Source: Halobacteriovoraceae bacterium
GTDB taxonomy: Bacteria; Bdellovibrionota; Bacteriovoracia; Bacteriovoracales; Bacteriovoracaceae
Length of the DNA: 63,005 bases
Direction: 5' to 3'
NCBI GenBank assembly: GCA_002711995.1
Contig: PASN01000010.1
Span: 1-63,005, forward strand
The notes under the pieces are model-generated. The model did not search any database and had not been told where the DNA came from. It worked only from the letters and a program-made list of their open reading frames with translations. The position numbers were made by a program, and so were the translations under genes. Below, piece by piece: positions 1 through 63,005 of this stretch; positions within the stretch are counted from its first letter, which is position 1, and each line of letters opens with the position of its first letter.

Positions 1-264
1 ATGGGGGCAGAAATAAGTGGTCCTATGGGGGCAGAAAAAAGTGGTCCTATGGGGGCAGAAATAAGTGGTCCTATGGGGGCAGAAAAAAGTGGTTCTATAG
101 GGGCAGAAAAAAGTGGTCCTATGGGGGCAGAGAAAAGTGGTCCTATAGGGGCAGAAAAAAGTGGTCCTATGGGGGCAGAAAAAAGTGGTCCTATGGGGGC
201 AGAAAAAAGTGGTCCTATGGGGGCAGAAAAAAGTGGTTCTATAGGGGCAGAAAAAAATGAATCT
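1..264 (+). repeat. 24-bp in-frame tandem repeat, 11 visible units (minisatellite)
   Basis: Eleven contiguous 24-bp units run from base 1 to 264 and may continue upstream. Unit starts are 1, 25, 49, 73, 97, 121, 145, 169, 193, 217 and 241. Each encodes the octapeptide [M/I]GAE[K/I]SG[P/S]; the last unit is degenerate (IGAEKNES). Variation between units is a few single-base changes, as expected from recent slippage or recombination. Because 24 is divisible by three, copy-number change would lengthen or shorten the protein without breaking the frame. There are no spacers, so it is not a CRISPR. Confidence 0.97.
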
Positions 265-612
265 ATAGGAAAAAATATTGTAAGTAGCTGTAATAATGTT
301 GCTAGAACCGTGATATGCTCTTTGAAAGTGGGTGAGTCTCAAGTAATTGATTTGTTAACTAAACTGGCCGATCAAAAGTATTCTCAAATGGTCACGCATG
401 AGCCAATACTTCTTAAACGGCATAAACAAAAAATATTGGAAATTTCTGGGATTATTGATGAATATGGTCAATTACTTAGCGAAGAATCCGATATATCAAT
501 AATTTCCTCTGAACTTAATAACATAGGCCATTGTATTTCAGAATTGATTGGTATAGTGTCTCCCGACGACGTTTTGCACAATATTTTCGATAACTTTTGT
601 ATTGGAAAGTAA
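1..612 (+). CDS. mnmE: tRNA modification GTPase MnmE, C-terminal part (5' end outside window)
   Basis: MnmE works with MnmG to install the (carboxymethyl)aminomethyl group on wobble uridine 34 of several tRNAs. Only the end of the protein is visible. It closes with the family's signature FCIGK, preceded by the helical domain (from about THEPILLKRHKQ onward). ICSLKVGE, about residues 106-113, fits the G5 switch region (family SALKGEG/SARTGEG). Everything before it, residues 1-88, is an octapeptide repeat (MGAEKSGP and variants) that lies where the loop between G4 (NKxD) and G5 belongs. The ATG at base 1 is simply a repeat codon, so the real start and the GTPase P-loop must lie upstream of the window. 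mnmG follows after 23 bases. The family assignment rests on the C-terminus and the mnmG neighbour. The position of the insert is my alignment by eye. Confidence 0.85.
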   Translation: MGAEISGPMGAEKSGPMGAEISGPMGAEKSGSIGAEKSGPMGAEKSGPIGAEKSGPMGAEKSGPMGAEKSGPMGAEKSGSIGAEKNESIGKNIVSSCNNVARTVICSLKVGESQVIDLLTKLADQKYSQMVTHEPILLKRHKQKILEISGIIDEYGQLLSEESDISIISSELNNIGHCISELIGIVSPDDVLHNIFDNFCIGK

Positions 613-614
613 CT

Positions 615-630
615 TGTTCTACGTGGAACA
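615..630. other. parS: parS-like centromere site 1 (between mnmE and mnmG)
   Basis: The 16-mer TGTTCTACGTGGAACA is one base away from the perfect palindrome TGTTCCACGTGGAACA, which matches the widely conserved chromosomal parS. It lies in the 23-base mnmE-mnmG gap, 2.5 kb upstream of parA. It is the likely loading site of the ParB encoded at 4046. Confidence 0.85.
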
Positions 631-635
631 CTTTT

Positions 636-2477
636 ATGGAAAAATTCTTTGATATCATTGTAGTTGGTGGTGGACATGCTGGGATTGAAGCAGCTCACAT
701 TGCAAGCCAATTTTCAAATCTAAAAATAGCAATAATAACCCTTCCTGGCTTAGGTCTGGGCTCGGCTCCTTGTAATCCAAGTGTTGGAGGGGTGGGGAAG
801 GGACAGGTTGTAAGAGAGTTGGATGCTCTAGGTGGGTTAATGCCTAAATTGGCTGACTTGGCTGGTATTCAATATCGTACCTTAAATGAAAGTAAGGGTT
901 ACGCTGTTCAGTCTACAAGAGTTCAAATCGATAAAACATTCTACACTGAAGTTGCTGAAAAGCTCATTAGTGAAATTGACAATATTTCTGTCATTCGTGA
1001 AAAGGTTGAATCCATCGTAGAAGGTGACGGTGGTTTTATAATAAAAACGGATTGTTCCACGTGGAACTGTAAAAAAGTCATTGTTACTGTTGGGACTTTC
1101 TTAAATGGCAAGCTGCATTTAGGTAAAGAGCAAACCACAGGTGGGAGGTATGGTAGTGAGTCTTCCGGTGCACTATCAAGTATCTTTGATAAAGTAAAAA
1201 CAGCACCTAAAAGGTTTAAAACGGGTACACCACCTAGATTGAATAAAGAGACTGTTGATCTTTCTAAGCTTGAAGAGCAGCCAAGTGACTGTGAAGTTCG
1301 AAATTTTCACTTTTTACACAGCCCTTATTCCAGGAATCTTCAACAGGTTTCTTGTTATTTGGCTAGGACCAATGAAGAAACAATCCAGGCCATTAAGGAC
1401 AATATGCATGATAGTCCTATGTATAATGGGCAAATTAACGCTGTAGGTGCTAGGTATTGCCCAAGTATAGAGGATAAAGTTAATAGATACCCAGATAAAT
1501 CGAATCACCACGTGTTTGTTGAGCCTGAAGGGCTCAATGAGTCTACAATGTATCCAAGTGGTATAAGCTCTTCACTTCCGCGAGCAGCTCAAGAAAGAAT
1601 GATAAATTCAATCTCAGGTTTGGAGAATGCTAAGATAGAAGTATATGGGTATGCAGTAGAGTACGATGTTGTTGATACAACTGAGTTAAGCTATGGCCTT
1701 GAGTATAAGAACGTTGAAGGTTTGTATTTCGCTGGTCAGGTGAATGGCACTTCTGGCTATGAAGAGGCAGCCGGACAGGGATATATAGCGGGTGTAAACG
1801 CGGCTCTATCTATATTTGATAGGGAGGTTTTTACTTTATCGCGTAACGAATCTTATATTGGAGTCATGATTGAAGATCTTATTTCAAATCTTCGTGATGA
1901 ACCATACAGATTATTCACTGCTCGATCTGAAAATCGACTTTATATTCGTGAAGACAATTCGATTATTAGACTTCATGCCAAAAGGCAATCTTTAGGCCTT
2001 GAAATGGCAGTTGATAAGTTTAATTCCCAGTTTATCAAAGTATATAATGTGATGTTTGGTCTACTAAAGGAATACTATGTGGACAATTCACATGGATTTA
2101 TTAAGAATTCAGATTTAAAACTACCAAGACGAATGTCTGTATCTGAGCTTTTGAAGCAGTCTAAGGTGGATCCGGTTCATCTGGCTAAAGAATTTTTTAA
2201 CTTTATGGGTATTTCTATATCTGAGGCTTTAATCTGGTGTCTTGCCGTCAGTAATAAGTATGAAGGCTATATTAACAAATCAGCTGAGCACAATGAACGA
2301 TTAAAGCGTCTAGATAACATGAAGATAGATTGGAAAGACCTCATTTCCTCAGAGAATATTTCATTTGAATGCAAAAGAAGGATAGAAAGGATAAAACCGG
2401 TGTCCTTCGGCCAATTAAAGCTGATTGAAGGGATCCGTCCAGCTACCTTGGCCGCCGTGGCAGGGAAATCGATATGA
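636..2477 (+). CDS. mnmG: tRNA uridine-5-carboxymethylaminomethyl(34) synthesis enzyme MnmG (GidA)
   Basis: FAD-dependent partner of MnmE in wobble-U34 modification, cytoplasmic. Residues 7-16 (IIVVGGGHAG) form the N-terminal dinucleotide-binding fold. They are followed by the family signature around PCNPSVGGVGKGQVVRELD and GGLMPKLADLAGIQYR. The C-terminal helical domain ends near KLIEGIRPATLAAVAG, as in other MnmG proteins. About 613 residues is the usual length. The frame is open from 597, but ATG 636 gives the family N-terminus (MEKFFDIIVVGGG), and the 597 start would lie inside mnmE and across parS 1. The stop overlaps the rsmG start by four bases (ATGA). A second parS-like site lies inside the gene at 1053. 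Confidence 0.96.
   Translation: MEKFFDIIVVGGGHAGIEAAHIASQFSNLKIAIITLPGLGLGSAPCNPSVGGVGKGQVVRELDALGGLMPKLADLAGIQYRTLNESKGYAVQSTRVQIDKTFYTEVAEKLISEIDNISVIREKVESIVEGDGGFIIKTDCSTWNCKKVIVTVGTFLNGKLHLGKEQTTGGRYGSESSGALSSIFDKVKTAPKRFKTGTPPRLNKETVDLSKLEEQPSDCEVRNFHFLHSPYSRNLQQVSCYLARTNEETIQAIKDNMHDSPMYNGQINAVGARYCPSIEDKVNRYPDKSNHHVFVEPEGLNESTMYPSGISSSLPRAAQERMINSISGLENAKIEVYGYAVEYDVVDTTELSYGLEYKNVEGLYFAGQVNGTSGYEEAAGQGYIAGVNAALSIFDREVFTLSRNESYIGVMIEDLISNLRDEPYRLFTARSENRLYIREDNSIIRLHAKRQSLGLEMAVDKFNSQFIKVYNVMFGLLKEYYVDNSHGFIKNSDLKLPRRMSVSELLKQSKVDPVHLAKEFFNFMGISISEALIWCLAVSNKYEGYINKSAEHNERLKRLDNMKIDWKDLISSENISFECKRRIERIKPVSFGQLKLIEGIRPATLAAVAGKSI
1053..1068. other. parS: parS-like site 2 (inside mnmG)
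   Basis: TGTTCCACGTGGAACT matches the parS palindrome at 15 of 16 positions, with only the last base different. It lies inside mnmG and is read there as Cys-Ser-Thr-Trp-Asn, the same peptide that site 1 would encode in that frame. Confidence 0.85.
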
Positions 2478-3118
2478 TTGAAGAGTTCGCAAAAGATTAT
2501 TTTGATCTATTAGTAGGTGAATACGCCGGAATAAACCTTACTCGCATTAATGACTTCGATGAGTTTTATAATAAGCAGATTTTAGATTCAATTGAACCTA
2601 TACAGCAAAGTAAAATTTTTTTTGATGAAATAAAGGCAAAGGGAGCCTTTATTGATGTGGGCTTTGGTGGGGGATTTCCTCTGTTACCCCTAGCAAAAAT
2701 TTTACCTGAAATTCAATTCTTTGGGATAGAAACTAGAAATAAAAAGGTTAAGGTTGTTTCTGAAATAGCTAACAAGCTTGGTCTCAACAATATAAAGTTT
2801 TTACACTCAAGAATAGAAAATGTCTTAATTGATAGAAGTGCGGTATGTAGTCTAAAAGCTGTAGGCAAAGTTAATGATTTTCTAGAAAAGTTTAATAGTG
2901 ACCAAGATATTAGTGTTTATTTTTACAAGGGTCCGAACTTTTATGAACTAGAGGGTGATCAACTAAAAGTCGCTAAAAGAAACTGGTCTGTGAAGGAAGA
3001 GAGAGAAATCATTATACCTGGCACAGATAAAAGATATTTAATTGGTTTTGAACCTAAAAATGTTCCATGTGGAACAAAAAGAATCAAACAACTTGTCAAA
3101 GTTTCTGATATTACTTAA
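2474..3118 (+). CDS. rsmG: 16S rRNA (guanine527-N7)-methyltransferase RsmG (GidB)
   Basis: SAM-dependent enzyme that methylates G527 of 16S rRNA at N7; in many bacteria its loss gives low-level streptomycin resistance. The N-terminal NLTRI...QILDSI stretch (about residues 21-40) matches the family. The SAM loop is DVGFGGGFP at residues 61-69, where the usual form is DVGSGAGFPG. 214 residues is a normal length. It overlaps mnmG by four bases, so the two are translationally coupled. The third parS-like site falls near its 3' end (3061). Its place in the mnmE-mnmG-rsmG-parAB order is typical of regions close to oriC. Confidence 0.95.
   Translation: MIEEFAKDYFDLLVGEYAGINLTRINDFDEFYNKQILDSIEPIQQSKIFFDEIKAKGAFIDVGFGGGFPLLPLAKILPEIQFFGIETRNKKVKVVSEIANKLGLNNIKFLHSRIENVLIDRSAVCSLKAVGKVNDFLEKFNSDQDISVYFYKGPNFYELEGDQLKVAKRNWSVKEEREIIIPGTDKRYLIGFEPKNVPCGTKRIKQLVKVSDIT
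3061..3076. other. parS: parS-like site 3 (3' end of rsmG)
   Basis: TGTTCCATGTGGAACA differs from the perfect parS palindrome only at the central C-to-T. It lies in the last codons of rsmG, 76 bases before the parA start. Together with the sites at 615 and 1053 it makes a cluster of three within 2.5 kb. Confidence 0.83.
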
Positions 3119-3151
3119 AAATATTGGGAATACACATAGAGAGAGGTATAA

Positions 3152-4024
3152 ATGGCTAGAATAATTGCAATCGCAAATCAAAAAGGCGGGGTGGGTAAAA
3201 CCACTACAACAGTGAATCTCGCCGCATGCCTGGCTGCTGCCGAAAGAAGAACATTAATAGTTGACTTAGATCCTCAAGGTAATGCCAGTGTTGGACTTGG
3301 TGTTAATAAGGAATCTTTCACAAAGGCAAATGTCTATCATGCCATGATCGGTGAAGAAAATATTGAAAGCTGTATATATAAAACGGAATTAGATCACTTA
3401 GATATTTGTCCTTCGGATAATAATCTAATTGGCGCTGAAGTGGAGCTTATGCAGGCTTTCGCTAGAGAATCAAAACTAAAAAGTTCTTTGGAGGCAGTTG
3501 AAGCAAAGTATGATTACATTTTGATTGATTGCCCACCGTCTCTAAGTTTGCTTACTGTAAATGGTCTTAATTCAGCTGACTCCTACATTGTTCCTATGCA
3601 AACAGAATATTATGCTATGGAAGGTTTAGCTCAGCTTTTAAACACAGTGAAATTGATACAGCAAAACCTAAACCCCAAGCTTGAGAGGGAAGGAATTCTA
3701 CTCACTATGTATGATGGTAGAAATAATCTTTCAAAATTGGTTGCTCAGGAGATTAAAGAACATTTTCCTGAAGATACCTTTAAAACAATTATACCTAGGA
3801 ATGTTAAGCTTTCAGAATGTCCAAGTCATGGAAAGCCAATAATAATCTACGATATTACCTCAAAGGGCAGCGAAGCCTATTTGAATATGGCCAAGGAAAT
3901 AATCCTCAAAGAAAAACTTCGTGAAGAATCATCTCAAGAAAATCTTTCTCTAATGGATCAGGTCATCGATAAAAAACAAAGGGATGGCTTTGAAATCCCA
4001 AGTTTTGATGATTATCAGGTTTAA
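3152..4024 (+). CDS. parA: Chromosome-partitioning ATPase ParA (Soj)
   Basis: Deviant-Walker ATPase that moves ParB-parS complexes during chromosome segregation. The Walker A' box KGGVGKTT is at residues 11-18 with the signature lysines, followed by DLDPQGN (38-44) and the Walker B-like DYILIDCPPSLSLL. There is no N-terminal HTH domain, so this is the short chromosomal form; it ends with a roughly 35-residue polar tail. ATG 3152 follows an AGAGAGG-type ribosome site. parB starts 21 bases after its stop. Three parS-like sites lie directly upstream. Confidence 0.97.
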   Translation: MARIIAIANQKGGVGKTTTTVNLAACLAAAERRTLIVDLDPQGNASVGLGVNKESFTKANVYHAMIGEENIESCIYKTELDHLDICPSDNNLIGAEVELMQAFARESKLKSSLEAVEAKYDYILIDCPPSLSLLTVNGLNSADSYIVPMQTEYYAMEGLAQLLNTVKLIQQNLNPKLEREGILLTMYDGRNNLSKLVAQEIKEHFPEDTFKTIIPRNVKLSECPSHGKPIIIYDITSKGSEAYLNMAKEIILKEKLREESSQENLSLMDQVIDKKQRDGFEIPSFDDYQV

Positions 4025-4045
4025 TTAAATTCGGGAGAGGGAAAA

Positions 4046-4954
4046 ATGAAAGAGACGACTAAATCAAAAACTGCTTTAGGGAAAGGAATGGGAGCACTGT
4101 TAGGTTCTGGTGCATCTCCAATTCAAAGTAAGCCGATTGATAGCAAGCTTCAAGCAACGGGAGGACTAGTTCAAAACCCAAGCTTGTTACCTGTATCTAA
4201 AATCAAACCAAACAAAGAACAGCCAAGAAAAATCTTTAAAGATAAGGAATTAGCAGAGCTATCGGCTTCCATTAAAGAAAATGGAATCATCCAACCATTG
4301 ACAGTTCAAGCCAATGACGATGGATCTTTTTTACTTATCGCTGGTGAGCGTCGTTTAAGAGCGGCAAAGTTAGCAGGCCTTCAAGAAGTTCCAGTGACCA
4401 TTAAAAGAACTACAAAGAAAGATGTTCTTGTAATGGCCATCATTGAAAATGTTCAAAGATCTGATCTTAACTGTGTTGAAGAAGCACTTGCCTACTACCA
4501 ATTGATGAATGAGTTTGACCTCACTCAAGAGGAAGTCGCAAAAAAAATAGGAAAAGAACGTTCGACCATTGCTAACTTTCTAAGAATTTTAAAACTTCCT
4601 AGAGAAGTTATTCAGCATCTTCAGAAAGAGGCTTTAAGCTTTGGACATGCCAAAGTATTAGCTGCAGTAAAAGATGACGAGAAAGCGAAGAGATTGTCAC
4701 GAGAGGCAATTGATAATAACTGGTCTGTACGTGAGCTAGAGAAAAACATTAAGTCGGCTAAGAAGCCTTCATCTAGGGAAGTAACTAATCCTTACTTTGA
4801 TGAAAAGCTTGACTCTATCAAACGTAAATTAGAGGAAAAAACTGGCTACCACTTCGACTTAAAGACAAAGTCTAACGGTGCTGGTACAATTACTATCAAA
4901 TATAGCAATGAAGCTGAATTTAATGATATTTTCGAATACCTAGTTTCGAAATAA
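4046..4954 (+). CDS. parB: Chromosome-partitioning CTPase/DNA-binding protein ParB (Spo0J)
   Basis: Binds parS and spreads as a CTP-dependent clamp. The N-terminal LGKGMGALLG (residues 11-20) resembles the ParA-stimulating tail of ParB proteins. The CTP-binding boxes are GERRLRAAK (100-108) and ENVQRSDLN (134-142). A helix-turn-helix follows (LTQEEVAKKIGKERSTIANF, about 155-175), then a C-terminal dimerisation domain. 302 residues is normal. ATG 4046 is preceded by a GGGAGAGGG-type ribosome site. It forms an operon with parA and is followed 29 bases later by a bactofilin gene, an arrangement that suggests the scaffold and the partition system work together. Confidence 0.96.
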   Translation: MKETTKSKTALGKGMGALLGSGASPIQSKPIDSKLQATGGLVQNPSLLPVSKIKPNKEQPRKIFKDKELAELSASIKENGIIQPLTVQANDDGSFLLIAGERRLRAAKLAGLQEVPVTIKRTTKKDVLVMAIIENVQRSDLNCVEEALAYYQLMNEFDLTQEEVAKKIGKERSTIANFLRILKLPREVIQHLQKEALSFGHAKVLAAVKDDEKAKRLSREAIDNNWSVRELEKNIKSAKKPSSREVTNPYFDEKLDSIKRKLEEKTGYHFDLKTKSNGAGTITIKYSNEAEFNDIFEYLVSK

Positions 4955-4983
4955 AATTTATTTAATGTCAGGGAGCGATCTTA

Positions 4984-5319
4984 GTGAGTTCTAAAAACGA
5001 AATTTGTGCAATTATAGAGGAAGGTTGCCGCTTTGAGGGCAACCTATCTTTTAATGGAATTGTCCGTATCTCTGGCGTGGTAACAGGTAGTATCTTCTCC
5101 AATGACACTCTAGTTGTCTCTGAAGGGGCTGTAATCAATGCTGACATCAATGCCAGTGTAATTCTAATCTCTGGCACAGTTAAAGGAAACATAAAGGCCA
5201 CTTCAAGGGTTGAGATAAGAAAGCCTGCCAGATTTGAAGGTACTGTCACTTCTCCAAGTCTTATTGTTGAAGAAGGGGTGATTTTCCACGGAATCACTAA
5301 AATGAAGGATAAAAAATAA
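4984..5319 (+). CDS. Bactofilin (DUF583 cytoskeletal scaffold)
   Basis: Bactofilins polymerise without nucleotide into beta-helical filaments that position proteins at membranes or poles. The 111 residues are almost entirely the bactofilin beta-helix: a repetitive series of short strands rich in V, I and G, such as GIVRISGVVTG and LISGTVKGNIKA, with short polar ends. The start is GTG 4984 with GGGAGCGA just upstream. It is the last gene of the parAB block. In Myxococcus xanthus, bactofilins encoded with parAB help anchor ParABS. A similar role here is inferred from context only. Confidence 0.9.
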   Translation: MSSKNEICAIIEEGCRFEGNLSFNGIVRISGVVTGSIFSNDTLVVSEGAVINADINASVILISGTVKGNIKATSRVEIRKPARFEGTVTSPSLIVEEGVIFHGITKMKDKK

Positions 5320-5326
5320 GAACTTC

Positions 5327-5355
5327 TTGACTAATTTTCTGGTTCAGAATATTCA
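5327..5355 (+). promoter_or_regulatory. Candidate sigma-70-type promoter of the ATP synthase cluster
   Basis: TTGACT (5327-5332) and TATTCA (5350-5355) are separated by 17 bases in the 75-base gap before the b' gene. The -35 is strong; the -10 is weak (3 of 6). It would let the atp genes be transcribed separately from the parAB block. Confidence 0.45.
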
Positions 5356-5394
5356 ATAACACTGTCAAAAACTAAATTTCATTAAGGTACTTTT

Positions 5395-5841
5395 ATGGAC
5401 GCATTTGTCGCTATTTTCCAACAACTTGGAGCAAATGAATCGCTTGTTTATCAGTTTGCAGTTTTCGTAGTTGTGTTCTTGATTGCCAAGTTTGGCTTTT
5501 TCAATCACTTACAAAAAATGCTTGATACAAGAGAAGAAAAAACAGTGAAGCTAGAAAGCAACGCTGAAGCAAAATTTGAAGAAATCAACAAGCTCTCTGC
5601 TGAGTACAAAGAAAAGATCCACACTGCTAACAAGGAAGCTAAGGCTAAACTTGATGCTGGGAAGATGGAAATTGTTAAGGCTGAAGAAGCACGTTATCGC
5701 CAGCATGAAAGCGAAGTTAACCAGTACGTGGAAACCTCAAGATCTGAAGTTCTTAAAGAAGTTCAGGCAAAGAAAGACCAGGTAATGAGTGAAGCTGAGC
5801 AATTGGCAAATACACTTGTTCAAAAAATAACTAAAGGATAG
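5395..5841 (+). CDS. ATP synthase F0 subunit b' (AtpF-like, first copy)
   Basis: Peripheral-stalk subunit of F0F1 ATP synthase. One N-terminal membrane helix (about residues 18-36, FAVFVVVFLIAKFGFF) is followed by a long charged coiled coil to the end (148 aa), the standard b/b' design. It has no signal peptide, unlike the b subunit encoded two bases downstream. Bacteria with paired b' and b genes use a heterodimeric stalk. ATG 5395 has AAGG seven bases upstream. Naming it b' rather than b is by order and by contrast with the next gene. Confidence 0.85.
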   Translation: MDAFVAIFQQLGANESLVYQFAVFVVVFLIAKFGFFNHLQKMLDTREEKTVKLESNAEAKFEEINKLSAEYKEKIHTANKEAKAKLDAGKMEIVKAEEARYRQHESEVNQYVETSRSEVLKEVQAKKDQVMSEAEQLANTLVQKITKG

Positions 5842-5843
5842 AA

Positions 5844-6377
5844 ATGAAATTGTTCTTACTTGCAACTTTGGTCATGTTAAATGGCACAGCAATAGCTGCT
5901 GGAAAAGGAACAGGTTCTCCTGCGGATCTTATTCCTGCATTTATTAATCTTTTTATACTTTTAAGCTTCCTGACTTGGATCCTCAAAAAGCCAGCTAGAA
6001 ACTACTACACTGAGAAGTCTGACAATATTAAGAACCTTCTTGAAAGAGCAAGCGTTAAGGCCAAAGAGTCCCAAATGATGATGGACGCTCAGAGAAAGAA
6101 AATTGATAATGTGGCTGAAGAAATTGATACAATTTTTGTAGACGCTGATAAGTCAATCACTAAGTTTGAGGCTGACTACAAAGCAGAGGTTAGCGAAAGA
6201 ATAGATAAAATGAAGCAAGACGCTGCTGCTAAAATTGAAGCAGAGAAAAAACAGGCCTTCAATAAGTTGAACAACAACTTTTTGGACGAAGTTATTGGCA
6301 AGGCAAAAAGTCACATCAAAAGCAACCCTGAGTTAAGCACAAAGGCTACTAACAGTGCCTTGGAGGGACTTAAATAA
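5844..6377 (+). CDS. atpF: ATP synthase F0 subunit b, with signal-peptide-like N-terminus
   Basis: Second stalk subunit (177 aa). Residues 1-19 (MKLFLLATLVMLNGTAIAA) look like a cleavable signal peptide, followed by the true membrane helix (about 28-46, LIPAFINLFILLSFLTWIL) and a coiled coil. The signal-peptide extension is known in b subunits of some deltaproteobacterial-type lineages. The gene follows b' by two bases, and its TAATG stop shares a base with the atpH start. Confidence 0.9.
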   Translation: MKLFLLATLVMLNGTAIAAGKGTGSPADLIPAFINLFILLSFLTWILKKPARNYYTEKSDNIKNLLERASVKAKESQMMMDAQRKKIDNVAEEIDTIFVDADKSITKFEADYKAEVSERIDKMKQDAAAKIEAEKKQAFNKLNNNFLDEVIGKAKSHIKSNPELSTKATNSALEGLK

Positions 6378-6919
6378 TGAAAGAGCAGAATATCTCAAAA
6401 GTTTATGCTGATTCGTTTCTCGAATTAGGTAAAGATGGCAATGTAAACATTGCTGAAGAAATGACAAAACTCACTGAAACAATCAACGCTTCAAATGAAC
6501 TAGAAAATCTACTTTTTCTTGATGTATTTACCATAGAAGAGAAGACACTAGTTTTTGAGGATATTGCAAAAAAACTTGGTCTATCATCTTTGATGGTTTC
6601 GGCTGTTAAATACCTTATAGATCAAAAGAGAATTGGTCTTTTCCCTTTAATCTTTAAAGAGGTAATCGTTAGAGACGATATGGAGAAAGGATTTTTAAGA
6701 GGAACAATTTTAGGATCTGAGAATGACCTATCTGAGTCTCACAAAGAAAAACTTTTAGCTTCAATTAAAAAATACATTGGAGATAAAAAACCAATTTTAA
6801 CTTACAAGCAATCTGATGAAGTTACAGCTGGGTATAAAGTAAAAATTGAAGACCTCCAATTGGACGCGTCAGTAGATAATCAATTAAAGCATTTCAAAGA
6901 ATCAATTATAGGTGAATAA
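6377..6919 (+). CDS. atpH: ATP synthase F1 subunit delta
   Basis: Connects the peripheral stalk to the alpha3beta3 head. 180 residues with the OSCP/delta pattern: an N-terminal helical bundle beginning ISKVYADSFLELG, and a C-terminal section with the family-like GSENDLSESHKEKL and ILTYKQSDEVTAGYKVKI (the conserved Dp.liGG.vi region). It overlaps the b gene by one base and precedes atpA by 18 bases. Confidence 0.92.
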   Translation: MKEQNISKVYADSFLELGKDGNVNIAEEMTKLTETINASNELENLLFLDVFTIEEKTLVFEDIAKKLGLSSLMVSAVKYLIDQKRIGLFPLIFKEVIVRDDMEKGFLRGTILGSENDLSESHKEKLLASIKKYIGDKKPILTYKQSDEVTAGYKVKIEDLQLDASVDNQLKHFKESIIGE

Positions 6920-6937
6920 CTAATAAAGGAAAAATGA

Positions 6938-8449
6938 ATGAGCACGACAATGAGACCTGAAGAAATTACGGGAATAATTAAGGACAGGATCGCGAATTTC
7001 GAATCAAGACTTGATGTAAGTGAAGTTGGTACAGTCCTTACTATTGGTGACGGTGTTGCCAGAGTTTTCGGACTTAAGAATGTATTGGCCGGTGAACTTG
7101 TAGAGTTCGAAAATGGCGTAAAAGGTATGGTTTTAAACCTAGAGACCAACAATGTTGGTATCGCAGTTCTTGGTGACTATTCCGAAATTAAAGAAGGGTC
7201 TACTGTTAAAAGAACTGAAAAAATTGTTCAGGTTCCAGTTGGTGACGCTCTTCTAGGAAGAGTTGTAAACTCTATTGGTGAGCCAATTGACGGTCAAGGC
7301 GAACTTAAGACAAACGAATTTAGAAATATCGAAATCAAAGCTCCTGGCATTATTCAAAGAAAGCCTGTTCATGAGCCTATGCAAACTGGTATTAAAGCAA
7401 TCGATTCCATGATTCCAATTGGTAGAGGTCAAAGAGAGCTTATTATTGGTGATAGAAAAACAGGTAAAACTGCAGTTGCAATTGATACTATCATCAACCA
7501 AAAAGGCAAAGACGTAGTTTGTATCTATGTAGCCATTGGCCAAAAGCAGTCTACAGTTAGACAAGTTTATCAAAAGCTAAAAGAATCTGGTGCTTTAGAC
7601 TACACAATTATTGTTTCAGCTACTGCATCTCAGTCTGCACCACTACAATACATTGCCCCATACTCTGGTTGTACAATGGGTGAGTTCTACAGAGATAACG
7701 GAAAGCACGCTTTGATTGTTTATGATGACCTTACTAAGCAATCTCAGGCCTATAGACAGCTTTCTCTTCTTCTTAGAAGACCTCCAGGACGTGAAGCATT
7801 CCCAGGGGATGTATTCTATGTTCACTCCAGACTTCTAGAAAGAGCGGCTAAAATGAGTGATGAGCAAGGTGCTGGCTCACTTACAGCCCTTCCAGTTATT
7901 GAAACACAAGAGGGTGACGTTTCTGCTTATATTCCTACAAACGTTATTTCCATTACTGATGGACAAATCTATCTTGAGTCTGACCTATTTAACGCAGGTG
8001 TAAGACCAGCGGTTAACGTTGGTATCTCAGTTTCAAGGGTAGGTGGATCAGCTCAGGTTAAGGCAATGAAGAAAGTATCTGGTACTTTAAGACTAGATCT
8101 TGCTCAATACAGAGAGTTGGCGGCATTCTCCCAGTTTGCTTCTGACCTTGATGAGGCTACAAGAAAGCAACTTGAAAGAGGTGAGAGACTTGTTGAACTT
8201 CTTAAGCAAAAGCAATACAGCCCGATGAATGTTGAAGATCAAGTTATCTCTATCTATGCAGCTAACAAAGGTTACTTTGACACTGTTGAAAAATCTAAAG
8301 TTCAAGAAGCGGAACAAGGATTGTTGGAGTTTATTCAAACTAAGCATTCTGCAGTAAGAGACTCTATAAGAGAGGCTAAGCAAATTACTGCTGAAAACGA
8401 AGCTAAGTTAAACGAAGCAATTAAAAGCTTTTTCTCAGCGAACTATTAA
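6938..8449 (+). CDS. atpA: ATP synthase F1 subunit alpha
   Basis: Non-catalytic nucleotide-binding subunit of the F1 head. 503 residues is the standard length. Visible signatures are the N-terminal beta barrel ([14 protein letters not shown]), the P-loop GDRKTGKTA, the [20 protein letters not shown] stretch and [23 protein letters not shown] 6938 is preceded by AAAGGAAAA. It is the central gene of the b'-b-delta-alpha-gamma-beta-epsilon cluster. Confidence 0.98.
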
Positions 8450-8464
8450 TAAGTAGAGGCTTAA

Positions 8465-9337
8465 ATGGCGAATATAAAAGAATTAAAAAAGCGGATTAAA
8501 AGTACTAAAAGTACTTTGAAAATCACAAGCGCCATGAAACTTGTGTCCGCCGCTAAGCTAGCAAAAGCTCAAGCTCGAATTCAAGGGTTCAAACCTTATT
8601 CGAACGAATTGGATAAAACTGTAAGGACTGCGTCTGCTTTGGCCAAAGATTACAGCCATGAGTTTTTGAAAGAATCTGACTCTAAGAAAGCAGCAATTCT
8701 TGTTGTTTCATCTGAGAAAGGTCTTTGTGGCGGTTACAACTCTCAACTTTTTAAGCAAGTTAGAAATTTTATTTCTGAAAATGAAGATATGGACTTTAAG
8801 TTCTACTTTATTGGTAGGAAAGTTAAAGAATTACTTGCAAGAGAGGGCGTAAAGGGAGAAAAGTCATTTTCTTTCGAAAAAGCGGAGCCAGAGTTTGAAG
8901 AAGTTAAAAAGATTTCTAAGGAGCTTGCAAACCTTTTTGTAAGTGGCCAAGTAGGAAAGCTTTTTATTGCTTACAACTCCTTTCTTTCCGCAATTGAGTT
9001 TGAGTCTAGAGTTTCTCAAGTTCTTCCAATGACTGTGTCTGAGGAAGAGAAGGATAAGCTTGTAGAGGAATACCCTGTGGATTTTAAATATGAGCCGAGT
9101 GCAGAAGTTATCCTCGACAACTTGGTGCCGGAAGTATTTAACACAACTGTTTTCACTAGCGTTTTGGACGCAATAGCTGCAGAACATGGTTCTAGAATGA
9201 CAGCTATGGATAATTCTACGACAAACAGTAAAGATATGATTAGAAATTTAACATTAACAGCTAATAAATTGAGACAAGCAGCCATTACAACGGAACTAAC
9301 AGAAATTGTTTCTGGCGCGGAATCTCTAAACTCTTAA
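8465..9337 (+). CDS. atpG: ATP synthase F1 subunit gamma
   Basis: Rotor shaft of F1. 290 residues. The N-terminal helix begins ANIKELKKRIKSTKSTLKIT and the C-terminal helix contains the conserved AAEHGSRMTAMDNSTTN. SSEKGLCGGYNSQLF is the family's GLCG(G/A)xN region. Spacing to alpha (15 bases) and beta (12 bases) shows co-transcription. Confidence 0.97.
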   Translation: MANIKELKKRIKSTKSTLKITSAMKLVSAAKLAKAQARIQGFKPYSNELDKTVRTASALAKDYSHEFLKESDSKKAAILVVSSEKGLCGGYNSQLFKQVRNFISENEDMDFKFYFIGRKVKELLAREGVKGEKSFSFEKAEPEFEEVKKISKELANLFVSGQVGKLFIAYNSFLSAIEFESRVSQVLPMTVSEEEKDKLVEEYPVDFKYEPSAEVILDNLVPEVFNTTVFTSVLDAIAAEHGSRMTAMDNSTTNSKDMIRNLTLTANKLRQAAITTELTEIVSGAESLNS

Positions 9338-9346
9338 GGAGCATAG

Positions 9347-10759
<1,413 letters not shown>

Positions 10760-10768
10760 GGAAACTAC

Positions 10769-11182
10769 ATGAATAACTATAATGTAGACATTTTTACACC
10801 AAATGGGGTTGTAGTTCACAACCTAGCCGCTGATGAGTTGTTTGTACCAACCAAAGCAGGCGAGATAAATGTACTAAAAGATCACACCCATTTGATTACT
10901 GAATTAAGTTCAGGCATGCTTACTGCTAAATCTTCATCTGGTGACAGGCATTTTGCAGTACATGCTGGACTATGCAAAATTTTGGGAAATAAGGTGACTA
11001 TTTTGTCATCCACTTCAGAGAAAGCTGAAGAAATTGACGTTGAAAGGGCCAAGGCAGCAAAAGCTAAGGCCGAATCCAGGTTGAAAGATGTTGATTCCCT
11101 TACCGATGTTGATTACATCAAGTTTAGAAATAAACTTGATCGTGCCAACGTAAGGTTAAAATTGGCAGAACTTAACAAGTAA
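10769..11182 (+). CDS. atpC: ATP synthase F1 subunit epsilon
   Basis: Couples the gamma shaft to the c ring and inhibits hydrolysis. 137 residues: an N-terminal ten-strand beta sandwich (VDIFTPNGVVVHNLAADELFVPTKAGEINVLKDHTHLITEL) and a C-terminal two-helix hairpin rich in Ala/Lys (ERAKAAKAKAESRLKD). It is the last gene of the cluster and ends seven bases before a strong terminator. The a (atpB) and c (atpE) genes are not in this cluster. Confidence 0.95.
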   Translation: MNNYNVDIFTPNGVVVHNLAADELFVPTKAGEINVLKDHTHLITELSSGMLTAKSSSGDRHFAVHAGLCKILGNKVTILSSTSEKAEEIDVERAKAAKAKAESRLKDVDSLTDVDYIKFRNKLDRANVRLKLAELNK

Positions 11183-11188
11183 CAAGTA

Positions 11189-11216
11189 AACGGCTCCTTT
11201 TGGAGCCGTTTTTTTT
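11189..11216 (+). terminator. Intrinsic terminator after atpC
   Basis: A perfect 9-bp stem, AACGGCTCC (11189-11197) with GGAGCCGTT (11202-11210), encloses a TTTT loop and runs into a T tract. It closes the ATP synthase transcript. A separate 14-bp perfect palindrome, GGTCCTATAGGACC, follows at 11217-11230. Confidence 0.95.
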
Positions 11217-11332
11217 GGTCCTATAGGACCAGTCTCTTCTGACTATTCACTAAAAAACCTCCTGAATATTCACAAAATGGCCTTGGCTAATCACAAAGTG
11301 ACCTAAACAGCTTTGCCTGGGTTTAAAAATTT

Positions 11333-13387
11333 TTGAAATCTTTTAAACTGATATTAATGGTAAAAGTAATAATTTCATTTCTCACATTTTCAGCATTGAT
11401 TGTGACTGCAACTAGCAAGTTGTTGGATAATGCTTTTACCCCTGTAGCTACAGGTATCTCAACCCGTTCTGTGATACAAACTCTTTCAACATTAAAAAGC
11501 TTGGAGAATAAAGGACCTTCTATTGATGTTGTTGATTTGAATGAGGCTGACTTCATTCCACAACCAAAAGTAAGTATAGAAGCAAAAAAGAAAACTCAAG
11601 GGCCTAACTTCTTAGCAATAAAGAAATCCTATTCTATAAAATCTTTAAATTCTGATAATAAGATGGGAAATACTTTTAAAAAATTTCAAGCAGATGGTGT
11701 TGCCATAAATGGCTCAGAACCGATTAAACTTTCAGGGTTCAAAGTTTCTTCAACAATAAAGATTAGTCAGCTAGCGAAAAACTTCAAACCATATAAATTT
11801 GATATCTCTGCTAACGCGGTAAAAATTGCCGCTACAAAATCAAAACAAAAACAAAAAAATAGTAAAAATGTTGATAAGTCTAATAACTCAAACTTGGACA
11901 GAATTTCTACCAGCCTTGCGGCTACTGAAAAGTCTAATCAAGTAGAAGAAGTTAAAATGAATATCGACATGGCGACAAGGCCTAAAGATGAACTGGTATT
12001 TTTTGACTACTCAAAACCATCTGACAAATCTTTAGAAAAACCAACTTCAAAAACAAACCTTGGTATTCATTCCAAAAATGAGAAAGGTATTGGAAAGAAG
12101 AATGAAGTTTTAGGTGAAATTCTAAAAGGGATGGGAAAGAAGTTTAAAAGTGGAAAACCAGATGTGGTTGCTTCGGCCGACACTTCTACTCGTAAAGAAA
12201 AAGCTCCTGCTAACAAAGAAAGCTTTGCTTTTACGAAGAGCAAGTCAAGCTTGAGGGTGACTAGTCATGGCCACTCACTTCTTAGCAGTAAAAGTAAACC
12301 TGTTACCAAATTTGATATAAGATTTGCTGATAATAGGGATGCAGTTGCCCAGTCAGAATCAGATGGAAGTGTTCTTCTGGAGTCGGAATTGAATAGTGAG
12401 TATTCAATAAGAAGAGGTGTGATTTTTTCCAGTGGATACTTACCAACGAGTGTCGATTTAGTGTTGGAAGAGGGAAATATCAACCTTGGAGTGCCCCTCT
12501 TATCAAAAGCTTCATTTAACGCTGTAGTTGAAAAAAGAGGCCTAAGAGCACTTGGAACTCATGTTTTAGTAGAACTTGATGAGCTGACTGAAGATGCGGA
12601 CTTTGATGTTTCAACCGGATATGAAAGCAAGCTGTTTTTAGACAGAAACTTAAATATTGTTGACCGGGGAGATTCTGAATACGCGTTTATTCTGTTTATA
12701 GGAGTTGAACCTGGAAATAGAATACTTAGCTTTAAAACTTATAAAAATGAAGTAACAAGTAAAATTGTCCATCTAGTTCAAGATGAACTGTACTTTGACT
12801 TTAACTTCTATCACAAAGAAAAAAATGACTTCTTCGGACTTTATGAAGACAATCTATTATCTCAAGAAAACAGTGTTCTTAGTCTGGATGAAAACCAAAT
12901 TGTTGACCTAGCTTATGAGTCGAAAATTGATAAGAAAACTGTAAATGAGTTTTCAATTAGCAAAGCACTCTATTCAGTTGGAACAAGAAAGTACTACGAG
13001 TTAAGGCATCAAGAGGACAGCCTCTTTATTGGAAGATGGAATGACGAAAAAATATATGTTCCAAGTGAAGGTTATAAAAGATTTGCCTTGGCCAGCTTTG
13101 AGCTAAACTCTTTGAATGGCCATTGTATGGTTCAAATAAATCTATCAAAACAAGCGAAGTCCATGTCCTTTAACGGTTCAAGTTTTAGAGGTCAAATGAG
13201 AGTGGACTCAAAGGTTCTAGATACAGATGGAATCTTCTATAGAGATTTAAGCAATCAATCTAAGAAGATATTCCTGCTGGGTGAAGAGCAAGGTACAATT
13301 AATATCGAAATTACTTACGCAGATGATACCGTCGATTATCTTCAGTCTTTCTGCTCACAATCCAATTATCTAGTGGAACAACTTTAA
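11333..13387 (+). CDS. Large secreted or membrane-anchored protein, no recognised family
   Basis: I do not recognise a family. The N-terminus is a signal peptide or anchor (hydrophobic run about residues 11-28). Residues 30-310 are Lys/Ser/Asn-rich, low-complexity and probably unstructured. The remaining roughly 370 residues look globular and beta-rich (for example ILFIGVEPGNRILSFKTYKN) with four cysteines or fewer. The start is uncertain: TTG 11333 (MKSFKLILM...) or ATG 11357 (MVKVIISF...), neither with a clear ribosome site. It stands alone after the atp terminator and meets the next gene tail to tail, sharing TTAA at 13384-13387. A surface or periplasmic role is inferred from the export signal only. 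Confidence 0.75.
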   Translation: MKSFKLILMVKVIISFLTFSALIVTATSKLLDNAFTPVATGISTRSVIQTLSTLKSLENKGPSIDVVDLNEADFIPQPKVSIEAKKKTQGPNFLAIKKSYSIKSLNSDNKMGNTFKKFQADGVAINGSEPIKLSGFKVSSTIKISQLAKNFKPYKFDISANAVKIAATKSKQKQKNSKNVDKSNNSNLDRISTSLAATEKSNQVEEVKMNIDMATRPKDELVFFDYSKPSDKSLEKPTSKTNLGIHSKNEKGIGKKNEVLGEILKGMGKKFKSGKPDVVASADTSTRKEKAPANKESFAFTKSKSSLRVTSHGHSLLSSKSKPVTKFDIRFADNRDAVAQSESDGSVLLESELNSEYSIRRGVIFSSGYLPTSVDLVLEEGNINLGVPLLSKASFNAVVEKRGLRALGTHVLVELDELTEDADFDVSTGYESKLFLDRNLNIVDRGDSEYAFILFIGVEPGNRILSFKTYKNEVTSKIVHLVQDELYFDFNFYHKEKNDFFGLYEDNLLSQENSVLSLDENQIVDLAYESKIDKKTVNEFSISKALYSVGTRKYYELRHQEDSLFIGRWNDEKIYVPSEGYKRFALASFELNSLNGHCMVQINLSKQAKSMSFNGSSFRGQMRVDSKVLDTDGIFYRDLSNQSKKIFLLGEEQGTINIEITYADDTVDYLQSFCSQSNYLVEQL

Positions 13388-14763
13388 TTTCCACATTTTG
13401 ATCGACGATTTAGCTTATAGAAATTTTTGGGATAGTAGCTTCTTAACTCTTTATCAGTAAGCTTCCTATACTTCTTACTTGTAAGTATTAAGTCACTGAC
13501 AACAATTTTGTTTCTCTTGTATGTCGGATTCTTATAGAGAAAATGAGCATTAAGCTTTTTAATCTTGGGACTACTTTTACTGAGAAGATTGAAAAATGTT
13601 TTAGGTCCAAGTCTACACTTGGTAACATAAACTCCGATATCGTTCTTAAAGGCATTTGATTCTTTAGCGTAGCCTTTTAGAGGGAAAATTAAATCTTTAT
13701 AGGCAAGCGTGTACACCATCGCAAGAAATTCTGAATAGTAGTTTTTTGAGGCAAATCCAACGCTTCCGTGTTTATAATTTTCCATAATATAAGGTAGTGT
13801 GGCCTTGTGCTTAAACTTTCTTTTGGCCCTTACAAGATGAGATGTGCCAAAGTTGTAAGCGGGCACTGCCAAGTCCCACCTTTTTAAAATCTGTTTATTC
13901 TGCTTTAGGAGATGAAAAGCTGCCAGAGAGCTTATGATAGGGTTGTTTCTATAGTCAATATACTTTGATCTTCTTGGCATAAAGGAGGCTGCCGTTCTTG
14001 GCATGAACTGCCAAATGCCAGCAGCTCCTGCGTAAGATTTAGCCTTTAAATTAAAACTTGATTCTACAAAAGCGATGCCAAGCAATTCTTTGGGAAGTTT
14101 AAAGTTTTTAAATTGTTTTTCTAAAAAGGGTAGATAAGGAAGTGAGCGCAATACTCCATAAAATACCATATCCCTTTGACCAGTTTGTGTTCTAATTGTT
14201 GTAGATAGACCTTTAAAAAACTGCCGTTTCTTTTTTGTACCTTTAGGTATTTTTAAACTGGAGTTTTCTATAGACGAAAGAACAGAAAGTTCTTCTGGAG
14301 AAAGCTTTGACTTTGGAAGGTGTAGTCTTTTAAGCAACTTCTTTATATTTTTAGCCCTTTCTAAGGACAGATCGGCTTGAAGCTTGCTTTTAGCAAACTT
14401 GTTTATTTTAGAGGAGTGAAGAGGTGAAAAGTCCATGACATTATAGACGAGTGAAAGCTCGTTCTTGTCATGAATAATTACCTGCTTGCTGGTGTACTGT
14501 GTATAGACTGAAAACCAAAAGTGGGTTGAATCCTTAAAGTATTTAGGAATGTGAAAGTCTTTATGAATTAGATTTTTTTCATCGTTAAGAATGACTTTTA
14601 GCACATCCTTTTTTATCGCGGAATTTGCGCCATTTACGGGAGAAATTATGGAGTTGTTTAAGATAGCCTCTTCTACTTCTATTAACTCACTCTTAAAAGT
14701 CTCTGGAGGGGCAAAAGGTAGGGCGTAACAACTAGCTAGAGCGAGAAGAAGAATGAATATCAT
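13384..14763 (-). CDS. Lytic transglycosylase lipoprotein, MltD-like (SLT domain)
   Basis: Cleaves the MurNAc-GlcNAc bond of peptidoglycan to give anhydro-muropeptides. The signal peptide ends in a lipobox (LASC, Cys12), so it is a lipoprotein. The SLT domain sits around residues 225-340: the catalytic glutamate is in GIAFVESSFN, followed by GAAGIWQFMPRTA and the late AVPAYNFG motif, as in MltD-type enzymes. No LysM repeats are visible in its C-terminus, unlike classical MltD. It overlaps the patatin gene upstream by four bases (ATGA), so they are one transcript, and it shares its stop with the convergent gene at 13384. Confidence 0.88.
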   Translation of the reverse strand: MIFILLLALASCYALPFAPPETFKSELIEVEEAILNNSIISPVNGANSAIKKDVLKVILNDEKNLIHKDFHIPKYFKDSTHFWFSVYTQYTSKQVIIHDKNELSLVYNVMDFSPLHSSKINKFAKSKLQADLSLERAKNIKKLLKRLHLPKSKLSPEELSVLSSIENSSLKIPKGTKKKRQFFKGLSTTIRTQTGQRDMVFYGVLRSLPYLPFLEKQFKNFKLPKELLGIAFVESSFNLKAKSYAGAAGIWQFMPRTAASFMPRRSKYIDYRNNPIISSLAAFHLLKQNKQILKRWDLAVPAYNFGTSHLVRAKRKFKHKATLPYIMENYKHGSVGFASKNYYSEFLAMVYTLAYKDLIFPLKGYAKESNAFKNDIGVYVTKCRLGPKTFFNLLSKSSPKIKKLNAHFLYKNPTYKRNKIVVSDLILTSKKYRKLTDKELRSYYPKNFYKLNRRSKCGN

Positions 14764-15953
14764 AAAAACTCAGGTTCACTTAGGATTTGCATTGCTTTCT
14801 TATAACCCGCTTTCACTGCGTGGGCAGCAGAGTCTGGATTAAGAGAAAATGAATTTGCAAAGAAAAGTTTATAATCGTGATGGTCAGGGTATATATCAAT
14901 TAGCTTAACGTTTGGATTAACATTTAGCTTTCTTTCTAAAATTGATAAAATATCCCTCCTATAAGTCTGGCTGAACTTTTCATTTTTCATATATTCAGAA
15001 ACAGTGTTTAAAATATCAATCGCTGTTGCTCTCTTTGCCCTTGATGCAACAATCTTTTTCTGTATCAACAGGTATATTGATTGTATGGCAATGGAGGGAA
15101 GTCCATAGTTTATGAGGGATCCAACTTCGTCATGATAGTGGTAAGGAGTATGAGTCCAAGAACTTATTATGATATCGCAGTTGTTGTCTTCGGCCACATG
15201 AGTGGACAGCGTCTCCCTAATCTCCCCATCTATATAGTAGTCGGTCTCGCCTGTAACCTGGTTTTGAACAGGGTATGGTGCATAAAAAGGAGGCACTGAC
15301 ATACTAGCAGCTGCAGCGTCGGAAACTTTTGTGCCTGTGTAATAAACAGCAGTACTGTCGTGAGTTGGGTTAGGGTAGTTGTATTTGCTAAAAATGACTT
15401 TTCTTGAGTGGTCTAGTTGTGTGGCAACAATGAAAAGATCGGGAATAAATTCTTCAAAAGTGTCAACGGCAAGAACATTTTCCAAAAGGTAGTTTCTTGC
15501 ACCTTCGGTGCTAAACAATCCAGGAAAACTTAGAAAAGGCTGTAGAAGGTTTCTAAGTGGTCTTGGAAAGCTTTCAAAAAGTCCATGACCATGATGGTAA
15601 AGTGGCTTTGATCTTCGGCGATGAAGGTGAAACATATCCTTATAAGATAGCTTCTTCATTTCTCCTTTTTTAAGACCAAGCACTCCATTAATGATTTCTT
15701 GGGGTGTAAGTCCACTTGCAAGAAAAATACTAATCATCGCTCCTGCACTGGAGCCCACATATGAGCTAACTTCAAGAGAGCGAGGCACATTAAGCTCTTC
15801 CTTGGCCGAGTTTTGGTTGCTTTTTAAGGTAAATCCAAGTTCCTCAAGCGCTAGGGTCACCCCAAGGTGCCAGGCGGCTGCCTTTACAACACCACCTGAT
15901 AGGACTAATGCGGTTTTCTTATTTTTAAATTCATTAAGATTAATGTTTTTCAT
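14760..15953 (-). CDS. Patatin-like phospholipase
   Basis: Ser-Asp dyad lipid acyl hydrolase. The oxyanion loop LSGGVVKAAAWHLG (about residues 18-31) is followed by the nucleophile elbow GSSAG (YVGSSAGAM) and the dyad aspartate in YIDGEIRE, the DG[A/G]-type motif. No signal peptide is visible, so it is cytoplasmic or secreted by a non-Sec route. 397 residues. It is the first gene of a two-gene unit with the transglycosylase lipoprotein; a lipase and a wall hydrolase together would suit attack on host or own envelope, which is inference. The first ATG is used. Confidence 0.9.
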   Translation of the reverse strand: MKNINLNEFKNKKTALVLSGGVVKAAAWHLGVTLALEELGFTLKSNQNSAKEELNVPRSLEVSSYVGSSAGAMISIFLASGLTPQEIINGVLGLKKGEMKKLSYKDMFHLHRRRSKPLYHHGHGLFESFPRPLRNLLQPFLSFPGLFSTEGARNYLLENVLAVDTFEEFIPDLFIVATQLDHSRKVIFSKYNYPNPTHDSTAVYYTGTKVSDAAAASMSVPPFYAPYPVQNQVTGETDYYIDGEIRETLSTHVAEDNNCDIIISSWTHTPYHYHDEVGSLINYGLPSIAIQSIYLLIQKKIVASRAKRATAIDILNTVSEYMKNEKFSQTYRRDILSILERKLNVNPNVKLIDIYPDHHDYKLFFANSFSLNPDSAAHAVKAGYKKAMQILSEPEFL

Positions 15954-16009
15954 GTGAATTCGATTATAATCAAGGGAACGTAAAAAACATAGCGTAGTGT
16001 CATTAAATT

Positions 16010-16038
16010 TTGCGCATTTAAACAGAATTAACTATCAT
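16010..16038 (+). promoter_or_regulatory. Candidate promoter of the HTH/outer-membrane protein pair
   Basis: TTGCGC (16010-16015) and TATCAT (16033-16038) with a 17-base spacer lie 46 bases upstream of the gene at 16084, in the divergent gap with the patatin gene. Confidence 0.45.
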
Positions 16039-16083
16039 TGTGTAAGAATCATTTAATCCGACAAAACAAGGAAGGTTTTATCT

Positions 16084-16410
16084 ATGGATGGAAGATGGCT
16101 AAGTATCTTGGAGTTTGCAAACTATAAGGGCAAGTCCGTCTCTACGATACGTAGGTACATAAAGGCTGAGCGAGTAAAGTTCAAAGAAGAGAATGGTAAG
16201 TACTTTATTTGGGCAAGGGATTATAAAGATCCTGGCCTGCAGAATGAAAAAGAATTTTTAGAGCTAAGGCTTGAGAATGAACGCCTCAAAAAAGAGAATA
16301 GAACACTGGGCGAACAAATCTATGAGCTTCAGATGCTGGTAAAGATTTACGAAGAAGAGAAAAACTCCTTAAACGCCAAAAATTTGCCTGAGTTGCCTGT
16401 CGATCTATGA
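16084..16410 (+). CDS. Small MerR/excisionase-type HTH protein with coiled coil
   Basis: 108 residues. The N-terminal half (WLSILEFANYKGKSVSTIRRYIKAERV, residues 4-30) reads as a helix-turn-helix of the MerR/excisionase kind, followed by a short wing. The C-terminal half is a Glu/Lys/Leu heptad coiled coil (ELRLENERLKKENRTLGEQI) for dimerisation. There is no effector domain. ATG 16084 is preceded by AAGGAAGG. Its stop overlaps the start of the next gene (ATGA at 16407), so it probably is co-expressed with, and may regulate or help place, the outer-membrane protein. The exact family is uncertain. Confidence 0.75.
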   Translation: MDGRWLSILEFANYKGKSVSTIRRYIKAERVKFKEENGKYFIWARDYKDPGLQNEKEFLELRLENERLKKENRTLGEQIYELQMLVKIYEEEKNSLNAKNLPELPVDL

Positions 16411-17876
16411 AATCTTTAATCATACTAGCATTTCTTGCGGTGATCTTCGGATCTGCTAAAGCAGATACCCAAAATATGCGCAATTGTCTGGTGTTGCCCG
16501 TGACAGATACTGCCGGTAACGCTTTGGGATACAAAGTGTATGAAGGCATTGAGAGATCCCTTAAAAGGGCAAAGTGGTGTGACTATAAATCCAGCGCTGA
16601 ATTGATCGAGGTGTTTGCAAGATATAGGGATAGGCTTAAAGATTACCTTAAAGACCCTAAGGTTTTGGAAACCGTCTCAATTCGCACTGGAGCAGGTACC
16701 ATGGTGAGGGTTGATCTCACATATGAAGTAAACCAGGTAAAAGTTACGATGGATGTTGTTGGTGAAAACGGAAGCGATATCTACTTTAGCGAAAAAGACA
16801 CTCTTGAAGAGCCGGGAGTGGAAGAAATTGTTCAACTTCTAAAAAATTGGTTGGAGCTTTACGAAGCTACTATCCCTTATGATGGAAAGCTCTTGGGCGT
16901 TCTGGGTGATCAAGTAACTTTCACTTACCCTAATAAAAAGAAAATTAAAGTAGGACAAAGTTTTAGGATTCGTAGATTTGTTAAGAAAAGCAAACACCCT
17001 CTTCTTAAGAAGGTCGTGGAGTGGGATGTAGAGCTTTTAGCACGAGGAAAAGTATTCAATATTAATGAAAGACAGGGATTAGGATTAATAAAGATCTATG
17101 AGAAAAATGTTAAACTATCCCCTGGTGATTGGGTTGTATTTGAAGAAGATAGTACCGCAGAAGTATTTGAACAAACTCCTTATCCGGAAGTTAAGGCCAA
17201 CCAATTTGGCAAGCTTGGATTTTTTACATTGTTTTTTGATGTCTCATCAAGTTCGGTGGGGACAAATACGGCTGACAACAACAAAGCAACTGGACTCACT
17301 TATGGTGTAAGTGGCGAAGTTGAAGCGTGGATCACAAGAAACTATTTCATCTCTGGCGAATTTGGTCGGCGACTTGGAACTTTGGAGGAGAAATCTGGCT
17401 CTCTAAATCTTGACTCTATAAGCATCACAAGTGGTGTTTTAAAAATAGGCGGTGGGTACAAGTACCTTCCTCTAGGCTTTTTTTATGGGCCTCAAGTAAA
17501 CTTAGTCGCAGGCTATGCAAATTACTCTTATAACGTTGAAGAATCAGAAAGTGATGGTTTTGGGAAAAATAGCATCTCTGGAATATACCTTGGAGTCAAC
17601 GGCAACATGCCTTTAAAAAAAGGTGTTAGAATTTTTGGTGGCGCTCAAATAATTCCTTTTACCGACTTTGACGATGATGATGGCATTTTTGGATCTGAAA
17701 AATCTTCAAGCTCAATGGTGTTTAGAGGGGGAGTGAAGTATCAATACAGTCCATTGATATCTTTAGACGCTGCCTTTGAAACCCAGAATAATTCTGTGAA
17801 ATTCGATAGTGGAACAACAACCCAGCTAAGTTATAAAGACACCATATTAAAACTTGGTGGATCTTTTATTTTTTAA
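16407..17876 (+). CDS. Outer-membrane beta-barrel protein with N-terminal periplasmic domain
   Basis: 489 residues. The signal peptide is MKSLIILAFLAVIFGSAKA. An N-terminal soluble domain of roughly 240 residues follows, then a C-terminal barrel with alternating strands (GVSGEVEAWITRNYFISGEF, FYGPQVNLVAGYANYSYNV) and the last strand DTILKLGGSFIF ending in Phe, the usual barrel-assembly signal. I do not recognise the soluble domain. It is coupled to the upstream HTH gene by a four-base overlap and is followed two bases later by the symporter gene. Confidence 0.75.
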   Translation: MKSLIILAFLAVIFGSAKADTQNMRNCLVLPVTDTAGNALGYKVYEGIERSLKRAKWCDYKSSAELIEVFARYRDRLKDYLKDPKVLETVSIRTGAGTMVRVDLTYEVNQVKVTMDVVGENGSDIYFSEKDTLEEPGVEEIVQLLKNWLELYEATIPYDGKLLGVLGDQVTFTYPNKKKIKVGQSFRIRRFVKKSKHPLLKKVVEWDVELLARGKVFNINERQGLGLIKIYEKNVKLSPGDWVVFEEDSTAEVFEQTPYPEVKANQFGKLGFFTLFFDVSSSSVGTNTADNNKATGLTYGVSGEVEAWITRNYFISGEFGRRLGTLEEKSGSLNLDSISITSGVLKIGGGYKYLPLGFFYGPQVNLVAGYANYSYNVEESESDGFGKNSISGIYLGVNGNMPLKKGVRIFGGAQIIPFTDFDDDDGIFGSEKSSSSMVFRGGVKYQYSPLISLDAAFETQNNSVKFDSGTTTQLSYKDTILKLGGSFIF

Positions 17877-17878
17877 TT

Positions 17879-19234
17879 ATGAACATAAATCAAATTTTGT
17901 CCGATGTGGTCGCGGTAGTTTGGGGAACGCCCCTTTTGGTCTTTCTCCTTGTTGCCAATATAATCCTCCTTTCTTTTTCAAAGCTAATCCCAATCAGAGG
18001 GCTAGTCCATGCAATTTCCCTAGTATCTGGGAAGCACGCCAATAAAAATGCTCAAGGGCAAATTACTCACTTTCAGGCTTTAAGCAACGCGCTAGCAGCG
18101 ACGATAGGCCTTGGAAATATTGCAGGCGTGGCGGTCGCCATTTATCAAGGTGGTCCCGGAGCTGTGTTTTGGATGTGGATTTCTGCCCTACTTGGTATGA
18201 ACACAAAGTTTTTTGAATGTACTTTGGCCGTAATGTTTAGAGGAAAAGACTACCAAGGTGAGGTTCAAGGCGGACCAATGTACTACATAGAAAAGGGAAT
18301 GGGTGAAAAGTATAAATTCTTTGCTTTCGCTTTCGCGCTATTTGGATTGATTGGAACACTAGCACTCTTTCAAATTAACCAATTGGCCAGCTTTTTAGAA
18401 ACTTCTTATTCTGTGGACACCACTTATACAGGGATGATCTTTGCAGTTTTAACAGTTTATATTCTACTTGGGGGATTGAAGCGAATTTCAATGGTTACCT
18501 CTAGAGTAGTTCCTGCAATGAGTTTAATCTATGTTGTATTGTGCTTGGTTATTCTTGGGGTTAACGCTGAAAAAGTTATCCCAATGTTTGTGAGTATATT
18601 TGAAAGCGCTTTTGGCATTGGCCAAGTGGCTGGCGGTGTCAGCGGCTACGCAATCATGCACGTAATCCAAACAGGGGTTAAAAGAGCAGCGTTTTCAAAT
18701 GAGGCCGGAATAGGAACAGCTCCTATGGCGCATGGTAATGCCCAAACAGACGAGCCTATAAGCGAAGGCTATGTGGCAATGCTTGGACCTTTGATTGACA
18801 CCATAATAGTTTGTACTCTTACAGCTCTCGCGATTTTAGTGGGAATTGACTCAGTTGACATGAGTGGGGTTTCACTTAATGGCATAAACCTCACTGCGTT
18901 TGCTTTCACTCAATCTTTAGGAGAATTTGGAAAACACTCACTTGGCATTGTGATATTCCTCTTTTCTTTCTCAACAATGATAGGCATGGCCAACTATAAT
19001 AAGAAGTGTTGGGACTACTTATTTAAAGGTCGTTGGAATCTTGGAGATAAAACCTTTGTTCTATTCTATGGATTGAGTCTGGGTGTGGGCGCAGTTATAA
19101 AAATGGGTGCAGTGGTGAATATCATAGATATCTGCTATGCCCTAATGGCCATTCCAAACATTGTGGCGACTGTGTTTTTAGCAAACAAGGTTAAGAAGGC
19201 ACTAAAAAAATATAACTCAAAGTTCAACGTGTAG
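17879..19234 (+). CDS. Sodium:alanine symporter, AGCS family
   Basis: Inner-membrane Na+-coupled uptake of alanine or glycine. 451 residues with about ten membrane helices. The family signatures are NALAATIGLGNIAGVAVAIY, GGPGAVFWMWISALLGMNTK and, later, RAAFSNEAGIGTAPMAHG. It starts two bases after the outer-membrane protein stop and ends six bases before ligA. For a predator feeding on host protein, amino-acid uptake is expected, but substrate choice is not proven by the sequence. Confidence 0.95.
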   Translation: MNINQILSDVVAVVWGTPLLVFLLVANIILLSFSKLIPIRGLVHAISLVSGKHANKNAQGQITHFQALSNALAATIGLGNIAGVAVAIYQGGPGAVFWMWISALLGMNTKFFECTLAVMFRGKDYQGEVQGGPMYYIEKGMGEKYKFFAFAFALFGLIGTLALFQINQLASFLETSYSVDTTYTGMIFAVLTVYILLGGLKRISMVTSRVVPAMSLIYVVLCLVILGVNAEKVIPMFVSIFESAFGIGQVAGGVSGYAIMHVIQTGVKRAAFSNEAGIGTAPMAHGNAQTDEPISEGYVAMLGPLIDTIIVCTLTALAILVGIDSVDMSGVSLNGINLTAFAFTQSLGEFGKHSLGIVIFLFSFSTMIGMANYNKKCWDYLFKGRWNLGDKTFVLFYGLSLGVGAVIKMGAVVNIIDICYALMAIPNIVATVFLANKVKKALKKYNSKFNV

Positions 19235-19240
19235 GAAACA

Positions 19241-21136
19241 ATGCAAACGAAGGAAAAAGTCAAAAAACTCGAAAATGAAATTTTAAAGCATAAGAACCTG
19301 TACTATCAAGGCAAACCGGAAATTTCAGACTATGAGTATGATAAACTTGAAGAGGAGCTTAAAAGTCTTGAGCCTAATAGTTCCGTTCTCTCGTTTGTGG
19401 GCTCATCCTACTTCAAAGGTGAAAAAGTTGAGCATGCCTCAAAAATGCTTTCACTAAACAAAACTTACAAACTAGAAGAGCTTGAGAGGTGGATGGATTC
19501 GAAGGAAGTGATATCCACCTTTAAAATAGATGGATCTAGTTGTTCACTGATCTACGAAAGTGGCAAACTTATTGTTGCCAAAACAAGGGGCGATGGAAGG
19601 TTTGGTGAAAAAATAACGAACAAAGTTTTATATATCGATCATGTGCCTAAAAAATTAGAAAGCTATACAAAAGACTTCGAGGTAAGAGGAGAAATCTTCT
19701 GCAGGGAAGAAGACTTTATCCATCTGGCACAAACTATGGAGAAGCAAAACTTAGAGAGACCAACTTCACAAAGAAATATTGTTGCAGGTCTGCTCGGCCG
19801 GAAAGAAAATATTGAATTGGCCAAGTATCTCTCTTTTCAAGCGTTTGAATTTATATCCAATGAAGAGAAGTTAAAGACTGAAGAGGAAAAGTTTAAATTG
19901 CTGAGGGATTTGGGTTTTGAAACTCCTGAATATAATAAAAGCAAAAATAAAAAAGAGATAGAAGTCCAAGTTGAACAAGCAAGGGAGTTCATGTCACAAG
20001 GTGATTATCTAATTGATGGCCTGGTTGTGAGCTTCAACGATCTTGAACTACATGACAGGTTTGGTGAAACAGCTCACCATCCACGTTATAAAATTGCCTT
20101 CAAGTTTGAGGGAGAAATGAAGCCAACAGTCATTAAGAATATATCTTGGCAAGTTTCTAGAAATGGTGTTCTCACCCCAGTTGCAAATGTGGAAAAGGTT
20201 GAGTTGAGCGGAGCAAATGTATCAAGGGTCACACTACATAATTTTGGTCTTGTCAGGCAATTTAACTTAAAAGCAGGCGATAAGATAAATATTATTAGAA
20301 GTGGCGAAGTTATACCAAAGTTTATTGACGTGGTTAGATCCTCCGAAAATGTCTTCGAATATCCCCTAGATTGTCCCAGTTGTGGAGAGAAAACATTTAT
20401 TGATGATATTCGACTCCTTTGTAAAAACTCTCTGTGTCCTGAAAAAATCAAAGATGAAATTTTAAATTTTATTAGAAAGGTAGGCATTGAAAATTTGAGT
20501 GACAAGCGTCTTGTCGAATTAATTGATAATGGACTTGTAAAAGACATACCCTCTCTTTTTGATTTAACGGTCGAAAGACTCATGACTCTCGACAAAGTGA
20601 AGGAAAAGCTTGCGGCTAAAATCGTGGAAAGCATTAATGATTCAAAGGAAATGGAATTGGTAACTTTCCTATCTTCCTTAGGCATAAGCGGGGGCGCATA
20701 CAATAAATGCGAAAAAGTCGTTCACAATGGTCATGACTCTTGGGAAAAAGTTAAGAAATTAACTCCACAAAAGCTTATTGAAATTGAATCTTTTGCTGAA
20801 AAGTCATCAAATGACTTCTACGAATCTTTAAAGTCTAAAATTCCTCTGGGAGAAGAGCTTCTAGAAAAGGGCGTCAAATTAAAGAAAAGTGCATTCAAAA
20901 CAGATACCAATATTGCTGGTAAAAAGTTTTGTATAACAGGTAGTCTCAGCATGAAGCGAGCAGATCTACAGAAGTTAATTAAAGAAAATGGGGGTATCGC
21001 TGTGAGCAGTGTGAGCAGTGCCACTGACTTTTTAATCACCAAGGATAAAGAAAGCAGCTCCTCAAAGTTTAAGAAGGCCAAGGATTTGGGCATTCCCATT
21101 ATTACAGAAGCTGCATTTGTCGATATGTTGAATTAG
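19241..21136 (+). CDS. ligA: NAD+-dependent DNA ligase LigA
   Basis: Seals nicks during replication and repair. Domain order is complete. The Ia domain has YYQGKPEISDYEYDKLEEEL (residues 21-40). The adenylation site is KIDG with Lys95, then TRGDG. The OB fold is followed by a four-cysteine zinc finger (CPSCG...CKNSLC), then the HhH region and a C-terminal BRCT domain (KKFCITGSLSMKRADL). At 631 residues it is about 40 shorter than typical. It shares TTAG (21133-21136) with the convergent glpK. A second ligA elsewhere in the genome cannot be excluded. Confidence 0.95.
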   Translation: MQTKEKVKKLENEILKHKNLYYQGKPEISDYEYDKLEEELKSLEPNSSVLSFVGSSYFKGEKVEHASKMLSLNKTYKLEELERWMDSKEVISTFKIDGSSCSLIYESGKLIVAKTRGDGRFGEKITNKVLYIDHVPKKLESYTKDFEVRGEIFCREEDFIHLAQTMEKQNLERPTSQRNIVAGLLGRKENIELAKYLSFQAFEFISNEEKLKTEEEKFKLLRDLGFETPEYNKSKNKKEIEVQVEQAREFMSQGDYLIDGLVVSFNDLELHDRFGETAHHPRYKIAFKFEGEMKPTVIKNISWQVSRNGVLTPVANVEKVELSGANVSRVTLHNFGLVRQFNLKAGDKINIIRSGEVIPKFIDVVRSSENVFEYPLDCPSCGEKTFIDDIRLLCKNSLCPEKIKDEILNFIRKVGIENLSDKRLVELIDNGLVKDIPSLFDLTVERLMTLDKVKEKLAAKIVESINDSKEMELVTFLSSLGISGGAYNKCEKVVHNGHDSWEKVKKLTPQKLIEIESFAEKSSNDFYESLKSKIPLGEELLEKGVKLKKSAFKTDTNIAGKKFCITGSLSMKRADLQKLIKENGGIAVSSVSSATDFLITKDKESSSSKFKKAKDLGIPIITEAAFVDMLN

Positions 21137-22611
21137 ATAAAGACTCGATTTATATATTCTTTCCAGCTATTGAGCTTTCTCTTTATATAAGCACTATCTT
21201 GGGGTTGAAAAACTTTATCCTCTCTCCAGAGATCATCAATGTCACTCATCTTTAAGGCACCAATTCCCACGAGAGATCCAAGTGCAACACCATAAGCTGT
21301 TGTTTCAATTACGGCCGGTCTTACTATTGGTCTATTGGAAAAGTTAGCTTGATATTGCATTAGCAAATCATTTTGACATGCGCCTCCATCAACCTTTATA
21401 GAATCTACCGTTGTTGGGCTATCTTCTAGCAATGCTTGAATTGAATCGTTAATGGAAAGCGCCATTCCTTCAAGGCAGGCCCTTGCAATGTGCTCTTTTG
21501 ATGTGTCTCGACTAAGACCAACTATTGCCGCTTTTGCATCGGACTTCCAAAAAGGGGAGCCAATGCCTGTAAAAAATGGCAAAAACATAACACTATCCAT
21601 TGCTTCATCTGGAGCTCTACTGGCCAGTGCCTCAACTTCGGAGGCAGAGTTAATAAGGCCTAAATTGTCTCTAAGCCATTGAACAGCCGCACCAGCGATA
21701 TAGCTAGAGCCTTCAAGCGCATATACCGTTTTTGAGTTGAGGCGATAGGCCACAGTTGTTAGAAGGCCATTTGAGCTTTTCACTTTCTTATCACCTGTAT
21801 TTAAGACGATGAAAGCACCAGTACCACAAGTGCATTTCAGTTCACCTTCATTGTGTCCCGCCTGGCCAAAAAGAGCGGCCTGCTGATCCCCAAGCATACA
21901 GGTGATCTTGATGCCATCAGGCAAAAAATCAAGGCCTTTGGTTGCACCAAATTCTCCAAAAGAGTCTTGAATCTCAGGCAGTACCGACTTGGGTACTTTA
22001 AAAAAGCTGCATAGCTCATCATCCCATTTACATGTATCAAGATCCATAAGGAGCGTTCTTGAAGCGTTTGAAGGCTCTGTCTTATAGCTTTGGCCTCCAG
22101 TTAATTTAAAAAGTAGAAAGGCGTCTATATTTGATAATAAAAGGTTTTCATGCTCAAGTGCCTCTTTTACCACAGAACTGTTTTCTATAAGCCAGCTCAT
22201 CTTTGTTGCAGAGAAGTATGGATCAAGAGGAAGCCCGGTTTTATCTTGAAAGCGGGAGTATTGCTCGACATTTTGAGAGCAAAAGCTAGATGTTCTTCTG
22301 TCTTGCCAGACGATGGCGTTTGTTAAAGGATTTCCCTTTTTATCGTAAGCGCAAACAGTTTCTCTTTGATTGGTAATTCCAATGCATTCTATGTCTTCAC
22401 CTTTGGCATTGGCCTTCTCAAGGACATCAATAATTGATTTTTTAATGGAATTAAAAATGTCATTGAGGTTGTGTTCAACTTCCCCTGGACGTGGAAGAAT
22501 TTGTCTAAACTCGTAATTTACTTTTTCCACAAGCTTCAGCGTTTTGGAATCGATTAATAGGGCGGTCGAGCCCGTCGTTCCTTGATCAATTGAAAGAATA
22601 AAACGTTTCAT
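21133..22611 (-). CDS. glpK: Glycerol kinase GlpK
   Basis: Phosphorylates glycerol to glycerol-3-phosphate. 492 residues of the FGGY family: ILSIDQGTTGSTALLID at the N-terminus, NQRETVCAYDKKG and IVWQDRRT, then CTCGTGAFIVLNTG and VDGGACQNDLLMQYQA in the C-terminal lobe. No glpF or glpD lies next to it. Its start lies one base after the stop of a small TadE-like gene. Confidence 0.96.
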   Translation of the reverse strand: MKRFILSIDQGTTGSTALLIDSKTLKLVEKVNYEFRQILPRPGEVEHNLNDIFNSIKKSIIDVLEKANAKGEDIECIGITNQRETVCAYDKKGNPLTNAIVWQDRRTSSFCSQNVEQYSRFQDKTGLPLDPYFSATKMSWLIENSSVVKEALEHENLLLSNIDAFLLFKLTGGQSYKTEPSNASRTLLMDLDTCKWDDELCSFFKVPKSVLPEIQDSFGEFGATKGLDFLPDGIKITCMLGDQQAALFGQAGHNEGELKCTCGTGAFIVLNTGDKKVKSSNGLLTTVAYRLNSKTVYALEGSSYIAGAAVQWLRDNLGLINSASEVEALASRAPDEAMDSVMFLPFFTGIGSPFWKSDAKAAIVGLSRDTSKEHIARACLEGMALSINDSIQALLEDSPTTVDSIKVDGGACQNDLLMQYQANFSNRPIVRPAVIETTAYGVALGSLVGIGALKMSDIDDLWREDKVFQPQDSAYIKRKLNSWKEYINRVFI

Positions 22612-22612
22612 A

Positions 22613-22819
22613 TTACCTCAACTCTAATGTTTGGGAGTCGTCTTCAACAAGCATCTGTCCCATTTTCAACCAATACGTTGCAATACCTGTGTTTACAGTT
22701 TTAAGAAATCCCAGGGAAAGAACCATGATAATCGAAAGTAGGAGAACAAACTCAACCAAGCTTTGGCCGTCCTGATTTTTATTAATAATCTCTTTGTCTT
22801 CAAAAGCTGGTTTAACCAT
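22613..22819 (-). CDS. Small TadE/Flp-type pseudopilin-like membrane protein
   Basis: 68 residues. QDGQSLVEFVLLLSIIMVLSLGF (residues 16-38) matches the TadE-like type IVb prepilin pattern: a short basic/polar leader, Gly before Q-S-L-V-E-F with Glu at +5, then a hydrophobic helix. The remaining 30 residues are too short for a globular pilin domain. There is no tad gene cluster around it. It is directly upstream of glpK with a one-base gap. Confidence 0.65.
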   Translation of the reverse strand: MVKPAFEDKEIINKNQDGQSLVEFVLLLSIIMVLSLGFLKTVNTGIATYWLKMGQMLVEDDSQTLELR

Positions 22820-22871
22820 GGGAGAATTTACCCTTTGTATTAAGTGTGCTTAGATTATATGATAAAAGTTG

Positions 22872-23453
22872 ATGGGGTCTAAAGTGTTGAAGCTTAAGAA
22901 ATTTTTTCCGATTCTTACCGCGCTGGGCATATTTGTATTTATGCTTGTAGCCCAAATGTCCCTTCATGGAACTTCTTCATCTGCCAGCAAGCTAAATATA
23001 TCCACTGAAATGGTTCAGGCCTATGAGGCAAATTTTGCCGAACTTAAACTAGAAACCACTAAAAACTCCAAACACAAACTATCCACTGCTGAGCAACCAA
23101 TTGTAATCCTCAATTTTTGGGCAAGTTGGTGCCGTCCGTGTATCTCTGAGTTTGAAACCCTTAAAAGGCTGGTTTCTAAGTATGGCCCTAGTCAGTTATT
23201 GGTTATTGGCATTAACAACGATAGTGACGACCAGTTAAAGGAAATTAAAATAGTAGAGAAAAAGCTAGGGCTTAATTTTGAGTCCGTAGCGGATGTGGAC
23301 GGAAAAATTACTTCTAAATTCTTTATCAACGAAATACCGGCCTCTATTGTATTTTATAAAGGCCGTGTGATTCATTTCGAAAATAAAGAATTTGATTTTA
23401 TGGGTAAAAGCTTTTTAAAGCTTATAGACTCAAAGCTTTCTGAGGCGAAATAG
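22872..23453 (+). CDS. TlpA-like membrane-anchored thioredoxin
   Basis: Periplasmic thiol-disulfide reductase or oxidase. An N-terminal anchor or signal (about residues 11-30) is followed by a thioredoxin fold with the redox motif WCRPC in NFWASWCRPCISEF and the cis-proline region NEIPASIVFYKGR. I chose ATG 22872 over TTG 22869; GTG 22884, behind GGGG, is another possibility. The 3' end overlaps the convergent hutI by 32 bases, the longest tail overlap in the window. Confidence 0.85.
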   Translation: MGSKVLKLKKFFPILTALGIFVFMLVAQMSLHGTSSSASKLNISTEMVQAYEANFAELKLETTKNSKHKLSTAEQPIVILNFWASWCRPCISEFETLKRLVSKYGPSQLLVIGINNDSDDQLKEIKIVEKKLGLNFESVADVDGKITSKFFINEIPASIVFYKGRVIHFENKEFDFMGKSFLKLIDSKLSEAK

Positions 23454-24654
23454 AAAAATTCCTCCCCCAGCTGTAAATAATCTCATCTAAACTGTTGGTT
23501 TCAAAAACGCTAAATCTTGCTTTCATTCCTTCAATTATTGCACCTTGATCATTCATTCCCAGCGCTGCGGACGCGTTGAGCGTAATTGCTGACCAGATCT
23601 CGGCGATGTTCATTTCAAGATTTTTCCCTGCTATGGAGGAAATCAAAAGAAGGTTGTCGCAGTGGCAAGAACCTGGATTGTAGTCACTAGCAAGAGCGAC
23701 TTTGCAGCCAGCGTCTAGGAAGCTCCTTGCGTTTGCAAGTTTTTTCCCAAGAAAGAAGGCGGTGCCTGGCAATATGGTGGCAACGGTGCTTGATCTTGAG
23801 AGCTTGTCGATGCCATCTTTTGAAGTTTGAAGTAGGTGATCACAGCTTAAAGCCCCGTGCTGGCAGGCAAGAGCAGCTCCGCCATTATCGTTGAATTCAT
23901 CGGCATGAACCTTAATTCCGATGCCAAGCTCTTTTGCCCTGTCGAAAAGCAATGCCGTGTCTTGCTCGTCAAAGTATCCTTGTTCGTGGAAAATATCGAC
24001 AGCATCGACGATGCCTTCTTTTGAAAGGTCTTCGAGTAGCGGCATAACAACTGTATCCATGTAGTCTTTTGAGCTTTGAAAGCTTTTTGGCACAGCGTGA
24101 GCAGCAAGGTAAGTATTAAAAATTTGAACTTTTCCACGAAACCGCTCTTTCAATTTGTGGATAAGTTGGGTTATTTCTTTTTCTTTATTGTAGTCAAGAG
24201 CATAACCACTTTTGATCTCCAAGGTTCCAACACCATAGGAGTGAATGCGTTCGATTCTCTCACAGGCATCTTTGAAAAGTTCATCAAGATCAGCGGAGAG
24301 AGTTTTTTCCATTGTGTTTAGGATACCGCCACCAGCTTTTGCTATGTCTTGATAATCTGCTCCGTTTAATCGCATAGAGTATTCAAACGCTCGATTTCCC
24401 CCAAAAACTGTGTGAGTGTGTGAATCTACTATTTCAGGAGTAATAACAAAGTTAGAGCAGTCAACGCTCGGAGTGTCTTTGAACTTGCTCGGAAGCTCAC
24501 TCGCTTTGCCAGACCAAAGAATGTTTTCATCAGTATCGACAATTACTGAAGCATCCTTGATAAGACTTAAGTCTTCAGGTGAAAGCCGACGCCCATCTTT
24601 TTCATGGGCGCCTTTTAAAGTGGCAAGTTCTTTTATGTTTTTTAAATGCTTCAT
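23422..24654 (-). CDS. hutI: Imidazolonepropionase HutI
   Basis: Third step of histidine degradation, opening imidazolone propionate to N-formimino-glutamate. 410 residues of the amidohydrolase superfamily: metal motif [10 protein letters not shown], the substrate-binding region [27 protein letters not shown] and the late ASDYNPGSC. It overlaps hutU by four bases and is the last gene of the minus-strand run. No gene for formiminoglutamate breakdown (hutG or hutF) is present in the window. Confidence 0.96.
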
Positions 24655-26312
24655 AAAGAAGGAAACCTAATTTTAGTTTTGGAATCTTTTGCGACATTTA
24701 AAGCAATGTCATAGCCAGCATCGGCGTGGCGAACAATACCCATTCCTGAGTCGGAATTTAGAACTCGGGATAATCTCACATCCATCTCCTCTGAACCGTC
24801 AGCACAAATTACCATTCCTGAGTGTTGGGAATAACCCATTCCGACTCCTCCGCCATGGTGAAGGCTTATCCAGCTTGCGCCATTGTTAATATTGATCATG
24901 GCATTTAATAGTGGCCAGTCGGAAACGGCGTCTGTGCCATCTTTCATATCCTCTGTTTCTCTGTTTGGACTTGCAACACTTCCACAGTCCAAGTGATCTC
25001 TTCCAATAACTATTGGTGCTTTAAGTTCACCATCTCTAACCATCTGATTAAATTTTAGCGCTGCTTTTTCGCGGTCCCCGTATTTTAACCAACAGATTCT
25101 TGAAGGAAGACCTTGGAATTGAATCATTTCCTGAGCTTTATCAAGCCAGTTGTGAAGTAGCTTGTTTTCAGGAAAAAGCTCTTTCAAAGCTTGATCTGTT
25201 TTAAAAATATCCTCAGGGTCACCTGAGAGAGCAACCCATCTAAAAGGTCCTGATCCTTCACAAAATAAAGGCCTAATATACGCTGGAACAAAACCCGGGA
25301 AATCGAATGCGTTTTCAAGTCCGGCAAGTCTTGCGCCCTCTCTTAAGTTATTTCCATAATCAAACACATGGGCGCCTTTGTCCTTAAAAAGAAGCATTGC
25401 CTCTACATGCGCCCTCATAGTTTGGTAAGATAATTCAGAATACTTTTTAGGATCTTCGTTTTTAAGTTTTAAAGCTGCTTTTAAATCCATACCGCTTGGA
25501 ACGTATCCGTTCAGAGGATCGTGAGCGGATGTTTGATCTGGTACGAGATCAGGCGCGATTCCTTTGTCGTAAACATATTTGAAAAAGTCAGCAGCATTCC
25601 CAACCACACAGATGGATGTTGCTGTGCCTTTTTCTTTTGCATCGAGTGCAAGTTCAATTGCTTCATCAAAGTCTTTTGCTAAAACATCAGTGTATTTAGA
25701 GTCCAATCTTTTTTGGATTCTGGATTCATCAACATCACAACCTAAAAAGACGCCATCTCCCATTTTTACGGCCAGTGGCTGGGCACCGCCCATTCCACCA
25801 ATTCCGGCGGAGAGAACAAGTCTTCCCTTGAGAGAGTTCTCATTAAAGTGTTTTTTGGCCGCTGCCATAAATGTTTCATAGGTGCCCTGAAGAATTCCTT
25901 GAGAACCAATGTAGATCCAACTTCCAGCGGTCATTTGGCCATACATCATTTTGTCTTCGGCCTTAAGCTTATTAAAGTGGTCCCAGTTAGCCCAATTTGG
26001 AACAAGGTTTGAGTTGGCTATTAAGACTCTTGGACCTTGTGGATTGCTTGGAAAGACTGCAACAGGTTTCCCTGACTGAACAAGCATTGTTTCGTCATTT
26101 TCAAGATTTTTGAGAGTATGGATTATGTCGTCAAGAGCTTTTTGATTTCTTGCGGCCTGGCCATTTCCTCCATAAACAATTAAGTTGTCTCGGTCTTCGG
26201 CAACTTCAGGGTGAAGGTTGTTAAGAAGGCAGCGAAGAGCAGCTTCTTGGTGCCAGCCTTTGCAAGTTAATTCTGAACCAGTCGGTGGTAGTGGAATGTT
26301 GCTATCTTTCAT
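24651..26312 (-). CDS. hutU: Urocanate hydratase HutU
   Basis: Adds water to urocanate, with NAD+ acting as electrophile. 553 residues, typical. Recognisable stretches are [18 protein letters not shown]-like at the start (here [16 protein letters not shown]), [46 protein letters not shown] and [20 protein letters not shown]. It lies 12 bases after hutH and overlaps hutI by four. Confidence 0.98.
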
Positions 26313-26324
26313 TAATAACTCCCT

Positions 26325-27872
26325 TTATTTAAGTTCGCCGATTTCGTTTTCAACAACTTTTAATATTTCAAAATTGCTGACAAGCTTTAAAATGTTTTCA
26401 ATATCATGAGAAAATACACGGTCTTTTTCAATTGGTTGAACATGCTTGCGCACTAGTGAGTAAACCTCTTCTAAAGCAGCGTTGCTTTTAAGTGGTCGAA
26501 GCAAATACATGCCTTGAGTGTTACACAAAAATTCAATTGAAAGACATTGCTTAACGTTTTTCAAAACTTCATGAAGTTTTCTTCCACTGGTAACACCCAT
26601 CGAAACATGGTCCTCTTTGTCTGTAGAAGTTGGGATTGAATCTATTGAGGCTGGATGACACAGATACTTATTCTCTGAAGCGAGGGCCGCCATGGTCACA
26701 TGTGCAATCATTAGGCCTGAGTTAAGACCCGATTCCTTGATCAAGAATGCAGGCAGGTCAGAAAAGCTCGGGTTCATCATTTTTTCAACTCGTCTTTCGG
26801 CGATGTTGGCAAGCTCTGAAAGTCCCATTGCCAAGTAATCCATGGCCAATGCAATGGCCTCACCATGGAAGTTGCCTCCGGAGACGACTTTGTCTTTATC
26901 AATAAAGATAAGAGGGTTGTCAGTAACTGAGTTAAGCTCGTAGTTCAAAACTTCTTCAGCATGTTTAAGCGTTTGTCTGATTGCCCCGTGAACTTGAGGG
27001 ACACATCTTAGGGAGTAAGGATCTTGGACTTTTCCACAATCAATATGAGAGCTTGCGATTTCACTTTCACCTTCTAACAACTTAGTAAGATTGCTACTTG
27101 CGGCCAGTTGACCAGGGTGAGGTTTTAATAGCGAGATGTCGTAGTCATATGCTCTTTTAGTTCCCCTTACGGCCTCTAAAGTCATAGCTGTGGCAATGTC
27201 AGCTATTTTAACGATTCTTTTTGCTTCATAAACGGCCAGAGAGCCAAGTGCGGCCATAACGGCAGTGCCATTGATAAGTGCCAGTCCATCTTTTGCTTTT
27301 AATGTAACGGGTGACTTTTTTATTTGATCAATAGCAAATTGGCTTCTGACAACCTTGCCTTGGTACTCAACTTCACCTTCACCGATCAAGCAAAGAGCTA
27401 TGTGACTTAAAGGGGCTAAGTCGCCGGAAGCTCCTACGGAGCCTTTTTCTGGAACCACTGGGTTGATATCGTTATTTATAAAATCTAAAAGGAGTTCTAT
27501 ACATTCAATACTTACACCTGAAAAACCTGAGGCAAGACAGTTTGCTCTAAGAAGCATGATAGCTCTTGTAACCAAGCGAGAGAATGGTCTGCCAACTCCC
27601 GTGCAGTGAGAACGAATCAAGTTGTATTGAAGAGTTTCAAGCTCATCTTCGGCGATGAACTTGTCTGAAAGAGCTCCAAAACCAGTGTTAATTCCATAAA
27701 CAGGTTGACCTTTTTTTACAATGTCATCCACATACTTTCTGGAAGCGAGAATCTTTTCTCTAGCATCTTGGGTTAAAACAACTTTAATTTCGTTTGATTT
27801 TGCATCCGCGATTTCATAAATCTGTTCAATGGACAAGTTTTTGCCATCAATTTCGTAAACTTTTTCTTTCAA
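26325..27872 (-). CDS. hutH: Histidine ammonia-lyase HutH
   Basis: Deaminates histidine to urocanate using the autocatalytic MIO cofactor. The MIO-forming triad ASG is at residues 148-150 within GSVGASGDLAPLSH. YGINTGFGALSD (59-70) and the C-terminal SIPTSTDKEDHVSMG are also typical. 515 residues. It begins three bases after the rpe stop, so the hut genes appear to be transcribed with the upstream translation/pentose genes rather than from their own promoter. Confidence 0.98.
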   Translation of the reverse strand: MKEKVYEIDGKNLSIEQIYEIADAKSNEIKVVLTQDAREKILASRKYVDDIVKKGQPVYGINTGFGALSDKFIAEDELETLQYNLIRSHCTGVGRPFSRLVTRAIMLLRANCLASGFSGVSIECIELLLDFINNDINPVVPEKGSVGASGDLAPLSHIALCLIGEGEVEYQGKVVRSQFAIDQIKKSPVTLKAKDGLALINGTAVMAALGSLAVYEAKRIVKIADIATAMTLEAVRGTKRAYDYDISLLKPHPGQLAASSNLTKLLEGESEIASSHIDCGKVQDPYSLRCVPQVHGAIRQTLKHAEEVLNYELNSVTDNPLIFIDKDKVVSGGNFHGEAIALAMDYLAMGLSELANIAERRVEKMMNPSFSDLPAFLIKESGLNSGLMIAHVTMAALASENKYLCHPASIDSIPTSTDKEDHVSMGVTSGRKLHEVLKNVKQCLSIEFLCNTQGMYLLRPLKSNAALEEVYSLVRKHVQPIEKDRVFSHDIENILKLVSNFEILKVVENEIGELK

Positions 27873-27875
27873 TTT

Positions 27876-28526
27876 TTACCTCAACGAGTCAACGCGCTTT
27901 AAATAGTCATTAGAGTCTGTGTTAAATATATAAGAGCCGGCGACAAGCATGGTGGCACCGGATGATATAAGCATAGGGGCATTCTTGTCGTTAATGCCAC
28001 CATCTACTTGTATATGAAAATTTAAATTTCTATCTTTTTTGATTTGATTTGCTTTCTTAATTTTATCGACAACGCCCTCAATGAAATACTGACCGCCAAA
28101 ACCTGGGTTCACGCTCATTATCAGGAGCAGGTCTACTTCGTTAAATATGTAATCAGGAATTGCCTCAATTGGCGTTGCTGGATTTAGGGAGATGCCAACG
28201 CTAGGGTAGAGCTTTTTTAATTCTCTTATAAGACAGTCTTGATGATTTACTGTTTCCCAGTGAAAAGTGAAGTTGTGAATTCCGATGTCGCTCAAAGCCT
28301 CAATGTAGTCTTCAGGATTGGAAACCATAAGGTGAGCGTCCAGCTTATGTGCGGTAACCTTGTGAAGGCCCTTTAGAACAGTCTTTCCAAAAGTAAGATT
28401 TGGAACGTAATGTCCATCCATCAGATCTAAGTGAAACCAAAGATCTTTTGCGCTCTTAAACGCCTCTACTTCGCTTTGAAGGTTTAAAAAGTCTGCAGAT
28501 AAAAGGCTAGGAGCGATAATTGTCAT
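27876..28526 (-). CDS. rpe: Ribulose-phosphate 3-epimerase
   Basis: Interconverts ribulose-5-P and xylulose-5-P in the pentose phosphate pathway. 216-residue TIM barrel: SLLSADFLNL at the N-terminus, the metal-binding HLDLMDGHYVPNLTFG, MSVNPGFGGQ and QVDGGIN. It overlaps fmt by four bases (ATGA). Confidence 0.97.
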   Translation of the reverse strand: MTIIAPSLLSADFLNLQSEVEAFKSAKDLWFHLDLMDGHYVPNLTFGKTVLKGLHKVTAHKLDAHLMVSNPEDYIEALSDIGIHNFTFHWETVNHQDCLIRELKKLYPSVGISLNPATPIEAIPDYIFNEVDLLLIMSVNPGFGGQYFIEGVVDKIKKANQIKKDRNLNFHIQVDGGINDKNAPMLISSGATMLVAGSYIFNTDSNDYLKRVDSLR

Positions 28527-29467
28527 AATATTTCCGGATTAATGTTAACTTCTTCTTTAATACCGTTGAGTAGATCTTTGTCTGTGCCGCGCTTCTTTCC
28601 TTCAAGTTGAACTTGCGATAAACGCACTACAGAATCTTTGCACCCTATAAGTAGGAAACCTTTTGTGGAAACCTTTCCAGGTCCTAAAGAGCTATTTTCA
28701 ACCTTATCAATGGAAAAAACTTTAAGACGTTTTTTATTTAAAAAACAGTACGTTCCTGGCCATGGGTCCAATGCTCGAATTTGATTATGGAGCTTTTCAA
28801 ATGAGCTATTCTTAAAATCGAGAAGTCCATCTTCTTTTTTAAGTGTCGGTGCGAAACTTACTTTGGACTCATCTTGTACTGTGTAAGTAAGTTCATCTCT
28901 GATTGCAGTGTTAACGAAGTCGTTCAGAGATAAAGCTGCTTGAAACTTTAGCTTTGTGTAAAGTTGTCCACCAGTTTCATTATCTGAAACCTCAACTGGA
29001 CTAGACCAAACAATATCTCCAGCATCCATTTTTTTGACCATTTTCTGTATGCTCACACCAGTGCTTTCATCACCGTTTAGTAGGGCGTATTGAATGGGCG
29101 CCGCTCCTCGATACTTTGGCAGAAGTGAGGTGTGTATATTAAAACAGCCTAGCCTAGGGATATCTAAAACCTTCTGGGATAAAAATTGGGCAAACGCCAA
29201 CACGATAAAGAGATCAACCTCTTCTTTTTTAAAGGCCTCAAGCCATTCCGTTTCTTTGTTTATGTTCTCAGTTTGATAGATTTTAATCTTTGAGCTTCTT
29301 GCATATTCAACTACCTCTGGAGAGCGGAGCTTGTGTCCTCTTCCACTGGGGCGATCAGGCATGGACACCACGCCAACTAGATCAATCTGAGGATGTTTGT
29401 CCAACATCTCTAAGGCTGGCACAGAAAAATCAGGAGTGCCAAAGAACACTGCTTTTAACTTTTCCAT
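28523..29467 (-). CDS. fmt: Methionyl-tRNA formyltransferase
   Basis: Formylates initiator Met-tRNA. 314 residues. The N-terminal formyl-transferase fold contains FFGTPDFSVPALEML, the catalytic loop NIHTSLLPKYRGAAPIQYAL (Asn, His and the SLLP loop) and the downstream catalytic Asp in MDAGDI. The C-terminal OB-like domain is present. It follows def by four bases, the common def-fmt pairing. Confidence 0.97.
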   Translation of the reverse strand: MEKLKAVFFGTPDFSVPALEMLDKHPQIDLVGVVSMPDRPSGRGHKLRSPEVVEYARSSKIKIYQTENINKETEWLEAFKKEEVDLFIVLAFAQFLSQKVLDIPRLGCFNIHTSLLPKYRGAAPIQYALLNGDESTGVSIQKMVKKMDAGDIVWSSPVEVSDNETGGQLYTKLKFQAALSLNDFVNTAIRDELTYTVQDESKVSFAPTLKKEDGLLDFKNSSFEKLHNQIRALDPWPGTYCFLNKKRLKVFSIDKVENSSLGPGKVSTKGFLLIGCKDSVVRLSQVQLEGKKRGTDKDLLNGIKEEVNINPEIL

Positions 29468-29471
29468 ATTT

Positions 29472-30056
29472 CTAACTCTTTTGGCGTTTTTGTTTTAAAA
29501 GCTTCTTTTTGAAAAAGTTTTTCTTTAGACCACTCAATCTATCGATAAACACAATACCATCCAAGTGATCATTTTCATGCTGAATACAAATTGAGAAGAG
29601 CTCATCTGCAGAGATCTCCTTCTTCTCGCCGTCTGTGTTTTGGTATTCAACCACAATGTTTTCGAATCTTTTTACGTCTTCATAAACACCAGGCAGACTC
29701 AGGCAGCCTTCTTGGTATGTGGTTTCACCTTCTTTCTCTTTAATAACTGGGTTTATGAAAACCTTGGGATTAAAGTTGGAAAGGTTAAATTCTCCGCTTC
29801 CTTCACTTGTCTCTTCGCGATCATAGTCCACATCAATTACGAAAATTCTTTTAGAAATTCCAATCTGAGGAGCTGCAAGACCAATTCCTGGAGCATGGTA
29901 CATCGTGTAGAGCATATTCTTGCAAAGTTCTTTCAAATCTTGGTTAAACTCTTCTGGAGCAACCTCTTCGGCAACTTTGGTCAAAACCGGGTCAGGGTAG
30001 GTGTGAATGTCTAGTAATTTGCCTTCTAGGGCATAGTTTTCTGTTATTTTTTCCAT
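29472..30056 (-). CDS. def: Peptide deformylase
   Basis: Fe2+/Zn2+ enzyme that removes the formyl group from nascent proteins. All three family motifs are visible: GIGLAAPQIG, EGCLSLPG (metal Cys) and QHENDHLDG (HExxH-type). 194 residues, with a slightly long Lys-rich C-terminus. It is followed four bases later by fmt. The acidic insert REETSEGSGEFN between motifs 1 and 2 is unremarkable. Confidence 0.97.
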   Translation of the reverse strand: MEKITENYALEGKLLDIHTYPDPVLTKVAEEVAPEEFNQDLKELCKNMLYTMYHAPGIGLAAPQIGISKRIFVIDVDYDREETSEGSGEFNLSNFNPKVFINPVIKEKEGETTYQEGCLSLPGVYEDVKRFENIVVEYQNTDGEKKEISADELFSICIQHENDHLDGIVFIDRLSGLKKNFFKKKLLKQKRQKS

Positions 30057-30094
30057 GACCTATATATAGCGCAAGAAATATGGCTTGATAACTA

Positions 30095-31186
30095 TCAAAG
30101 GGCCTTGTTTTTATTGTAAACCCAAGCGATAAACACGGTGAAGATAATAGGGATCCCCATTGTGGCCGTAATGGGATCCAGACGTCCGGAAACCCCAAAT
30201 GAGATTACGGAAGAGTAAGTTAACCAAAAGACTACGCTGAACACTAACGTCACAACAATACTCTTTCCGAATCCGCTGGCCCTTCGATTGGGATTGAAGA
30301 TAGTTGAAACCGGAAAAAGTGCAAAGAGTAGGCAAATAAAAGATAGGGAAACCTTCTCTAGAAGCATGACCTGATATTCTGAGGAGTTAATACCTGTTTT
30401 TCTCAAGCGATTAATAAACCCACTGAGGTCAAAAAAGTTCAATGTGGTAATATCTGACTCAAACTGATTGAAGTCGTTTGGTTCTTCTTTTAATTCAAGC
30501 CGAAGCGTAGGGCCTTGCTCCATTTTTGGAAAAATCTTTCCATCAAGCAAGTTAAGTTCTTGCACAGAGTTGAAACTCCATACTCCAGGTTCAAGAAACT
30601 TTCCGCTTTCGGCCTTTACAACTCTCTGAAGCTTGCCTTTTGGGTTTTGAAAGTAAACCGTTACGTTCTTAAGCTGTTTCGCTTGGGTGTCGTAAGCGGT
30701 GAACGAGGTGAAGTAATTATCGGATTTGTACCACAACAGCCCGGAACGACCAATTTTACTTCTGGCCAAATATTTACTTTCATTTCGTCTACTTTTTTCA
30801 AATTCTTTTCTTTTGATTTTATTGGCCATAGGCATCAAAAAGCCCAAGTTTAAGAATTGAAGAAGTCCCACCGATATCGCGCACATCCCAATAAGAGTAT
30901 AGATCCTTCGAGCGTCAAATCCACCAGCAAGAATAGCGATTAATTCAGCGTGGCTTTTCAATTTATTAAAAGCAAATAGAGAGGCGAGGAGGGCGGAGAT
31001 AGGAAGCATTTTTCCCATTAAATTAGGCATTTTTAAAAAGTATTCAAGAATTACTCTGTTTGCGGAGTAGTTTCGCATAAAGCCGTTAACTATATCTCCA
31101 ACAGTTACAAGTAGAAATAACACTGTTATGGAGCCAATAAGGTATTTAAACCATTCCTTGGCAATTATTTTAGACAATAAATACAT
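30095..31186 (-). CDS. LPS export permease, LptF/LptG (YjgP/YjgQ) family
   Basis: Inner-membrane permease that, with LptB, extracts lipopolysaccharide and passes it to the periplasmic bridge. 363 residues: two or three N-terminal helices, a periplasmic beta-jellyroll (about 130-260; VWSFNSVQELNLLDGK) and three C-terminal helices. Sequence and length fit the family, but it cannot be assigned to LptF or LptG by eye; its partner is not in the window. The start is shared with the preceding stop region: only a base or so separates it from the CFI-box gene. Confidence 0.85.
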   Translation of the reverse strand: MYLLSKIIAKEWFKYLIGSITVLFLLVTVGDIVNGFMRNYSANRVILEYFLKMPNLMGKMLPISALLASLFAFNKLKSHAELIAILAGGFDARRIYTLIGMCAISVGLLQFLNLGFLMPMANKIKRKEFEKSRRNESKYLARSKIGRSGLLWYKSDNYFTSFTAYDTQAKQLKNVTVYFQNPKGKLQRVVKAESGKFLEPGVWSFNSVQELNLLDGKIFPKMEQGPTLRLELKEEPNDFNQFESDITTLNFFDLSGFINRLRKTGINSSEYQVMLLEKVSLSFICLLFALFPVSTIFNPNRRASGFGKSIVVTLVFSVVFWLTYSSVISFGVSGRLDPITATMGIPIIFTVFIAWVYNKNKAL

Positions 31187-31939
31187 TTACTTTTTCATAC
31201 CCTTTTTACAAATGAAGGCCACAACATACAATGGTGGCCTGCTTACGAGAGAAATGACCCTTCCCAAAAGAGGTTGAGACGCGATTGACTCAACCAGTTT
31301 GGAGGATAGGAAATAATATAATGCCGTTAGTTTTGTGCCATAAGCACCAGCCAACTTATGTTCTTTAAAACGCCTTAACTCATTTGTGACCCAATGACTT
31401 TGTCCAAATGCGTGAGTGGCAATGTAGCACTTTTTCGATTCAACTTGGATCTGGGAAAATGCTTTTTCCAACGCCAGAATTTGTTTGGATCTATGCTTAT
31501 TATTTTTAATGTACTTTCTAAGCATCTCTGAATTTAGAACTTGGTAAGGCTGATTGACTGTAAATTTAATAAACTGTTTGAGAGCTAGCTCATAACTTTT
31601 TTGAAGTTTGGGCGTCATTTCATATATACGTGAAAGCTCCCAATAGACATGTGAAATCAATAACATCTCTGTAAGATCTTTTTTGGAATCAAACATCGAG
31701 GGAGATAGTTCGTAAATATCGTCCTTTTCGTTCATTTCGGAAAGAATGGTAAGGTATTCGGTGTATTTTCTTGTAGCGCCAATATATTCTTTGGCCAGAA
31801 ACATTTCTCTCCCATGCTTTGCGATGGTAATTCTTTGGACGTATTTATTTTGTAGGGCCAGCTTTTTTCTCGCCTTCTCCTTCGCCTCGTCTTTTGAGCT
31901 GAGCTTTGCGAGTTTGTTGTCTATATCTTTTTCATCCAT
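31187..31939 (-). CDS. Protein with CFI-box-like C-terminal domain
   Basis: 250 residues. The first 165 are helical and charged, with no family I recognise and no signal peptide. The last roughly 80 residues resemble the CFI-box C-terminal domain: CYIATHAFGQ (usual CFIATAAYG), then LRRFKEHKLAG, a YY-LS segment and a hydrophobic end capped by KKGMKK. In described proteins this domain is a terminal module of unknown mechanism. The gene overlaps the upstream outer-membrane protein gene by one base (TAATG) and abuts the Lpt permease, so an envelope role is likely by context only. Confidence 0.65.
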   Translation of the reverse strand: MDEKDIDNKLAKLSSKDEAKEKARKKLALQNKYVQRITIAKHGREMFLAKEYIGATRKYTEYLTILSEMNEKDDIYELSPSMFDSKKDLTEMLLISHVYWELSRIYEMTPKLQKSYELALKQFIKFTVNQPYQVLNSEMLRKYIKNNKHRSKQILALEKAFSQIQVESKKCYIATHAFGQSHWVTNELRRFKEHKLAGAYGTKLTALYYFLSSKLVESIASQPLLGRVISLVSRPPLYVVAFICKKGMKK

Positions 31940-32835
31940 TAGAACACCATTGAAATAGCAAAAGATTGCTCTTGCACTTCCTCATCTTCGAAAAGCAGTT
32001 CTGTTGTTTCTAAGGCCCTAGACTCTTTTAAGGCGTATTCAAATGAAATCCTAGGCCCTATCCAGGATAGACCCCAAGAAACACCTTCAAGCTTGTCTAT
32101 CTTGTCTTTATACTGACCATATTTTAGAAATAAGTCTCTAAAGAATTGGGCCTGCACCGCCGCGCGAACAAAGTTTTGAGTTTCTGGGCTATCAGTATAG
32201 TTCACTCCTATATCGGCCATTGCTATGAAGTTTTGGGCTATGCTGAACTGAACACCGCCGGCCAGCCTAGTGTCCTCCTTGTTTGCCAAGAAGGGATCTG
32301 CCAAAATGGCACCAAAAGAAAGTCTCTCATTGTACATGTAGGTCAAACCAAAAATCCCTTGATGATAAACTCTGTGACCATCAACATCCTCTTCAGTATA
32401 ACGATACAAAACGCCAAATGATGCGTTTTTTCCTAAATTAGTTGATGCTGAACTAGTGATCCTTTTTCGGTCTTGCTTGCCTTGTTCTTGAGTTTGAAAG
32501 CTGAACGAACCTTTAAGCTGGGAGGTTGTGTCGGTAATTACAAGCATTTGGTGCTCAGCGTCTCCATCAAGCTCCCTTAGAGAGCTTTTTTCTTCAATAG
32601 AAGAGGAACCTTTTTGGTAATAAATGTTTGAAGCGTTAAAAAAGTAGATTGACGCAGGATTAAGAACCGCGGACTCATTGGTTAGGATACTGGCAATTCC
32701 CGTTCCAGAAGTCGACATTAATCTAGTTGTTTGCAATTCTCTGAGCTTGGCATTGCCTGTGGTTGCCAAAAGTGAGAGAAGAAATACAATATTGGTACAA
32801 TTTATTGATTTTAAATATTTAATTAATTCATTCAT
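31939..32835 (-). CDS. Predicted outer-membrane beta-barrel protein
   Basis: I use ATG 32835 (MNELIKYLKS...), which gives a signal peptide ending near TTGNA; the frame is open to 32886, but that start would overlap the divergent galU. The mature part begins with an LNPASIYFFNAS stretch reminiscent of FadL/PorV-type proteins (N-P-A motif after the N-terminus). It continues with amphipathic strands and ends SFAISMVF, a terminal-Phe barrel signature. About 298 residues. It is the first gene of the nine-gene minus-strand run. Confidence 0.7.
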   Translation of the reverse strand: MNELIKYLKSINCTNIVFLLSLLATTGNAKLRELQTTRLMSTSGTGIASILTNESAVLNPASIYFFNASNIYYQKGSSSIEEKSSLRELDGDAEHQMLVITDTTSQLKGSFSFQTQEQGKQDRKRITSSASTNLGKNASFGVLYRYTEEDVDGHRVYHQGIFGLTYMYNERLSFGAILADPFLANKEDTRLAGGVQFSIAQNFIAMADIGVNYTDSPETQNFVRAAVQAQFFRDLFLKYGQYKDKIDKLEGVSWGLSWIGPRISFEYALKESRALETTELLFEDEEVQEQSFAISMVF

Positions 32836-32885
32836 AATAAAAGATATTTTAAGTTTTAATTTAAGTAATGGAAACAAGGAACCCA

Positions 32886-33767
32886 ATGAAAATTACAAAA
32901 GCTATAATTCCTGTGGCCGGAAAAGGCACAAGATTTCTTCCAGCAACCAAGCAATTGCCTAAGGAAATGCTGCCAATATTAAATGTGCCAATGATTCATC
33001 ACGTTGTAAAAGAAGCCGTGGACAGTGGCATAGAGGAAATTATCTTTGTGACATCCAGCGGAAAAGAATCAATTGAAAATTACTTTGATAGAAATTTCGA
33101 ACTAGAAATGTTCTTGGAAAAGGCAGGAAAACACGACTACCTAGAAATGATTAAAAACATTGGTCAGATGGTGAATATCAGAACTGTAAGACAAAAAGAG
33201 CAATTAGGGCTTGGTCACGCTGTTCTTATGGGCAAAACAGGGATATCAGATGGTGAAAGCTTCGCTGTGCTTCTTGGAGATGACCTAATAGTTTCAGAAA
33301 AGCCTGCCACAAAACAGCTTATGGAAGTGTCTGCTGCAAGAAATAATTCTTCTGTTATAGCCGTAATGGAAGTTCCAAATGAAGAAACCTCTAAATACGG
33401 TATAGTTGCTGGGGAAAAGCTGGATGAAAAGACTCTTAAGATGACAAAAATGGTTGAAAAGCCAGACCCAGAAGACGCCCCAACCAACCTTGCGACCCCT
33501 GGAAGATATATTCTAAATAAAGAAATCTTCGATATACTGGAAGAAATACCTCGAGGAGCGGGTGGCGAGTATCAACTGACCGACGCAATTAATGTGCTTG
33601 CAACCAGAAAGGACGTGTTCTCGTACACTTTTGACGGGGAGCGCTTTGATACTGGTAGTGTAAAGGGCTATTTGAATGCTACAATGGAATTTGCGCTGCG
33701 TGATCCTGAGCTAAAGTCTTATGCTATGGATATAATGCAAGAGAAGCTTAACAGATATAAAGGCTAG
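32886..33767 (+). CDS. galU: UTP-glucose-1-phosphate uridylyltransferase GalU
   Basis: Makes UDP-glucose for envelope glycans. Starting at ATG 32886, preceded by CAAGGAA, it has the nucleotidyltransferase signature AIIPVAGKGTRFLPATKQLP, then KEMLPILNVPMI and GLGHAVLMGK, LLGDDLI and the late GGEYQLTDAI. About 293 residues. It opens divergently from the outer-membrane protein gene. A secreted orphan starts two bases after its stop. Confidence 0.96.
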   Translation: MKITKAIIPVAGKGTRFLPATKQLPKEMLPILNVPMIHHVVKEAVDSGIEEIIFVTSSGKESIENYFDRNFELEMFLEKAGKHDYLEMIKNIGQMVNIRTVRQKEQLGLGHAVLMGKTGISDGESFAVLLGDDLIVSEKPATKQLMEVSAARNNSSVIAVMEVPNEETSKYGIVAGEKLDEKTLKMTKMVEKPDPEDAPTNLATPGRYILNKEIFDILEEIPRGAGGEYQLTDAINVLATRKDVFSYTFDGERFDTGSVKGYLNATMEFALRDPELKSYAMDIMQEKLNRYKG

Positions 33768-33769
33768 TA

Positions 33770-34744
33770 ATGAAATTTGGATTTCTAATCACGATTTTTT
33801 TCTCTTTAAATGCGATGTCCTATAGGCCAACGGTGGAATCTCTTTTTAGAAACGGAAGCAATGGGGATATTGGCCAAAACTCTGTGGTGGCAAACTTTGT
33901 CCTGAAGAAGAAAGAGATAGAAGTTGATAGCTCTGATGAAATGTTAAAAGAACAGCCTAAAGAGTTTAGCTATAAATTCATTTTTGGAAACGAAAAAAAG
34001 AATCCTAAGCTAGTTCAAGCAAGCTACTTGGGCCCAACAATAACTCCCCAGAAGATGTTTGAAGTTGATTATTATCCTTCCGTCAGCGCCACCGGCCTAA
34101 GGCTTGGGGATGAAGATTATGAAAAAAACTTCTTTTATTCTTTGATGCTAAGCCTTGTTAACAATCAAGGGCAAATGATGGTGAACTTTCTGAAAAAAGT
34201 TGGCGTGGACGTAAAGTCCAACACAGAGAGGGTGGATAAAGAACAATTGTATTACCTCGGGCAATACATGAAATACCTAAAAGAGACCACAGAGGAAGAA
34301 CCTGGAAAAAATCCCCTAGAGCCAGAGTCTCCTGAGGCCCAGGAAAAAATTAAAGAAGTTATGCAAAGACCTTTTTTAACGCCTTCTCCACTTGTGAAAA
34401 GGGTTAAAGAAGGTCAGGACTTTTATTGGGAACTTAAAACAGACAAGGCATATGCTAGGTTCTCCCATGACGACCATAAGTTGTTGGAGTTGGAAGTAAG
34501 AACGCCTCAAGGGGTATTGAGTGCGAAATGCTTCAACTACATCCTTTATGGGAACGAGATGCAGTTTCCAGAAATGGTTTTAATAAAAGACCTTAGCGGT
34601 GACGAGTATATTCTTAATATGAAGAAAATGACGAATTTCCAGGATTCTCCAGAGAACTTCATGAAAAGAATTACGACTTATAAAAAACATATTTCCGAGA
34701 ACGAAACGGAAAAACCGCAGGTTAGCCCAAGCCTAATTCTCTAA
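33770..34744 (+). CDS. Secreted protein of unknown family
   Basis: No family recognised. 324 residues with a short signal peptide (MKFGFLITIFFSLNAMS). The mature protein is hydrophilic and mixed alpha/beta; residues about 130-190 are highly charged with a Glu/Pro-rich section (EPGKNPLEPESPEAQEKI). One cysteine is visible (AKCFNY). Two bases separate it from galU, so it is probably co-transcribed. It is followed by another secreted orphan. Confidence 0.7.
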   Translation: MKFGFLITIFFSLNAMSYRPTVESLFRNGSNGDIGQNSVVANFVLKKKEIEVDSSDEMLKEQPKEFSYKFIFGNEKKNPKLVQASYLGPTITPQKMFEVDYYPSVSATGLRLGDEDYEKNFFYSLMLSLVNNQGQMMVNFLKKVGVDVKSNTERVDKEQLYYLGQYMKYLKETTEEEPGKNPLEPESPEAQEKIKEVMQRPFLTPSPLVKRVKEGQDFYWELKTDKAYARFSHDDHKLLELEVRTPQGVLSAKCFNYILYGNEMQFPEMVLIKDLSGDEYILNMKKMTNFQDSPENFMKRITTYKKHISENETEKPQVSPSLIL

Positions 34745-34787
34745 TCTGACTAATAAAATCAATTAAAGTTTTTGTATTCACCTTCCG

Positions 34788-34807
34788 ATGAGAAGTTGAA
34801 TTCTCAT
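34788..34807 (+). other. Hairpin just upstream of the 34819 ribosome site
   Basis: ATGAGAA (34788-34794) pairs with TTCTCAT (34801-34807) around a 6-base loop, three bases before the GAGGTGA ribosome site. There is no T tract, so a terminator is unlikely; it could influence translation of the next gene. Confidence 0.4.
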
Positions 34808-34818
34808 TAGAGGTGAAT

Positions 34819-37158
34819 ATGAAAGCATTTATGGCAGTTTTTCTTTTATCCAACATCGCACTTTCACAAAGTGTGGATGACTTGGTTGATATATTGGACG
34901 GAAGCTCCTGGGAAAGTGAATATAAAAGGGATGATTCTGGGCACCACTCAGCCGTTTCAAAAAAGCCTTTGGAGCTTAAAGGTAAAAGAACCCACCAAGA
35001 CCTCACGTGCAATAAAAAGGAAGATCAAACAACAATTCCTTATAAGTTCCTGCTTGGGCTTATGGCCAACAAAGCACTTGATATCACACACGAGCCACAT
35101 GAGGGTGTGCTTACAATTGATGGCGGTGTAATGATAGGTAATTGTAATGGAATGCTTGAAAGGATTGTTTCTGAACCAGATGAGCAGACGCCTTTTTATT
35201 CTTTTCAAGTTGGGGTGAGGCGTCCCAGTGGATGTGATGACAAGACGTGCTCCTATGAAGTTCTAACAATAGAAAATTGCAAAAACGTTCATAAAATGAA
35301 GAGCTTTACTCCAGACTTTTCGGGATTTGTAAGCTGTCTTGAGGCCACTGGAGTCATGAACAATGGCAAGGTGGTGAAGGATAAAATAGCTCCACTTCAG
35401 TTTTTACATAGAGAAGTAGATGTAACTCAAAGCAGTGAACTAGTTTATGCCAACCGTGGCTTTACAGGTGCACAGTACGTTGGAAAATTCTCTGACAACA
35501 AACTGCCAGAGTATCAAGGTTGTTATTACTTTGAAGATGTTCAAAGTGGTGGGTTTAAAACTTACTCAGTGGACGACATTCAAGATTTTGAGCAGGAAAA
35601 ACTTTATCAAAAAGTTTGTAACTCAGGAAATTATAAGCTTATCAACTCTCACATCGCAGATTTTGAAAACAATGATCCATTTCAAACAAGTCTAAGAGAT
35701 ATAAGAAACGAATTGATTCTTAAAGAAGTAAAAGCTCTTCACGATATTGTTACAGACTCTGAAAGTCTTGAAGAGGTGGATGTGCCGAAGTTCAAAGAGG
35801 TAACATCGGACTTTCTTGAGTATGTGATAACTCCTATCAAAACGGACCTTGCTCAAATGCAAAGACTTTATGCAAACCCAGGGCATAGTCAGAAAGAAGA
35901 TATCTTAAAGAGTGTGTTTGGACCTAAGAAGGCACAAGCTCTGCTTGGCAAGGACACAAAAGAATTAAAAAGCATTCTTAAAGAAGAGATGGATAAGCTT
36001 GCCACTAAGCTTGTGAGCTATGCTAGAAAGCCATATCTTACAAAGGATGATTTTAAAAAGATGACTGACGCGGACGCCGGAGCACCTCTTGATAACAAGA
36101 CATGGACAGGAGCGGTATTAGACCTTTACGAAACTCAACTTACTGCTTTCAACTATGGAAGATACTCAAAAGACTTTTATGACACCCACTACAAGGGCAA
36201 CCCTGAGTACAAAAATGCAAAGCAATACGCTAAAGGTTCAGACCTGGATAAGAAGATTAAATCTAAACTGAGCATAACTCGTGAAAAGATTCAAAGAGTT
36301 CATCATGTTGCAAGCAATCCAGATGTGGATTACAGCAGAAAATATGAAAAAACGAAAAACATAATTCTTTCAAAATTAAGTAGAGAAATAGATAGTACTG
36401 AAAAGAAAATAGAAAATTTAAGATACATGATTCAATTTGGTTGTGTTAAAAAAAAGCAAACCAAGTACTGGAAAAGCATTCAGACTTGTATCAGTGAGGA
36501 GCGCGATAAACTTATAGCTTGTGAAAATAAACTATTATCTCTAAGGGCTGAAAGAGAAAGAGTTGCTAGAAAATACGATGACATGATCTCTGATTGGGAT
36601 GAGGCCCATGGCAAAGTTAACAGGAAAAGAAGCCCCACAAGTTCTGGGGATGGGTCATTTACTTTTACACCCACGACTCCTACTACAGCTCCTCATCAGC
36701 AAAACGTGGACAATCAATATAGCATGCAACTTGAAATGATGAGAAGGCAAATGCAGATGCAACAAACGCAAGGCCCAATGGCCAATGCCCAAATTGGCTT
36801 TCAACTTCCAAGTATAGGCTATCAAATAAGTCATAACATGTCTGGAGGGCAACCAAGCTACCAGAACTCATTCAGATATGGATCTCAATATTACGGGGGT
36901 AGTTATTATGGCAACGGGCCTTTGGCCTCGGGTTATGGACCATACACAGGCCCTGGTGCCATGCCATCGGCTATGCAATTTTATGGTCAACAACAAACCA
37001 TGCCAGGAGGATCTTTTACTTTTCCCGTAACTGGTATGGCAGGGGGGCAGCAAATGTATATAGGCGGAACGCCAGGTTTTTATGACGTCCCAATGGGTGG
37101 AGGACCTGGTTCTTATAGCGTCCCAATGGGTGGAACGCCAAATGGATTTAGTTTTTAA
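34819..37158 (+). CDS. Large secreted protein with coiled-coil middle and Gly/Pro/Gln/Met/Tyr-rich tail
   Basis: No family recognised. ATG 34819 is chosen because GAGGTGA lies just upstream (GTG 34813 is inside it). The signal peptide is MKAFMAVFLLSNIALSQS. Residues about 50-260 contain most of the cysteines and look globular. Residues about 290-600 are helical and charged. The last roughly 160 residues are low-complexity: an M/Q-rich block (MQLEMMRRQMQMQQ), then Tyr/Gly-rich and Pro/Gly-rich blocks, ending with two copies of a VPMGG motif. Such tails are usually disordered and sticky. It ends six bases before the convergent porin gene. Confidence 0.75.
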   Translation: MKAFMAVFLLSNIALSQSVDDLVDILDGSSWESEYKRDDSGHHSAVSKKPLELKGKRTHQDLTCNKKEDQTTIPYKFLLGLMANKALDITHEPHEGVLTIDGGVMIGNCNGMLERIVSEPDEQTPFYSFQVGVRRPSGCDDKTCSYEVLTIENCKNVHKMKSFTPDFSGFVSCLEATGVMNNGKVVKDKIAPLQFLHREVDVTQSSELVYANRGFTGAQYVGKFSDNKLPEYQGCYYFEDVQSGGFKTYSVDDIQDFEQEKLYQKVCNSGNYKLINSHIADFENNDPFQTSLRDIRNELILKEVKALHDIVTDSESLEEVDVPKFKEVTSDFLEYVITPIKTDLAQMQRLYANPGHSQKEDILKSVFGPKKAQALLGKDTKELKSILKEEMDKLATKLVSYARKPYLTKDDFKKMTDADAGAPLDNKTWTGAVLDLYETQLTAFNYGRYSKDFYDTHYKGNPEYKNAKQYAKGSDLDKKIKSKLSITREKIQRVHHVASNPDVDYSRKYEKTKNIILSKLSREIDSTEKKIENLRYMIQFGCVKKKQTKYWKSIQTCISEERDKLIACENKLLSLRAERERVARKYDDMISDWDEAHGKVNRKRSPTSSGDGSFTFTPTTPTTAPHQQNVDNQYSMQLEMMRRQMQMQQTQGPMANAQIGFQLPSIGYQISHNMSGGQPSYQNSFRYGSQYYGGSYYGNGPLASGYGPYTGPGAMPSAMQFYGQQQTMPGGSFTFPVTGMAGGQQMYIGGTPGFYDVPMGGGPGSYSVPMGGTPNGFSF

Positions 37159-37164
37159 GTCTAA

Positions 37165-38571
37165 TTAAAACTCTAGAGATAACTTAAGGCCAGTAGCGGT
37201 TACGTCGCTGGTCTCAACTCCTTCACCGCTATTGGTAAATCCGTAATAGTCACCAACTTGCCAGTGAGCGAAATAGCCAGTAACCAATATGTTCGGATTC
37301 CACTGGTAGTCAAAAGCAACATCGACTTCCATTCCCAGATCATCTTCTTGATCTGCAGAGGCGGTGGAGATTGAATTCTTTTCGTGATTGTAGAAAGAAT
37401 CCCCGTTGGATGCTGTCTCGGAAGCTGTAGCCATAATTAGAGCAAGTCTCCAAGTCCATGCGTCACTTGAGTAGTTAGCAAAAAGTTTCGCATAAGTGGA
37501 ATTGGTAACAGAAGAGCTAAAGATATTGCCTTGGTCATTGTTTTGAAAAGCTTGGTAGTTATAAGCAAACATAAGCTGGGCGATTTTAAAGTTTGGATGC
37601 AAGTACATTGCATTGAACTGGTCTTCGCCGTCTTCACCTTTAACCATACCTGCGTCAAGGCCAAGCTCCCAACGGGGGTTCAGTTTATAGGCCGCTTGGA
37701 AGATATATGCATTGCTATCAACGTCAACATCTTCAGATGTTCCAAAAACTTGTCCTGCCTCTCCGCTCATCATTGGAATCTCAAGTCCTAGAGAGAACTT
37801 TTCCCAAGACTTCTTAACAAAAACATCAATAAGAGTGATTTCTGCCGGTCCAGTGTCGTCCCCGTAAAGGTCATTATTTGTTTCTACGTCACGAACACCA
37901 TAGTAAACAGAAAACTGGAAGTTTTGATTTTTGTCATCGTAGTTCGCAATGATCCCAGTTTCAGTTGAGTCGTACTTTCCTGTTTGAAATTGATTAGTTC
38001 CATTGGCAGGGGAGTCGATTTTAGCCCAGAAAGGAGCAATGCTGAATTTTCCAAGCATAAAGTTTGCCTCTACACCGTTGTAAACAGATAGAAATCTGTC
38101 CCATGTGTCGCTTCCGTCATTAATCACAGCTCCCAAACCAAAGTTTTTCGCGTACTTTCCAACTTTAAACAGAGCAGTGTCTGCGTAGAGTTCAGCATAG
38201 AACTGGTTCACAGCTAATTGTTGCTCTCCGCTTGGAGATTGAGAGTAGAAAGAAGATTGAGCTTGGGAATCGTCTCCCATGAATCCGCCTCTGATGGCAC
38301 CTGTGGAGATTTCACCTTTAATTGTCGCGCTGTCGTTTACTATAATTGTTGGAGCAAGTCTTAAAACATAAGACTGATATCTAGCGTGATCATTGTCATC
38401 GCCTGGACAATAACTTTCATCAGATTGGGTGCAGGCCTCATCTGTCCTTTTAACATTTTCGATAATATTGGTGTCAAAACCTACTGTACCATTCCAGTCA
38501 ATTGGCAAGGCCTGTGTCGCAGGTGAAAGAGTAAATAAACTTATTGCAACAGGTAATATTTTAGAACGCAC
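37165..38571 (-). CDS. Predicted outer-membrane porin-like protein
   Basis: 468 residues. Start GTG 38571 with AAGGAG about eight bases upstream. The signal peptide ends at ATQA (MRSKILPVAISLFTLSPATQA). The mature protein is a run of amphipathic, acidic strands with many aromatic girdle residues (FYAELYADTALFKVGKYAKN, NILVTGYFAHWQVGDYYGF) and ends ATGLKLSLEF with terminal Phe. A CTQSDESYC pair near the N-terminus could form a disulfide. No substrate can be read from the sequence. Confidence 0.8.
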   Translation of the reverse strand: MRSKILPVAISLFTLSPATQALPIDWNGTVGFDTNIIENVKRTDEACTQSDESYCPGDDNDHARYQSYVLRLAPTIIVNDSATIKGEISTGAIRGGFMGDDSQAQSSFYSQSPSGEQQLAVNQFYAELYADTALFKVGKYAKNFGLGAVINDGSDTWDRFLSVYNGVEANFMLGKFSIAPFWAKIDSPANGTNQFQTGKYDSTETGIIANYDDKNQNFQFSVYYGVRDVETNNDLYGDDTGPAEITLIDVFVKKSWEKFSLGLEIPMMSGEAGQVFGTSEDVDVDSNAYIFQAAYKLNPRWELGLDAGMVKGEDGEDQFNAMYLHPNFKIAQLMFAYNYQAFQNNDQGNIFSSSVTNSTYAKLFANYSSDAWTWRLALIMATASETASNGDSFYNHEKNSISTASADQEDDLGMEVDVAFDYQWNPNILVTGYFAHWQVGDYYGFTNSGEGVETSDVTATGLKLSLEF

Positions 38572-38649
38572 AAAATCTCCTTAAAGAATGGACTATAATG
38601 TATATTAAGTTGGGAAAATAATAAGCATTCTTGAGTAAACTGGCAAACA

Positions 38650-40566
38650 ATGAAACTTGGCTTTCGATCTAACATTTTTAAAAAGCTTCTTATGGGCCTT
38701 GGGGCCGGTATGTTCTTGTTTGCCGCGTTATTTTCTATCTATATTTTTGGAATTGTAAGTGACTTGAAGGTTAAACTTGCAGCATTGGATGTTAGATCTG
38801 AAGCAACTCAATCAGAAGTGTCGGTTCTTGAACAGGGATCAATTACAACCAGAGCAGAACTCAAAACTTTTTCAAACTTTTTAGAACGTCCATTTAAAAT
38901 TAATGATGCTGTGAAAGACAATCTTCTATCAATCAAAGGGGATAAGGTCTTCATAATGGAAGACATTGAACTTGGAACCATCCAAAGCAACACTTGTGAA
39001 AGATACCGTTGTATGCAAGACAGGATTTCATTTCTGGATATTCCTTCTAAACTTTGGAAAGGCCTTCTTGGAATAGAAGACTATAGATTTTTGCAGCATA
39101 AAGGTGTCGATCTCATATCTATTGCCCGGGCGATAGTTGCGGATATAAAAGCAATGAGTCTTGTTCAGGGAGGATCAACCCTTACTCAGCAGTTGGCCAA
39201 AAATATGTTTCTTACTAATGAAAAAAAGCTCGAGCGTAAATTTCGGGAGATGGTCTATGCGCTATATCTGGAGAGAAGTTTTAGCAAAGAGCAGATTATC
39301 ACAATGTATTTTAACGAGGTTTTTTGGGGAACAGTTGGTGGAATTTACATCAAAGGTATAGGAATGGCCTCCAGGGTCTATTTTGATAAAACACCGAGTG
39401 AGCTAAGTGACTACGAATCATCGATTCTTATAGGCATGCTTAAAGGCCCTTACTATTACCATCCAATCAACAAAACTGAGAGATTGAAGGGTAGAACCTC
39501 GGTTGTTTACAACAGGCTTAAGGAGTTGAAACTTGTTTCCACAGATGTGAAAGAGCAGTGGAGCGACTCGCAATGGGCTGAGTGGAAAAGGATACTTAAG
39601 CGCAAAAACAACTCCTCCGCACTGCGAAGCCTTTATTTAGTAGGAAAGAGTGAGGGACCAAAGTTGGAACCTTATGAGAAGTATATCTTTTTTCAATCCG
39701 TGCAAAAAGTTAGAGAAGGACTGAAAGAGCGAACTGAGGGCGTGGATATCGGCGTTAAGTCTTTAGTCGTTGATTCAACATGCAGTGATCTTAGCTGTGA
39801 TAACAAATTCCTATTCTATAGCAAGTACGAGAGAGATCTCAGTAAAGCTCTATATGAAGAAAGGCATCAAGTTGGAAGCTCCTTAAAACCCATTATCTAT
39901 CAACAACTCATTGAAGAGGGAAAATCTCTTGAGGATGAAGTCTCCACAAAACCCATCACGTTAAAGCTTTTGTCGGGGGACTGGACTCCAGCAGATTCCA
40001 AAGTTGATCTTGGTGAAAAAATATCACTTAAGACTGCAATTCAAAAATCAAGAAACATCCCTTTAATTAGGGCATCAAAGCAAGTGGGATTTGATGCGTT
40101 GGAAAAGCGACTTTTGGATTATTTGCCCAATATGCTGACCCCTTTAAAGGAATATCCTGCTCAGCTTTTGGGTGCGATAGAGTTGTCACTGTCGGAGGTG
40201 GGTGAGGCGTATTTAAAGTTCTTTAAAAGACAGTGTGAGTCCTTTGAAAACGGAACTTCAAACTATGAAGAGAGTCTTTTGTACCATCTGGCCCAGGCGG
40301 ACAAGACCACAATAAGCAATTCGGCAGGAAGCATCATTAAGCAATCTTTAATCTTTGGAAAAACAGGCACAACAAACAATGGGCTTGATAGCTGGTATGT
40401 AGCCTTTGATGGCCAAAATTTTTATGCTATTTGGTTTGGAGTGGATTCAGACAGGGCGGGAAAGGATCTAAGGCTTTATGGTTCCAACTCGGCTTTTGCC
40501 ATCTTCCAGAATTTCATCCAGTATAGGGCCAAAAGAATATCAGAGTTTTACTGCCCGCATGTATAG
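38650..40566 (+). CDS. Bifunctional penicillin-binding protein, PBP1A-like (GT51 + transpeptidase)
   Basis: Polymerises lipid II and cross-links peptidoglycan. An N-terminal membrane anchor (about residues 15-35) is followed by the GT51 domain with the catalytic Glu in GIEDYRFLQHKG, then QGGSTLTQQLAKN and LERSFSKEQIITMYFNEVFWG. All three transpeptidase boxes are present: SSLK (GSSLKP), SRN (KSRNIP) and KTG (FGKTGTTNN). 638 residues is short for PBP1A (about 800), and no OB/ODD insertion is evident. The pbp stands alone: a porin diverges upstream and the tRNA-Gln promoter lies just downstream. Confidence 0.92.
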   Translation: MKLGFRSNIFKKLLMGLGAGMFLFAALFSIYIFGIVSDLKVKLAALDVRSEATQSEVSVLEQGSITTRAELKTFSNFLERPFKINDAVKDNLLSIKGDKVFIMEDIELGTIQSNTCERYRCMQDRISFLDIPSKLWKGLLGIEDYRFLQHKGVDLISIARAIVADIKAMSLVQGGSTLTQQLAKNMFLTNEKKLERKFREMVYALYLERSFSKEQIITMYFNEVFWGTVGGIYIKGIGMASRVYFDKTPSELSDYESSILIGMLKGPYYYHPINKTERLKGRTSVVYNRLKELKLVSTDVKEQWSDSQWAEWKRILKRKNNSSALRSLYLVGKSEGPKLEPYEKYIFFQSVQKVREGLKERTEGVDIGVKSLVVDSTCSDLSCDNKFLFYSKYERDLSKALYEERHQVGSSLKPIIYQQLIEEGKSLEDEVSTKPITLKLLSGDWTPADSKVDLGEKISLKTAIQKSRNIPLIRASKQVGFDALEKRLLDYLPNMLTPLKEYPAQLLGAIELSLSEVGEAYLKFFKRQCESFENGTSNYEESLLYHLAQADKTTISNSAGSIIKQSLIFGKTGTTNNGLDSWYVAFDGQNFYAIWFGVDSDRAGKDLRLYGSNSAFAIFQNFIQYRAKRISEFYCPHV

Positions 40567-40607
40567 CAAAATTTCTTGTTTTGTTTAATAAAAGTTAAGC
40601 TAAATAC

Positions 40608-40637
40608 TTGCCAAAACTCGGAATGATCTAGTATAGT
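40608..40637 (+). promoter_or_regulatory. Promoter of tRNA-Gln
   Basis: TTGCCA (40608-40613) and TATAGT (40632-40637) with an 18-base spacer; the expected start of transcription is about 10 bases before the tRNA. It may also drive prs, pth and ychF, which follow without a terminator. Confidence 0.7.
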
Positions 40638-40655
40638 TTTTTACATTAACTCTGT

Positions 40656-40730
40656 AGGGGTGTCGTCAAGTGGTAAGACATCAGATTTTGATTCTGACAT
40701 GCGCAGGTTCGATCCCTGCCACCCCTGCCA
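40656..40730 (+). tRNA. tRNA-Gln (anticodon UUG)
   Basis: A full cloverleaf is visible. The 7-bp acceptor stem AGGGGTG pairs with CACCCCT (40720-40726). The D loop contains AAGTGGTAAGA. The anticodon stem TCAGA/TCTGA encloses the loop TTTTGAT with anticodon TTG. The T arm is GCAGG-TTCGATC-CCTGC. The discriminator is G and CCA is encoded. A 75-base gene including CCA. prs starts 19 bases downstream. Confidence 0.97.
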
Positions 40731-40749
40731 TCTTTTTCAGGAGAAGCGT

Positions 40750-41694
40750 GTGAGACGCATTGTTTTAGTCTCAGGTTCATCCAACCAAACTCTCTCCAAC
40801 AAAATCAGTGAATTTTTAGACGTAGCTTTGGTTGACCCTCAATTGAGAAGGTTTGCTAATGGCGAAATCTTTTGTGAGATAGAAAAAAACGTTCGTGGAG
40901 CGGATGTTTTCCTCATTCAAACGCTAACAGTTCCAGTTAACGATAATCTAATGGAATTGCTTGTGATGATGGATGCCCTCAAAAGGGCCTCTGCCGCTTC
41001 GATAACTGCGGTTATTCCACATTACGGCTACTCAAGACAAGATAGAAAAGCAAGTCCTAGAACTCCAATTAGCGCCAAGCTGGTTGCGGACTTGATAACA
41101 GTGGCCGGCGCCTCGAGAGTTATCACTATGGATCTACATGCAGGCCAGATCCAAGGCTTCTTCAATATCCCATTTGATAACATCTTCGCGTCACCAGTTA
41201 TTCTCGATTACATTAAGGAAAATATAGACCTTTCTAATCTTACTCTAGTTTCTCCTGATGCTGGTGGTGTGGAAAGGTGTAGGTGGTATGGCAAAAGACT
41301 TTCAACCGACATTGCCATGATTGATAAGCGTAGGACTGGGCCAAATGTGGCCAAAGCAATGAATATAGTAGGCGATGTTAAGGGCAAGGATGTCATAATT
41401 GTCGATGACATGATTGATACTGCAGGAACTTTGGTGGAAGCTGCTAGAACACTAAAGTCACACGGTGCCAATAAAATTTATTCATTCGCAACCCATGGAG
41501 TATTTTCTCCCCCTGCCGCTCAAAGAATAGAAGAAGCAGAAGAGCTTGAAAAAGTTATTGTCACAGACACAGTTCCTCTTCCGGAGGAATGCAAAAATAT
41601 TGGAAAAATAGAAGTGCTATCGACTGCGGAGATTTTATCCAAGGCGATCCACAGAACCTTTAATCACGATTCAGTTAGTTCGTTGTTTATTTAA
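40750..41694 (+). CDS. prs: Ribose-phosphate pyrophosphokinase (PRPP synthetase)
   Basis: Makes PRPP for nucleotide, His and NAD synthesis. The frame is open back into the tRNA, but GTG 40750, with AGGAG seven bases upstream, gives the family N-terminus (RRIVLVSGSSNQTLSNKI). Signatures are RFANGEI, the PRPP-synthetase motif region DLHAGQIQGFFNIPFDN and the PRPP loop IVDDMIDTAGTL. 314 residues, normal. It follows tRNA-Gln by 19 bases and precedes pth by two, so tRNA processing may create its 5' end. Confidence 0.97.
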   Translation: MRRIVLVSGSSNQTLSNKISEFLDVALVDPQLRRFANGEIFCEIEKNVRGADVFLIQTLTVPVNDNLMELLVMMDALKRASAASITAVIPHYGYSRQDRKASPRTPISAKLVADLITVAGASRVITMDLHAGQIQGFFNIPFDNIFASPVILDYIKENIDLSNLTLVSPDAGGVERCRWYGKRLSTDIAMIDKRRTGPNVAKAMNIVGDVKGKDVIIVDDMIDTAGTLVEAARTLKSHGANKIYSFATHGVFSPPAAQRIEEAEELEKVIVTDTVPLPEECKNIGKIEVLSTAEILSKAIHRTFNHDSVSSLFI

Positions 41695-41696
41695 TT

Positions 41697-42275
41697 ATGA
41701 TAAAATTAGTAGTTGGTGTAGGAAATCCCGGTGCGGAATATGAGTTAACCAGGCATAACATTGCTTGGATTCTTTTTGAGTTTTTGCCACATACAGAGAA
41801 CTCCTTTTGGAAATCAAAGTTTAAAGGCCAGTATTGTGACACAACAGTAAATGGAGAAAAGCTCTACTTCCTAAAGCCTGGGACTTATATGAATTTAAGT
41901 GGGGAGAGTGTCGGACCTTTGTGCTCCTTCTTCAAAATCACGCCTGAAGAGGTGTTGGTTGTGCACGACGAGGTGGATTTGCCTTTTGGGCAGATTCAAT
42001 TTAAAAAGGGTGGAGGATTTGCTGGCCACAATGGATTAAAATCCATTGCTCAACACCTAAATACACCAAACTTTTACAGACTAAGAATGGGTATTGGAAG
42101 ACCTGAGCGTGGAAGCATGTCGAGCTGGGTGCTTGGGAAGTTTCCAAAAGAACAGGATACCGAGCTTGGAATTGTGATGGAGAACACTTCAAAGGCTTTG
42201 GACTTTCTTTTGAAGCACGGTTTTTCAAAAGCTTCCAACAAATATAATAAAAAGAACTTTCTAGAGATTAAGTAA
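41697..42275 (+). CDS. pth: Peptidyl-tRNA hydrolase
   Basis: Releases peptides from drop-off peptidyl-tRNA. 192 residues. GVGNPGAEYELTRHNIAW holds the catalytic His, followed by KPGTYMNLSGESV, VHDEVDLPFG and GGGFAGHNGLKSI. It sits between prs and ychF (10-base gap to the latter); the pth-ychF pairing is widespread. Confidence 0.97.
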   Translation: MIKLVVGVGNPGAEYELTRHNIAWILFEFLPHTENSFWKSKFKGQYCDTTVNGEKLYFLKPGTYMNLSGESVGPLCSFFKITPEEVLVVHDEVDLPFGQIQFKKGGGFAGHNGLKSIAQHLNTPNFYRLRMGIGRPERGSMSSWVLGKFPKEQDTELGIVMENTSKALDFLLKHGFSKASNKYNKKNFLEIK

Positions 42276-42285
42276 CGGAGATAAA

Positions 42286-43401
42286 ATGAGTTTAAATGTA
42301 GGCATCGTAGGCCTTCCTAATGTTGGTAAATCAACAATATTTCAAGCGCTAACAAGTGCTCCGGCAGAAGCTGCCAACTATCCATTTTGCACAATTGAGC
42401 CAAATGTGGGGATCGTTCAAGTTCCAGACGAAAGAATAGATAAAATTACAGAGTTTGTTAAACCTCAGAAAGTTATCAAGGCCGTAATGGAATTTGTCGA
42501 TATCGCAGGACTTGTAAAAGGCGCTTCAAAAGGTGAAGGACTTGGAAATCAATTCCTTGGACATATTAGACAAGTAAGTGCGATCGCCCACGTTGTAAGA
42601 TGTTTTGAAGACAGTGATGTTATACACGTTGAGGGAAAAGTTGATCCAACAGCGGATATAGAAGTAATTAATATCGAACTTGCTTTTGCTGACCTTGAGA
42701 CAGTTGATAAGAGACTTAACAATCTTGGTAAGGTTATGAAGTCCCATGACAAAAAGCTTAAACAGCAAGCGGCTATCGCCAAGCCGGTTCTTGAAAGACT
42801 TAAAGTTGCCCTTGAGGACGGAAAGCCTGCTCGTTCTGTTGAGATGGACGATGAAGAGAAAGAAGCAATCAGCGACCTTCATTTAATAACTCTAAAAGAC
42901 ACTGTTTATGTGTGTAACGTTGATGAGGACTCAATGACAGAGGACAGTGACAACGAACACGTAAAGGCCGTGAAGGCCCTTGCTGAAAAAGAAGGGTCTA
43001 AAGTTATAAAAATCTGCGGAAAGATGGAGTCTGAAATAGCACAGCTTGAAACAGAAGAAGAGAAATCAGAGTTTCTTGCAGATATGGGACTTGAGCAGTC
43101 TGGTCTTGATCAGCTTATTAAAACTGGCTATGACATGCTCGGACTTCAAACTTATTTCACAGCTGGTGTTCAAGAGGTTAGGGCCTGGACATTCAAAAAA
43201 GGAATGAAAGCTCCTCAATGTGCTGGAATTATCCATACAGATTTCGAGAGAGGCTTTATCAAAGCTGAAGTTTATCACTGCACAGACCTATTTGAACTAG
43301 GAACTGAGGCCAAGCTTAAGGAAGCTGGAAAGTTTCGAATCGAAGGTAAAGAGTATCTAATGAAAGACGGTGATGTTGTTCATTTTAGATTTAATGTTTA
43401 A
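42286..43401 (+). CDS. ychF: Ribosome-associated ATPase YchF (OLA1 family)
   Basis: P-loop protein of the Obg family that hydrolyses ATP rather than GTP and binds ribosomes. GLPNVGKST (P-loop), the switch NYPFCTIEPNVG, DIAGLVKGASKGEGLGN, and a C-terminal TGS domain (TYFTAGVQEVRAWTFKKGMK). 371 residues; ATG 42286 has ACGGAG upstream. The usual NKxD is replaced by NVDE, as in other YchF proteins. Confidence 0.97.
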   Translation: MSLNVGIVGLPNVGKSTIFQALTSAPAEAANYPFCTIEPNVGIVQVPDERIDKITEFVKPQKVIKAVMEFVDIAGLVKGASKGEGLGNQFLGHIRQVSAIAHVVRCFEDSDVIHVEGKVDPTADIEVINIELAFADLETVDKRLNNLGKVMKSHDKKLKQQAAIAKPVLERLKVALEDGKPARSVEMDDEEKEAISDLHLITLKDTVYVCNVDEDSMTEDSDNEHVKAVKALAEKEGSKVIKICGKMESEIAQLETEEEKSEFLADMGLEQSGLDQLIKTGYDMLGLQTYFTAGVQEVRAWTFKKGMKAPQCAGIIHTDFERGFIKAEVYHCTDLFELGTEAKLKEAGKFRIEGKEYLMKDGDVVHFRFNV

Positions 43402-43410
43402 ATTCACTAT

Positions 43411-43430
43411 GGCCACCACAATAGGTGGCC
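43411..43430 (+). terminator. Hairpin after ychF, weak terminator
   Basis: GGCCACC (43411-43417) pairs with GGTGGCC (43424-43430) around a 6-base loop. No T tract follows, so it may be an RNA-end stabiliser or a Rho-assisted stop rather than a classical intrinsic terminator. Confidence 0.45.
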
Positions 43431-43548
43431 AATATTTAACCCTCCTGTTTTCAGCACTTTAGATAGAACACATTATTCCTTTCCATATAAAAATAACACG
43501 CAGACTTTAGTTGAGCATGCCTTTGGAGTAAGTCTATCACCAGAAGGA

Positions 43549-44151
43549 GTGTCTATCAGGCTTTTACTCATAACTTTTGGATTTTCATTACTTATCACAA
43601 ATTCATCTTTTGCATGGGTCCTAGACCGGGCTGAGCATAAATTACGATCCATCGAAGAATATCTTGGATACGATCTAGGCCTAACTTTGGTTACTAGCAA
43701 GCATGTGGAAAATGCTATTGCAAGCTACCCATTCATTGCAGTAAACCCTTCCTGGTTAAAAAGGCTAAGTGATGAAGAGGTGTTAGCGGTGATGGCGCAT
43801 GAAGTTGCTCACATTGAAAATGCACACTTCTCTAAAAGGATGGCGATAGCTGCAGGCGGATTTTTTAATGCTCTTTTTGATTTTAAAAATAAGAAGAATT
43901 TAAGGGAGAGATACTCTGGTTTTTTAAACTATTACAGCCTGGAACAAGAAATGAATGCGGACTGCGTGGCGTATAACTGGTTAAAAGGAATGAGAAATCT
44001 TGGGTACAAAGCTAAACCACAGTCTTTGGCAACGGTCTTTGAAAAAGACCTTGGAGCACTAGAAAAATTTGAAGAGTACGGACTTCAAAATGAACCTGTC
44101 TACATAAGGTACAAGAAGGTTATGAAGGGGCACCCTGATGAGTGCCTTTAG
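43549..44151 (+). CDS. M48-family metalloprotease, exported
   Basis: Zinc protease with HEVAH in VMAHEVAHIENAHF and the third ligand Glu in EQEMNADCVAYNW, as in M48 (BepA/HtpX-like) enzymes. A signal peptide or anchor covers residues 1-22 (LLLITFGFSLLITNSSFA), so it works in the periplasm. 200 residues, a minimal catalytic domain. The start is odd: GTG 43549 overlaps the only good ribosome site (AGAAGGAG), leaving no spacing; ATC 43555 would be correctly spaced. It shares TTAG with the convergent Slt gene. Confidence 0.85.
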   Translation: MSIRLLLITFGFSLLITNSSFAWVLDRAEHKLRSIEEYLGYDLGLTLVTSKHVENAIASYPFIAVNPSWLKRLSDEEVLAVMAHEVAHIENAHFSKRMAIAAGGFFNALFDFKNKKNLRERYSGFLNYYSLEQEMNADCVAYNWLKGMRNLGYKAKPQSLATVFEKDLGALEKFEEYGLQNEPVYIRYKKVMKGHPDECL

Positions 44152-46253
44152 TCCGCGTTAAATCCAATTGAAACATCAAAGATTTTGTTAACTTTTGTTG
44201 AATCCGCAAGTTCTGTTTTTTTATCCATCATCTTGTAGAAGAAAAGGTTTCTATAAATAAGCTTCACGTACTTTCTTGTTTCTGGGAAAGGAATGTTTTC
44301 AATATTGTGCAGGATTGAACCTTCGTGAGTCAGGTACTCCTTTCTCCACTTTTTGACCCTTGATTCACCAGCGTTGTAGGCCGACAGAGCGTACACCAGA
44401 TTATGATCGTATTGAGTCATTAACTTTTTAAGATACTTGCTGCCTATTTTTATATTGATTTTCGGGTTGTAGAGATGTCTTGTTTTTATACCTCTCCAAT
44501 ACATTCTTGCCGTCTTTGGCATGAGTTGCATAAGGCCTCTTGCTCCAACCCAGCTTCTTGCCCGGCTATTGAATCCTGACTCTTGTCTGATTAAAGAGAG
44601 GGCGATCAAAGGATCATAACCTTTAGAGTACTTTGAAACCTGGTTAAGAAATGGACGAGGAAATAAAACGTTTAAAACTTCCTCATCAAGTGAGATAAGC
44701 TTTCTGTTAAGGCCTCTATAAATAATTTTAAAGCTTTCAAGGTAATTTTTCTCTTCTTTTAGGATAGAGGATGCAAGAAGAATCATTGATGCCTGTGACT
44801 GGCCTAGATCATGCGATTCATTGTTTTGAGCGATGGAGCGAGAGTGTGTTTTAAAAATACTTTTGTATTCCAGCTTTATAAAGGGCTTAAAGTCTAATGA
44901 GCCCCAAATTTTTAATCTTTTGAGCGCATAAGTGGATTTCTGGTCCAAGTCTGGCATTTTTTGAGGCGTGCTTGAATTTTGGTTTGCAAGCTTAAAGTAT
45001 AGTTTGTCAGCAGCTTCCTCCTTTTCTTCAGCAAGGAGCTTTGCGGCCAATATTGAGTAATAATTCAAAGGAGACTTAGTAACCAAATCTTCAAAGACTT
45101 CCAAGTGCTCATCTATGCCTTTCTCTTTCATGGAATAGGCAACCCAAAATTGAAGTCTTTCATCTTTTAAAGATTTGAACTTTTCATCTAGCTTGTAGGG
45201 TTTGACCACTCTTGAAATTGCTTTAGAGTAGTTTTCCTGTGTAACCCACGTCCACATCTTTTCATAAATAACGTTTTCGTCGTTTGGGTTTTGTTCAAGA
45301 ATTGCAGAAAATGCTTGCCTAGCAGCCTCGAAATGGGACCTTCTAGTCAGTGACTTTCCTAGACTCAAGATTCTTTTATTGGCCTTGTACTTTGGAAGAT
45401 GAGGGTAGGAGAGCTTGTAATAATTTAAGGCCTCACTCAAAAGCTTTGTGATCTCTTTAATAGGTTTGTTGGAGTCCGCCGCGTTAAAGGTCTTTTTTAT
45501 AAGCTTTTTAAGCTCTCTATAAAGGACGTATTTTGAACTATTTTGATCAAGTCCCTTTACTTGGATGTACCTAGTAAGTTCAGGGGTGATATCCATATAT
45601 TGAAGGAGACTTTTAGGCGGAACTTGCTCGCTTTTCATAAAGTAGGATGTAAGTCCAAGTGAATATTCTTTAAGAGTCTTTGGTGAGTTTTTAAACCTGC
45701 TCAAAAGATAGTTTAAAGATTCAATATTTGAGTTGTGTGATACCCATTTTGCATGCTTTTTGAAAAATTCAACTTGCCTCTTTTTTCCAGCAAATGATTT
45801 GGAGTTTCTAGACAACAGCTTTAGATATTGGTTAAAGCACATTGTTGTAGCTTGATTTCCCAGCTCTTCTTCAAGGAGATTTTCAAATGACTGATTGGTC
45901 ATCTTTGAACAAACTGCTTGGAGCGCTTTAGCGCTTTTGTTCGTCTGAATTGAAATCATTGATTTAAGCCAAGCTTTATAGATGGAGAAAGTTGGGTGAC
46001 CTTTAGTTTGTTTCAGCAATTTTTTGGCAAGACGTTGGTTAAAATATCCTTTCTCTGCTATCTCATATAGCTTTGCCAGGTTATGGCCTAAACGCTGTTC
46101 ACTTCTACTGACAGAGAGAGTCCTTTTTTTTAGAAGTTTATCTATGCTTGTTTCTGTAAGAGACTTTACTGGACTAGAAGCATTGGCGAAACCGCTTGAG
46201 ATGAGCCCAATAAATAGAAGCTTTAAAAATGTTGATCTAATTTGGTCGTTCAA
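44148..46253 (-). CDS. Soluble lytic transglycosylase, Slt70-like
   Basis: About 701 residues. The frame is open to ATG 46283, but TTG 46253 lies four bases after AGGAGG and gives a proper signal peptide (STFLKLLFIGLISSGFANA), so I use it. A long alpha-helical superhelix (U/L domain-like) precedes the C-terminal SLT domain: LIRQESGFN with the catalytic Glu, VGARGLMQLMPKTA and SAYNAGESRVKKW. Cleaves glycan strands with anhydro-sugar formation in the periplasm. Second transglycosylase in the window. Confidence 0.9.
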   Translation of the reverse strand: MNDQIRSTFLKLLFIGLISSGFANASSPVKSLTETSIDKLLKKRTLSVSRSEQRLGHNLAKLYEIAEKGYFNQRLAKKLLKQTKGHPTFSIYKAWLKSMISIQTNKSAKALQAVCSKMTNQSFENLLEEELGNQATTMCFNQYLKLLSRNSKSFAGKKRQVEFFKKHAKWVSHNSNIESLNYLLSRFKNSPKTLKEYSLGLTSYFMKSEQVPPKSLLQYMDITPELTRYIQVKGLDQNSSKYVLYRELKKLIKKTFNAADSNKPIKEITKLLSEALNYYKLSYPHLPKYKANKRILSLGKSLTRRSHFEAARQAFSAILEQNPNDENVIYEKMWTWVTQENYSKAISRVVKPYKLDEKFKSLKDERLQFWVAYSMKEKGIDEHLEVFEDLVTKSPLNYYSILAAKLLAEEKEEAADKLYFKLANQNSSTPQKMPDLDQKSTYALKRLKIWGSLDFKPFIKLEYKSIFKTHSRSIAQNNESHDLGQSQASMILLASSILKEEKNYLESFKIIYRGLNRKLISLDEEVLNVLFPRPFLNQVSKYSKGYDPLIALSLIRQESGFNSRARSWVGARGLMQLMPKTARMYWRGIKTRHLYNPKINIKIGSKYLKKLMTQYDHNLVYALSAYNAGESRVKKWRKEYLTHEGSILHNIENIPFPETRKYVKLIYRNLFFYKMMDKKTELADSTKVNKIFDVSIGFNAD

Positions 46254-46321
46254 ACTGCCTCCTGCATTTTGAATTGCTACCAAAATGGTATCATTGCCTA
46301 AGCTTTTATGTAAGGTGTAAA

Positions 46322-46876
46322 TTAATCTTCTTTATTTCGGCTTTGTATTTTCGAAAGGTTAGACTGTATTTCTGCAAGAACCGGCCTTTTGTCTTCAGGT
46401 ACAACCAAAGCAAGGTTGGCAATATAAGATGACACTTCCTCGAGGTAAGTGAAGTCGTCCTCTCTTTGATTCAAGAAGTAGTTATTGGTTTCGTTGATTT
46501 CATCAGCGATTTCTTGAAAGTAGTCGCCCTGTCTGAAATAGATATCCCGAACTTCTCCACCTTCCCTGATAGATTGCAGATGCTTAGAGACCTTGTACAT
46601 CGGCCCTGCAATTTTATGGCTCAAGAAAATGGAAAACAGGAAGATAAAGGCCAAAAATACGCATGAGATTAAGACCATAAGTCCTATGAATTCATTTCTA
46701 GTTTCAATAAAATTTTGAGCATTTTCGGGGCTTTGTCCAATAATGTAATCGAAAAGGTCAACTATTATGAAGGGGTAGATCATGGTGGCAAGCAAAGTAA
46801 AGCTGCATACAATAAAGCTGAATTTGTATTGAAACTTTGGATTTATTAAAAAGATGCTTCTCTTATACTTGGCCAT
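46322..46876 (-). CDS. Membrane protein with two helices and a HAMP-like linker
   Basis: 184 residues. Two membrane helices (about 19-40 and 65-89) flank a short periplasmic loop. SHKIAGPMYKVSKHLQSIREG (about 90-110) matches the start of a HAMP domain (P-x-x-x-V... G). The C-terminal about 50 residues are helical, with no output domain (no kinase, GGDEF or MCP tail). Such stand-alone HAMP proteins recur in deltaproteobacterial-type genomes; the function is unknown. It diverges from mrp. Confidence 0.75.
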   Translation of the reverse strand: MAKYKRSIFLINPKFQYKFSFIVCSFTLLATMIYPFIIVDLFDYIIGQSPENAQNFIETRNEFIGLMVLISCVFLAFIFLFSIFLSHKIAGPMYKVSKHLQSIREGGEVRDIYFRQGDYFQEIADEINETNNYFLNQREDDFTYLEEVSSYIANLALVVPEDKRPVLAEIQSNLSKIQSRNKED

Positions 46877-46985
46877 TTGAATTGGACCCTTGGATAAATG
46901 TTTAATATCTTTATATTATTATGATAAACATTTCTTTGTAAAAATAAGAAGCATTGGGAAAAAATATCCTAGAAAGGAAATAAAA

Positions 46986-48143
46986 ATGGAAAATTTGAAA
47001 AACAAAATAAGCGAAGTCGTGAATCCTGAAACAGGAAAAACTTTGGGGGAAGAGTCTAGAGTCTCCAAGGTTGAATATAAAGGTGAATCGCTAATGATCA
47101 CTCTTCAAAGAGATGGAATCGCCCCTGAGACTAAAAGAAAGCTAGAAGACAGTATCATTGAAGTCCTTAAAGATGACGAGCAAGAAGACAATATCTTTAT
47201 CTTATCAGAATCGAAAAAAAGTGAGGATATCTATAAGGCCGTAGGCAAAGCTCCTAAAAAGGAAGCAGCTAGACCCGCAGAACTTAAGGTCGGTCATGGA
47301 CAGGTTGGTGAAAAGAAAAGAATACCAAACGTTGGTAAAGTAATCGCCATTGGTTCTGGTAAAGGTGGTGTAGGTAAATCCACATTCACTGCGAACCTTG
47401 CAGCAACACTTACCGCACAAGGAAATAAAGTTGGCATTATCGATGCCGATATCTATGGCCCATCTATGCCAATGCTTCTTAATAAAAGAGGCGAAAAACC
47501 TGAAGCAAGCGAGGATAAACAAATCCTGCCTTTAGAAGCTTATGGTATGAAGTTTATCAGCTTTGGAAACTTTATTCACGAGGACGAGCCAGTGGTTTGG
47601 AGAGGTCCAATGCTTGGCGGCGTGCTCAACCAATTCTTTTTTGAAACTGATTGGGGTGAGTTGGACTATTTACTTTTAGATTTGCCTCCAGGGACAGGTG
47701 ATGTTCAATTATCTATGGTTCAAAATCTAGAGCTGGATGGATCCATTATCGTTTCCACTCCTCAAGATATGGCGTTATTGGATGCAAGAAAGGCACTCCA
47801 CATGTTCGACAAACTTAATGTTCACGTAATCGGCATGATTGAAAATATGAGCTCATTCATTTGTGATGATTGTGGAAAAGAGCACTTTTTATATGGCACT
47901 GGTGGCGTAATGAGCGCTTGTAGTGAACTTGGTGTTGGATATTTAGGAAAAATACCAATGGAGATGGCGCTTAGAAAAGGAAGCGATTTTGGAACCCCTT
48001 ATATGACGCAAAATAAATACGAAGGAAATCCTGTATGGAAGTCCTATCAAGAAATAGCTTCCCGTCTAGACAGGTATTTTAATCCGTCAGACAATAAGAA
48101 AAAAAGTCTAATGGGTAAAATCTTTGGCAAAAAGGAAAAATGA
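46986..48143 (+). CDS. Mrp/ApbC/Nbp35-type Fe-S cluster carrier ATPase
   Basis: P-loop ATPase that carries and transfers Fe-S clusters. ATG 46986 (after AGAAAGGAA) is chosen over 46890, giving 385 residues. An N-terminal DUF59/MIP18-like domain is followed by the deviant Walker box GSGKGGVGKST, DADIYGPSMP and LLDLPPGTGDVQLSM. The cluster-binding CxxC is CDDC in SSFICDDCGKEHFLYGTGG. It overlaps the next gene by four bases. Confidence 0.93.
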   Translation: MENLKNKISEVVNPETGKTLGEESRVSKVEYKGESLMITLQRDGIAPETKRKLEDSIIEVLKDDEQEDNIFILSESKKSEDIYKAVGKAPKKEAARPAELKVGHGQVGEKKRIPNVGKVIAIGSGKGGVGKSTFTANLAATLTAQGNKVGIIDADIYGPSMPMLLNKRGEKPEASEDKQILPLEAYGMKFISFGNFIHEDEPVVWRGPMLGGVLNQFFFETDWGELDYLLLDLPPGTGDVQLSMVQNLELDGSIIVSTPQDMALLDARKALHMFDKLNVHVIGMIENMSSFICDDCGKEHFLYGTGGVMSACSELGVGYLGKIPMEMALRKGSDFGTPYMTQNKYEGNPVWKSYQEIASRLDRYFNPSDNKKKSLMGKIFGKKEK

Positions 48144-48685
48144 TAGCTCAAGAGCTTTTTCCAATTCTTGAAGAACAAGTTTCTGTTGGGTTCACAGGTC
48201 GAGTGAATGTCCTTGAGCCCAATTCCAAAATGCTTTTAGGCTCAGTGGAGCTTTATGAGGGAGAGGTGTGGACCTCCACCTACAAAGGTATCAAAGGTCT
48301 TAAAGCATTCTATAATCTTTGTATCGACTCATTTAGGGATGATAACGACTTCTACTATGTTGTTGAGCCAGAGATTCTAAACAGCTCTAGAACAATTCAT
48401 TATCCGTTTACGGTCCTTAGAAGAAAGACTGCCCAGGTGGTCGAGGACTTCAAAAAGAATCAGGGTCTAAGGCCCCCCGGAAACGTAAAGCTTTTAATTA
48501 ATCCTGACTTTATTAAAAGTGGGAAAGAAGTAGAGGGTGATGAATTCGATTTACTCTGTTGCATCTCTGACTATAATAAAGTGGATGATATCTATAAAAA
48601 CTGTGATTTGCTTGATTATCAAATCACGAACTCATTAGTGTCATTAAGAAAGAAAAACGCCTTAACAGTGGTAAAAAAAGGATAA
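48140..48685 (+). CDS. Uncharacterised protein, possible DUF4388-like domain
   Basis: 181 residues, no signal peptide. The N-terminal FTGRVNVL...LLGSVELYEGEVWTSTYKG...GLKAFYNL pattern resembles DUF4388 (a gliding-motility and signalling module with a G-x-L/I-x-V, E/G-G-x-[IVL] and A-x-x pattern), but the match is loose. The C-terminal half is unassigned. It is coupled to mrp by ATGA and precedes a 63-residue gene by three bases. Confidence 0.6.
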   Translation: MIAQELFPILEEQVSVGFTGRVNVLEPNSKMLLGSVELYEGEVWTSTYKGIKGLKAFYNLCIDSFRDDNDFYYVVEPEILNSSRTIHYPFTVLRRKTAQVVEDFKKNQGLRPPGNVKLLINPDFIKSGKEVEGDEFDLLCCISDYNKVDDIYKNCDLLDYQITNSLVSLRKKNALTVVKKG

Positions 48686-48688
48686 TTT

Positions 48689-48880
48689 ATGAAATCACAA
48701 CAGCACAATCAGGGAGAGCTTAAAGAGCTAACCGTTAATATAGAGGCCCAGCTGTCTGAGGATCTTGAGAAAATGTCAAAGAACAGTGGTCTTCCAATTG
48801 ATGAACTTGTGACAATTGCTGTCAAAAGATTCAGATCAAGTCATGCAGACTATATGGGAATTGATCTAGACTACCCTTAA
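48689..48880 (+). CDS. Small ribbon-helix-helix-like protein
   Basis: 63 residues. KELTVNIEAQLSEDLEKMSK...LPIDELVTIAVKRF (about residues 12-51) looks like a single ribbon-helix-helix (CopG/Arc-type) fold: a short polar strand followed by two helices. The protein ends LDYP. It is the last gene of the mrp unit. No toxin partner is visible, so an antitoxin role is not supported. Confidence 0.65.
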   Translation: MKSQQHNQGELKELTVNIEAQLSEDLEKMSKNSGLPIDELVTIAVKRFRSSHADYMGIDLDYP

Positions 48881-48900
48881 AAACTATATCTTGTGCCCAC

Positions 48901-48926
48901 AGGCCGATACTCTCGGCCTTTGTTCT
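48901..48926 (+). terminator. Hairpin terminator, moderately strong
   Basis: AGGCCGA (48901-48907) pairs with TCGGCCT (48913-48919) around a 5-base loop; TTGTTCT follows. It probably closes the mrp transcript. The remaining roughly 200 bases to 49120 hold no gene I can support. Confidence 0.6.
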
Positions 48927-49120
48927 ACAATTGACGAAGATTGCCTGCATTTAAGTGAACTCTCAAGCTTAACCTAAGCCTCAAAGCATATATTTTAACC
49001 ACACGTTATAACTTCCTTAGTGACCAAACTTTTAACGGCCTGTCCAAAATTTACACATTCATCACACACATATTTCATAGTAAATTCAGTAGCTTAAGTT
49101 CTGCCTGAAGGGATCAAGTA

Positions 49121-49138
49121 TTGGCATGTGCGTTGCAT
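49121..49138 (+). promoter_or_regulatory. Sigma-54 (RpoN) promoter
   Basis: TTGGCATG (49121-49128), four bases, then TTGCAT (49133-49138). The invariant GG and GC are exactly ten bases apart, the defining -24/-12 spacing. The site lies 28 bases before the ATG 49166, so transcription would begin near 49150. The 200 upstream bases could hold an activator site, but I see no clear inverted repeat. Confidence 0.85.
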
Positions 49139-49165
49139 TATATACCTGTACAACAGGAGAGTATA

Positions 49166-50041
49166 ATGAAAGCGTTTAAAAAGATTACATTCACTATGGC
49201 ATTTGTTTCAGCAGCCGCAATCTTTGGTTCTGGAAGCTACAATTCAATGGTGATGAGAGATACGGCTTTCATGAAATCGGATTCTGGAATTAAGTTTGCC
49301 AAAAGACTAGACGAGTATAACGGTAAAGTTGTTGTTGGACGTATGGCCGCATCGACTCCAAAGTGGACCCAACTCTCAGATGTAAAAGAGGTTGTGGTTG
49401 AGGAGCAAAAAGTTGAAGCTCCAAAAGACCTTATTAAAGAGAGTGAGGTACAAAAGCAGGAGGAAGTTGCTATTCATAACAACGAGTATGTTGAGCCAGC
49501 TATTAAAGGTGACCTCGACATGAAAGTTACAAATGTATTTTTTAAAAAAGCAATAAAAGAGGGTGAGTTTTCAGGGAGTGCTAAAAGTTACGACGGAGTG
49601 GTCGAAGAAATCTATGTAAACATTCCTGGTAGCGCGCCCATTGAAATCAACACCCGTGAAAGGATGGAAGGCAATGTCTTTGTTTATGAAGATTCTGCAA
49701 CAGGTGAAGAAGCGAGAGGAATGTTTTATGAAGTGAAGAAAGGCACTTACATGATCACTCTTACAAACGATTCCCAGTACGCTGGACTTAGAATGGAGCT
49801 GGAAGCTCAAGGCGAAGCTGAAGTTGCATATGAAGAAGGCTACTATGATAGAAACGCTGGATGGACGACTGACTCACAAAACTTGGATGATGAATACGCT
49901 CAGAATGACTTTGATCAAGATGAGAACTATGATGAGTACGATCAAAACTATGATTCAGATTACGATGCGCAATACGATCAATACGAATACCAAGACAATG
50001 CTGATAAAGAAGGCGAGTTTGGATTTAACTTTCAGGTGTAG
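49166..50041 (+). CDS. Secreted protein with acidic Tyr/Asp/Gln-rich tail
   Basis: 291 residues from ATG 49166 (ribosome site AGGAGAG; the frame is open from 49121, which lies inside the promoter). The signal region is KAFKKITFTMAFVSAAAIFGSG. A central section of about 130 residues is beta-rich and may be globular. The last roughly 65 residues are a repetitive acidic tail of Asp, Tyr, Gln and Asn (for example DEYDQNYDSDYDAQYDQ). No family recognised; the tail could bind cations or interact with other surface material. It is expressed from a sigma-54 promoter. Convergent with the next gene, three bases apart. Confidence 0.75.
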   Translation: MKAFKKITFTMAFVSAAAIFGSGSYNSMVMRDTAFMKSDSGIKFAKRLDEYNGKVVVGRMAASTPKWTQLSDVKEVVVEEQKVEAPKDLIKESEVQKQEEVAIHNNEYVEPAIKGDLDMKVTNVFFKKAIKEGEFSGSAKSYDGVVEEIYVNIPGSAPIEINTRERMEGNVFVYEDSATGEEARGMFYEVKKGTYMITLTNDSQYAGLRMELEAQGEAEVAYEEGYYDRNAGWTTDSQNLDDEYAQNDFDQDENYDEYDQNYDSDYDAQYDQYEYQDNADKEGEFGFNFQV

Positions 50042-50044
50042 AGC

Positions 50045-50779
50045 TTAAAGCACTACACCAAAAAAAGCGCATAACGCCCAGCCAGTGGCGGCCGTGAACA
50101 AAGGAATTGTTAAATTATCATCAAGCTTTAAAGGCAGCATTTCAAAAACTGAAGCTAAAAGCGCCAAGAAAAAAGAAATCGAGATGGCCAAGAAACTTGC
50201 GCTTCCCAAGGTCAGTGAAAATATCCCAAGAGAAATTAGAAAAGTCGCTAAAAAGAAGGCCGCAGAGCCTTCCAAGCTTTTATGTTCTACAATTCTTCTT
50301 TTTCCAAACCGAATACCAATAACCGCGCTTAGAGGATCTGCAATCGCCAATGTGTAAATAGCAATAAGTGCCAGTGGTTTAGGAAAAGTGATTATAGTTA
50401 GAAGAACAGCGAATACATATGGAACCATTGCGGACTCTTTAAGCTGTTCTTCGGCCCTCATAAAAAACTTAGTTATAGGAATGAACTTGTTCGCCATTTC
50501 TGGGTAGCTGATGCGAATTTGTTCAATTACATAAAGAAGTGAAGCCGCAAAACCTAAAATGTGAATAGCTTGTTGGTGTGTAAAGGTGAACCAATAAAGA
50601 GTGGCAATAGCAACGCCACAACCTAAATGAAAAAATCTTCTAGCAATTTGAAGGTTCTTTCTTGTTGGCAGCTCAGGGGATATTGCGTCCAAAGATTCTT
50701 CAGAGTCTTTAGGCCCTTGTTCATCAATGTTCCAATCATAATTTATTTTTGCCATATCTTTCTTATCGTCTAATTGCAT
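50045..50779 (-). CDS. Diacylglycerol/polyprenol kinase family membrane protein
   Basis: 244 residues. A roughly 50-residue charged N-terminus precedes six or seven membrane helices. The family signature is ADPLSAVIGIRFGKRRI...HKSLEGSAAFF (about residues 144-173): the D-P-x-A-x-x-x-G segment and K-(S/T)-x-E-G-(S/T) motif of CTP-dependent dolichol/diacylglycerol kinases and CDP-DAG synthases. It therefore probably phosphorylates a lipid alcohol at the inner membrane; substrate unknown. A shorter start at 50755 (MAKINYD...) is possible. Confidence 0.85.
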   Translation of the reverse strand: MQLDDKKDMAKINYDWNIDEQGPKDSEESLDAISPELPTRKNLQIARRFFHLGCGVAIATLYWFTFTHQQAIHILGFAASLLYVIEQIRISYPEMANKFIPITKFFMRAEEQLKESAMVPYVFAVLLTIITFPKPLALIAIYTLAIADPLSAVIGIRFGKRRIVEHKSLEGSAAFFLATFLISLGIFSLTLGSASFLAISISFFLALLASVFEMLPLKLDDNLTIPLFTAATGWALCAFFGVVL

Positions 50780-50870
50780 GATTTATTTACCAATTCTTCG
50801 ATGCCTTTGTATGAAATATTCAATGTGACGCAAAGCTAATTCATTGTAAAGCTAATATAGGGTATGCCTT

Positions 50871-51386
50871 ATGAACAAGCTATATACAAAGCTTTTAGCT
50901 CTTCTTTTATTGGTTTCATGTGGAGACTCTATTGACGCTGATAGAAACGATATAACACTTCCTCTACCTGTGGATGAAATTGAATTATTGGCCGAGATAG
51001 ACTTTCTTCCTCAAGAAAGTGTGCCTAGCGAATTTACCATTTCCTTTGCGGCCCAATTGGAAATACCTCAAGACCTGAGTGTTTTAAGAGGGAATTCTGG
51101 AAAAGGCTTTGCTTCTATTACTGCTGATAATAGAAAATTTTGCTACCAGGGCAATGCATTTACTGAGTCACAGCTCGGAGGCGATCAATACTTTCTAAGG
51201 TTTGAGACTGAGCCTTTCTTGCAATGTGTTCTAGGCGGTGTGACAAGTTTTGATCCTGTGGTTGTCCTGGATAGTGGAGACACTATTCTATTTCAAATTG
51301 AAGACCCGGGGTGCTCAATTGAGGCGGGGACATGTATCTTTACCAGGGCCAGAGCGGCGATAGAAATTTTGGAAACCTTTCCTTAA
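50871..51386 (+). CDS. Lipoprotein of unknown family
   Basis: 171 residues. Signal peptide ends LLLLVSC (Cys17), a lipobox; Asp follows at +3, not the +2 E. coli inner-membrane retention position. The mature part is small and beta-rich with four cysteines, including the pair CSIEAGTC near the end. No family recognised. It shares TTAA with the convergent DUF374 gene. Confidence 0.7.
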   Translation: MNKLYTKLLALLLLVSCGDSIDADRNDITLPLPVDEIELLAEIDFLPQESVPSEFTISFAAQLEIPQDLSVLRGNSGKGFASITADNRKFCYQGNAFTESQLGGDQYFLRFETEPFLQCVLGGVTSFDPVVVLDSGDTILFQIEDPGCSIEAGTCIFTRARAAIEILETFP

Positions 51387-51979
51387 AGCTCGTTAAGTTT
51401 ACTCTCTAGAGTTTTTGAGTCGTAAATGCCGAATTCCCCATATCTAATCTCAATAGTGCTGAATGGCATTGGGAACTTAGCTTTATTCCATGACTTCTCA
51501 AAAATTTTTGCTCTACTTGGATAAGCCCTAGCTGGTAGAATGGGTACTTCAGTTTTTCTGCTTATTGCTGGAAGCCCTTCTTTAACTTTGTAAATTGGGC
51601 CACGGGGTCCATCCACTGCTATTGCGAAGTGATAACCTTCTTTGACCTTTTTAATTGCTGCAAGAAGGCCTCTTGCCGCGCCTTTGGAGGAGCTGCCTCT
51701 TACTGTGGTGAAGCCCAAGTTCTCTGAAAGTCCCTTCATTAGCTCACCATCTTTGCTAAGACTTATTAGAACCGCCATTTTAGCTTTTTGAAAAAAAGGC
51801 AAAAGACAAAGTTCGTCTTGGTGGTAGAAGCCTAATAGAAACTGCTGCTCGTTCTTGTAGAATGACCGCTTGAATTGATCTTCTGTTTCTTTATTGGGAA
51901 ACACGAGCTTAAATCTGCAAGTTAGGCCAAGAAGCTTGATAATGAATGTCGCTAAAGAAATAAGGATTTTATTTTTCAT
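51383..51979 (-). CDS. DUF374 lysophospholipid acyltransferase-like protein
   Basis: 198 residues, N-terminal membrane helix. The family pattern is complete: FYHQDELCLLPFF (the H-x4-D-like site, H and D with spacing as in DUF374), SLSKDGELM, VRGSSSKGAARGLLA, DGPRGPIYKVKEG. In other Gram-negatives these proteins are thought to acylate lipid A or a related lipid; the exact substrate is not readable. Confidence 0.88.
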   Translation of the reverse strand: MKNKILISLATFIIKLLGLTCRFKLVFPNKETEDQFKRSFYKNEQQFLLGFYHQDELCLLPFFQKAKMAVLISLSKDGELMKGLSENLGFTTVRGSSSKGAARGLLAAIKKVKEGYHFAIAVDGPRGPIYKVKEGLPAISRKTEVPILPARAYPSRAKIFEKSWNKAKFPMPFSTIEIRYGEFGIYDSKTLESKLNEL

Positions 51980-51980
51980 A

Positions 51981-52010
51981 GAAAAGTGGGGAAGGAGCGG
52001 CCTTCCCCAT
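51981..52010 (-). terminator. Intrinsic terminator after the etf genes (minus strand)
   Basis: On the minus strand GGGGAAGG and CCTTCCCC form an 8-bp stem around a 5-base loop (52008-51988), followed by ACTTTTC. It closes the folK-etf transcript just before the DUF374 gene. Confidence 0.8.
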
Positions 52011-52016
52011 TATTGA

Positions 52017-52976
52017 TTAACCTTGAATCTTTTTCAATTCTTCAGTAAGGATTGGAACAATCTTAAAAAGATCGCCAACGATTCCATAGTCAGCTTTTGT
52101 GAAAATAGGAGCGTCTGGATCAGAGTTGATTGCAACAATCACCTTAGATGTTCTCATCCCGGCCAAGTGTTGGATGGCGCCAGAGATACCACAGGCAATA
52201 TAAAGAGAAGGAGAAACAGTTTTACCTGTTTGACCAACTTGCATATCTGGACTTGCGTATCCTGAGTCCACAGCAGCTCTTGAAGCACCAACAGTAGCTC
52301 CAATTACTTCCGCACACTCATGTAGGATGCTGAAGTTCTCAGAGTTTTTCATTGCACGTCCACCTGAGATAATAATATTCGCTTCTGTAAGATCAGCTTT
52401 TTCGCTTGCTGATGCAATGATCTCTTTAATGGCAGCTCTGATGTTTCCGGCATCAACTGAGGCCTCAGCTGCTTCCGCTGAACCACCTGCAGGACTTTCC
52501 GGCATTCCAAGAGCGTTTGGCCTTACACTTACAAAGTGAGGCTTTGGACCTTGAATTTCAACCTTTGCAAGACACTTGCCCGCAAACAAAGGTCTAGTTG
52601 CGCTGAAGTTGTCGCCTTCAAAAATGAAATTAACAACATCTGAAGCAAGACCTGCATCAAATTGAGTTGCAAGTCTTGGCATCATGTCTTTACCAACAGC
52701 TGTGGCGCCGCTGAATACGTAGTCGTAGCCTTGAGACTCGATAAATCATTTAAGAGCGTTTGAGTAGCCCTCTGCAGAGTATTTGTCCAGGTTGTCACCT
52801 TTAAGCTTATGAACTTTTTTAGCGCCGTAGTCGCCAAGGACTTTAACTTGATCGTCCGATAGGTCACCAAACACAGCAACATCAACATCTTGTCCCGCGG
52901 CCTTGCCAAGGATTTCAAGAGTTACTGGCTTTACTTTATCTTTACTTACTTCTGAAAATACTAATACTTTTGCCAT
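52017..52976 (-). pseudogene. etfA: Electron transfer flavoprotein alpha subunit EtfA, interrupted by an in-frame TGA
   Basis: EtfA with EtfB passes electrons from acyl-CoA dehydrogenases to the quinone pool. The reading frame from ATG 52976 to the stop at 52017 is one continuous 319-residue EtfA, except that codon 77 (52748-52746) is TGA. Upstream is the N-terminal alpha/beta domain (MAKVLVFSEV...); downstream is FSGATAVGKDMMPR and the FAD domain with GGRAMKNSENF, VGASRAAVDSGY, QVGQTGK and SGAIQHLAGM. No frame change is needed to join the halves. TGA is a normal stop elsewhere here (mnmG, mrp). So it is a nonsense mutation, a sequencing error, or a readthrough or reinitiation case (ATG 52685 is the next in-frame start). 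Selenocysteine is unlikely: EtfA has no conserved Cys there, and no clear SECIS hairpin follows. Confidence 0.85.
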
Positions 52977-52990
52977 TGTAAGATCCTTTC

Positions 52991-53779
52991 TTATAAAACT
53001 TTTGCTTCTTCTCTTAGAAGCTTAACAACTTCGGCAACAACTTCTTGTTGCTTGGCCTCATCTGTAGCGTCAAATTTCTTCCCAGGAGGTTTCTCTGGTG
53101 GAAGTCTAAAGTCGCTGTACTTAAGTCTTTTGTCGTCTTCTGATACGCCAACGTCAGCAAGGGAAAGCTGTTGCATAGGCTTTCTTTTTGCCTTCATGAT
53201 TCCTGGAAGAGAAGCGTATCTTGGAGTGTTGATGCCTTTGTTTGTTGCAAGCACACATGGTGTTGAAACTTCGTAAACTTCCAAAGCTCCACCTTCGATC
53301 TCTCTTTTAACAGAGATGTTGTCGCCGCTTTTTTCGTAACCAACGATTACGGAAACTGCTGGAAAATCTAGCATCTGAGCAAGAACTTGAGGAACCTGAA
53401 GAGCGTCGTCATCGATACCTTGTTTACCAGCAAAGATTACGTCAGGCTGCTTGCCAGTCTTCTCAATTCCACCCTTTAGCGCCTTGGCGATAGTGTAAGA
53501 GTCAAGGTTGTCCTCTGCCTCAACAAGAACAGCGTCATCAGCTCCCATCGCAAGAGCGGTTCTTAGAGCTTCAGTGTCTTTTACACCGCCAACTCTAACA
53601 ACAGTTACTGTTGATCCTGGATTGTCAGCTTTTACAAGCAGTGCTTGCTCAACGGCAAACTCGTCATACGGGTTCATAATCCACTTGATAGATGTGGTTT
53701 CGATAAATGTTCCGTCAGCGTTTGGCTGAACCTTTGTCTCGGTGTCCGGAACTTGCTTTACACAAACAAAAATGTTCAT
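52991..53779 (-). CDS. etfB: Electron transfer flavoprotein beta subunit EtfB
   Basis: AMP-binding partner of EtfA. 262 residues: NIFVCVKQVPDTETKVQ at the N-terminus, the nucleotide-binding region DDAVLVEAEDN and VIFAGKQGIDDDALQVPQ, and the late recognition-loop area RYASLPGIMKAKRKPM. Intact. It lies 14 bases before etfA and follows an acyl-CoA dehydrogenase gene. Confidence 0.97.
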   Translation of the reverse strand: MNIFVCVKQVPDTETKVQPNADGTFIETTSIKWIMNPYDEFAVEQALLVKADNPGSTVTVVRVGGVKDTEALRTALAMGADDAVLVEAEDNLDSYTIAKALKGGIEKTGKQPDVIFAGKQGIDDDALQVPQVLAQMLDFPAVSVIVGYEKSGDNISVKREIEGGALEVYEVSTPCVLATNKGINTPRYASLPGIMKAKRKPMQQLSLADVGVSEDDKRLKYSDFRLPPEKPPGKKFDATDEAKQQEVVAEVVKLLREEAKVL

Positions 53780-53804
53780 TCTAAAACTCCTTCTTATTAA
53801 TAAA

Positions 53805-54944
53805 TTATTTTCCTAAAACTTCTCTTGCAATTACCAATCTTTGAATTTGACTAGTGCCTTCGTAAATCTGAATAAGCTTTGCATCTCTCATAAGCTTTTC
53901 AACAGGGTACTCTTTGCTATAGCCATAACCGCCATATATTTGTACAGCATCAGTCGTGTTTTGCATACACGAATCGGCCGCGAATGCCTTAGCGTAGGAT
54001 GCAATCTCGGTGTTTCTTTCACCGTTGTCTAGCATCCATGCGGCCTTGTGAACTAAAAGTCTTGAAGCCTCTGTCTTCATTGCAATGTCCGCGATCATAA
54101 ATTGTATGGCTTGATGCTTTGCGATTGGAACTCCAAATTGAGCTCTTTGCTTAGAATATTCTTTGACACAATCAAGAGCTCTTTGAGAACCGCCAACCGC
54201 ACTTGACGCGACTAGAGGTCTTGAATGATCCAATGTTTTCATCGCAATACTCCAGGCCTCTCCAGGCCTTCCAAGCATGTTCTCTTTTGGAACTTTTACG
54301 TTCTCGAACTGAATGGATCTTGTGTCAGAAGAACGATGTCCCATCTTCTCTTCTTTTTTGCCCATTACAATTCCTTCCAAGTCTGCAGGGACCACAACAG
54401 CACATAGACCTTTATGCTTGAGTGCAGGGTCCATAGTTCCATAGACAACAAACTGGTGTGCCTTGGACGCGTTTGTAATCCACATCTTTGAGCCATTTAA
54501 GATCCAATGATCGCCACCGTCTTTTATAGTTGTTTTGATGCCTGCGGCATCGGAACCATTGCCTGGCTCTGTTAAACAGAAAGCCGCGATCTTAAATTCT
54601 TCTGTGAACGGACGTAAGAACTTTTCTTTTTGTTCGTGAGTTCCGGCAATAACGATTGGCAACAATGCCAAGTCGTTTGCCATGAAAGAGGTGTTCATCC
54701 CCATGCACCCATAGGCCAATGCCTCGCCAATGACTACAGAGTCTAGAGCACTGAAACCAGCGCCGCCATATTCTGCTGGAATACAGGTGTTTACCAGTCC
54801 TAACTCCCAGGCCTTTTTGAATTCTTGCTCAGGAAAAATCTCTTTTTCATCATACTCTTGCGCCTTCGGGATTAATTCATTTTTGGCAAACTTCATTGCC
54901 ATTTCGCGCATTTCTAATTGCTCTGTTGATAATTTAAAATTCAT
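53805..54944 (-). CDS. Acyl-CoA dehydrogenase
   Basis: FAD enzyme of fatty-acid beta oxidation or a branched-chain acyl-CoA pathway. 379 residues. FCLTEPGNGSDAAGIKT (FAD site) and WITNAS are typical, and the base Glu is in IYEGTSQIQRL near the C-terminus, the position used by short/medium-chain enzymes. Chain-length preference is not readable. It is immediately upstream of etfB/etfA, its electron acceptor, and overlaps folK by four bases. Confidence 0.95.
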   Translation of the reverse strand: MNFKLSTEQLEMREMAMKFAKNELIPKAQEYDEKEIFPEQEFKKAWELGLVNTCIPAEYGGAGFSALDSVVIGEALAYGCMGMNTSFMANDLALLPIVIAGTHEQKEKFLRPFTEEFKIAAFCLTEPGNGSDAAGIKTTIKDGGDHWILNGSKMWITNASKAHQFVVYGTMDPALKHKGLCAVVVPADLEGIVMGKKEEKMGHRSSDTRSIQFENVKVPKENMLGRPGEAWSIAMKTLDHSRPLVASSAVGGSQRALDCVKEYSKQRAQFGVPIAKHQAIQFMIADIAMKTEASRLLVHKAAWMLDNGERNTEIASYAKAFAADSCMQNTTDAVQIYGGYGYSKEYPVEKLMRDAKLIQIYEGTSQIQRLVIAREVLGK

Positions 54945-55420
54945 ATTCTCCTCAATTGCTCATCCACTGGGAATGCCTCGTGATCAAAGCTATCTTCAAC
55001 TTGAAGCTCTTCAATGTGAGACTTGTAAAAAGGCAACTCTTTAAGTGGTCTCACTACAAAGGCCCTTTCTCGCCACCTGGGATGGGGAAGTTTTAAGTTA
55101 TCTTTTTGAAGTTTCAGCTCCCCCCAAAAAATAATATCTAAATCAATTATCCTTGGACCCTTATCTATATCTCTTACGCGTCCAAGTTCTTTTTCATATT
55201 TTAGTAAATTAAGCATCACCTCTTCGGGTGGAAGCTCAGGGATTTTAAATTCTAAAACTTGATTTAAAAAATCAGGCTGTCCGGTGTAATCTACAGCGGG
55301 GGAAGAATAAATTCTACTCTCTGCAACAATATCAAAGGTTTGACTAAGAGTAGCTTTGGCGTTGGCCAGGTTTTTAATCCTGTCTCCAATATTTGAACCG
55401 GTGGCTATGATTAGACTCAT
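54941..55420 (-). CDS. folK: 2-amino-4-hydroxy-6-hydroxymethyldihydropteridine pyrophosphokinase FolK
   Basis: Folate synthesis enzyme. 159 residues: LIIATGSNIGDRIKNLANA at the N-terminus, the VVE-like middle and the signature RVRDIDKGPRIIDLDIIFWG, then LPHPRWRERAFVVRPL. It overlaps the acyl-CoA dehydrogenase start by four bases (ATGA), an unusual partner for folate synthesis. Confidence 0.95.
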   Translation of the reverse strand: MSLIIATGSNIGDRIKNLANAKATLSQTFDIVAESRIYSSPAVDYTGQPDFLNQVLEFKIPELPPEEVMLNLLKYEKELGRVRDIDKGPRIIDLDIIFWGELKLQKDNLKLPHPRWRERAFVVRPLKELPFYKSHIEELQVEDSFDHEAFPVDEQLRRI

Positions 55421-55442
55421 AGGGATATAATAGCAGGTTTTG

Positions 55443-55634
55443 CTAATTATCTTTCTGTTCTAGATCATCATTTTCTTCAGGAGATTCTTTTGTTTGATCA
55501 TGATCCAGCTTAAACTCATAAGACTGGGGGATGGAAGGTAGTGCTGTATTCTTAGGAGCGGAAGGGGCCGTCTTTACACCGCAGGCAACTGTAAAAATAC
55601 TAAGCGTAAAAATAATAAACAGTTTAAAATTCAA
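55443..55634 (-). CDS. Small LptM-like lipoprotein
   Basis: 63 residues. The signal peptide ends FTVACG with Cys18, and the mature start CGVKTAPSAP resembles LptM/YifL-type lipoproteins (CGxKgPx), which aid LptD maturation. The rest is hydrophilic and acidic, with a Glu/Asp-rich end. Assignment is by the short motif only. It overlaps the upstream gene by 11 bases. Confidence 0.6.
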   Translation of the reverse strand: MNFKLFIIFTLSIFTVACGVKTAPSAPKNTALPSIPQSYEFKLDHDQTKESPEENDDLEQKDN

Positions 55635-56637
55635 TTGCGGCTCCTAGCGCTATAATATCATTTCCAAGGTCTGCTTTAAAAAACCAACCTGGCACCAGCC
55701 GTCTAAGAAGTGTCAAACCAAAAACCGGTTGGTCTTGTCCAAGCTCGTTTATTAAGTTTTCTTCCTTCGCGTTTAGGGTGGGGTCGTTGCTCTGTCCAGC
55801 ATTGGGGCTGGAGACGTTGTAAATTTGATAACCAACATACGGCATTATGTAAGAATAGAGTGGGGCCTTGAATGTGTATTTTAACCTTATTGTAAAATTG
55901 TTAACTAATGTCTGGGTGCTTTGTGCTGGAAAGTTGCTAAGCAATGTCCGACCATAAAGTCCCTCGGCCCAATAGTTGTCGTTGAATTGATATGCCCAAC
56001 TGAAGGCCCACTGAGTTCCAATCTTTGTTTCAGTCTCTGGAAGCAATGTGTTCTCAAAGCTATACTGAGACCACGCGGCTCCCACCACATTGTCGGTTCT
56101 AATGTATCTATTGTCTTTGGAGAAGAAATCGACATCTTCTTCGATGATGCCCTCATCGATTTGGTAAAGATCTTCTTCAGACTCTATTTTTCCTTCCTCT
56201 TCAACTTCTTTCTTTTCTTCTTTAACAAAAAGTCTTGAGTCATCACCTTTTAGAATTCCTACCTCTAGGCCTTTTTTTAATGAACTCCATCTCTTTAAGG
56301 AATAAATTTTTATAATCTTTATTCCAGCTAGGGAGTCGTGGGTTTTACCAACCAGTGCCCTTGCGACGGGATCTTTTTCACCTAAGACAAGTGTGATGAA
56401 GTCACCCTTGTTTAGCATTTCGTTGGTATTGGTGAGGATGAAAATCTTTTGGCTTCTAGAGATAATTCTGACTGTTTCAGTGAAAATTTCAGTGCTAGCG
56501 CCAAAACCATCTGGTGAGGAGATGTCACTGACCAAGCTTTGAGCGTAAATTTTATTTACACACAGCGCAAAACCTGTAAATGTAAGAAAAAAAGTAATTT
56601 TTAATATTTTCGACAAGTTATATCCATCCTTCCACAT
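55624..56637 (-). CDS. Exported protein, probable outer-membrane barrel
   Basis: About 337 residues from ATG 56637; the frame is open to 56658, and TTG 56616 behind AGGATGGA is an alternative. Signal region KITFFLTFTGFALCVNKIYA. An N-terminal soluble domain of about 110 residues (RIISRSQKIFILTNTNEMLNKGDFITLVLG, resembling an SH3-like/flagellar-hook-type beta domain but not assignable) is followed by an acidic linker. The C-terminal part has strand-like aromatic repeats (FSWAYQFNDNYWAEGLYGRT) and ends NDIIALGAAIEF, a barrel-type terminus. Function unknown. Confidence 0.65.
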   Translation of the reverse strand: MWKDGYNLSKILKITFFLTFTGFALCVNKIYAQSLVSDISSPDGFGASTEIFTETVRIISRSQKIFILTNTNEMLNKGDFITLVLGEKDPVARALVGKTHDSLAGIKIIKIYSLKRWSSLKKGLEVGILKGDDSRLFVKEEKKEVEEEGKIESEEDLYQIDEGIIEEDVDFFSKDNRYIRTDNVVGAAWSQYSFENTLLPETETKIGTQWAFSWAYQFNDNYWAEGLYGRTLLSNFPAQSTQTLVNNFTIRLKYTFKAPLYSYIMPYVGYQIYNVSSPNAGQSNDPTLNAKEENLINELGQDQPVFGLTLLRRLVPGWFFKADLGNDIIALGAAIEF

Positions 56638-56760
56638 AATTTTAGGACTTTTACGCAACCAAGTAAACCGGTTGTGTGTATAAAAAAAAAATCAAGTGAT
56701 TGACGGTTTTGCACAGGTTTTGATACCAATCCCTAGACACACAATATATTGGGGGAGTAG

Positions 56761-57435
56761 ATGTTAAACAACGCTTATAAAGAGCTATCTAGTGGTGACA
56801 ATAGGCACTTCGTTGTGGTTGCGGGAAATATTGGAAGTGGGAAAACAACACTTACAAAGAAACTGTCCAATCGCTTAGGATGGAAGCCATTTTTTGAGTC
56901 CGTTCAGGACAATCCATATTTAGCTGATTTCTATGACAATATGAGCCGTTGGAGTTTTCCTCTTCAGGTTTACTTTCTCAATCATAGATTTAACACTCAT
57001 AAAAATATCGAATCTGGTCTAGCAAGTTCTGTTCAAGATCGCTCCATCTATGAAGACGCAAATATATTTGCAAGAGCTCTTTTTGAACAAGGAGACTTGG
57101 ACGCCAGAGACTATGAAAACTACTGTCAGCTATATGAGTCTATGATTCAATATCTTAGCCCTCCAACGCTAATGATTTTTCTAAAGCGCTCTGTTCCTAA
57201 ACTTCAGGAAAGAATTCAGCTCAGAGGTAGAGACTATGAGCAGGCAATACCTGTTGATTACCTGACAAAGCTAAACCAGTACTACGATGATTGGTATGAC
57301 AGCTATGATCTTGGAAAGTCTCTAATCGTAGACACTGATGATTTGGACTTTCTTGAAAACGAAGAGCACTTTGACAAGTTAGTGCAGAAAATACACGACT
57401 CTATTGATCAACAGGAAATGTTTTTCACCTACTAA
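56761..57435 (+). CDS. Deoxynucleoside kinase
   Basis: Phosphorylates deoxynucleosides for salvage, fitting a lifestyle that feeds on host DNA. 224 residues of the dNK/dGK family: P-loop GNIGSGKTT (residues 22-30), FFESVQDNPYLADFYDN, the DRS motif (QDRSIYEDANIFA, where many members have ERS), and the LID region RIQLRGRDYEQAI. ATG 56761 has GGGGGAG just upstream. Substrate specificity cannot be assigned by eye. Confidence 0.92.
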   Translation: MLNNAYKELSSGDNRHFVVVAGNIGSGKTTLTKKLSNRLGWKPFFESVQDNPYLADFYDNMSRWSFPLQVYFLNHRFNTHKNIESGLASSVQDRSIYEDANIFARALFEQGDLDARDYENYCQLYESMIQYLSPPTLMIFLKRSVPKLQERIQLRGRDYEQAIPVDYLTKLNQYYDDWYDSYDLGKSLIVDTDDLDFLENEEHFDKLVQKIHDSIDQQEMFFTY

Positions 57436-57442
57436 TTAATCC

Positions 57443-57469
57443 TTAGGTTAAAAATTTCCTCGCCGATAA
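57443..57469 (+). promoter_or_regulatory. Sigma-28 (FliA)-like promoter
   Basis: GCCGATAA (57462-57469) is a perfect -10 of flagellar sigma-28. Exactly 11 bases upstream, TTAGGTTA (57443-57450) matches the -35 consensus TAAAGTTT at 5 of 8. It faces the LysM lipoprotein gene at 57511. Confidence 0.5.
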
Positions 57470-57481
57470 TATCAGAAGAAC

Positions 57482-57490
57482 TGTTATAAT
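57482..57490 (+). promoter_or_regulatory. Extended -10 promoter candidate
   Basis: TGTTATAAT is a TGnTATAAT extended -10, with no good -35. It would start transcription near 57497, only about 14 bases before the LysM gene. The inverted repeat CCTCGC (57458-57463) / GCGAGG (57496-57501) flanks it and includes the ribosome site. Confidence 0.5.
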
Positions 57491-57510
57491 CATCTGCGAG
57501 GAGATTTTTT

Positions 57511-58176
57511 ATGAAATATTTTACAACACTATTTATCTTGTTGGGACTTGTTTCTTGTTCAGGTTCCAAGTCAGTTACTGAAGACGAGTCAATTGATGCG
57601 GGGATTGAGCTTGCCGACGCTGTTGAGTTTTCGGATGAAAGCGAAGACATCATGGCCGAAACCATTCCTGAAGATTTTGCTGACACCGAAATGGTGGTTC
57701 AAGAAGAGCCTGCCTTTGTTGAAGGTCAAGAACCTGTCGCTCAAGAGCCAGTTGTTGCTGACAACTCTGCTGTTGAGATTGAACCAACTATGGGAGTTGG
57801 AACCTATACTGTTAAAGAGAATGAAACTCTAATGATGATTGCCTTCAATCTATATGGCGACTACGCTAAATGGAGAGAGATCGCACAAATGAATTCAGAT
57901 GTTTTGAATGGAACAAAAGTTGCTGTGGGCACTGAATTAAAATACAACATTCCTGCTGAACCATTTGTTTTCAGCCCAAGTGGAAACCCTTACTTGGTTA
58001 AGCAGGGCGACTACCTAGGAAAAGTTTCCACAAAAACTTATGGAACATCAAAGCATTGGAAGGCCATTTGGGATAATAATAAGCCACTAATTAAAGATCC
58101 AAACGTGATTTTTGCAGGGTTTACTATTTATACTCCAATTCTTCAGGCAAGAGATGTTGCTTTTGAAGGTATCTAA
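57511..58176 (+). CDS. LysM-domain lipoprotein
   Basis: 221 residues. Lipobox LVSC (Cys16). Residues about 20-90 are an acidic, low-complexity linker rich in Glu, Ala, Val and Pro. A LysM domain follows (about 98-150, GTYTVKENETLMMIAFNLYGD), and a second LysM-like segment (about 157-215, YLVKQGDYLGKVSTKTYGT). LysM binds peptidoglycan GlcNAc, so this lipoprotein probably tethers the membrane to the wall. A strong terminator follows. Confidence 0.88.
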   Translation: MKYFTTLFILLGLVSCSGSKSVTEDESIDAGIELADAVEFSDESEDIMAETIPEDFADTEMVVQEEPAFVEGQEPVAQEPVVADNSAVEIEPTMGVGTYTVKENETLMMIAFNLYGDYAKWREIAQMNSDVLNGTKVAVGTELKYNIPAEPFVFSPSGNPYLVKQGDYLGKVSTKTYGTSKHWKAIWDNNKPLIKDPNVIFAGFTIYTPILQARDVAFEGI

Positions 58177-58197
58177 GGTAAATTAAAACTAAGATTT

Positions 58198-58228
58198 AAG
58201 CAGGCCTTGCGCCTGCTTTTTTTATTTT
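58198..58228 (+). terminator. Intrinsic terminator after the LysM gene
   Basis: AAGCAGGC (58198-58205) pairs with GCCTGCTT (58211-58218) around a 5-base loop and runs into a seven-T tract. Confidence 0.9.
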
Positions 58229-58248
58229 AGGTCCGTGACTTTTATAAA

Positions 58249-59028
58249 ATGAAGATTTTGATTATCACATTCTCTTTGATTTTTACTTCTTGTGCTTTTT
58301 TGTCTCCAAAAAAGGATGACAAGAAATCAAAGGCCATAGGCCTGTCCAGTTATCGGCCATTAAATTCTGAAGACTTTGTGGATCATTTGCAGGCATTTGA
58401 AGAGTTTTATTTAAACTCAAAAAATGCACAGGTATATAACCTATATAGAAAAGAAGAAAAATTTCTAGAGGGAATAGCAAGGGACATCACAAAAAACAAC
58501 GAGCTATTTTTTACAAGCACCAATAGGCCAACTTTTAAGATTATAAAACATCCAGCTCCGTTTCATTTCTCTTTGCCAGGACTTAAAATTTTTATTTCAT
58601 CAGGTCTGATTTCTAAATACATAAAAAGCGAAAAGCTTCTCTACAGTGTGATTGCGTACGAGCTAATTCGAAGTGAGAAGAGGATTTACAGAAAATCCCT
58701 AATCGTGCCAACAGGTTACCTCACAACTTCTAGAATGCTAGGACTTATGAGGTTGAAAACCACTGATAAGGTGGAAATTCACAAATGGGCCTTCTACACT
58801 TTAAAAAGAGTAGGCGTTGACCCTGATATATACTTGTCTTGGTTGCAGATCCAAAACAGAAACTCTCTGGACTTTGCGGTTCAGTTGGGAGACACAAGCT
58901 CTATATCCAGAGAAGAATCCATGTTTAAAGCTTTCTTGATTGAGCAGGCAAACGCGAAATCAGGACAGGCCAAATATGAAAGATCTTCCAGAGAATTTTA
59001 TTCATTTGTTAACAGGTTAAAAAGGTGA
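58249..59028 (+). CDS. M48-peptidase-like lipoprotein lacking the HExxH metal site
   Basis: 259 residues. Lipobox TSC (Cys15). The middle follows the M48 fold order: FSLPGLKIFISSGLISKYIKSEKLLYSVIAYELIRSEKRIYRKSL, where active M48 proteins read GGxVxVTxGLLxxx...ELAxVLAHExAHxxxRH. The zinc pentapeptide is YELIR instead of HExxH, keeping the Glu but losing both His. It is thus a predicted inactive paralogue, perhaps a binding or regulatory protein. It is the first gene of a unit with the AmgK-like kinase. The match is by pattern, not by a search. Confidence 0.65.
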   Translation: MKILIITFSLIFTSCAFLSPKKDDKKSKAIGLSSYRPLNSEDFVDHLQAFEEFYLNSKNAQVYNLYRKEEKFLEGIARDITKNNELFFTSTNRPTFKIIKHPAPFHFSLPGLKIFISSGLISKYIKSEKLLYSVIAYELIRSEKRIYRKSLIVPTGYLTTSRMLGLMRLKTTDKVEIHKWAFYTLKRVGVDPDIYLSWLQIQNRNSLDFAVQLGDTSSISREESMFKAFLIEQANAKSGQAKYERSSREFYSFVNRLKR

Positions 59029-59030
59029 GT

Positions 59031-60056
59031 ATGAAACCGGAAGTTTCCGAGCGGTTGTTTATTGAAGAGCTCTTTAAGAAATCAATGGATGAGACAAATG
59101 TGGATTGTCCTAAAATTACAAATGTTGAAAGATTGACTGGGGACGCTTCTACTAGAAGATACTATCGAGTTCATTGTTCAGTTCAGTCTTATGTTGTGTG
59201 TTTGGACAACCCAAGCCAGGATGAGTTCAACTCCTTTGTTGAAACTCAAAAGTTCTTCGAAAAACATGACATCAAAGTTCCAAAGGTAATACACACAGAC
59301 CTCTCTAAGGGCTATCTTCTTGAAGAGGACCTTGGAGATGAAACGCTGCTAAAAGCACTCTCGAGTGTAAATTCGAAGGAAGCTGAGCTTTCCGTCTTTA
59401 AAGACATTATTGAGGAGCTTGTTAAAATTCACAGCATACCTTTGGAGGAAGTTTCAAAATCTCACATCGGAAAACTAAAATTTGATTTTGAAAAGCTCAT
59501 TAACGAAATAGATTTCACTGTCGATTACTTTGTAGGAAGGTTTCTGGGAGTTGAAGACGAAGGACTGAAGCGAAGCCTTATTGAGGAGTTTTACCCTGTG
59601 TGTAAAAGATTGAGCTCTCAGAAGATGGTGTGCACTCATAGGGACTTTCACTCTAGAAATATCATGGTTACAGATGATAAATTTATGATAATCGACTTCC
59701 AAGACGCTAGACTGGGAATACCTCAGTACGATTTAGCAAGCCTTTTAGAGGATTGCTATTACGATTTAAACGCTGAGAACAGAGAGCTTCTTAAGAGAAT
59801 GTACTTTGAGAGTTTGCCTGAAGAGGTTCATGGACAAAAGAGCGTTGAGGAGTTCCAATCTCTTTATAGAGATATGCTCTTGCAAAGGGTTTTTAAAGCT
59901 GTTGGAAGCTTTGCCTATATTTATCATCACCGAAAAGATCATCGCTACTTGAAATATATTGGTTTTGCCATGGAAAAGTTAAAGTTGGCAATGCTGGATC
60001 AGCCTGATCTCAAAAACTTAAAGCACAAGTTGTTTGATATATACTATGACAGTTGA
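59031..60056 (+). CDS. AmgK-like sugar kinase (aminoglycoside phosphotransferase fold)
   Basis: About 341 residues from ATG 59031 (AAAGGTG upstream). The APH fold is clear: LTGDASTRRYYRV (P-loop-like), LEEDLGD hinge, the catalytic loop HRDFHSRNIMV (about residues 203-213) and IIDFQDARLG (DFG-like), then YDLASLLEDCYYDL. These motifs match AmgK, which phosphorylates MurNAc/GlcNAc at the anomeric position in wall recycling. The following nucleotidyltransferase strengthens this. Substrate remains inferred. Confidence 0.8.
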   Translation: MKPEVSERLFIEELFKKSMDETNVDCPKITNVERLTGDASTRRYYRVHCSVQSYVVCLDNPSQDEFNSFVETQKFFEKHDIKVPKVIHTDLSKGYLLEEDLGDETLLKALSSVNSKEAELSVFKDIIEELVKIHSIPLEEVSKSHIGKLKFDFEKLINEIDFTVDYFVGRFLGVEDEGLKRSLIEEFYPVCKRLSSQKMVCTHRDFHSRNIMVTDDKFMIIDFQDARLGIPQYDLASLLEDCYYDLNAENRELLKRMYFESLPEEVHGQKSVEEFQSLYRDMLLQRVFKAVGSFAYIYHHRKDHRYLKYIGFAMEKLKLAMLDQPDLKNLKHKLFDIYYDS

Positions 60057-60978
60057 AAACGTATTGATTCTTGCCGCTGGAGCGGGAACTCGAATGGGAG
60101 AAATTGGAAAGATCCTGCCCAAGGTCTTGTGGCCGGTTTTTGAACGAAGTCTTTTAGAGCTTGAAGTTTTATATGCTAAAAGCCTTGGCGCTAAAAACGT
60201 TTTTATAAATTCTCATTACTATACAACCGAGTTGTTGGGCCACATTGAGAATAATTCCATTTTTGAAAATGTTGAACTTTTAATCGAAAATGAGCCAATC
60301 GACATTGGAGGTGCTGTTCACAACCTTGCGGACAAACTTGGCTACAGGGGCGAGCTTCTAATCCTTAATAGCGATCAGTTTATTTTTGTGGATGAGAATG
60401 TGTGGGCTGAAGCATTTGAGAGGTTCAAGACAAGTTCGTCGGTTCTTTTTAGCTACCAGGTAAACTCTAGTGACATGTACAATGCCCTTGATGTTAAAAG
60501 TGGTAGATTGTCGGGAATTATAAATAACTCTAGCCTTGAAAGAAACAAAAGTGTTAAGACCTACACTGGAATGTCCTTGATTAGGCTTGATGATCTTATA
60601 CCCTGTAAAGGTAAAAGCTCCTTCTTTGATAGTGTTGCAAATTTTAAGAATCAAAATGTTCAAGTTGTGGATATCAACGATTCCGAGTATTGGGATTTCG
60701 GCACACTAGATCGGTACTGGAAGAGCTGCTTTTCTATCTTGGAAAAAGTTCATGAAGAAACCTCTGATCGGTTTGTCTCGTTTCTGCTAAACCATAAGGC
60801 CATTCTTGAGAAAAAGGTTGAAGGCTCTTGTTACAACGCTAGCAGCAGTGAAAAGGTGATAAACCTTTCAGACAAAAAAGTGTCAGATGCTAAAAATGTG
60901 ATTATTCTAAGTGGTGAACCAAGACAGGGCACAGAAGAAAAACGAATCGTTTTTAAAAGTTTGGTTGAGCGAATTTAA
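60046..60978 (+). CDS. MurU-like sugar-1-phosphate nucleotidyltransferase
   Basis: About 310 residues from ATG 60046; the frame is open from 60034. ILAAGAGTRMGEIGKILPK is the NTP-transferase signature, followed by LNSDQFIF (metal Asp) and VVDINDSEYWDFGTLDRYW. Paired with the AmgK-like kinase, it fits the MurU step: MurNAc-1-P plus UTP to UDP-MurNAc, bypassing fosfomycin-sensitive MurA. It is longer than typical MurU (about 230), with an extra C-terminal 80 residues; a GDP- or NDP-sugar role elsewhere is the alternative. It shares TTAA with the convergent ferredoxin. Confidence 0.75.
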   Translation: MTVENVLILAAGAGTRMGEIGKILPKVLWPVFERSLLELEVLYAKSLGAKNVFINSHYYTTELLGHIENNSIFENVELLIENEPIDIGGAVHNLADKLGYRGELLILNSDQFIFVDENVWAEAFERFKTSSSVLFSYQVNSSDMYNALDVKSGRLSGIINNSSLERNKSVKTYTGMSLIRLDDLIPCKGKSSFFDSVANFKNQNVQVVDINDSEYWDFGTLDRYWKSCFSILEKVHEETSDRFVSFLLNHKAILEKKVEGSCYNASSSEKVINLSDKKVSDAKNVIILSGEPRQGTEEKRIVFKSLVERI

Positions 60979-61157
60979 TCAACTTTTGGTCGAATACATT
61001 CCGCTGGACAAACTTCAATGCAAAGATGGCAATTTGTGCAGCTCCAATTGTCGATCGCATACTCCGTACCATCGGTAATAATGGCATCCTCAGGGCATAT
61101 TAACCGGCAAGAATCGCATGATACGCATGTGTTGTTTATTTCAAGTTTTTTTATCAT
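60975..61157 (-). CDS. 2[4Fe-4S] ferredoxin
   Basis: 60 residues from ATG 61157, a length much closer to a bacterial ferredoxin than the 109-residue open frame. Two CxxCxxCxxxCP motifs, CVSCDSCRLICP and CTNCHLCIEVCP, each hold one [4Fe-4S] cluster. It carries low-potential electrons in the cytoplasm. The ribosome site is poor. Its start is 24 bases from the divergent membrane gene at 61182. Confidence 0.85.
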   Translation of the reverse strand: MIKKLEINNTCVSCDSCRLICPEDAIITDGTEYAIDNWSCTNCHLCIEVCPAECIRPKVD

Positions 61158-61181
61158 AATAGTTACAGGACAAATTATACT

Positions 61182-61910
61182 ATGAAATTGAAAATTTTCT
61201 ATAGAAGCACAACAATATGGAACATTGTACTCTTTGTTATTTTGAGCTTCTTTTTTATTTACCGGCAACAGGGAATGCTTCAAGCAAGAACTGTTTTTAA
61301 CCAACCTTTTTTAAAGGACACCCTTCTCCAGTTTTGGAGTTTTAATCTCTTATTATTGGCAACTGCAATGTCAGTTTTTAAAGTAAAGCACTTTTCAAAA
61401 TATCTGTTTGTAGCTGTTGTTGGTGCGGCAAGTGGAATAACAATTTTCAATCTTTTTGATCATTTTTCAAAGCTCATTACCATCTCGCTTTTCTTGTATT
61501 TGATAACAAGCTATTACTTTTATCAGTTTTTAAAGATTGAAATAGATGAGGCCTACTACAACCCCTCTTTTTCTGAGGATGATTTGTTCGAGCCTATGCT
61601 CACTAAACTTAATTGTGAAGTAAGAGATACTAACACTGGCAATGTTTACCAGGCGAGACTTACCAATTGGAATCCAAATGGCTGTTTTGTGTACCTCGAA
61701 AACCCAGTTGAAGATATAGATTTTAAAAATGCCCAAATAACCACTTCTCTTTCGGAGACCAGCTTTAACTCAGTGGCCGTTTTGGCCTGCAGAACCCAAG
61801 ATAAGAAAGGCTTTGGTTTTAGAGTTCCTAGCACGAAAGGGGATTTTGGTTGGAGGGAATATTACTCGATCCTTGATCAGATGGGATTTAATGTGGAGCT
61901 TTTACGATGA
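61182..61910 (+). CDS. Membrane protein with C-terminal PilZ-like domain
   Basis: 242 residues. Four membrane helices in residues about 8-115, then a cytoplasmic domain of roughly 110 residues. Its YQARLTNWNPNGCFVYLENP and RTQDKKGFGFRV segments follow the PilZ pattern (x-L-x-[ND]-x-S-x-G-G/C-x-x-[VF] and G-[VF]-G-V), though the N-terminal RxxxR c-di-GMP arm is not evident. It may thus be a degenerate or non-binding PilZ. It overlaps the next lipoprotein gene by four bases. Confidence 0.6.
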   Translation: MKLKIFYRSTTIWNIVLFVILSFFFIYRQQGMLQARTVFNQPFLKDTLLQFWSFNLLLLATAMSVFKVKHFSKYLFVAVVGAASGITIFNLFDHFSKLITISLFLYLITSYYFYQFLKIEIDEAYYNPSFSEDDLFEPMLTKLNCEVRDTNTGNVYQARLTNWNPNGCFVYLENPVEDIDFKNAQITTSLSETSFNSVAVLACRTQDKKGFGFRVPSTKGDFGWREYYSILDQMGFNVELLR

Positions 61911-62350
61911 ATAAATTTTTTACATTTTGCTTAATTGTTTTGTTTGGAGCATGTTCACCTTCACCAAAAACCCCTGATGGGCTATTGAAAATGGTGATTA
62001 AGGATGTGGCGACCAAAGAGTTAAGCAAAGACTACTTCCTAAAGCATACTTCTGGAGAGCTGAAAAGCTCAATTGAGGCCATGGATGATGAGGAACTTAA
62101 AAGAAGTGACCTTTTGAAGTCCATAAGCGGAACAAAAACAAAGATATTAAACGAAACTTGTCAGGAAAACTCATGCTCAATAACTTATGTTGTTTCCTAT
62201 AAGAGCTCTAAAGAGTCTAGCTTCTCCACTGAAACCAAAAAAATTGCCCAGCTAGAGAAGGTGGAAGATAAGTGGAAAATCTCAAAAATCACTCATTTGA
62301 AGACTTTTCACGAAGCGAACGAGCCTATCAATGCACTAGAGGAAAATTAA
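61907..62350 (+). CDS. Lipoprotein of unknown family
   Basis: 147 residues. Lipobox LFGAC (Cys16). The mature part has a short helix-rich N-terminal half (GLLKMVIKDVATKELSKDYFL) and a beta-rich C-terminal half with CQENSC, resembling small NTF2-like or DUF4878-type lipoproteins, a loose match. It is translationally coupled to the PilZ-like gene by ATGA. Confidence 0.7.
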   Translation: MNKFFTFCLIVLFGACSPSPKTPDGLLKMVIKDVATKELSKDYFLKHTSGELKSSIEAMDDEELKRSDLLKSISGTKTKILNETCQENSCSITYVVSYKSSKESSFSTETKKIAQLEKVEDKWKISKITHLKTFHEANEPINALEEN

Positions 62351-62382
62351 ACTTTTAGAAGTATTTGCCCGATAAGCCCAGC

Positions 62383-62769
62383 ATGGGAAAAGGAAATGAC
62401 TATATTTCTCAGATGGTTCTAGAGACCCTCAATGAGGCCTCGGGCAATGTGATTGAGTTTAGGAAGCCCTCCAATCAAATGGAGCTAAACTTCAACACAC
62501 ACCATGTGGACTACTCTAAAGAACGAGGCTGCTTTGAATTCGCATGTGGCGGTCAAGTCCTTGAAATCCCGTCTAGTTGGGGGCCTTTTAAAACCCTAAA
62601 CTATGACCAATCAAATTTTGATCTAAGAATCTCAAAAGAAGATCCCTCAATGATTCTAACCGTGTTATCCGCTCTACTTGAGCAGGATTTAGACCACATG
62701 CACATTTTTGGCCCAAAAGATGATCTCAGGCTGACTTTTGAGTATCAAGAATCAAGGGCGGCAGCATAG
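62383..62769 (+). CDS. Short uncharacterised cytoplasmic protein
   Basis: 128 residues from ATG 62383 (TTG 62365 is the only in-frame alternative; neither has a strong ribosome site). No signal peptide or membrane helix. One long helix (DYISQMVLETLNEASG) is followed by beta-rich sequence. No family recognised. It lies between the lipoprotein and lipA. Confidence 0.6.
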   Translation: MGKGNDYISQMVLETLNEASGNVIEFRKPSNQMELNFNTHHVDYSKERGCFEFACGGQVLEIPSSWGPFKTLNYDQSNFDLRISKEDPSMILTVLSALLEQDLDHMHIFGPKDDLRLTFEYQESRAAA

Positions 62770-62813
62770 CCTGAAGTCTTTTATATCGCTGAAAAAGGTG
62801 ATAAAAAGCGGCT

Positions 62814-63005
62814 ATGGAAAAAACAATCTTCAAAAAATATGGAAAGAAAAACCTAACTGGGAAACCCAGGTATCTAAAGGCCAGAATCCCTAAGGGTGAC
62901 AACTATAGAGACGTAAAAAAGTCTCTAAGAGAGCGCAACCTCTATACGGTTTGCGAGGAGGCAATGTGCCCCAACTTAGGCGAGTGCTGGGACGCCAAAA
63001 CCGCC
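62814..63005 (+). CDS. lipA: Lipoyl synthase LipA, 5' part only
   Basis: The first 64 codons are visible; the gene runs off the window. It reads [20 protein letters not shown], then [22 protein letters not shown], the LipA N-terminus with the auxiliary-cluster motif C-x4-C-x5-C. The radical-SAM CxxxCxxC is beyond the end. LipA inserts two sulfurs into octanoyl groups of 2-oxoacid dehydrogenases. Confidence 0.93.

Follow-up and report, generated by a model that had tools for sequence, protein, structure and literature searches.

The window analysed here is a stretch of 63,005 nucleotides from a Halobacteriovoraceae bacterium (order Bacteriovoracales, phylum Bdellovibrionota). It carries the gene for an AmgK-type sugar kinase, followed directly by that for a sugar-1-phosphate nucleotidyltransferase. 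On balance we consider that this pair probably, if by no great margin, converts free MurNAc, and perhaps GlcNAc as well, to a UDP-sugar along a salvage route that lacks the AnmK step. The proposal draws direct support from the family identity of the kinase, the adjacency of the two genes throughout the order, the failure to find AnmK and the presence of NagZ, AmpG and MurA. The substrate, the product and the source of the sugar, which may include the prey wall, we infer.

The kinase gene (59031–60056, forward strand) encodes 341 amino acids from an ATG at 59031, or 343 if an alternative GTG at 59025 is used. Two bases separate the preceding stop codon from the ATG, with AGGTGA immediately 5′ of the latter. 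Both open reading frames lie on the forward strand, at the place and with the lengths given in an earlier, sequence-only reading, and the motifs quoted there (GDASTRRYYRV, HRDFHSRNIM and DFQDARLG) are all found in the kinase translation, with HRDFHSRN at residues 203–210 and DFQDARLG at 222–229. The protein matches the Pfam APH family (E = 7.1e-28), and its top NCBIfam model is AmgK (NF045759, 129.7 bits, E = 1.3e-37), the best model of any other kind reaching 32 bits. The curated AmgK cut-off of 550 bits is too narrow to decide membership, being passed by none of 290 genomes of the phylum and leaving even the Caulobacter control below it. In an alignment of 27 kinases, including those of Acinetobacter, Nitrosomonas and Shewanella, 29 columns are invariant; these include His203, Arg204, Asp205, Asn210, Asp222 and Asp225, and cover HRD together with all of DFQD except its F. 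The predicted structure (pLDDT 93.9) has the APH fold and is nearest to PDB entry 3csv (Z = 29.1, r.m.s.d. 3.0 over 305 residues), deposited as a putative aminoglycoside phosphotransferase. In the kinase tree the enzymes of the order nest within those of Bdellovibrionota, beside a group neighboured by AnmK (support 88/93, not starred). The branch leading to them is 0.25; the kinases of loci L055, L053 and L054 are individually long. With the best curated model, the invariant active-site residues and the tree position in agreement, the earlier assignment is upheld and the predicted AmgK-type identity is well supported. The excerpts of a study of Caulobacter describe an AmgK only 30.1% identical to the Pseudomonas aeruginosa enzyme, amgK mutant phenotypes that fit the role, and a MurU 36.6% identical to that of P. 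aeruginosa (PMC13046382).

The pair is retained across nearly the whole order. A survey of 129 genomes found 124 with the kinase and 125 with the partner. Of the 124 genomes with both genes, 122 have them adjacent on the same strand with the partner downstream, and in the other two the kinase is close to a contig end. Most pairs overlap, the commonest gap being −10, and in the window the partner starts within the end of the kinase gene with an overlap of 11 bases. The surrounding string was scored on 20 order loci with flanks of about 6 kb: genes for an outer-membrane-like protein, a LysM protein, a lipoprotein-like protein, the kinase and the partner are present in all 20. In the window the LysM-domain protein (57511–58176, forward strand, Pfam LysM) has a lipoprotein-like start, and the lipoprotein-like protein (58249–59028, forward strand) has no Pfam match over cut-off. 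Downstream, the gene at 61182–61910 (forward strand) has homologues in 19 of the 20 loci, one of which gives a weak PilZ match (17.5 bits, cut-off 22.5). The LysM gene fits a role in the wall, short of proof. Other neighbours are less constant. A deoxynucleoside kinase gene (56761–57435), upstream of the LysM gene, is present in ten of the 20 loci, and a small ferredoxin-like 4Fe-4S gene on the reverse strand (60975–61304), overlapping the end of the partner gene, has a homologue in one. In several other phyla (loci L111, L113, L114, L124, L134, L144 and L168) a related nucleotidyltransferase lies upstream, not downstream, of the kinase.

AnmK was detected in none of the 129 order genomes, that of the window included (96.4% complete), and the Escherichia coli and Caulobacter controls were matched. 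Among the 290 phylum genomes AnmK occurs in 67 and an AmgK-family kinase in 272. Distances between AnmK and the kinase were compared in 50 of the 67: the two genes are within 2.5 kb in 40, convergent on one contig in 42 and on different contigs in eight. Since AnmK mostly lies beside the pair elsewhere in the phylum and was not found in the order, the kinase, the partner and AnmK probably constitute an old cluster from which AnmK was lost in the order. The sections of PMC8067016 that concern the gene also describe anmK as patchy in the phylum. AmgK in the company of no AnmK was considered as a trait of predators only and rejected, because the combination occurs in genomes of several other phyla. 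We checked the genomes of 50 of the 80 named loci with the kinase and found AnmK in 20; most of the named beta- and gammaproteobacteria have it, and most Nitrospinota, Chlorobiota and Acidobacteriota are without it, many of the 50 being metagenome-assembled genomes of unestablished completeness.

The sequence-only reading had suggested a look for mupP and other recycling genes, and this yielded NagZ and AmpG. The genome of the window has its own beta-N-acetylhexosaminidase (NagZ, 242 bits, cut-off 207) and an AmpG-family transporter (466 bits, cut-off 350, at subfamily level). Across the order, this genome included, GH3/NagZ is found in 123 of the 129 genomes and AmpG in 99. The MupP search is one that cannot discriminate: the best match in the genome of the window scores 39.8 bits and none of the 129 genomes is over the cut-off, but no control genome passes either, Caulobacter included. 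In the genus g16 the pair persists independently of AmpG, as all five genomes are without an AmpG match and have kept the pair. One g16 genome (G046) encodes, near a HAD phosphatase, an additional GH3 enzyme that begins with a signal-like segment (L063:5203-5823, 6911-8149); this GH3 enzyme could release sugars outside the cytoplasm. We also note, in the genome of the window (C19, L065:8228-9796), a 522-residue SIS-domain protein of the GKRP/MurQ type, at most a candidate MurNAc-6-phosphate etherase, with a best MurQ-family score of 151.6 bits against a cut-off of 168. Proteins of about 500 residues that match in this way are widespread in the order.

The idea that MurA is missing was rejected, the genome having its own copy at 523.9 bits (cut-off 392.7). 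The description of the pair as MurA-independent therefore stands in the sense of a bypass and not in that of a replacement for an absent enzyme.

The partner (60046–60978, forward strand, ATG start, 310 residues) is a sugar-1-phosphate nucleotidyltransferase. It matches Pfam NTP_transferase (E = 3.8e-10) and retains the family-invariant Arg16, Lys26, Asn55, Glu81, Asn108 and Asp110. It had been called MurU-like, and a nucleotidyltransferase does adjoin the kinase, but MurU comes only third among the NCBIfam models, with Arch_glmU at 53.7 bits, GlmU at 41.8 and MurU (NF045761) at 40.0 against a cut-off of 250. A profile of 19 order partners searched against the PDB places HddC (89.5 bits) ahead of MurU (52.6 and 42.7). 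In hhalign comparisons the order partners score 189.6 against the phylum partners, 187.2 against HddC-like paralogues and 156.3 against proteobacterial MurU, whereas the other Bdellovibrionota partners score 247.1 against the same MurU set. Comparison of folds gives Z = 23.4 for HddC and 22.1–22.4 for MurU, effectively a tie, with many other structures at 20–23. The identification with MurU thus comes from gene neighbourhood; neither sequence nor tree nor fold picks MurU out, and the partner is not demonstrably that enzyme.

The tree of 65 partner sequences places the 16 order members in one clade (support 100/100) outside all other kinase-linked partners. The branch to this clade is 2.31 changes per column, compared with 0.25 for the kinases of the same loci. 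With so short a kinase branch and so long a partner branch, the partner was either replaced or changed far faster than the kinase. We put the second of these at slightly below an even chance: the partner would be a MurU passed on by vertical descent and altered by rapid evolution, with no replacement and only AnmK missing, which is compatible with the salvage route. Its position and overlap after the kinase are unchanged, and the approximately unbiased (AU) test does not reject a single clade uniting the partners of the order with those of Bdellovibrionota (p = 0.191). However, the best tree separates the two groups, the union of the order partners with the paralogues is likewise not rejected (p = 0.427), and MurU is the top model for the partners of loci L075 and L077 from other Bdellovibrionota but not for the two order partners scanned.

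The partner had also been credited with some 80 extra residues that might alter its specificity. The count is right relative to a short MurU, the C-terminal extension spanning approximately residues 238–310 (60757–60978, forward strand), where model confidence is low towards the end; the extra length is ordinary for the phylum and not peculiar to this protein. Partners measure 270–337 residues in 28 order loci, 247–351 in 20 further order loci (some from the same genomes as the 28, with longer flanks) and 258–387 in 20 other loci of the phylum. Outside Bdellovibrionota, 28 of 42 adjacent partners have 219–247 residues and 14 have 297–340, and three from a plasmid collection have 229–251. We therefore rejected the extension as a special feature. 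By eye the tail of the longer partners looks hexapeptide-like in several loci, and in the clade of the window it is diverged and modelled with low confidence. Two records in the plasmid collection, L175 and L177 (Acinetobacter baumannii and Aeromonas caviae; 4.1 and 4.9 Mb), are probably chromosomes.

In the route that we favour, the kinase would behave like AmgK, as its family suggests, and place a phosphate on the anomeric carbon of MurNAc in its free form, probably of GlcNAc too. The adjacent partner would convert the sugar 1-phosphate to a UDP-sugar, by its position most likely UDP-MurNAc, which would join wall synthesis below MurA and MurB. The standard pathway, as set out in the relevant parts of PMC5371407, consists of AnmK, MupP, AmgK and MurU. 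As no AnmK was found in the order, its MurNAc would not be supplied by the Pseudomonas entry step. It would have to come as ordinary, reducing MurNAc, released for example by the joint action of hydrolytic lysozymes, NagZ and an amidase, or by way of some other enzyme. The excerpts of PMC7511926 argue for an inverting hydrolytic mechanism in a Bdellovibrio lysozyme, which we take to leave ordinary rather than anhydro ends, and those of PMC7670621 describe AmgK and MurU of Tannerella forsythia running on MurNAc from outside with no AnmK predicted. Weighing against the route, the lack of AnmK removes the known supply of MurNAc, and the substrate could have changed. The low kinase score relative to the AmgK cut-off, and a partner no nearer to MurU than to other pyrophosphorylases, count against it as well. 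Among the literature matches listed for AmgK, MurU, AnmK or recycling together with Bdellovibrio names, no paper deals with AmgK in Bdellovibrionota; PMC11656739 has one word beginning 'muru', which 12 of the 16 passages do not show as the MurU gene.

An unlikely alternative is that the kinase acts mainly on GlcNAc released by NagZ and that the partner makes UDP-GlcNAc, so that the other wall sugar is recycled. The lack of AnmK would then not matter. The AmgK models are titled for both MurNAc and GlcNAc, and Arch_glmU and GlmU are the best models for the partner, GlmU being first, at 61.4 bits, for a second order member (L040). The GlmU-type scores of the window partner are, however, as weak as its MurU score and far under their cut-offs, and the presence of AnmK next to the kinase elsewhere in the phylum points to MurNAc. 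Least probable of all is recruitment of the pair in the order to another nucleotide sugar, for a surface polysaccharide for instance, with GTP or another NTP: no solved structure lies closer to the partner family than HddC, a guanylyltransferase and so titled in its NCBIfam model, and the partner branch far exceeds that of the kinases, but the kinase active site is unchanged, HddC-like paralogues occur away from the pair in some order genomes, and the conserved string contains a LysM gene and no recognised polysaccharide gene.

The general role is an expected one; the surprises are the loss of AnmK throughout the order and the odd partner. A predatory lifestyle for the organism of the window is suggested by its named relatives, Bacteriovoracaceae and Bacteriovorax. 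Both genomes that we presume to be epibiotic (G133, presumed Pseudobdellovibrio exovorus JSS, and G250, presumed Ca. Bdellovibrio qaytius) have AnmK beside the pair. Other names presumed in the sample are B. bacteriovorus Tiberius (G170), strain SSB218315 (G186) and Halobacteriovorax marinus SJ (G043). AnmK is present in seven of ten sampled genomes of g53, the genus of the presumed epibiotics, and in none of 21 of g83, the presumed Bdellovibrio. This fits a loss of AnmK accompanying periplasmic predation, with the epibiotic cases representing one lineage. Against such a link, only 67 of the 290 genomes sampled from the phylum have AnmK, and among the families lacking the gene are many of unassigned lifestyle.

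We offer one broader scenario as speculation that is more likely wrong than right by some way. The kinase would have been freed from recycling anhydro-MurNAc of the cell's own wall, AnmK being lost throughout the order and AmpG in some of its lineages, and would have acquired a new partner, a nucleotidyltransferase other than MurU; ordinary MurNAc or GlcNAc released from prey wall by lysozyme would be turned directly into a UDP-sugar, with AnmK kept in the epibiotic lineage and lost in the intraperiplasmic ones. Should the salvage reading be right, predators of this kind would make part of their wall out of prey MurNAc, bypassing MurA, and would be predicted to tolerate fosfomycin partially and to take up label from MurNAc probes while preying. 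In E. coli, entry of 2-modified MurNAc probes into the wall requires amgK and murU (PMC13041923). That AmgK is retained across an entire order in which AnmK was not found, and likewise in genomes from several other phyla, raises the question of where free MurNAc comes from, and the partner of the order offers a natural test of a shift in nucleotidyltransferase specificity with the kinase fixed.

Among known systems, HddC (PDB entries 6jq8 and 5xhw) stands nearer to the partner by sequence profile than any other solved structure and ties for first in fold, yet no gene of the HddC pathway is recognised beside the pair. The T. forsythia system, in the passages that describe it, resembles the order in having an AmgK/MurU-type pair and no AnmK, as a prediction there and as a search result here; it differs in being without MurA and MurB, whereas the genome of the window has MurA. 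With Pseudomonas and Caulobacter the window shares an adjacent APH-fold kinase and nucleotidyltransferase, the kinase active site, NagZ and AmpG. It departs from them in that no AnmK was found in the order, MupP is unrecognisable, and the partner is longer and not identifiable as MurU by sequence. A further comparison is with the AmgK–MurU–AnmK clusters of other Bdellovibrionota (for example L075 and L079). There, unlike in the order, AnmK adjoins the pair and MurU is the top-scoring model for the partner of L075, but the kinase is related and the nucleotidyltransferase lies next to it, just as in the window.
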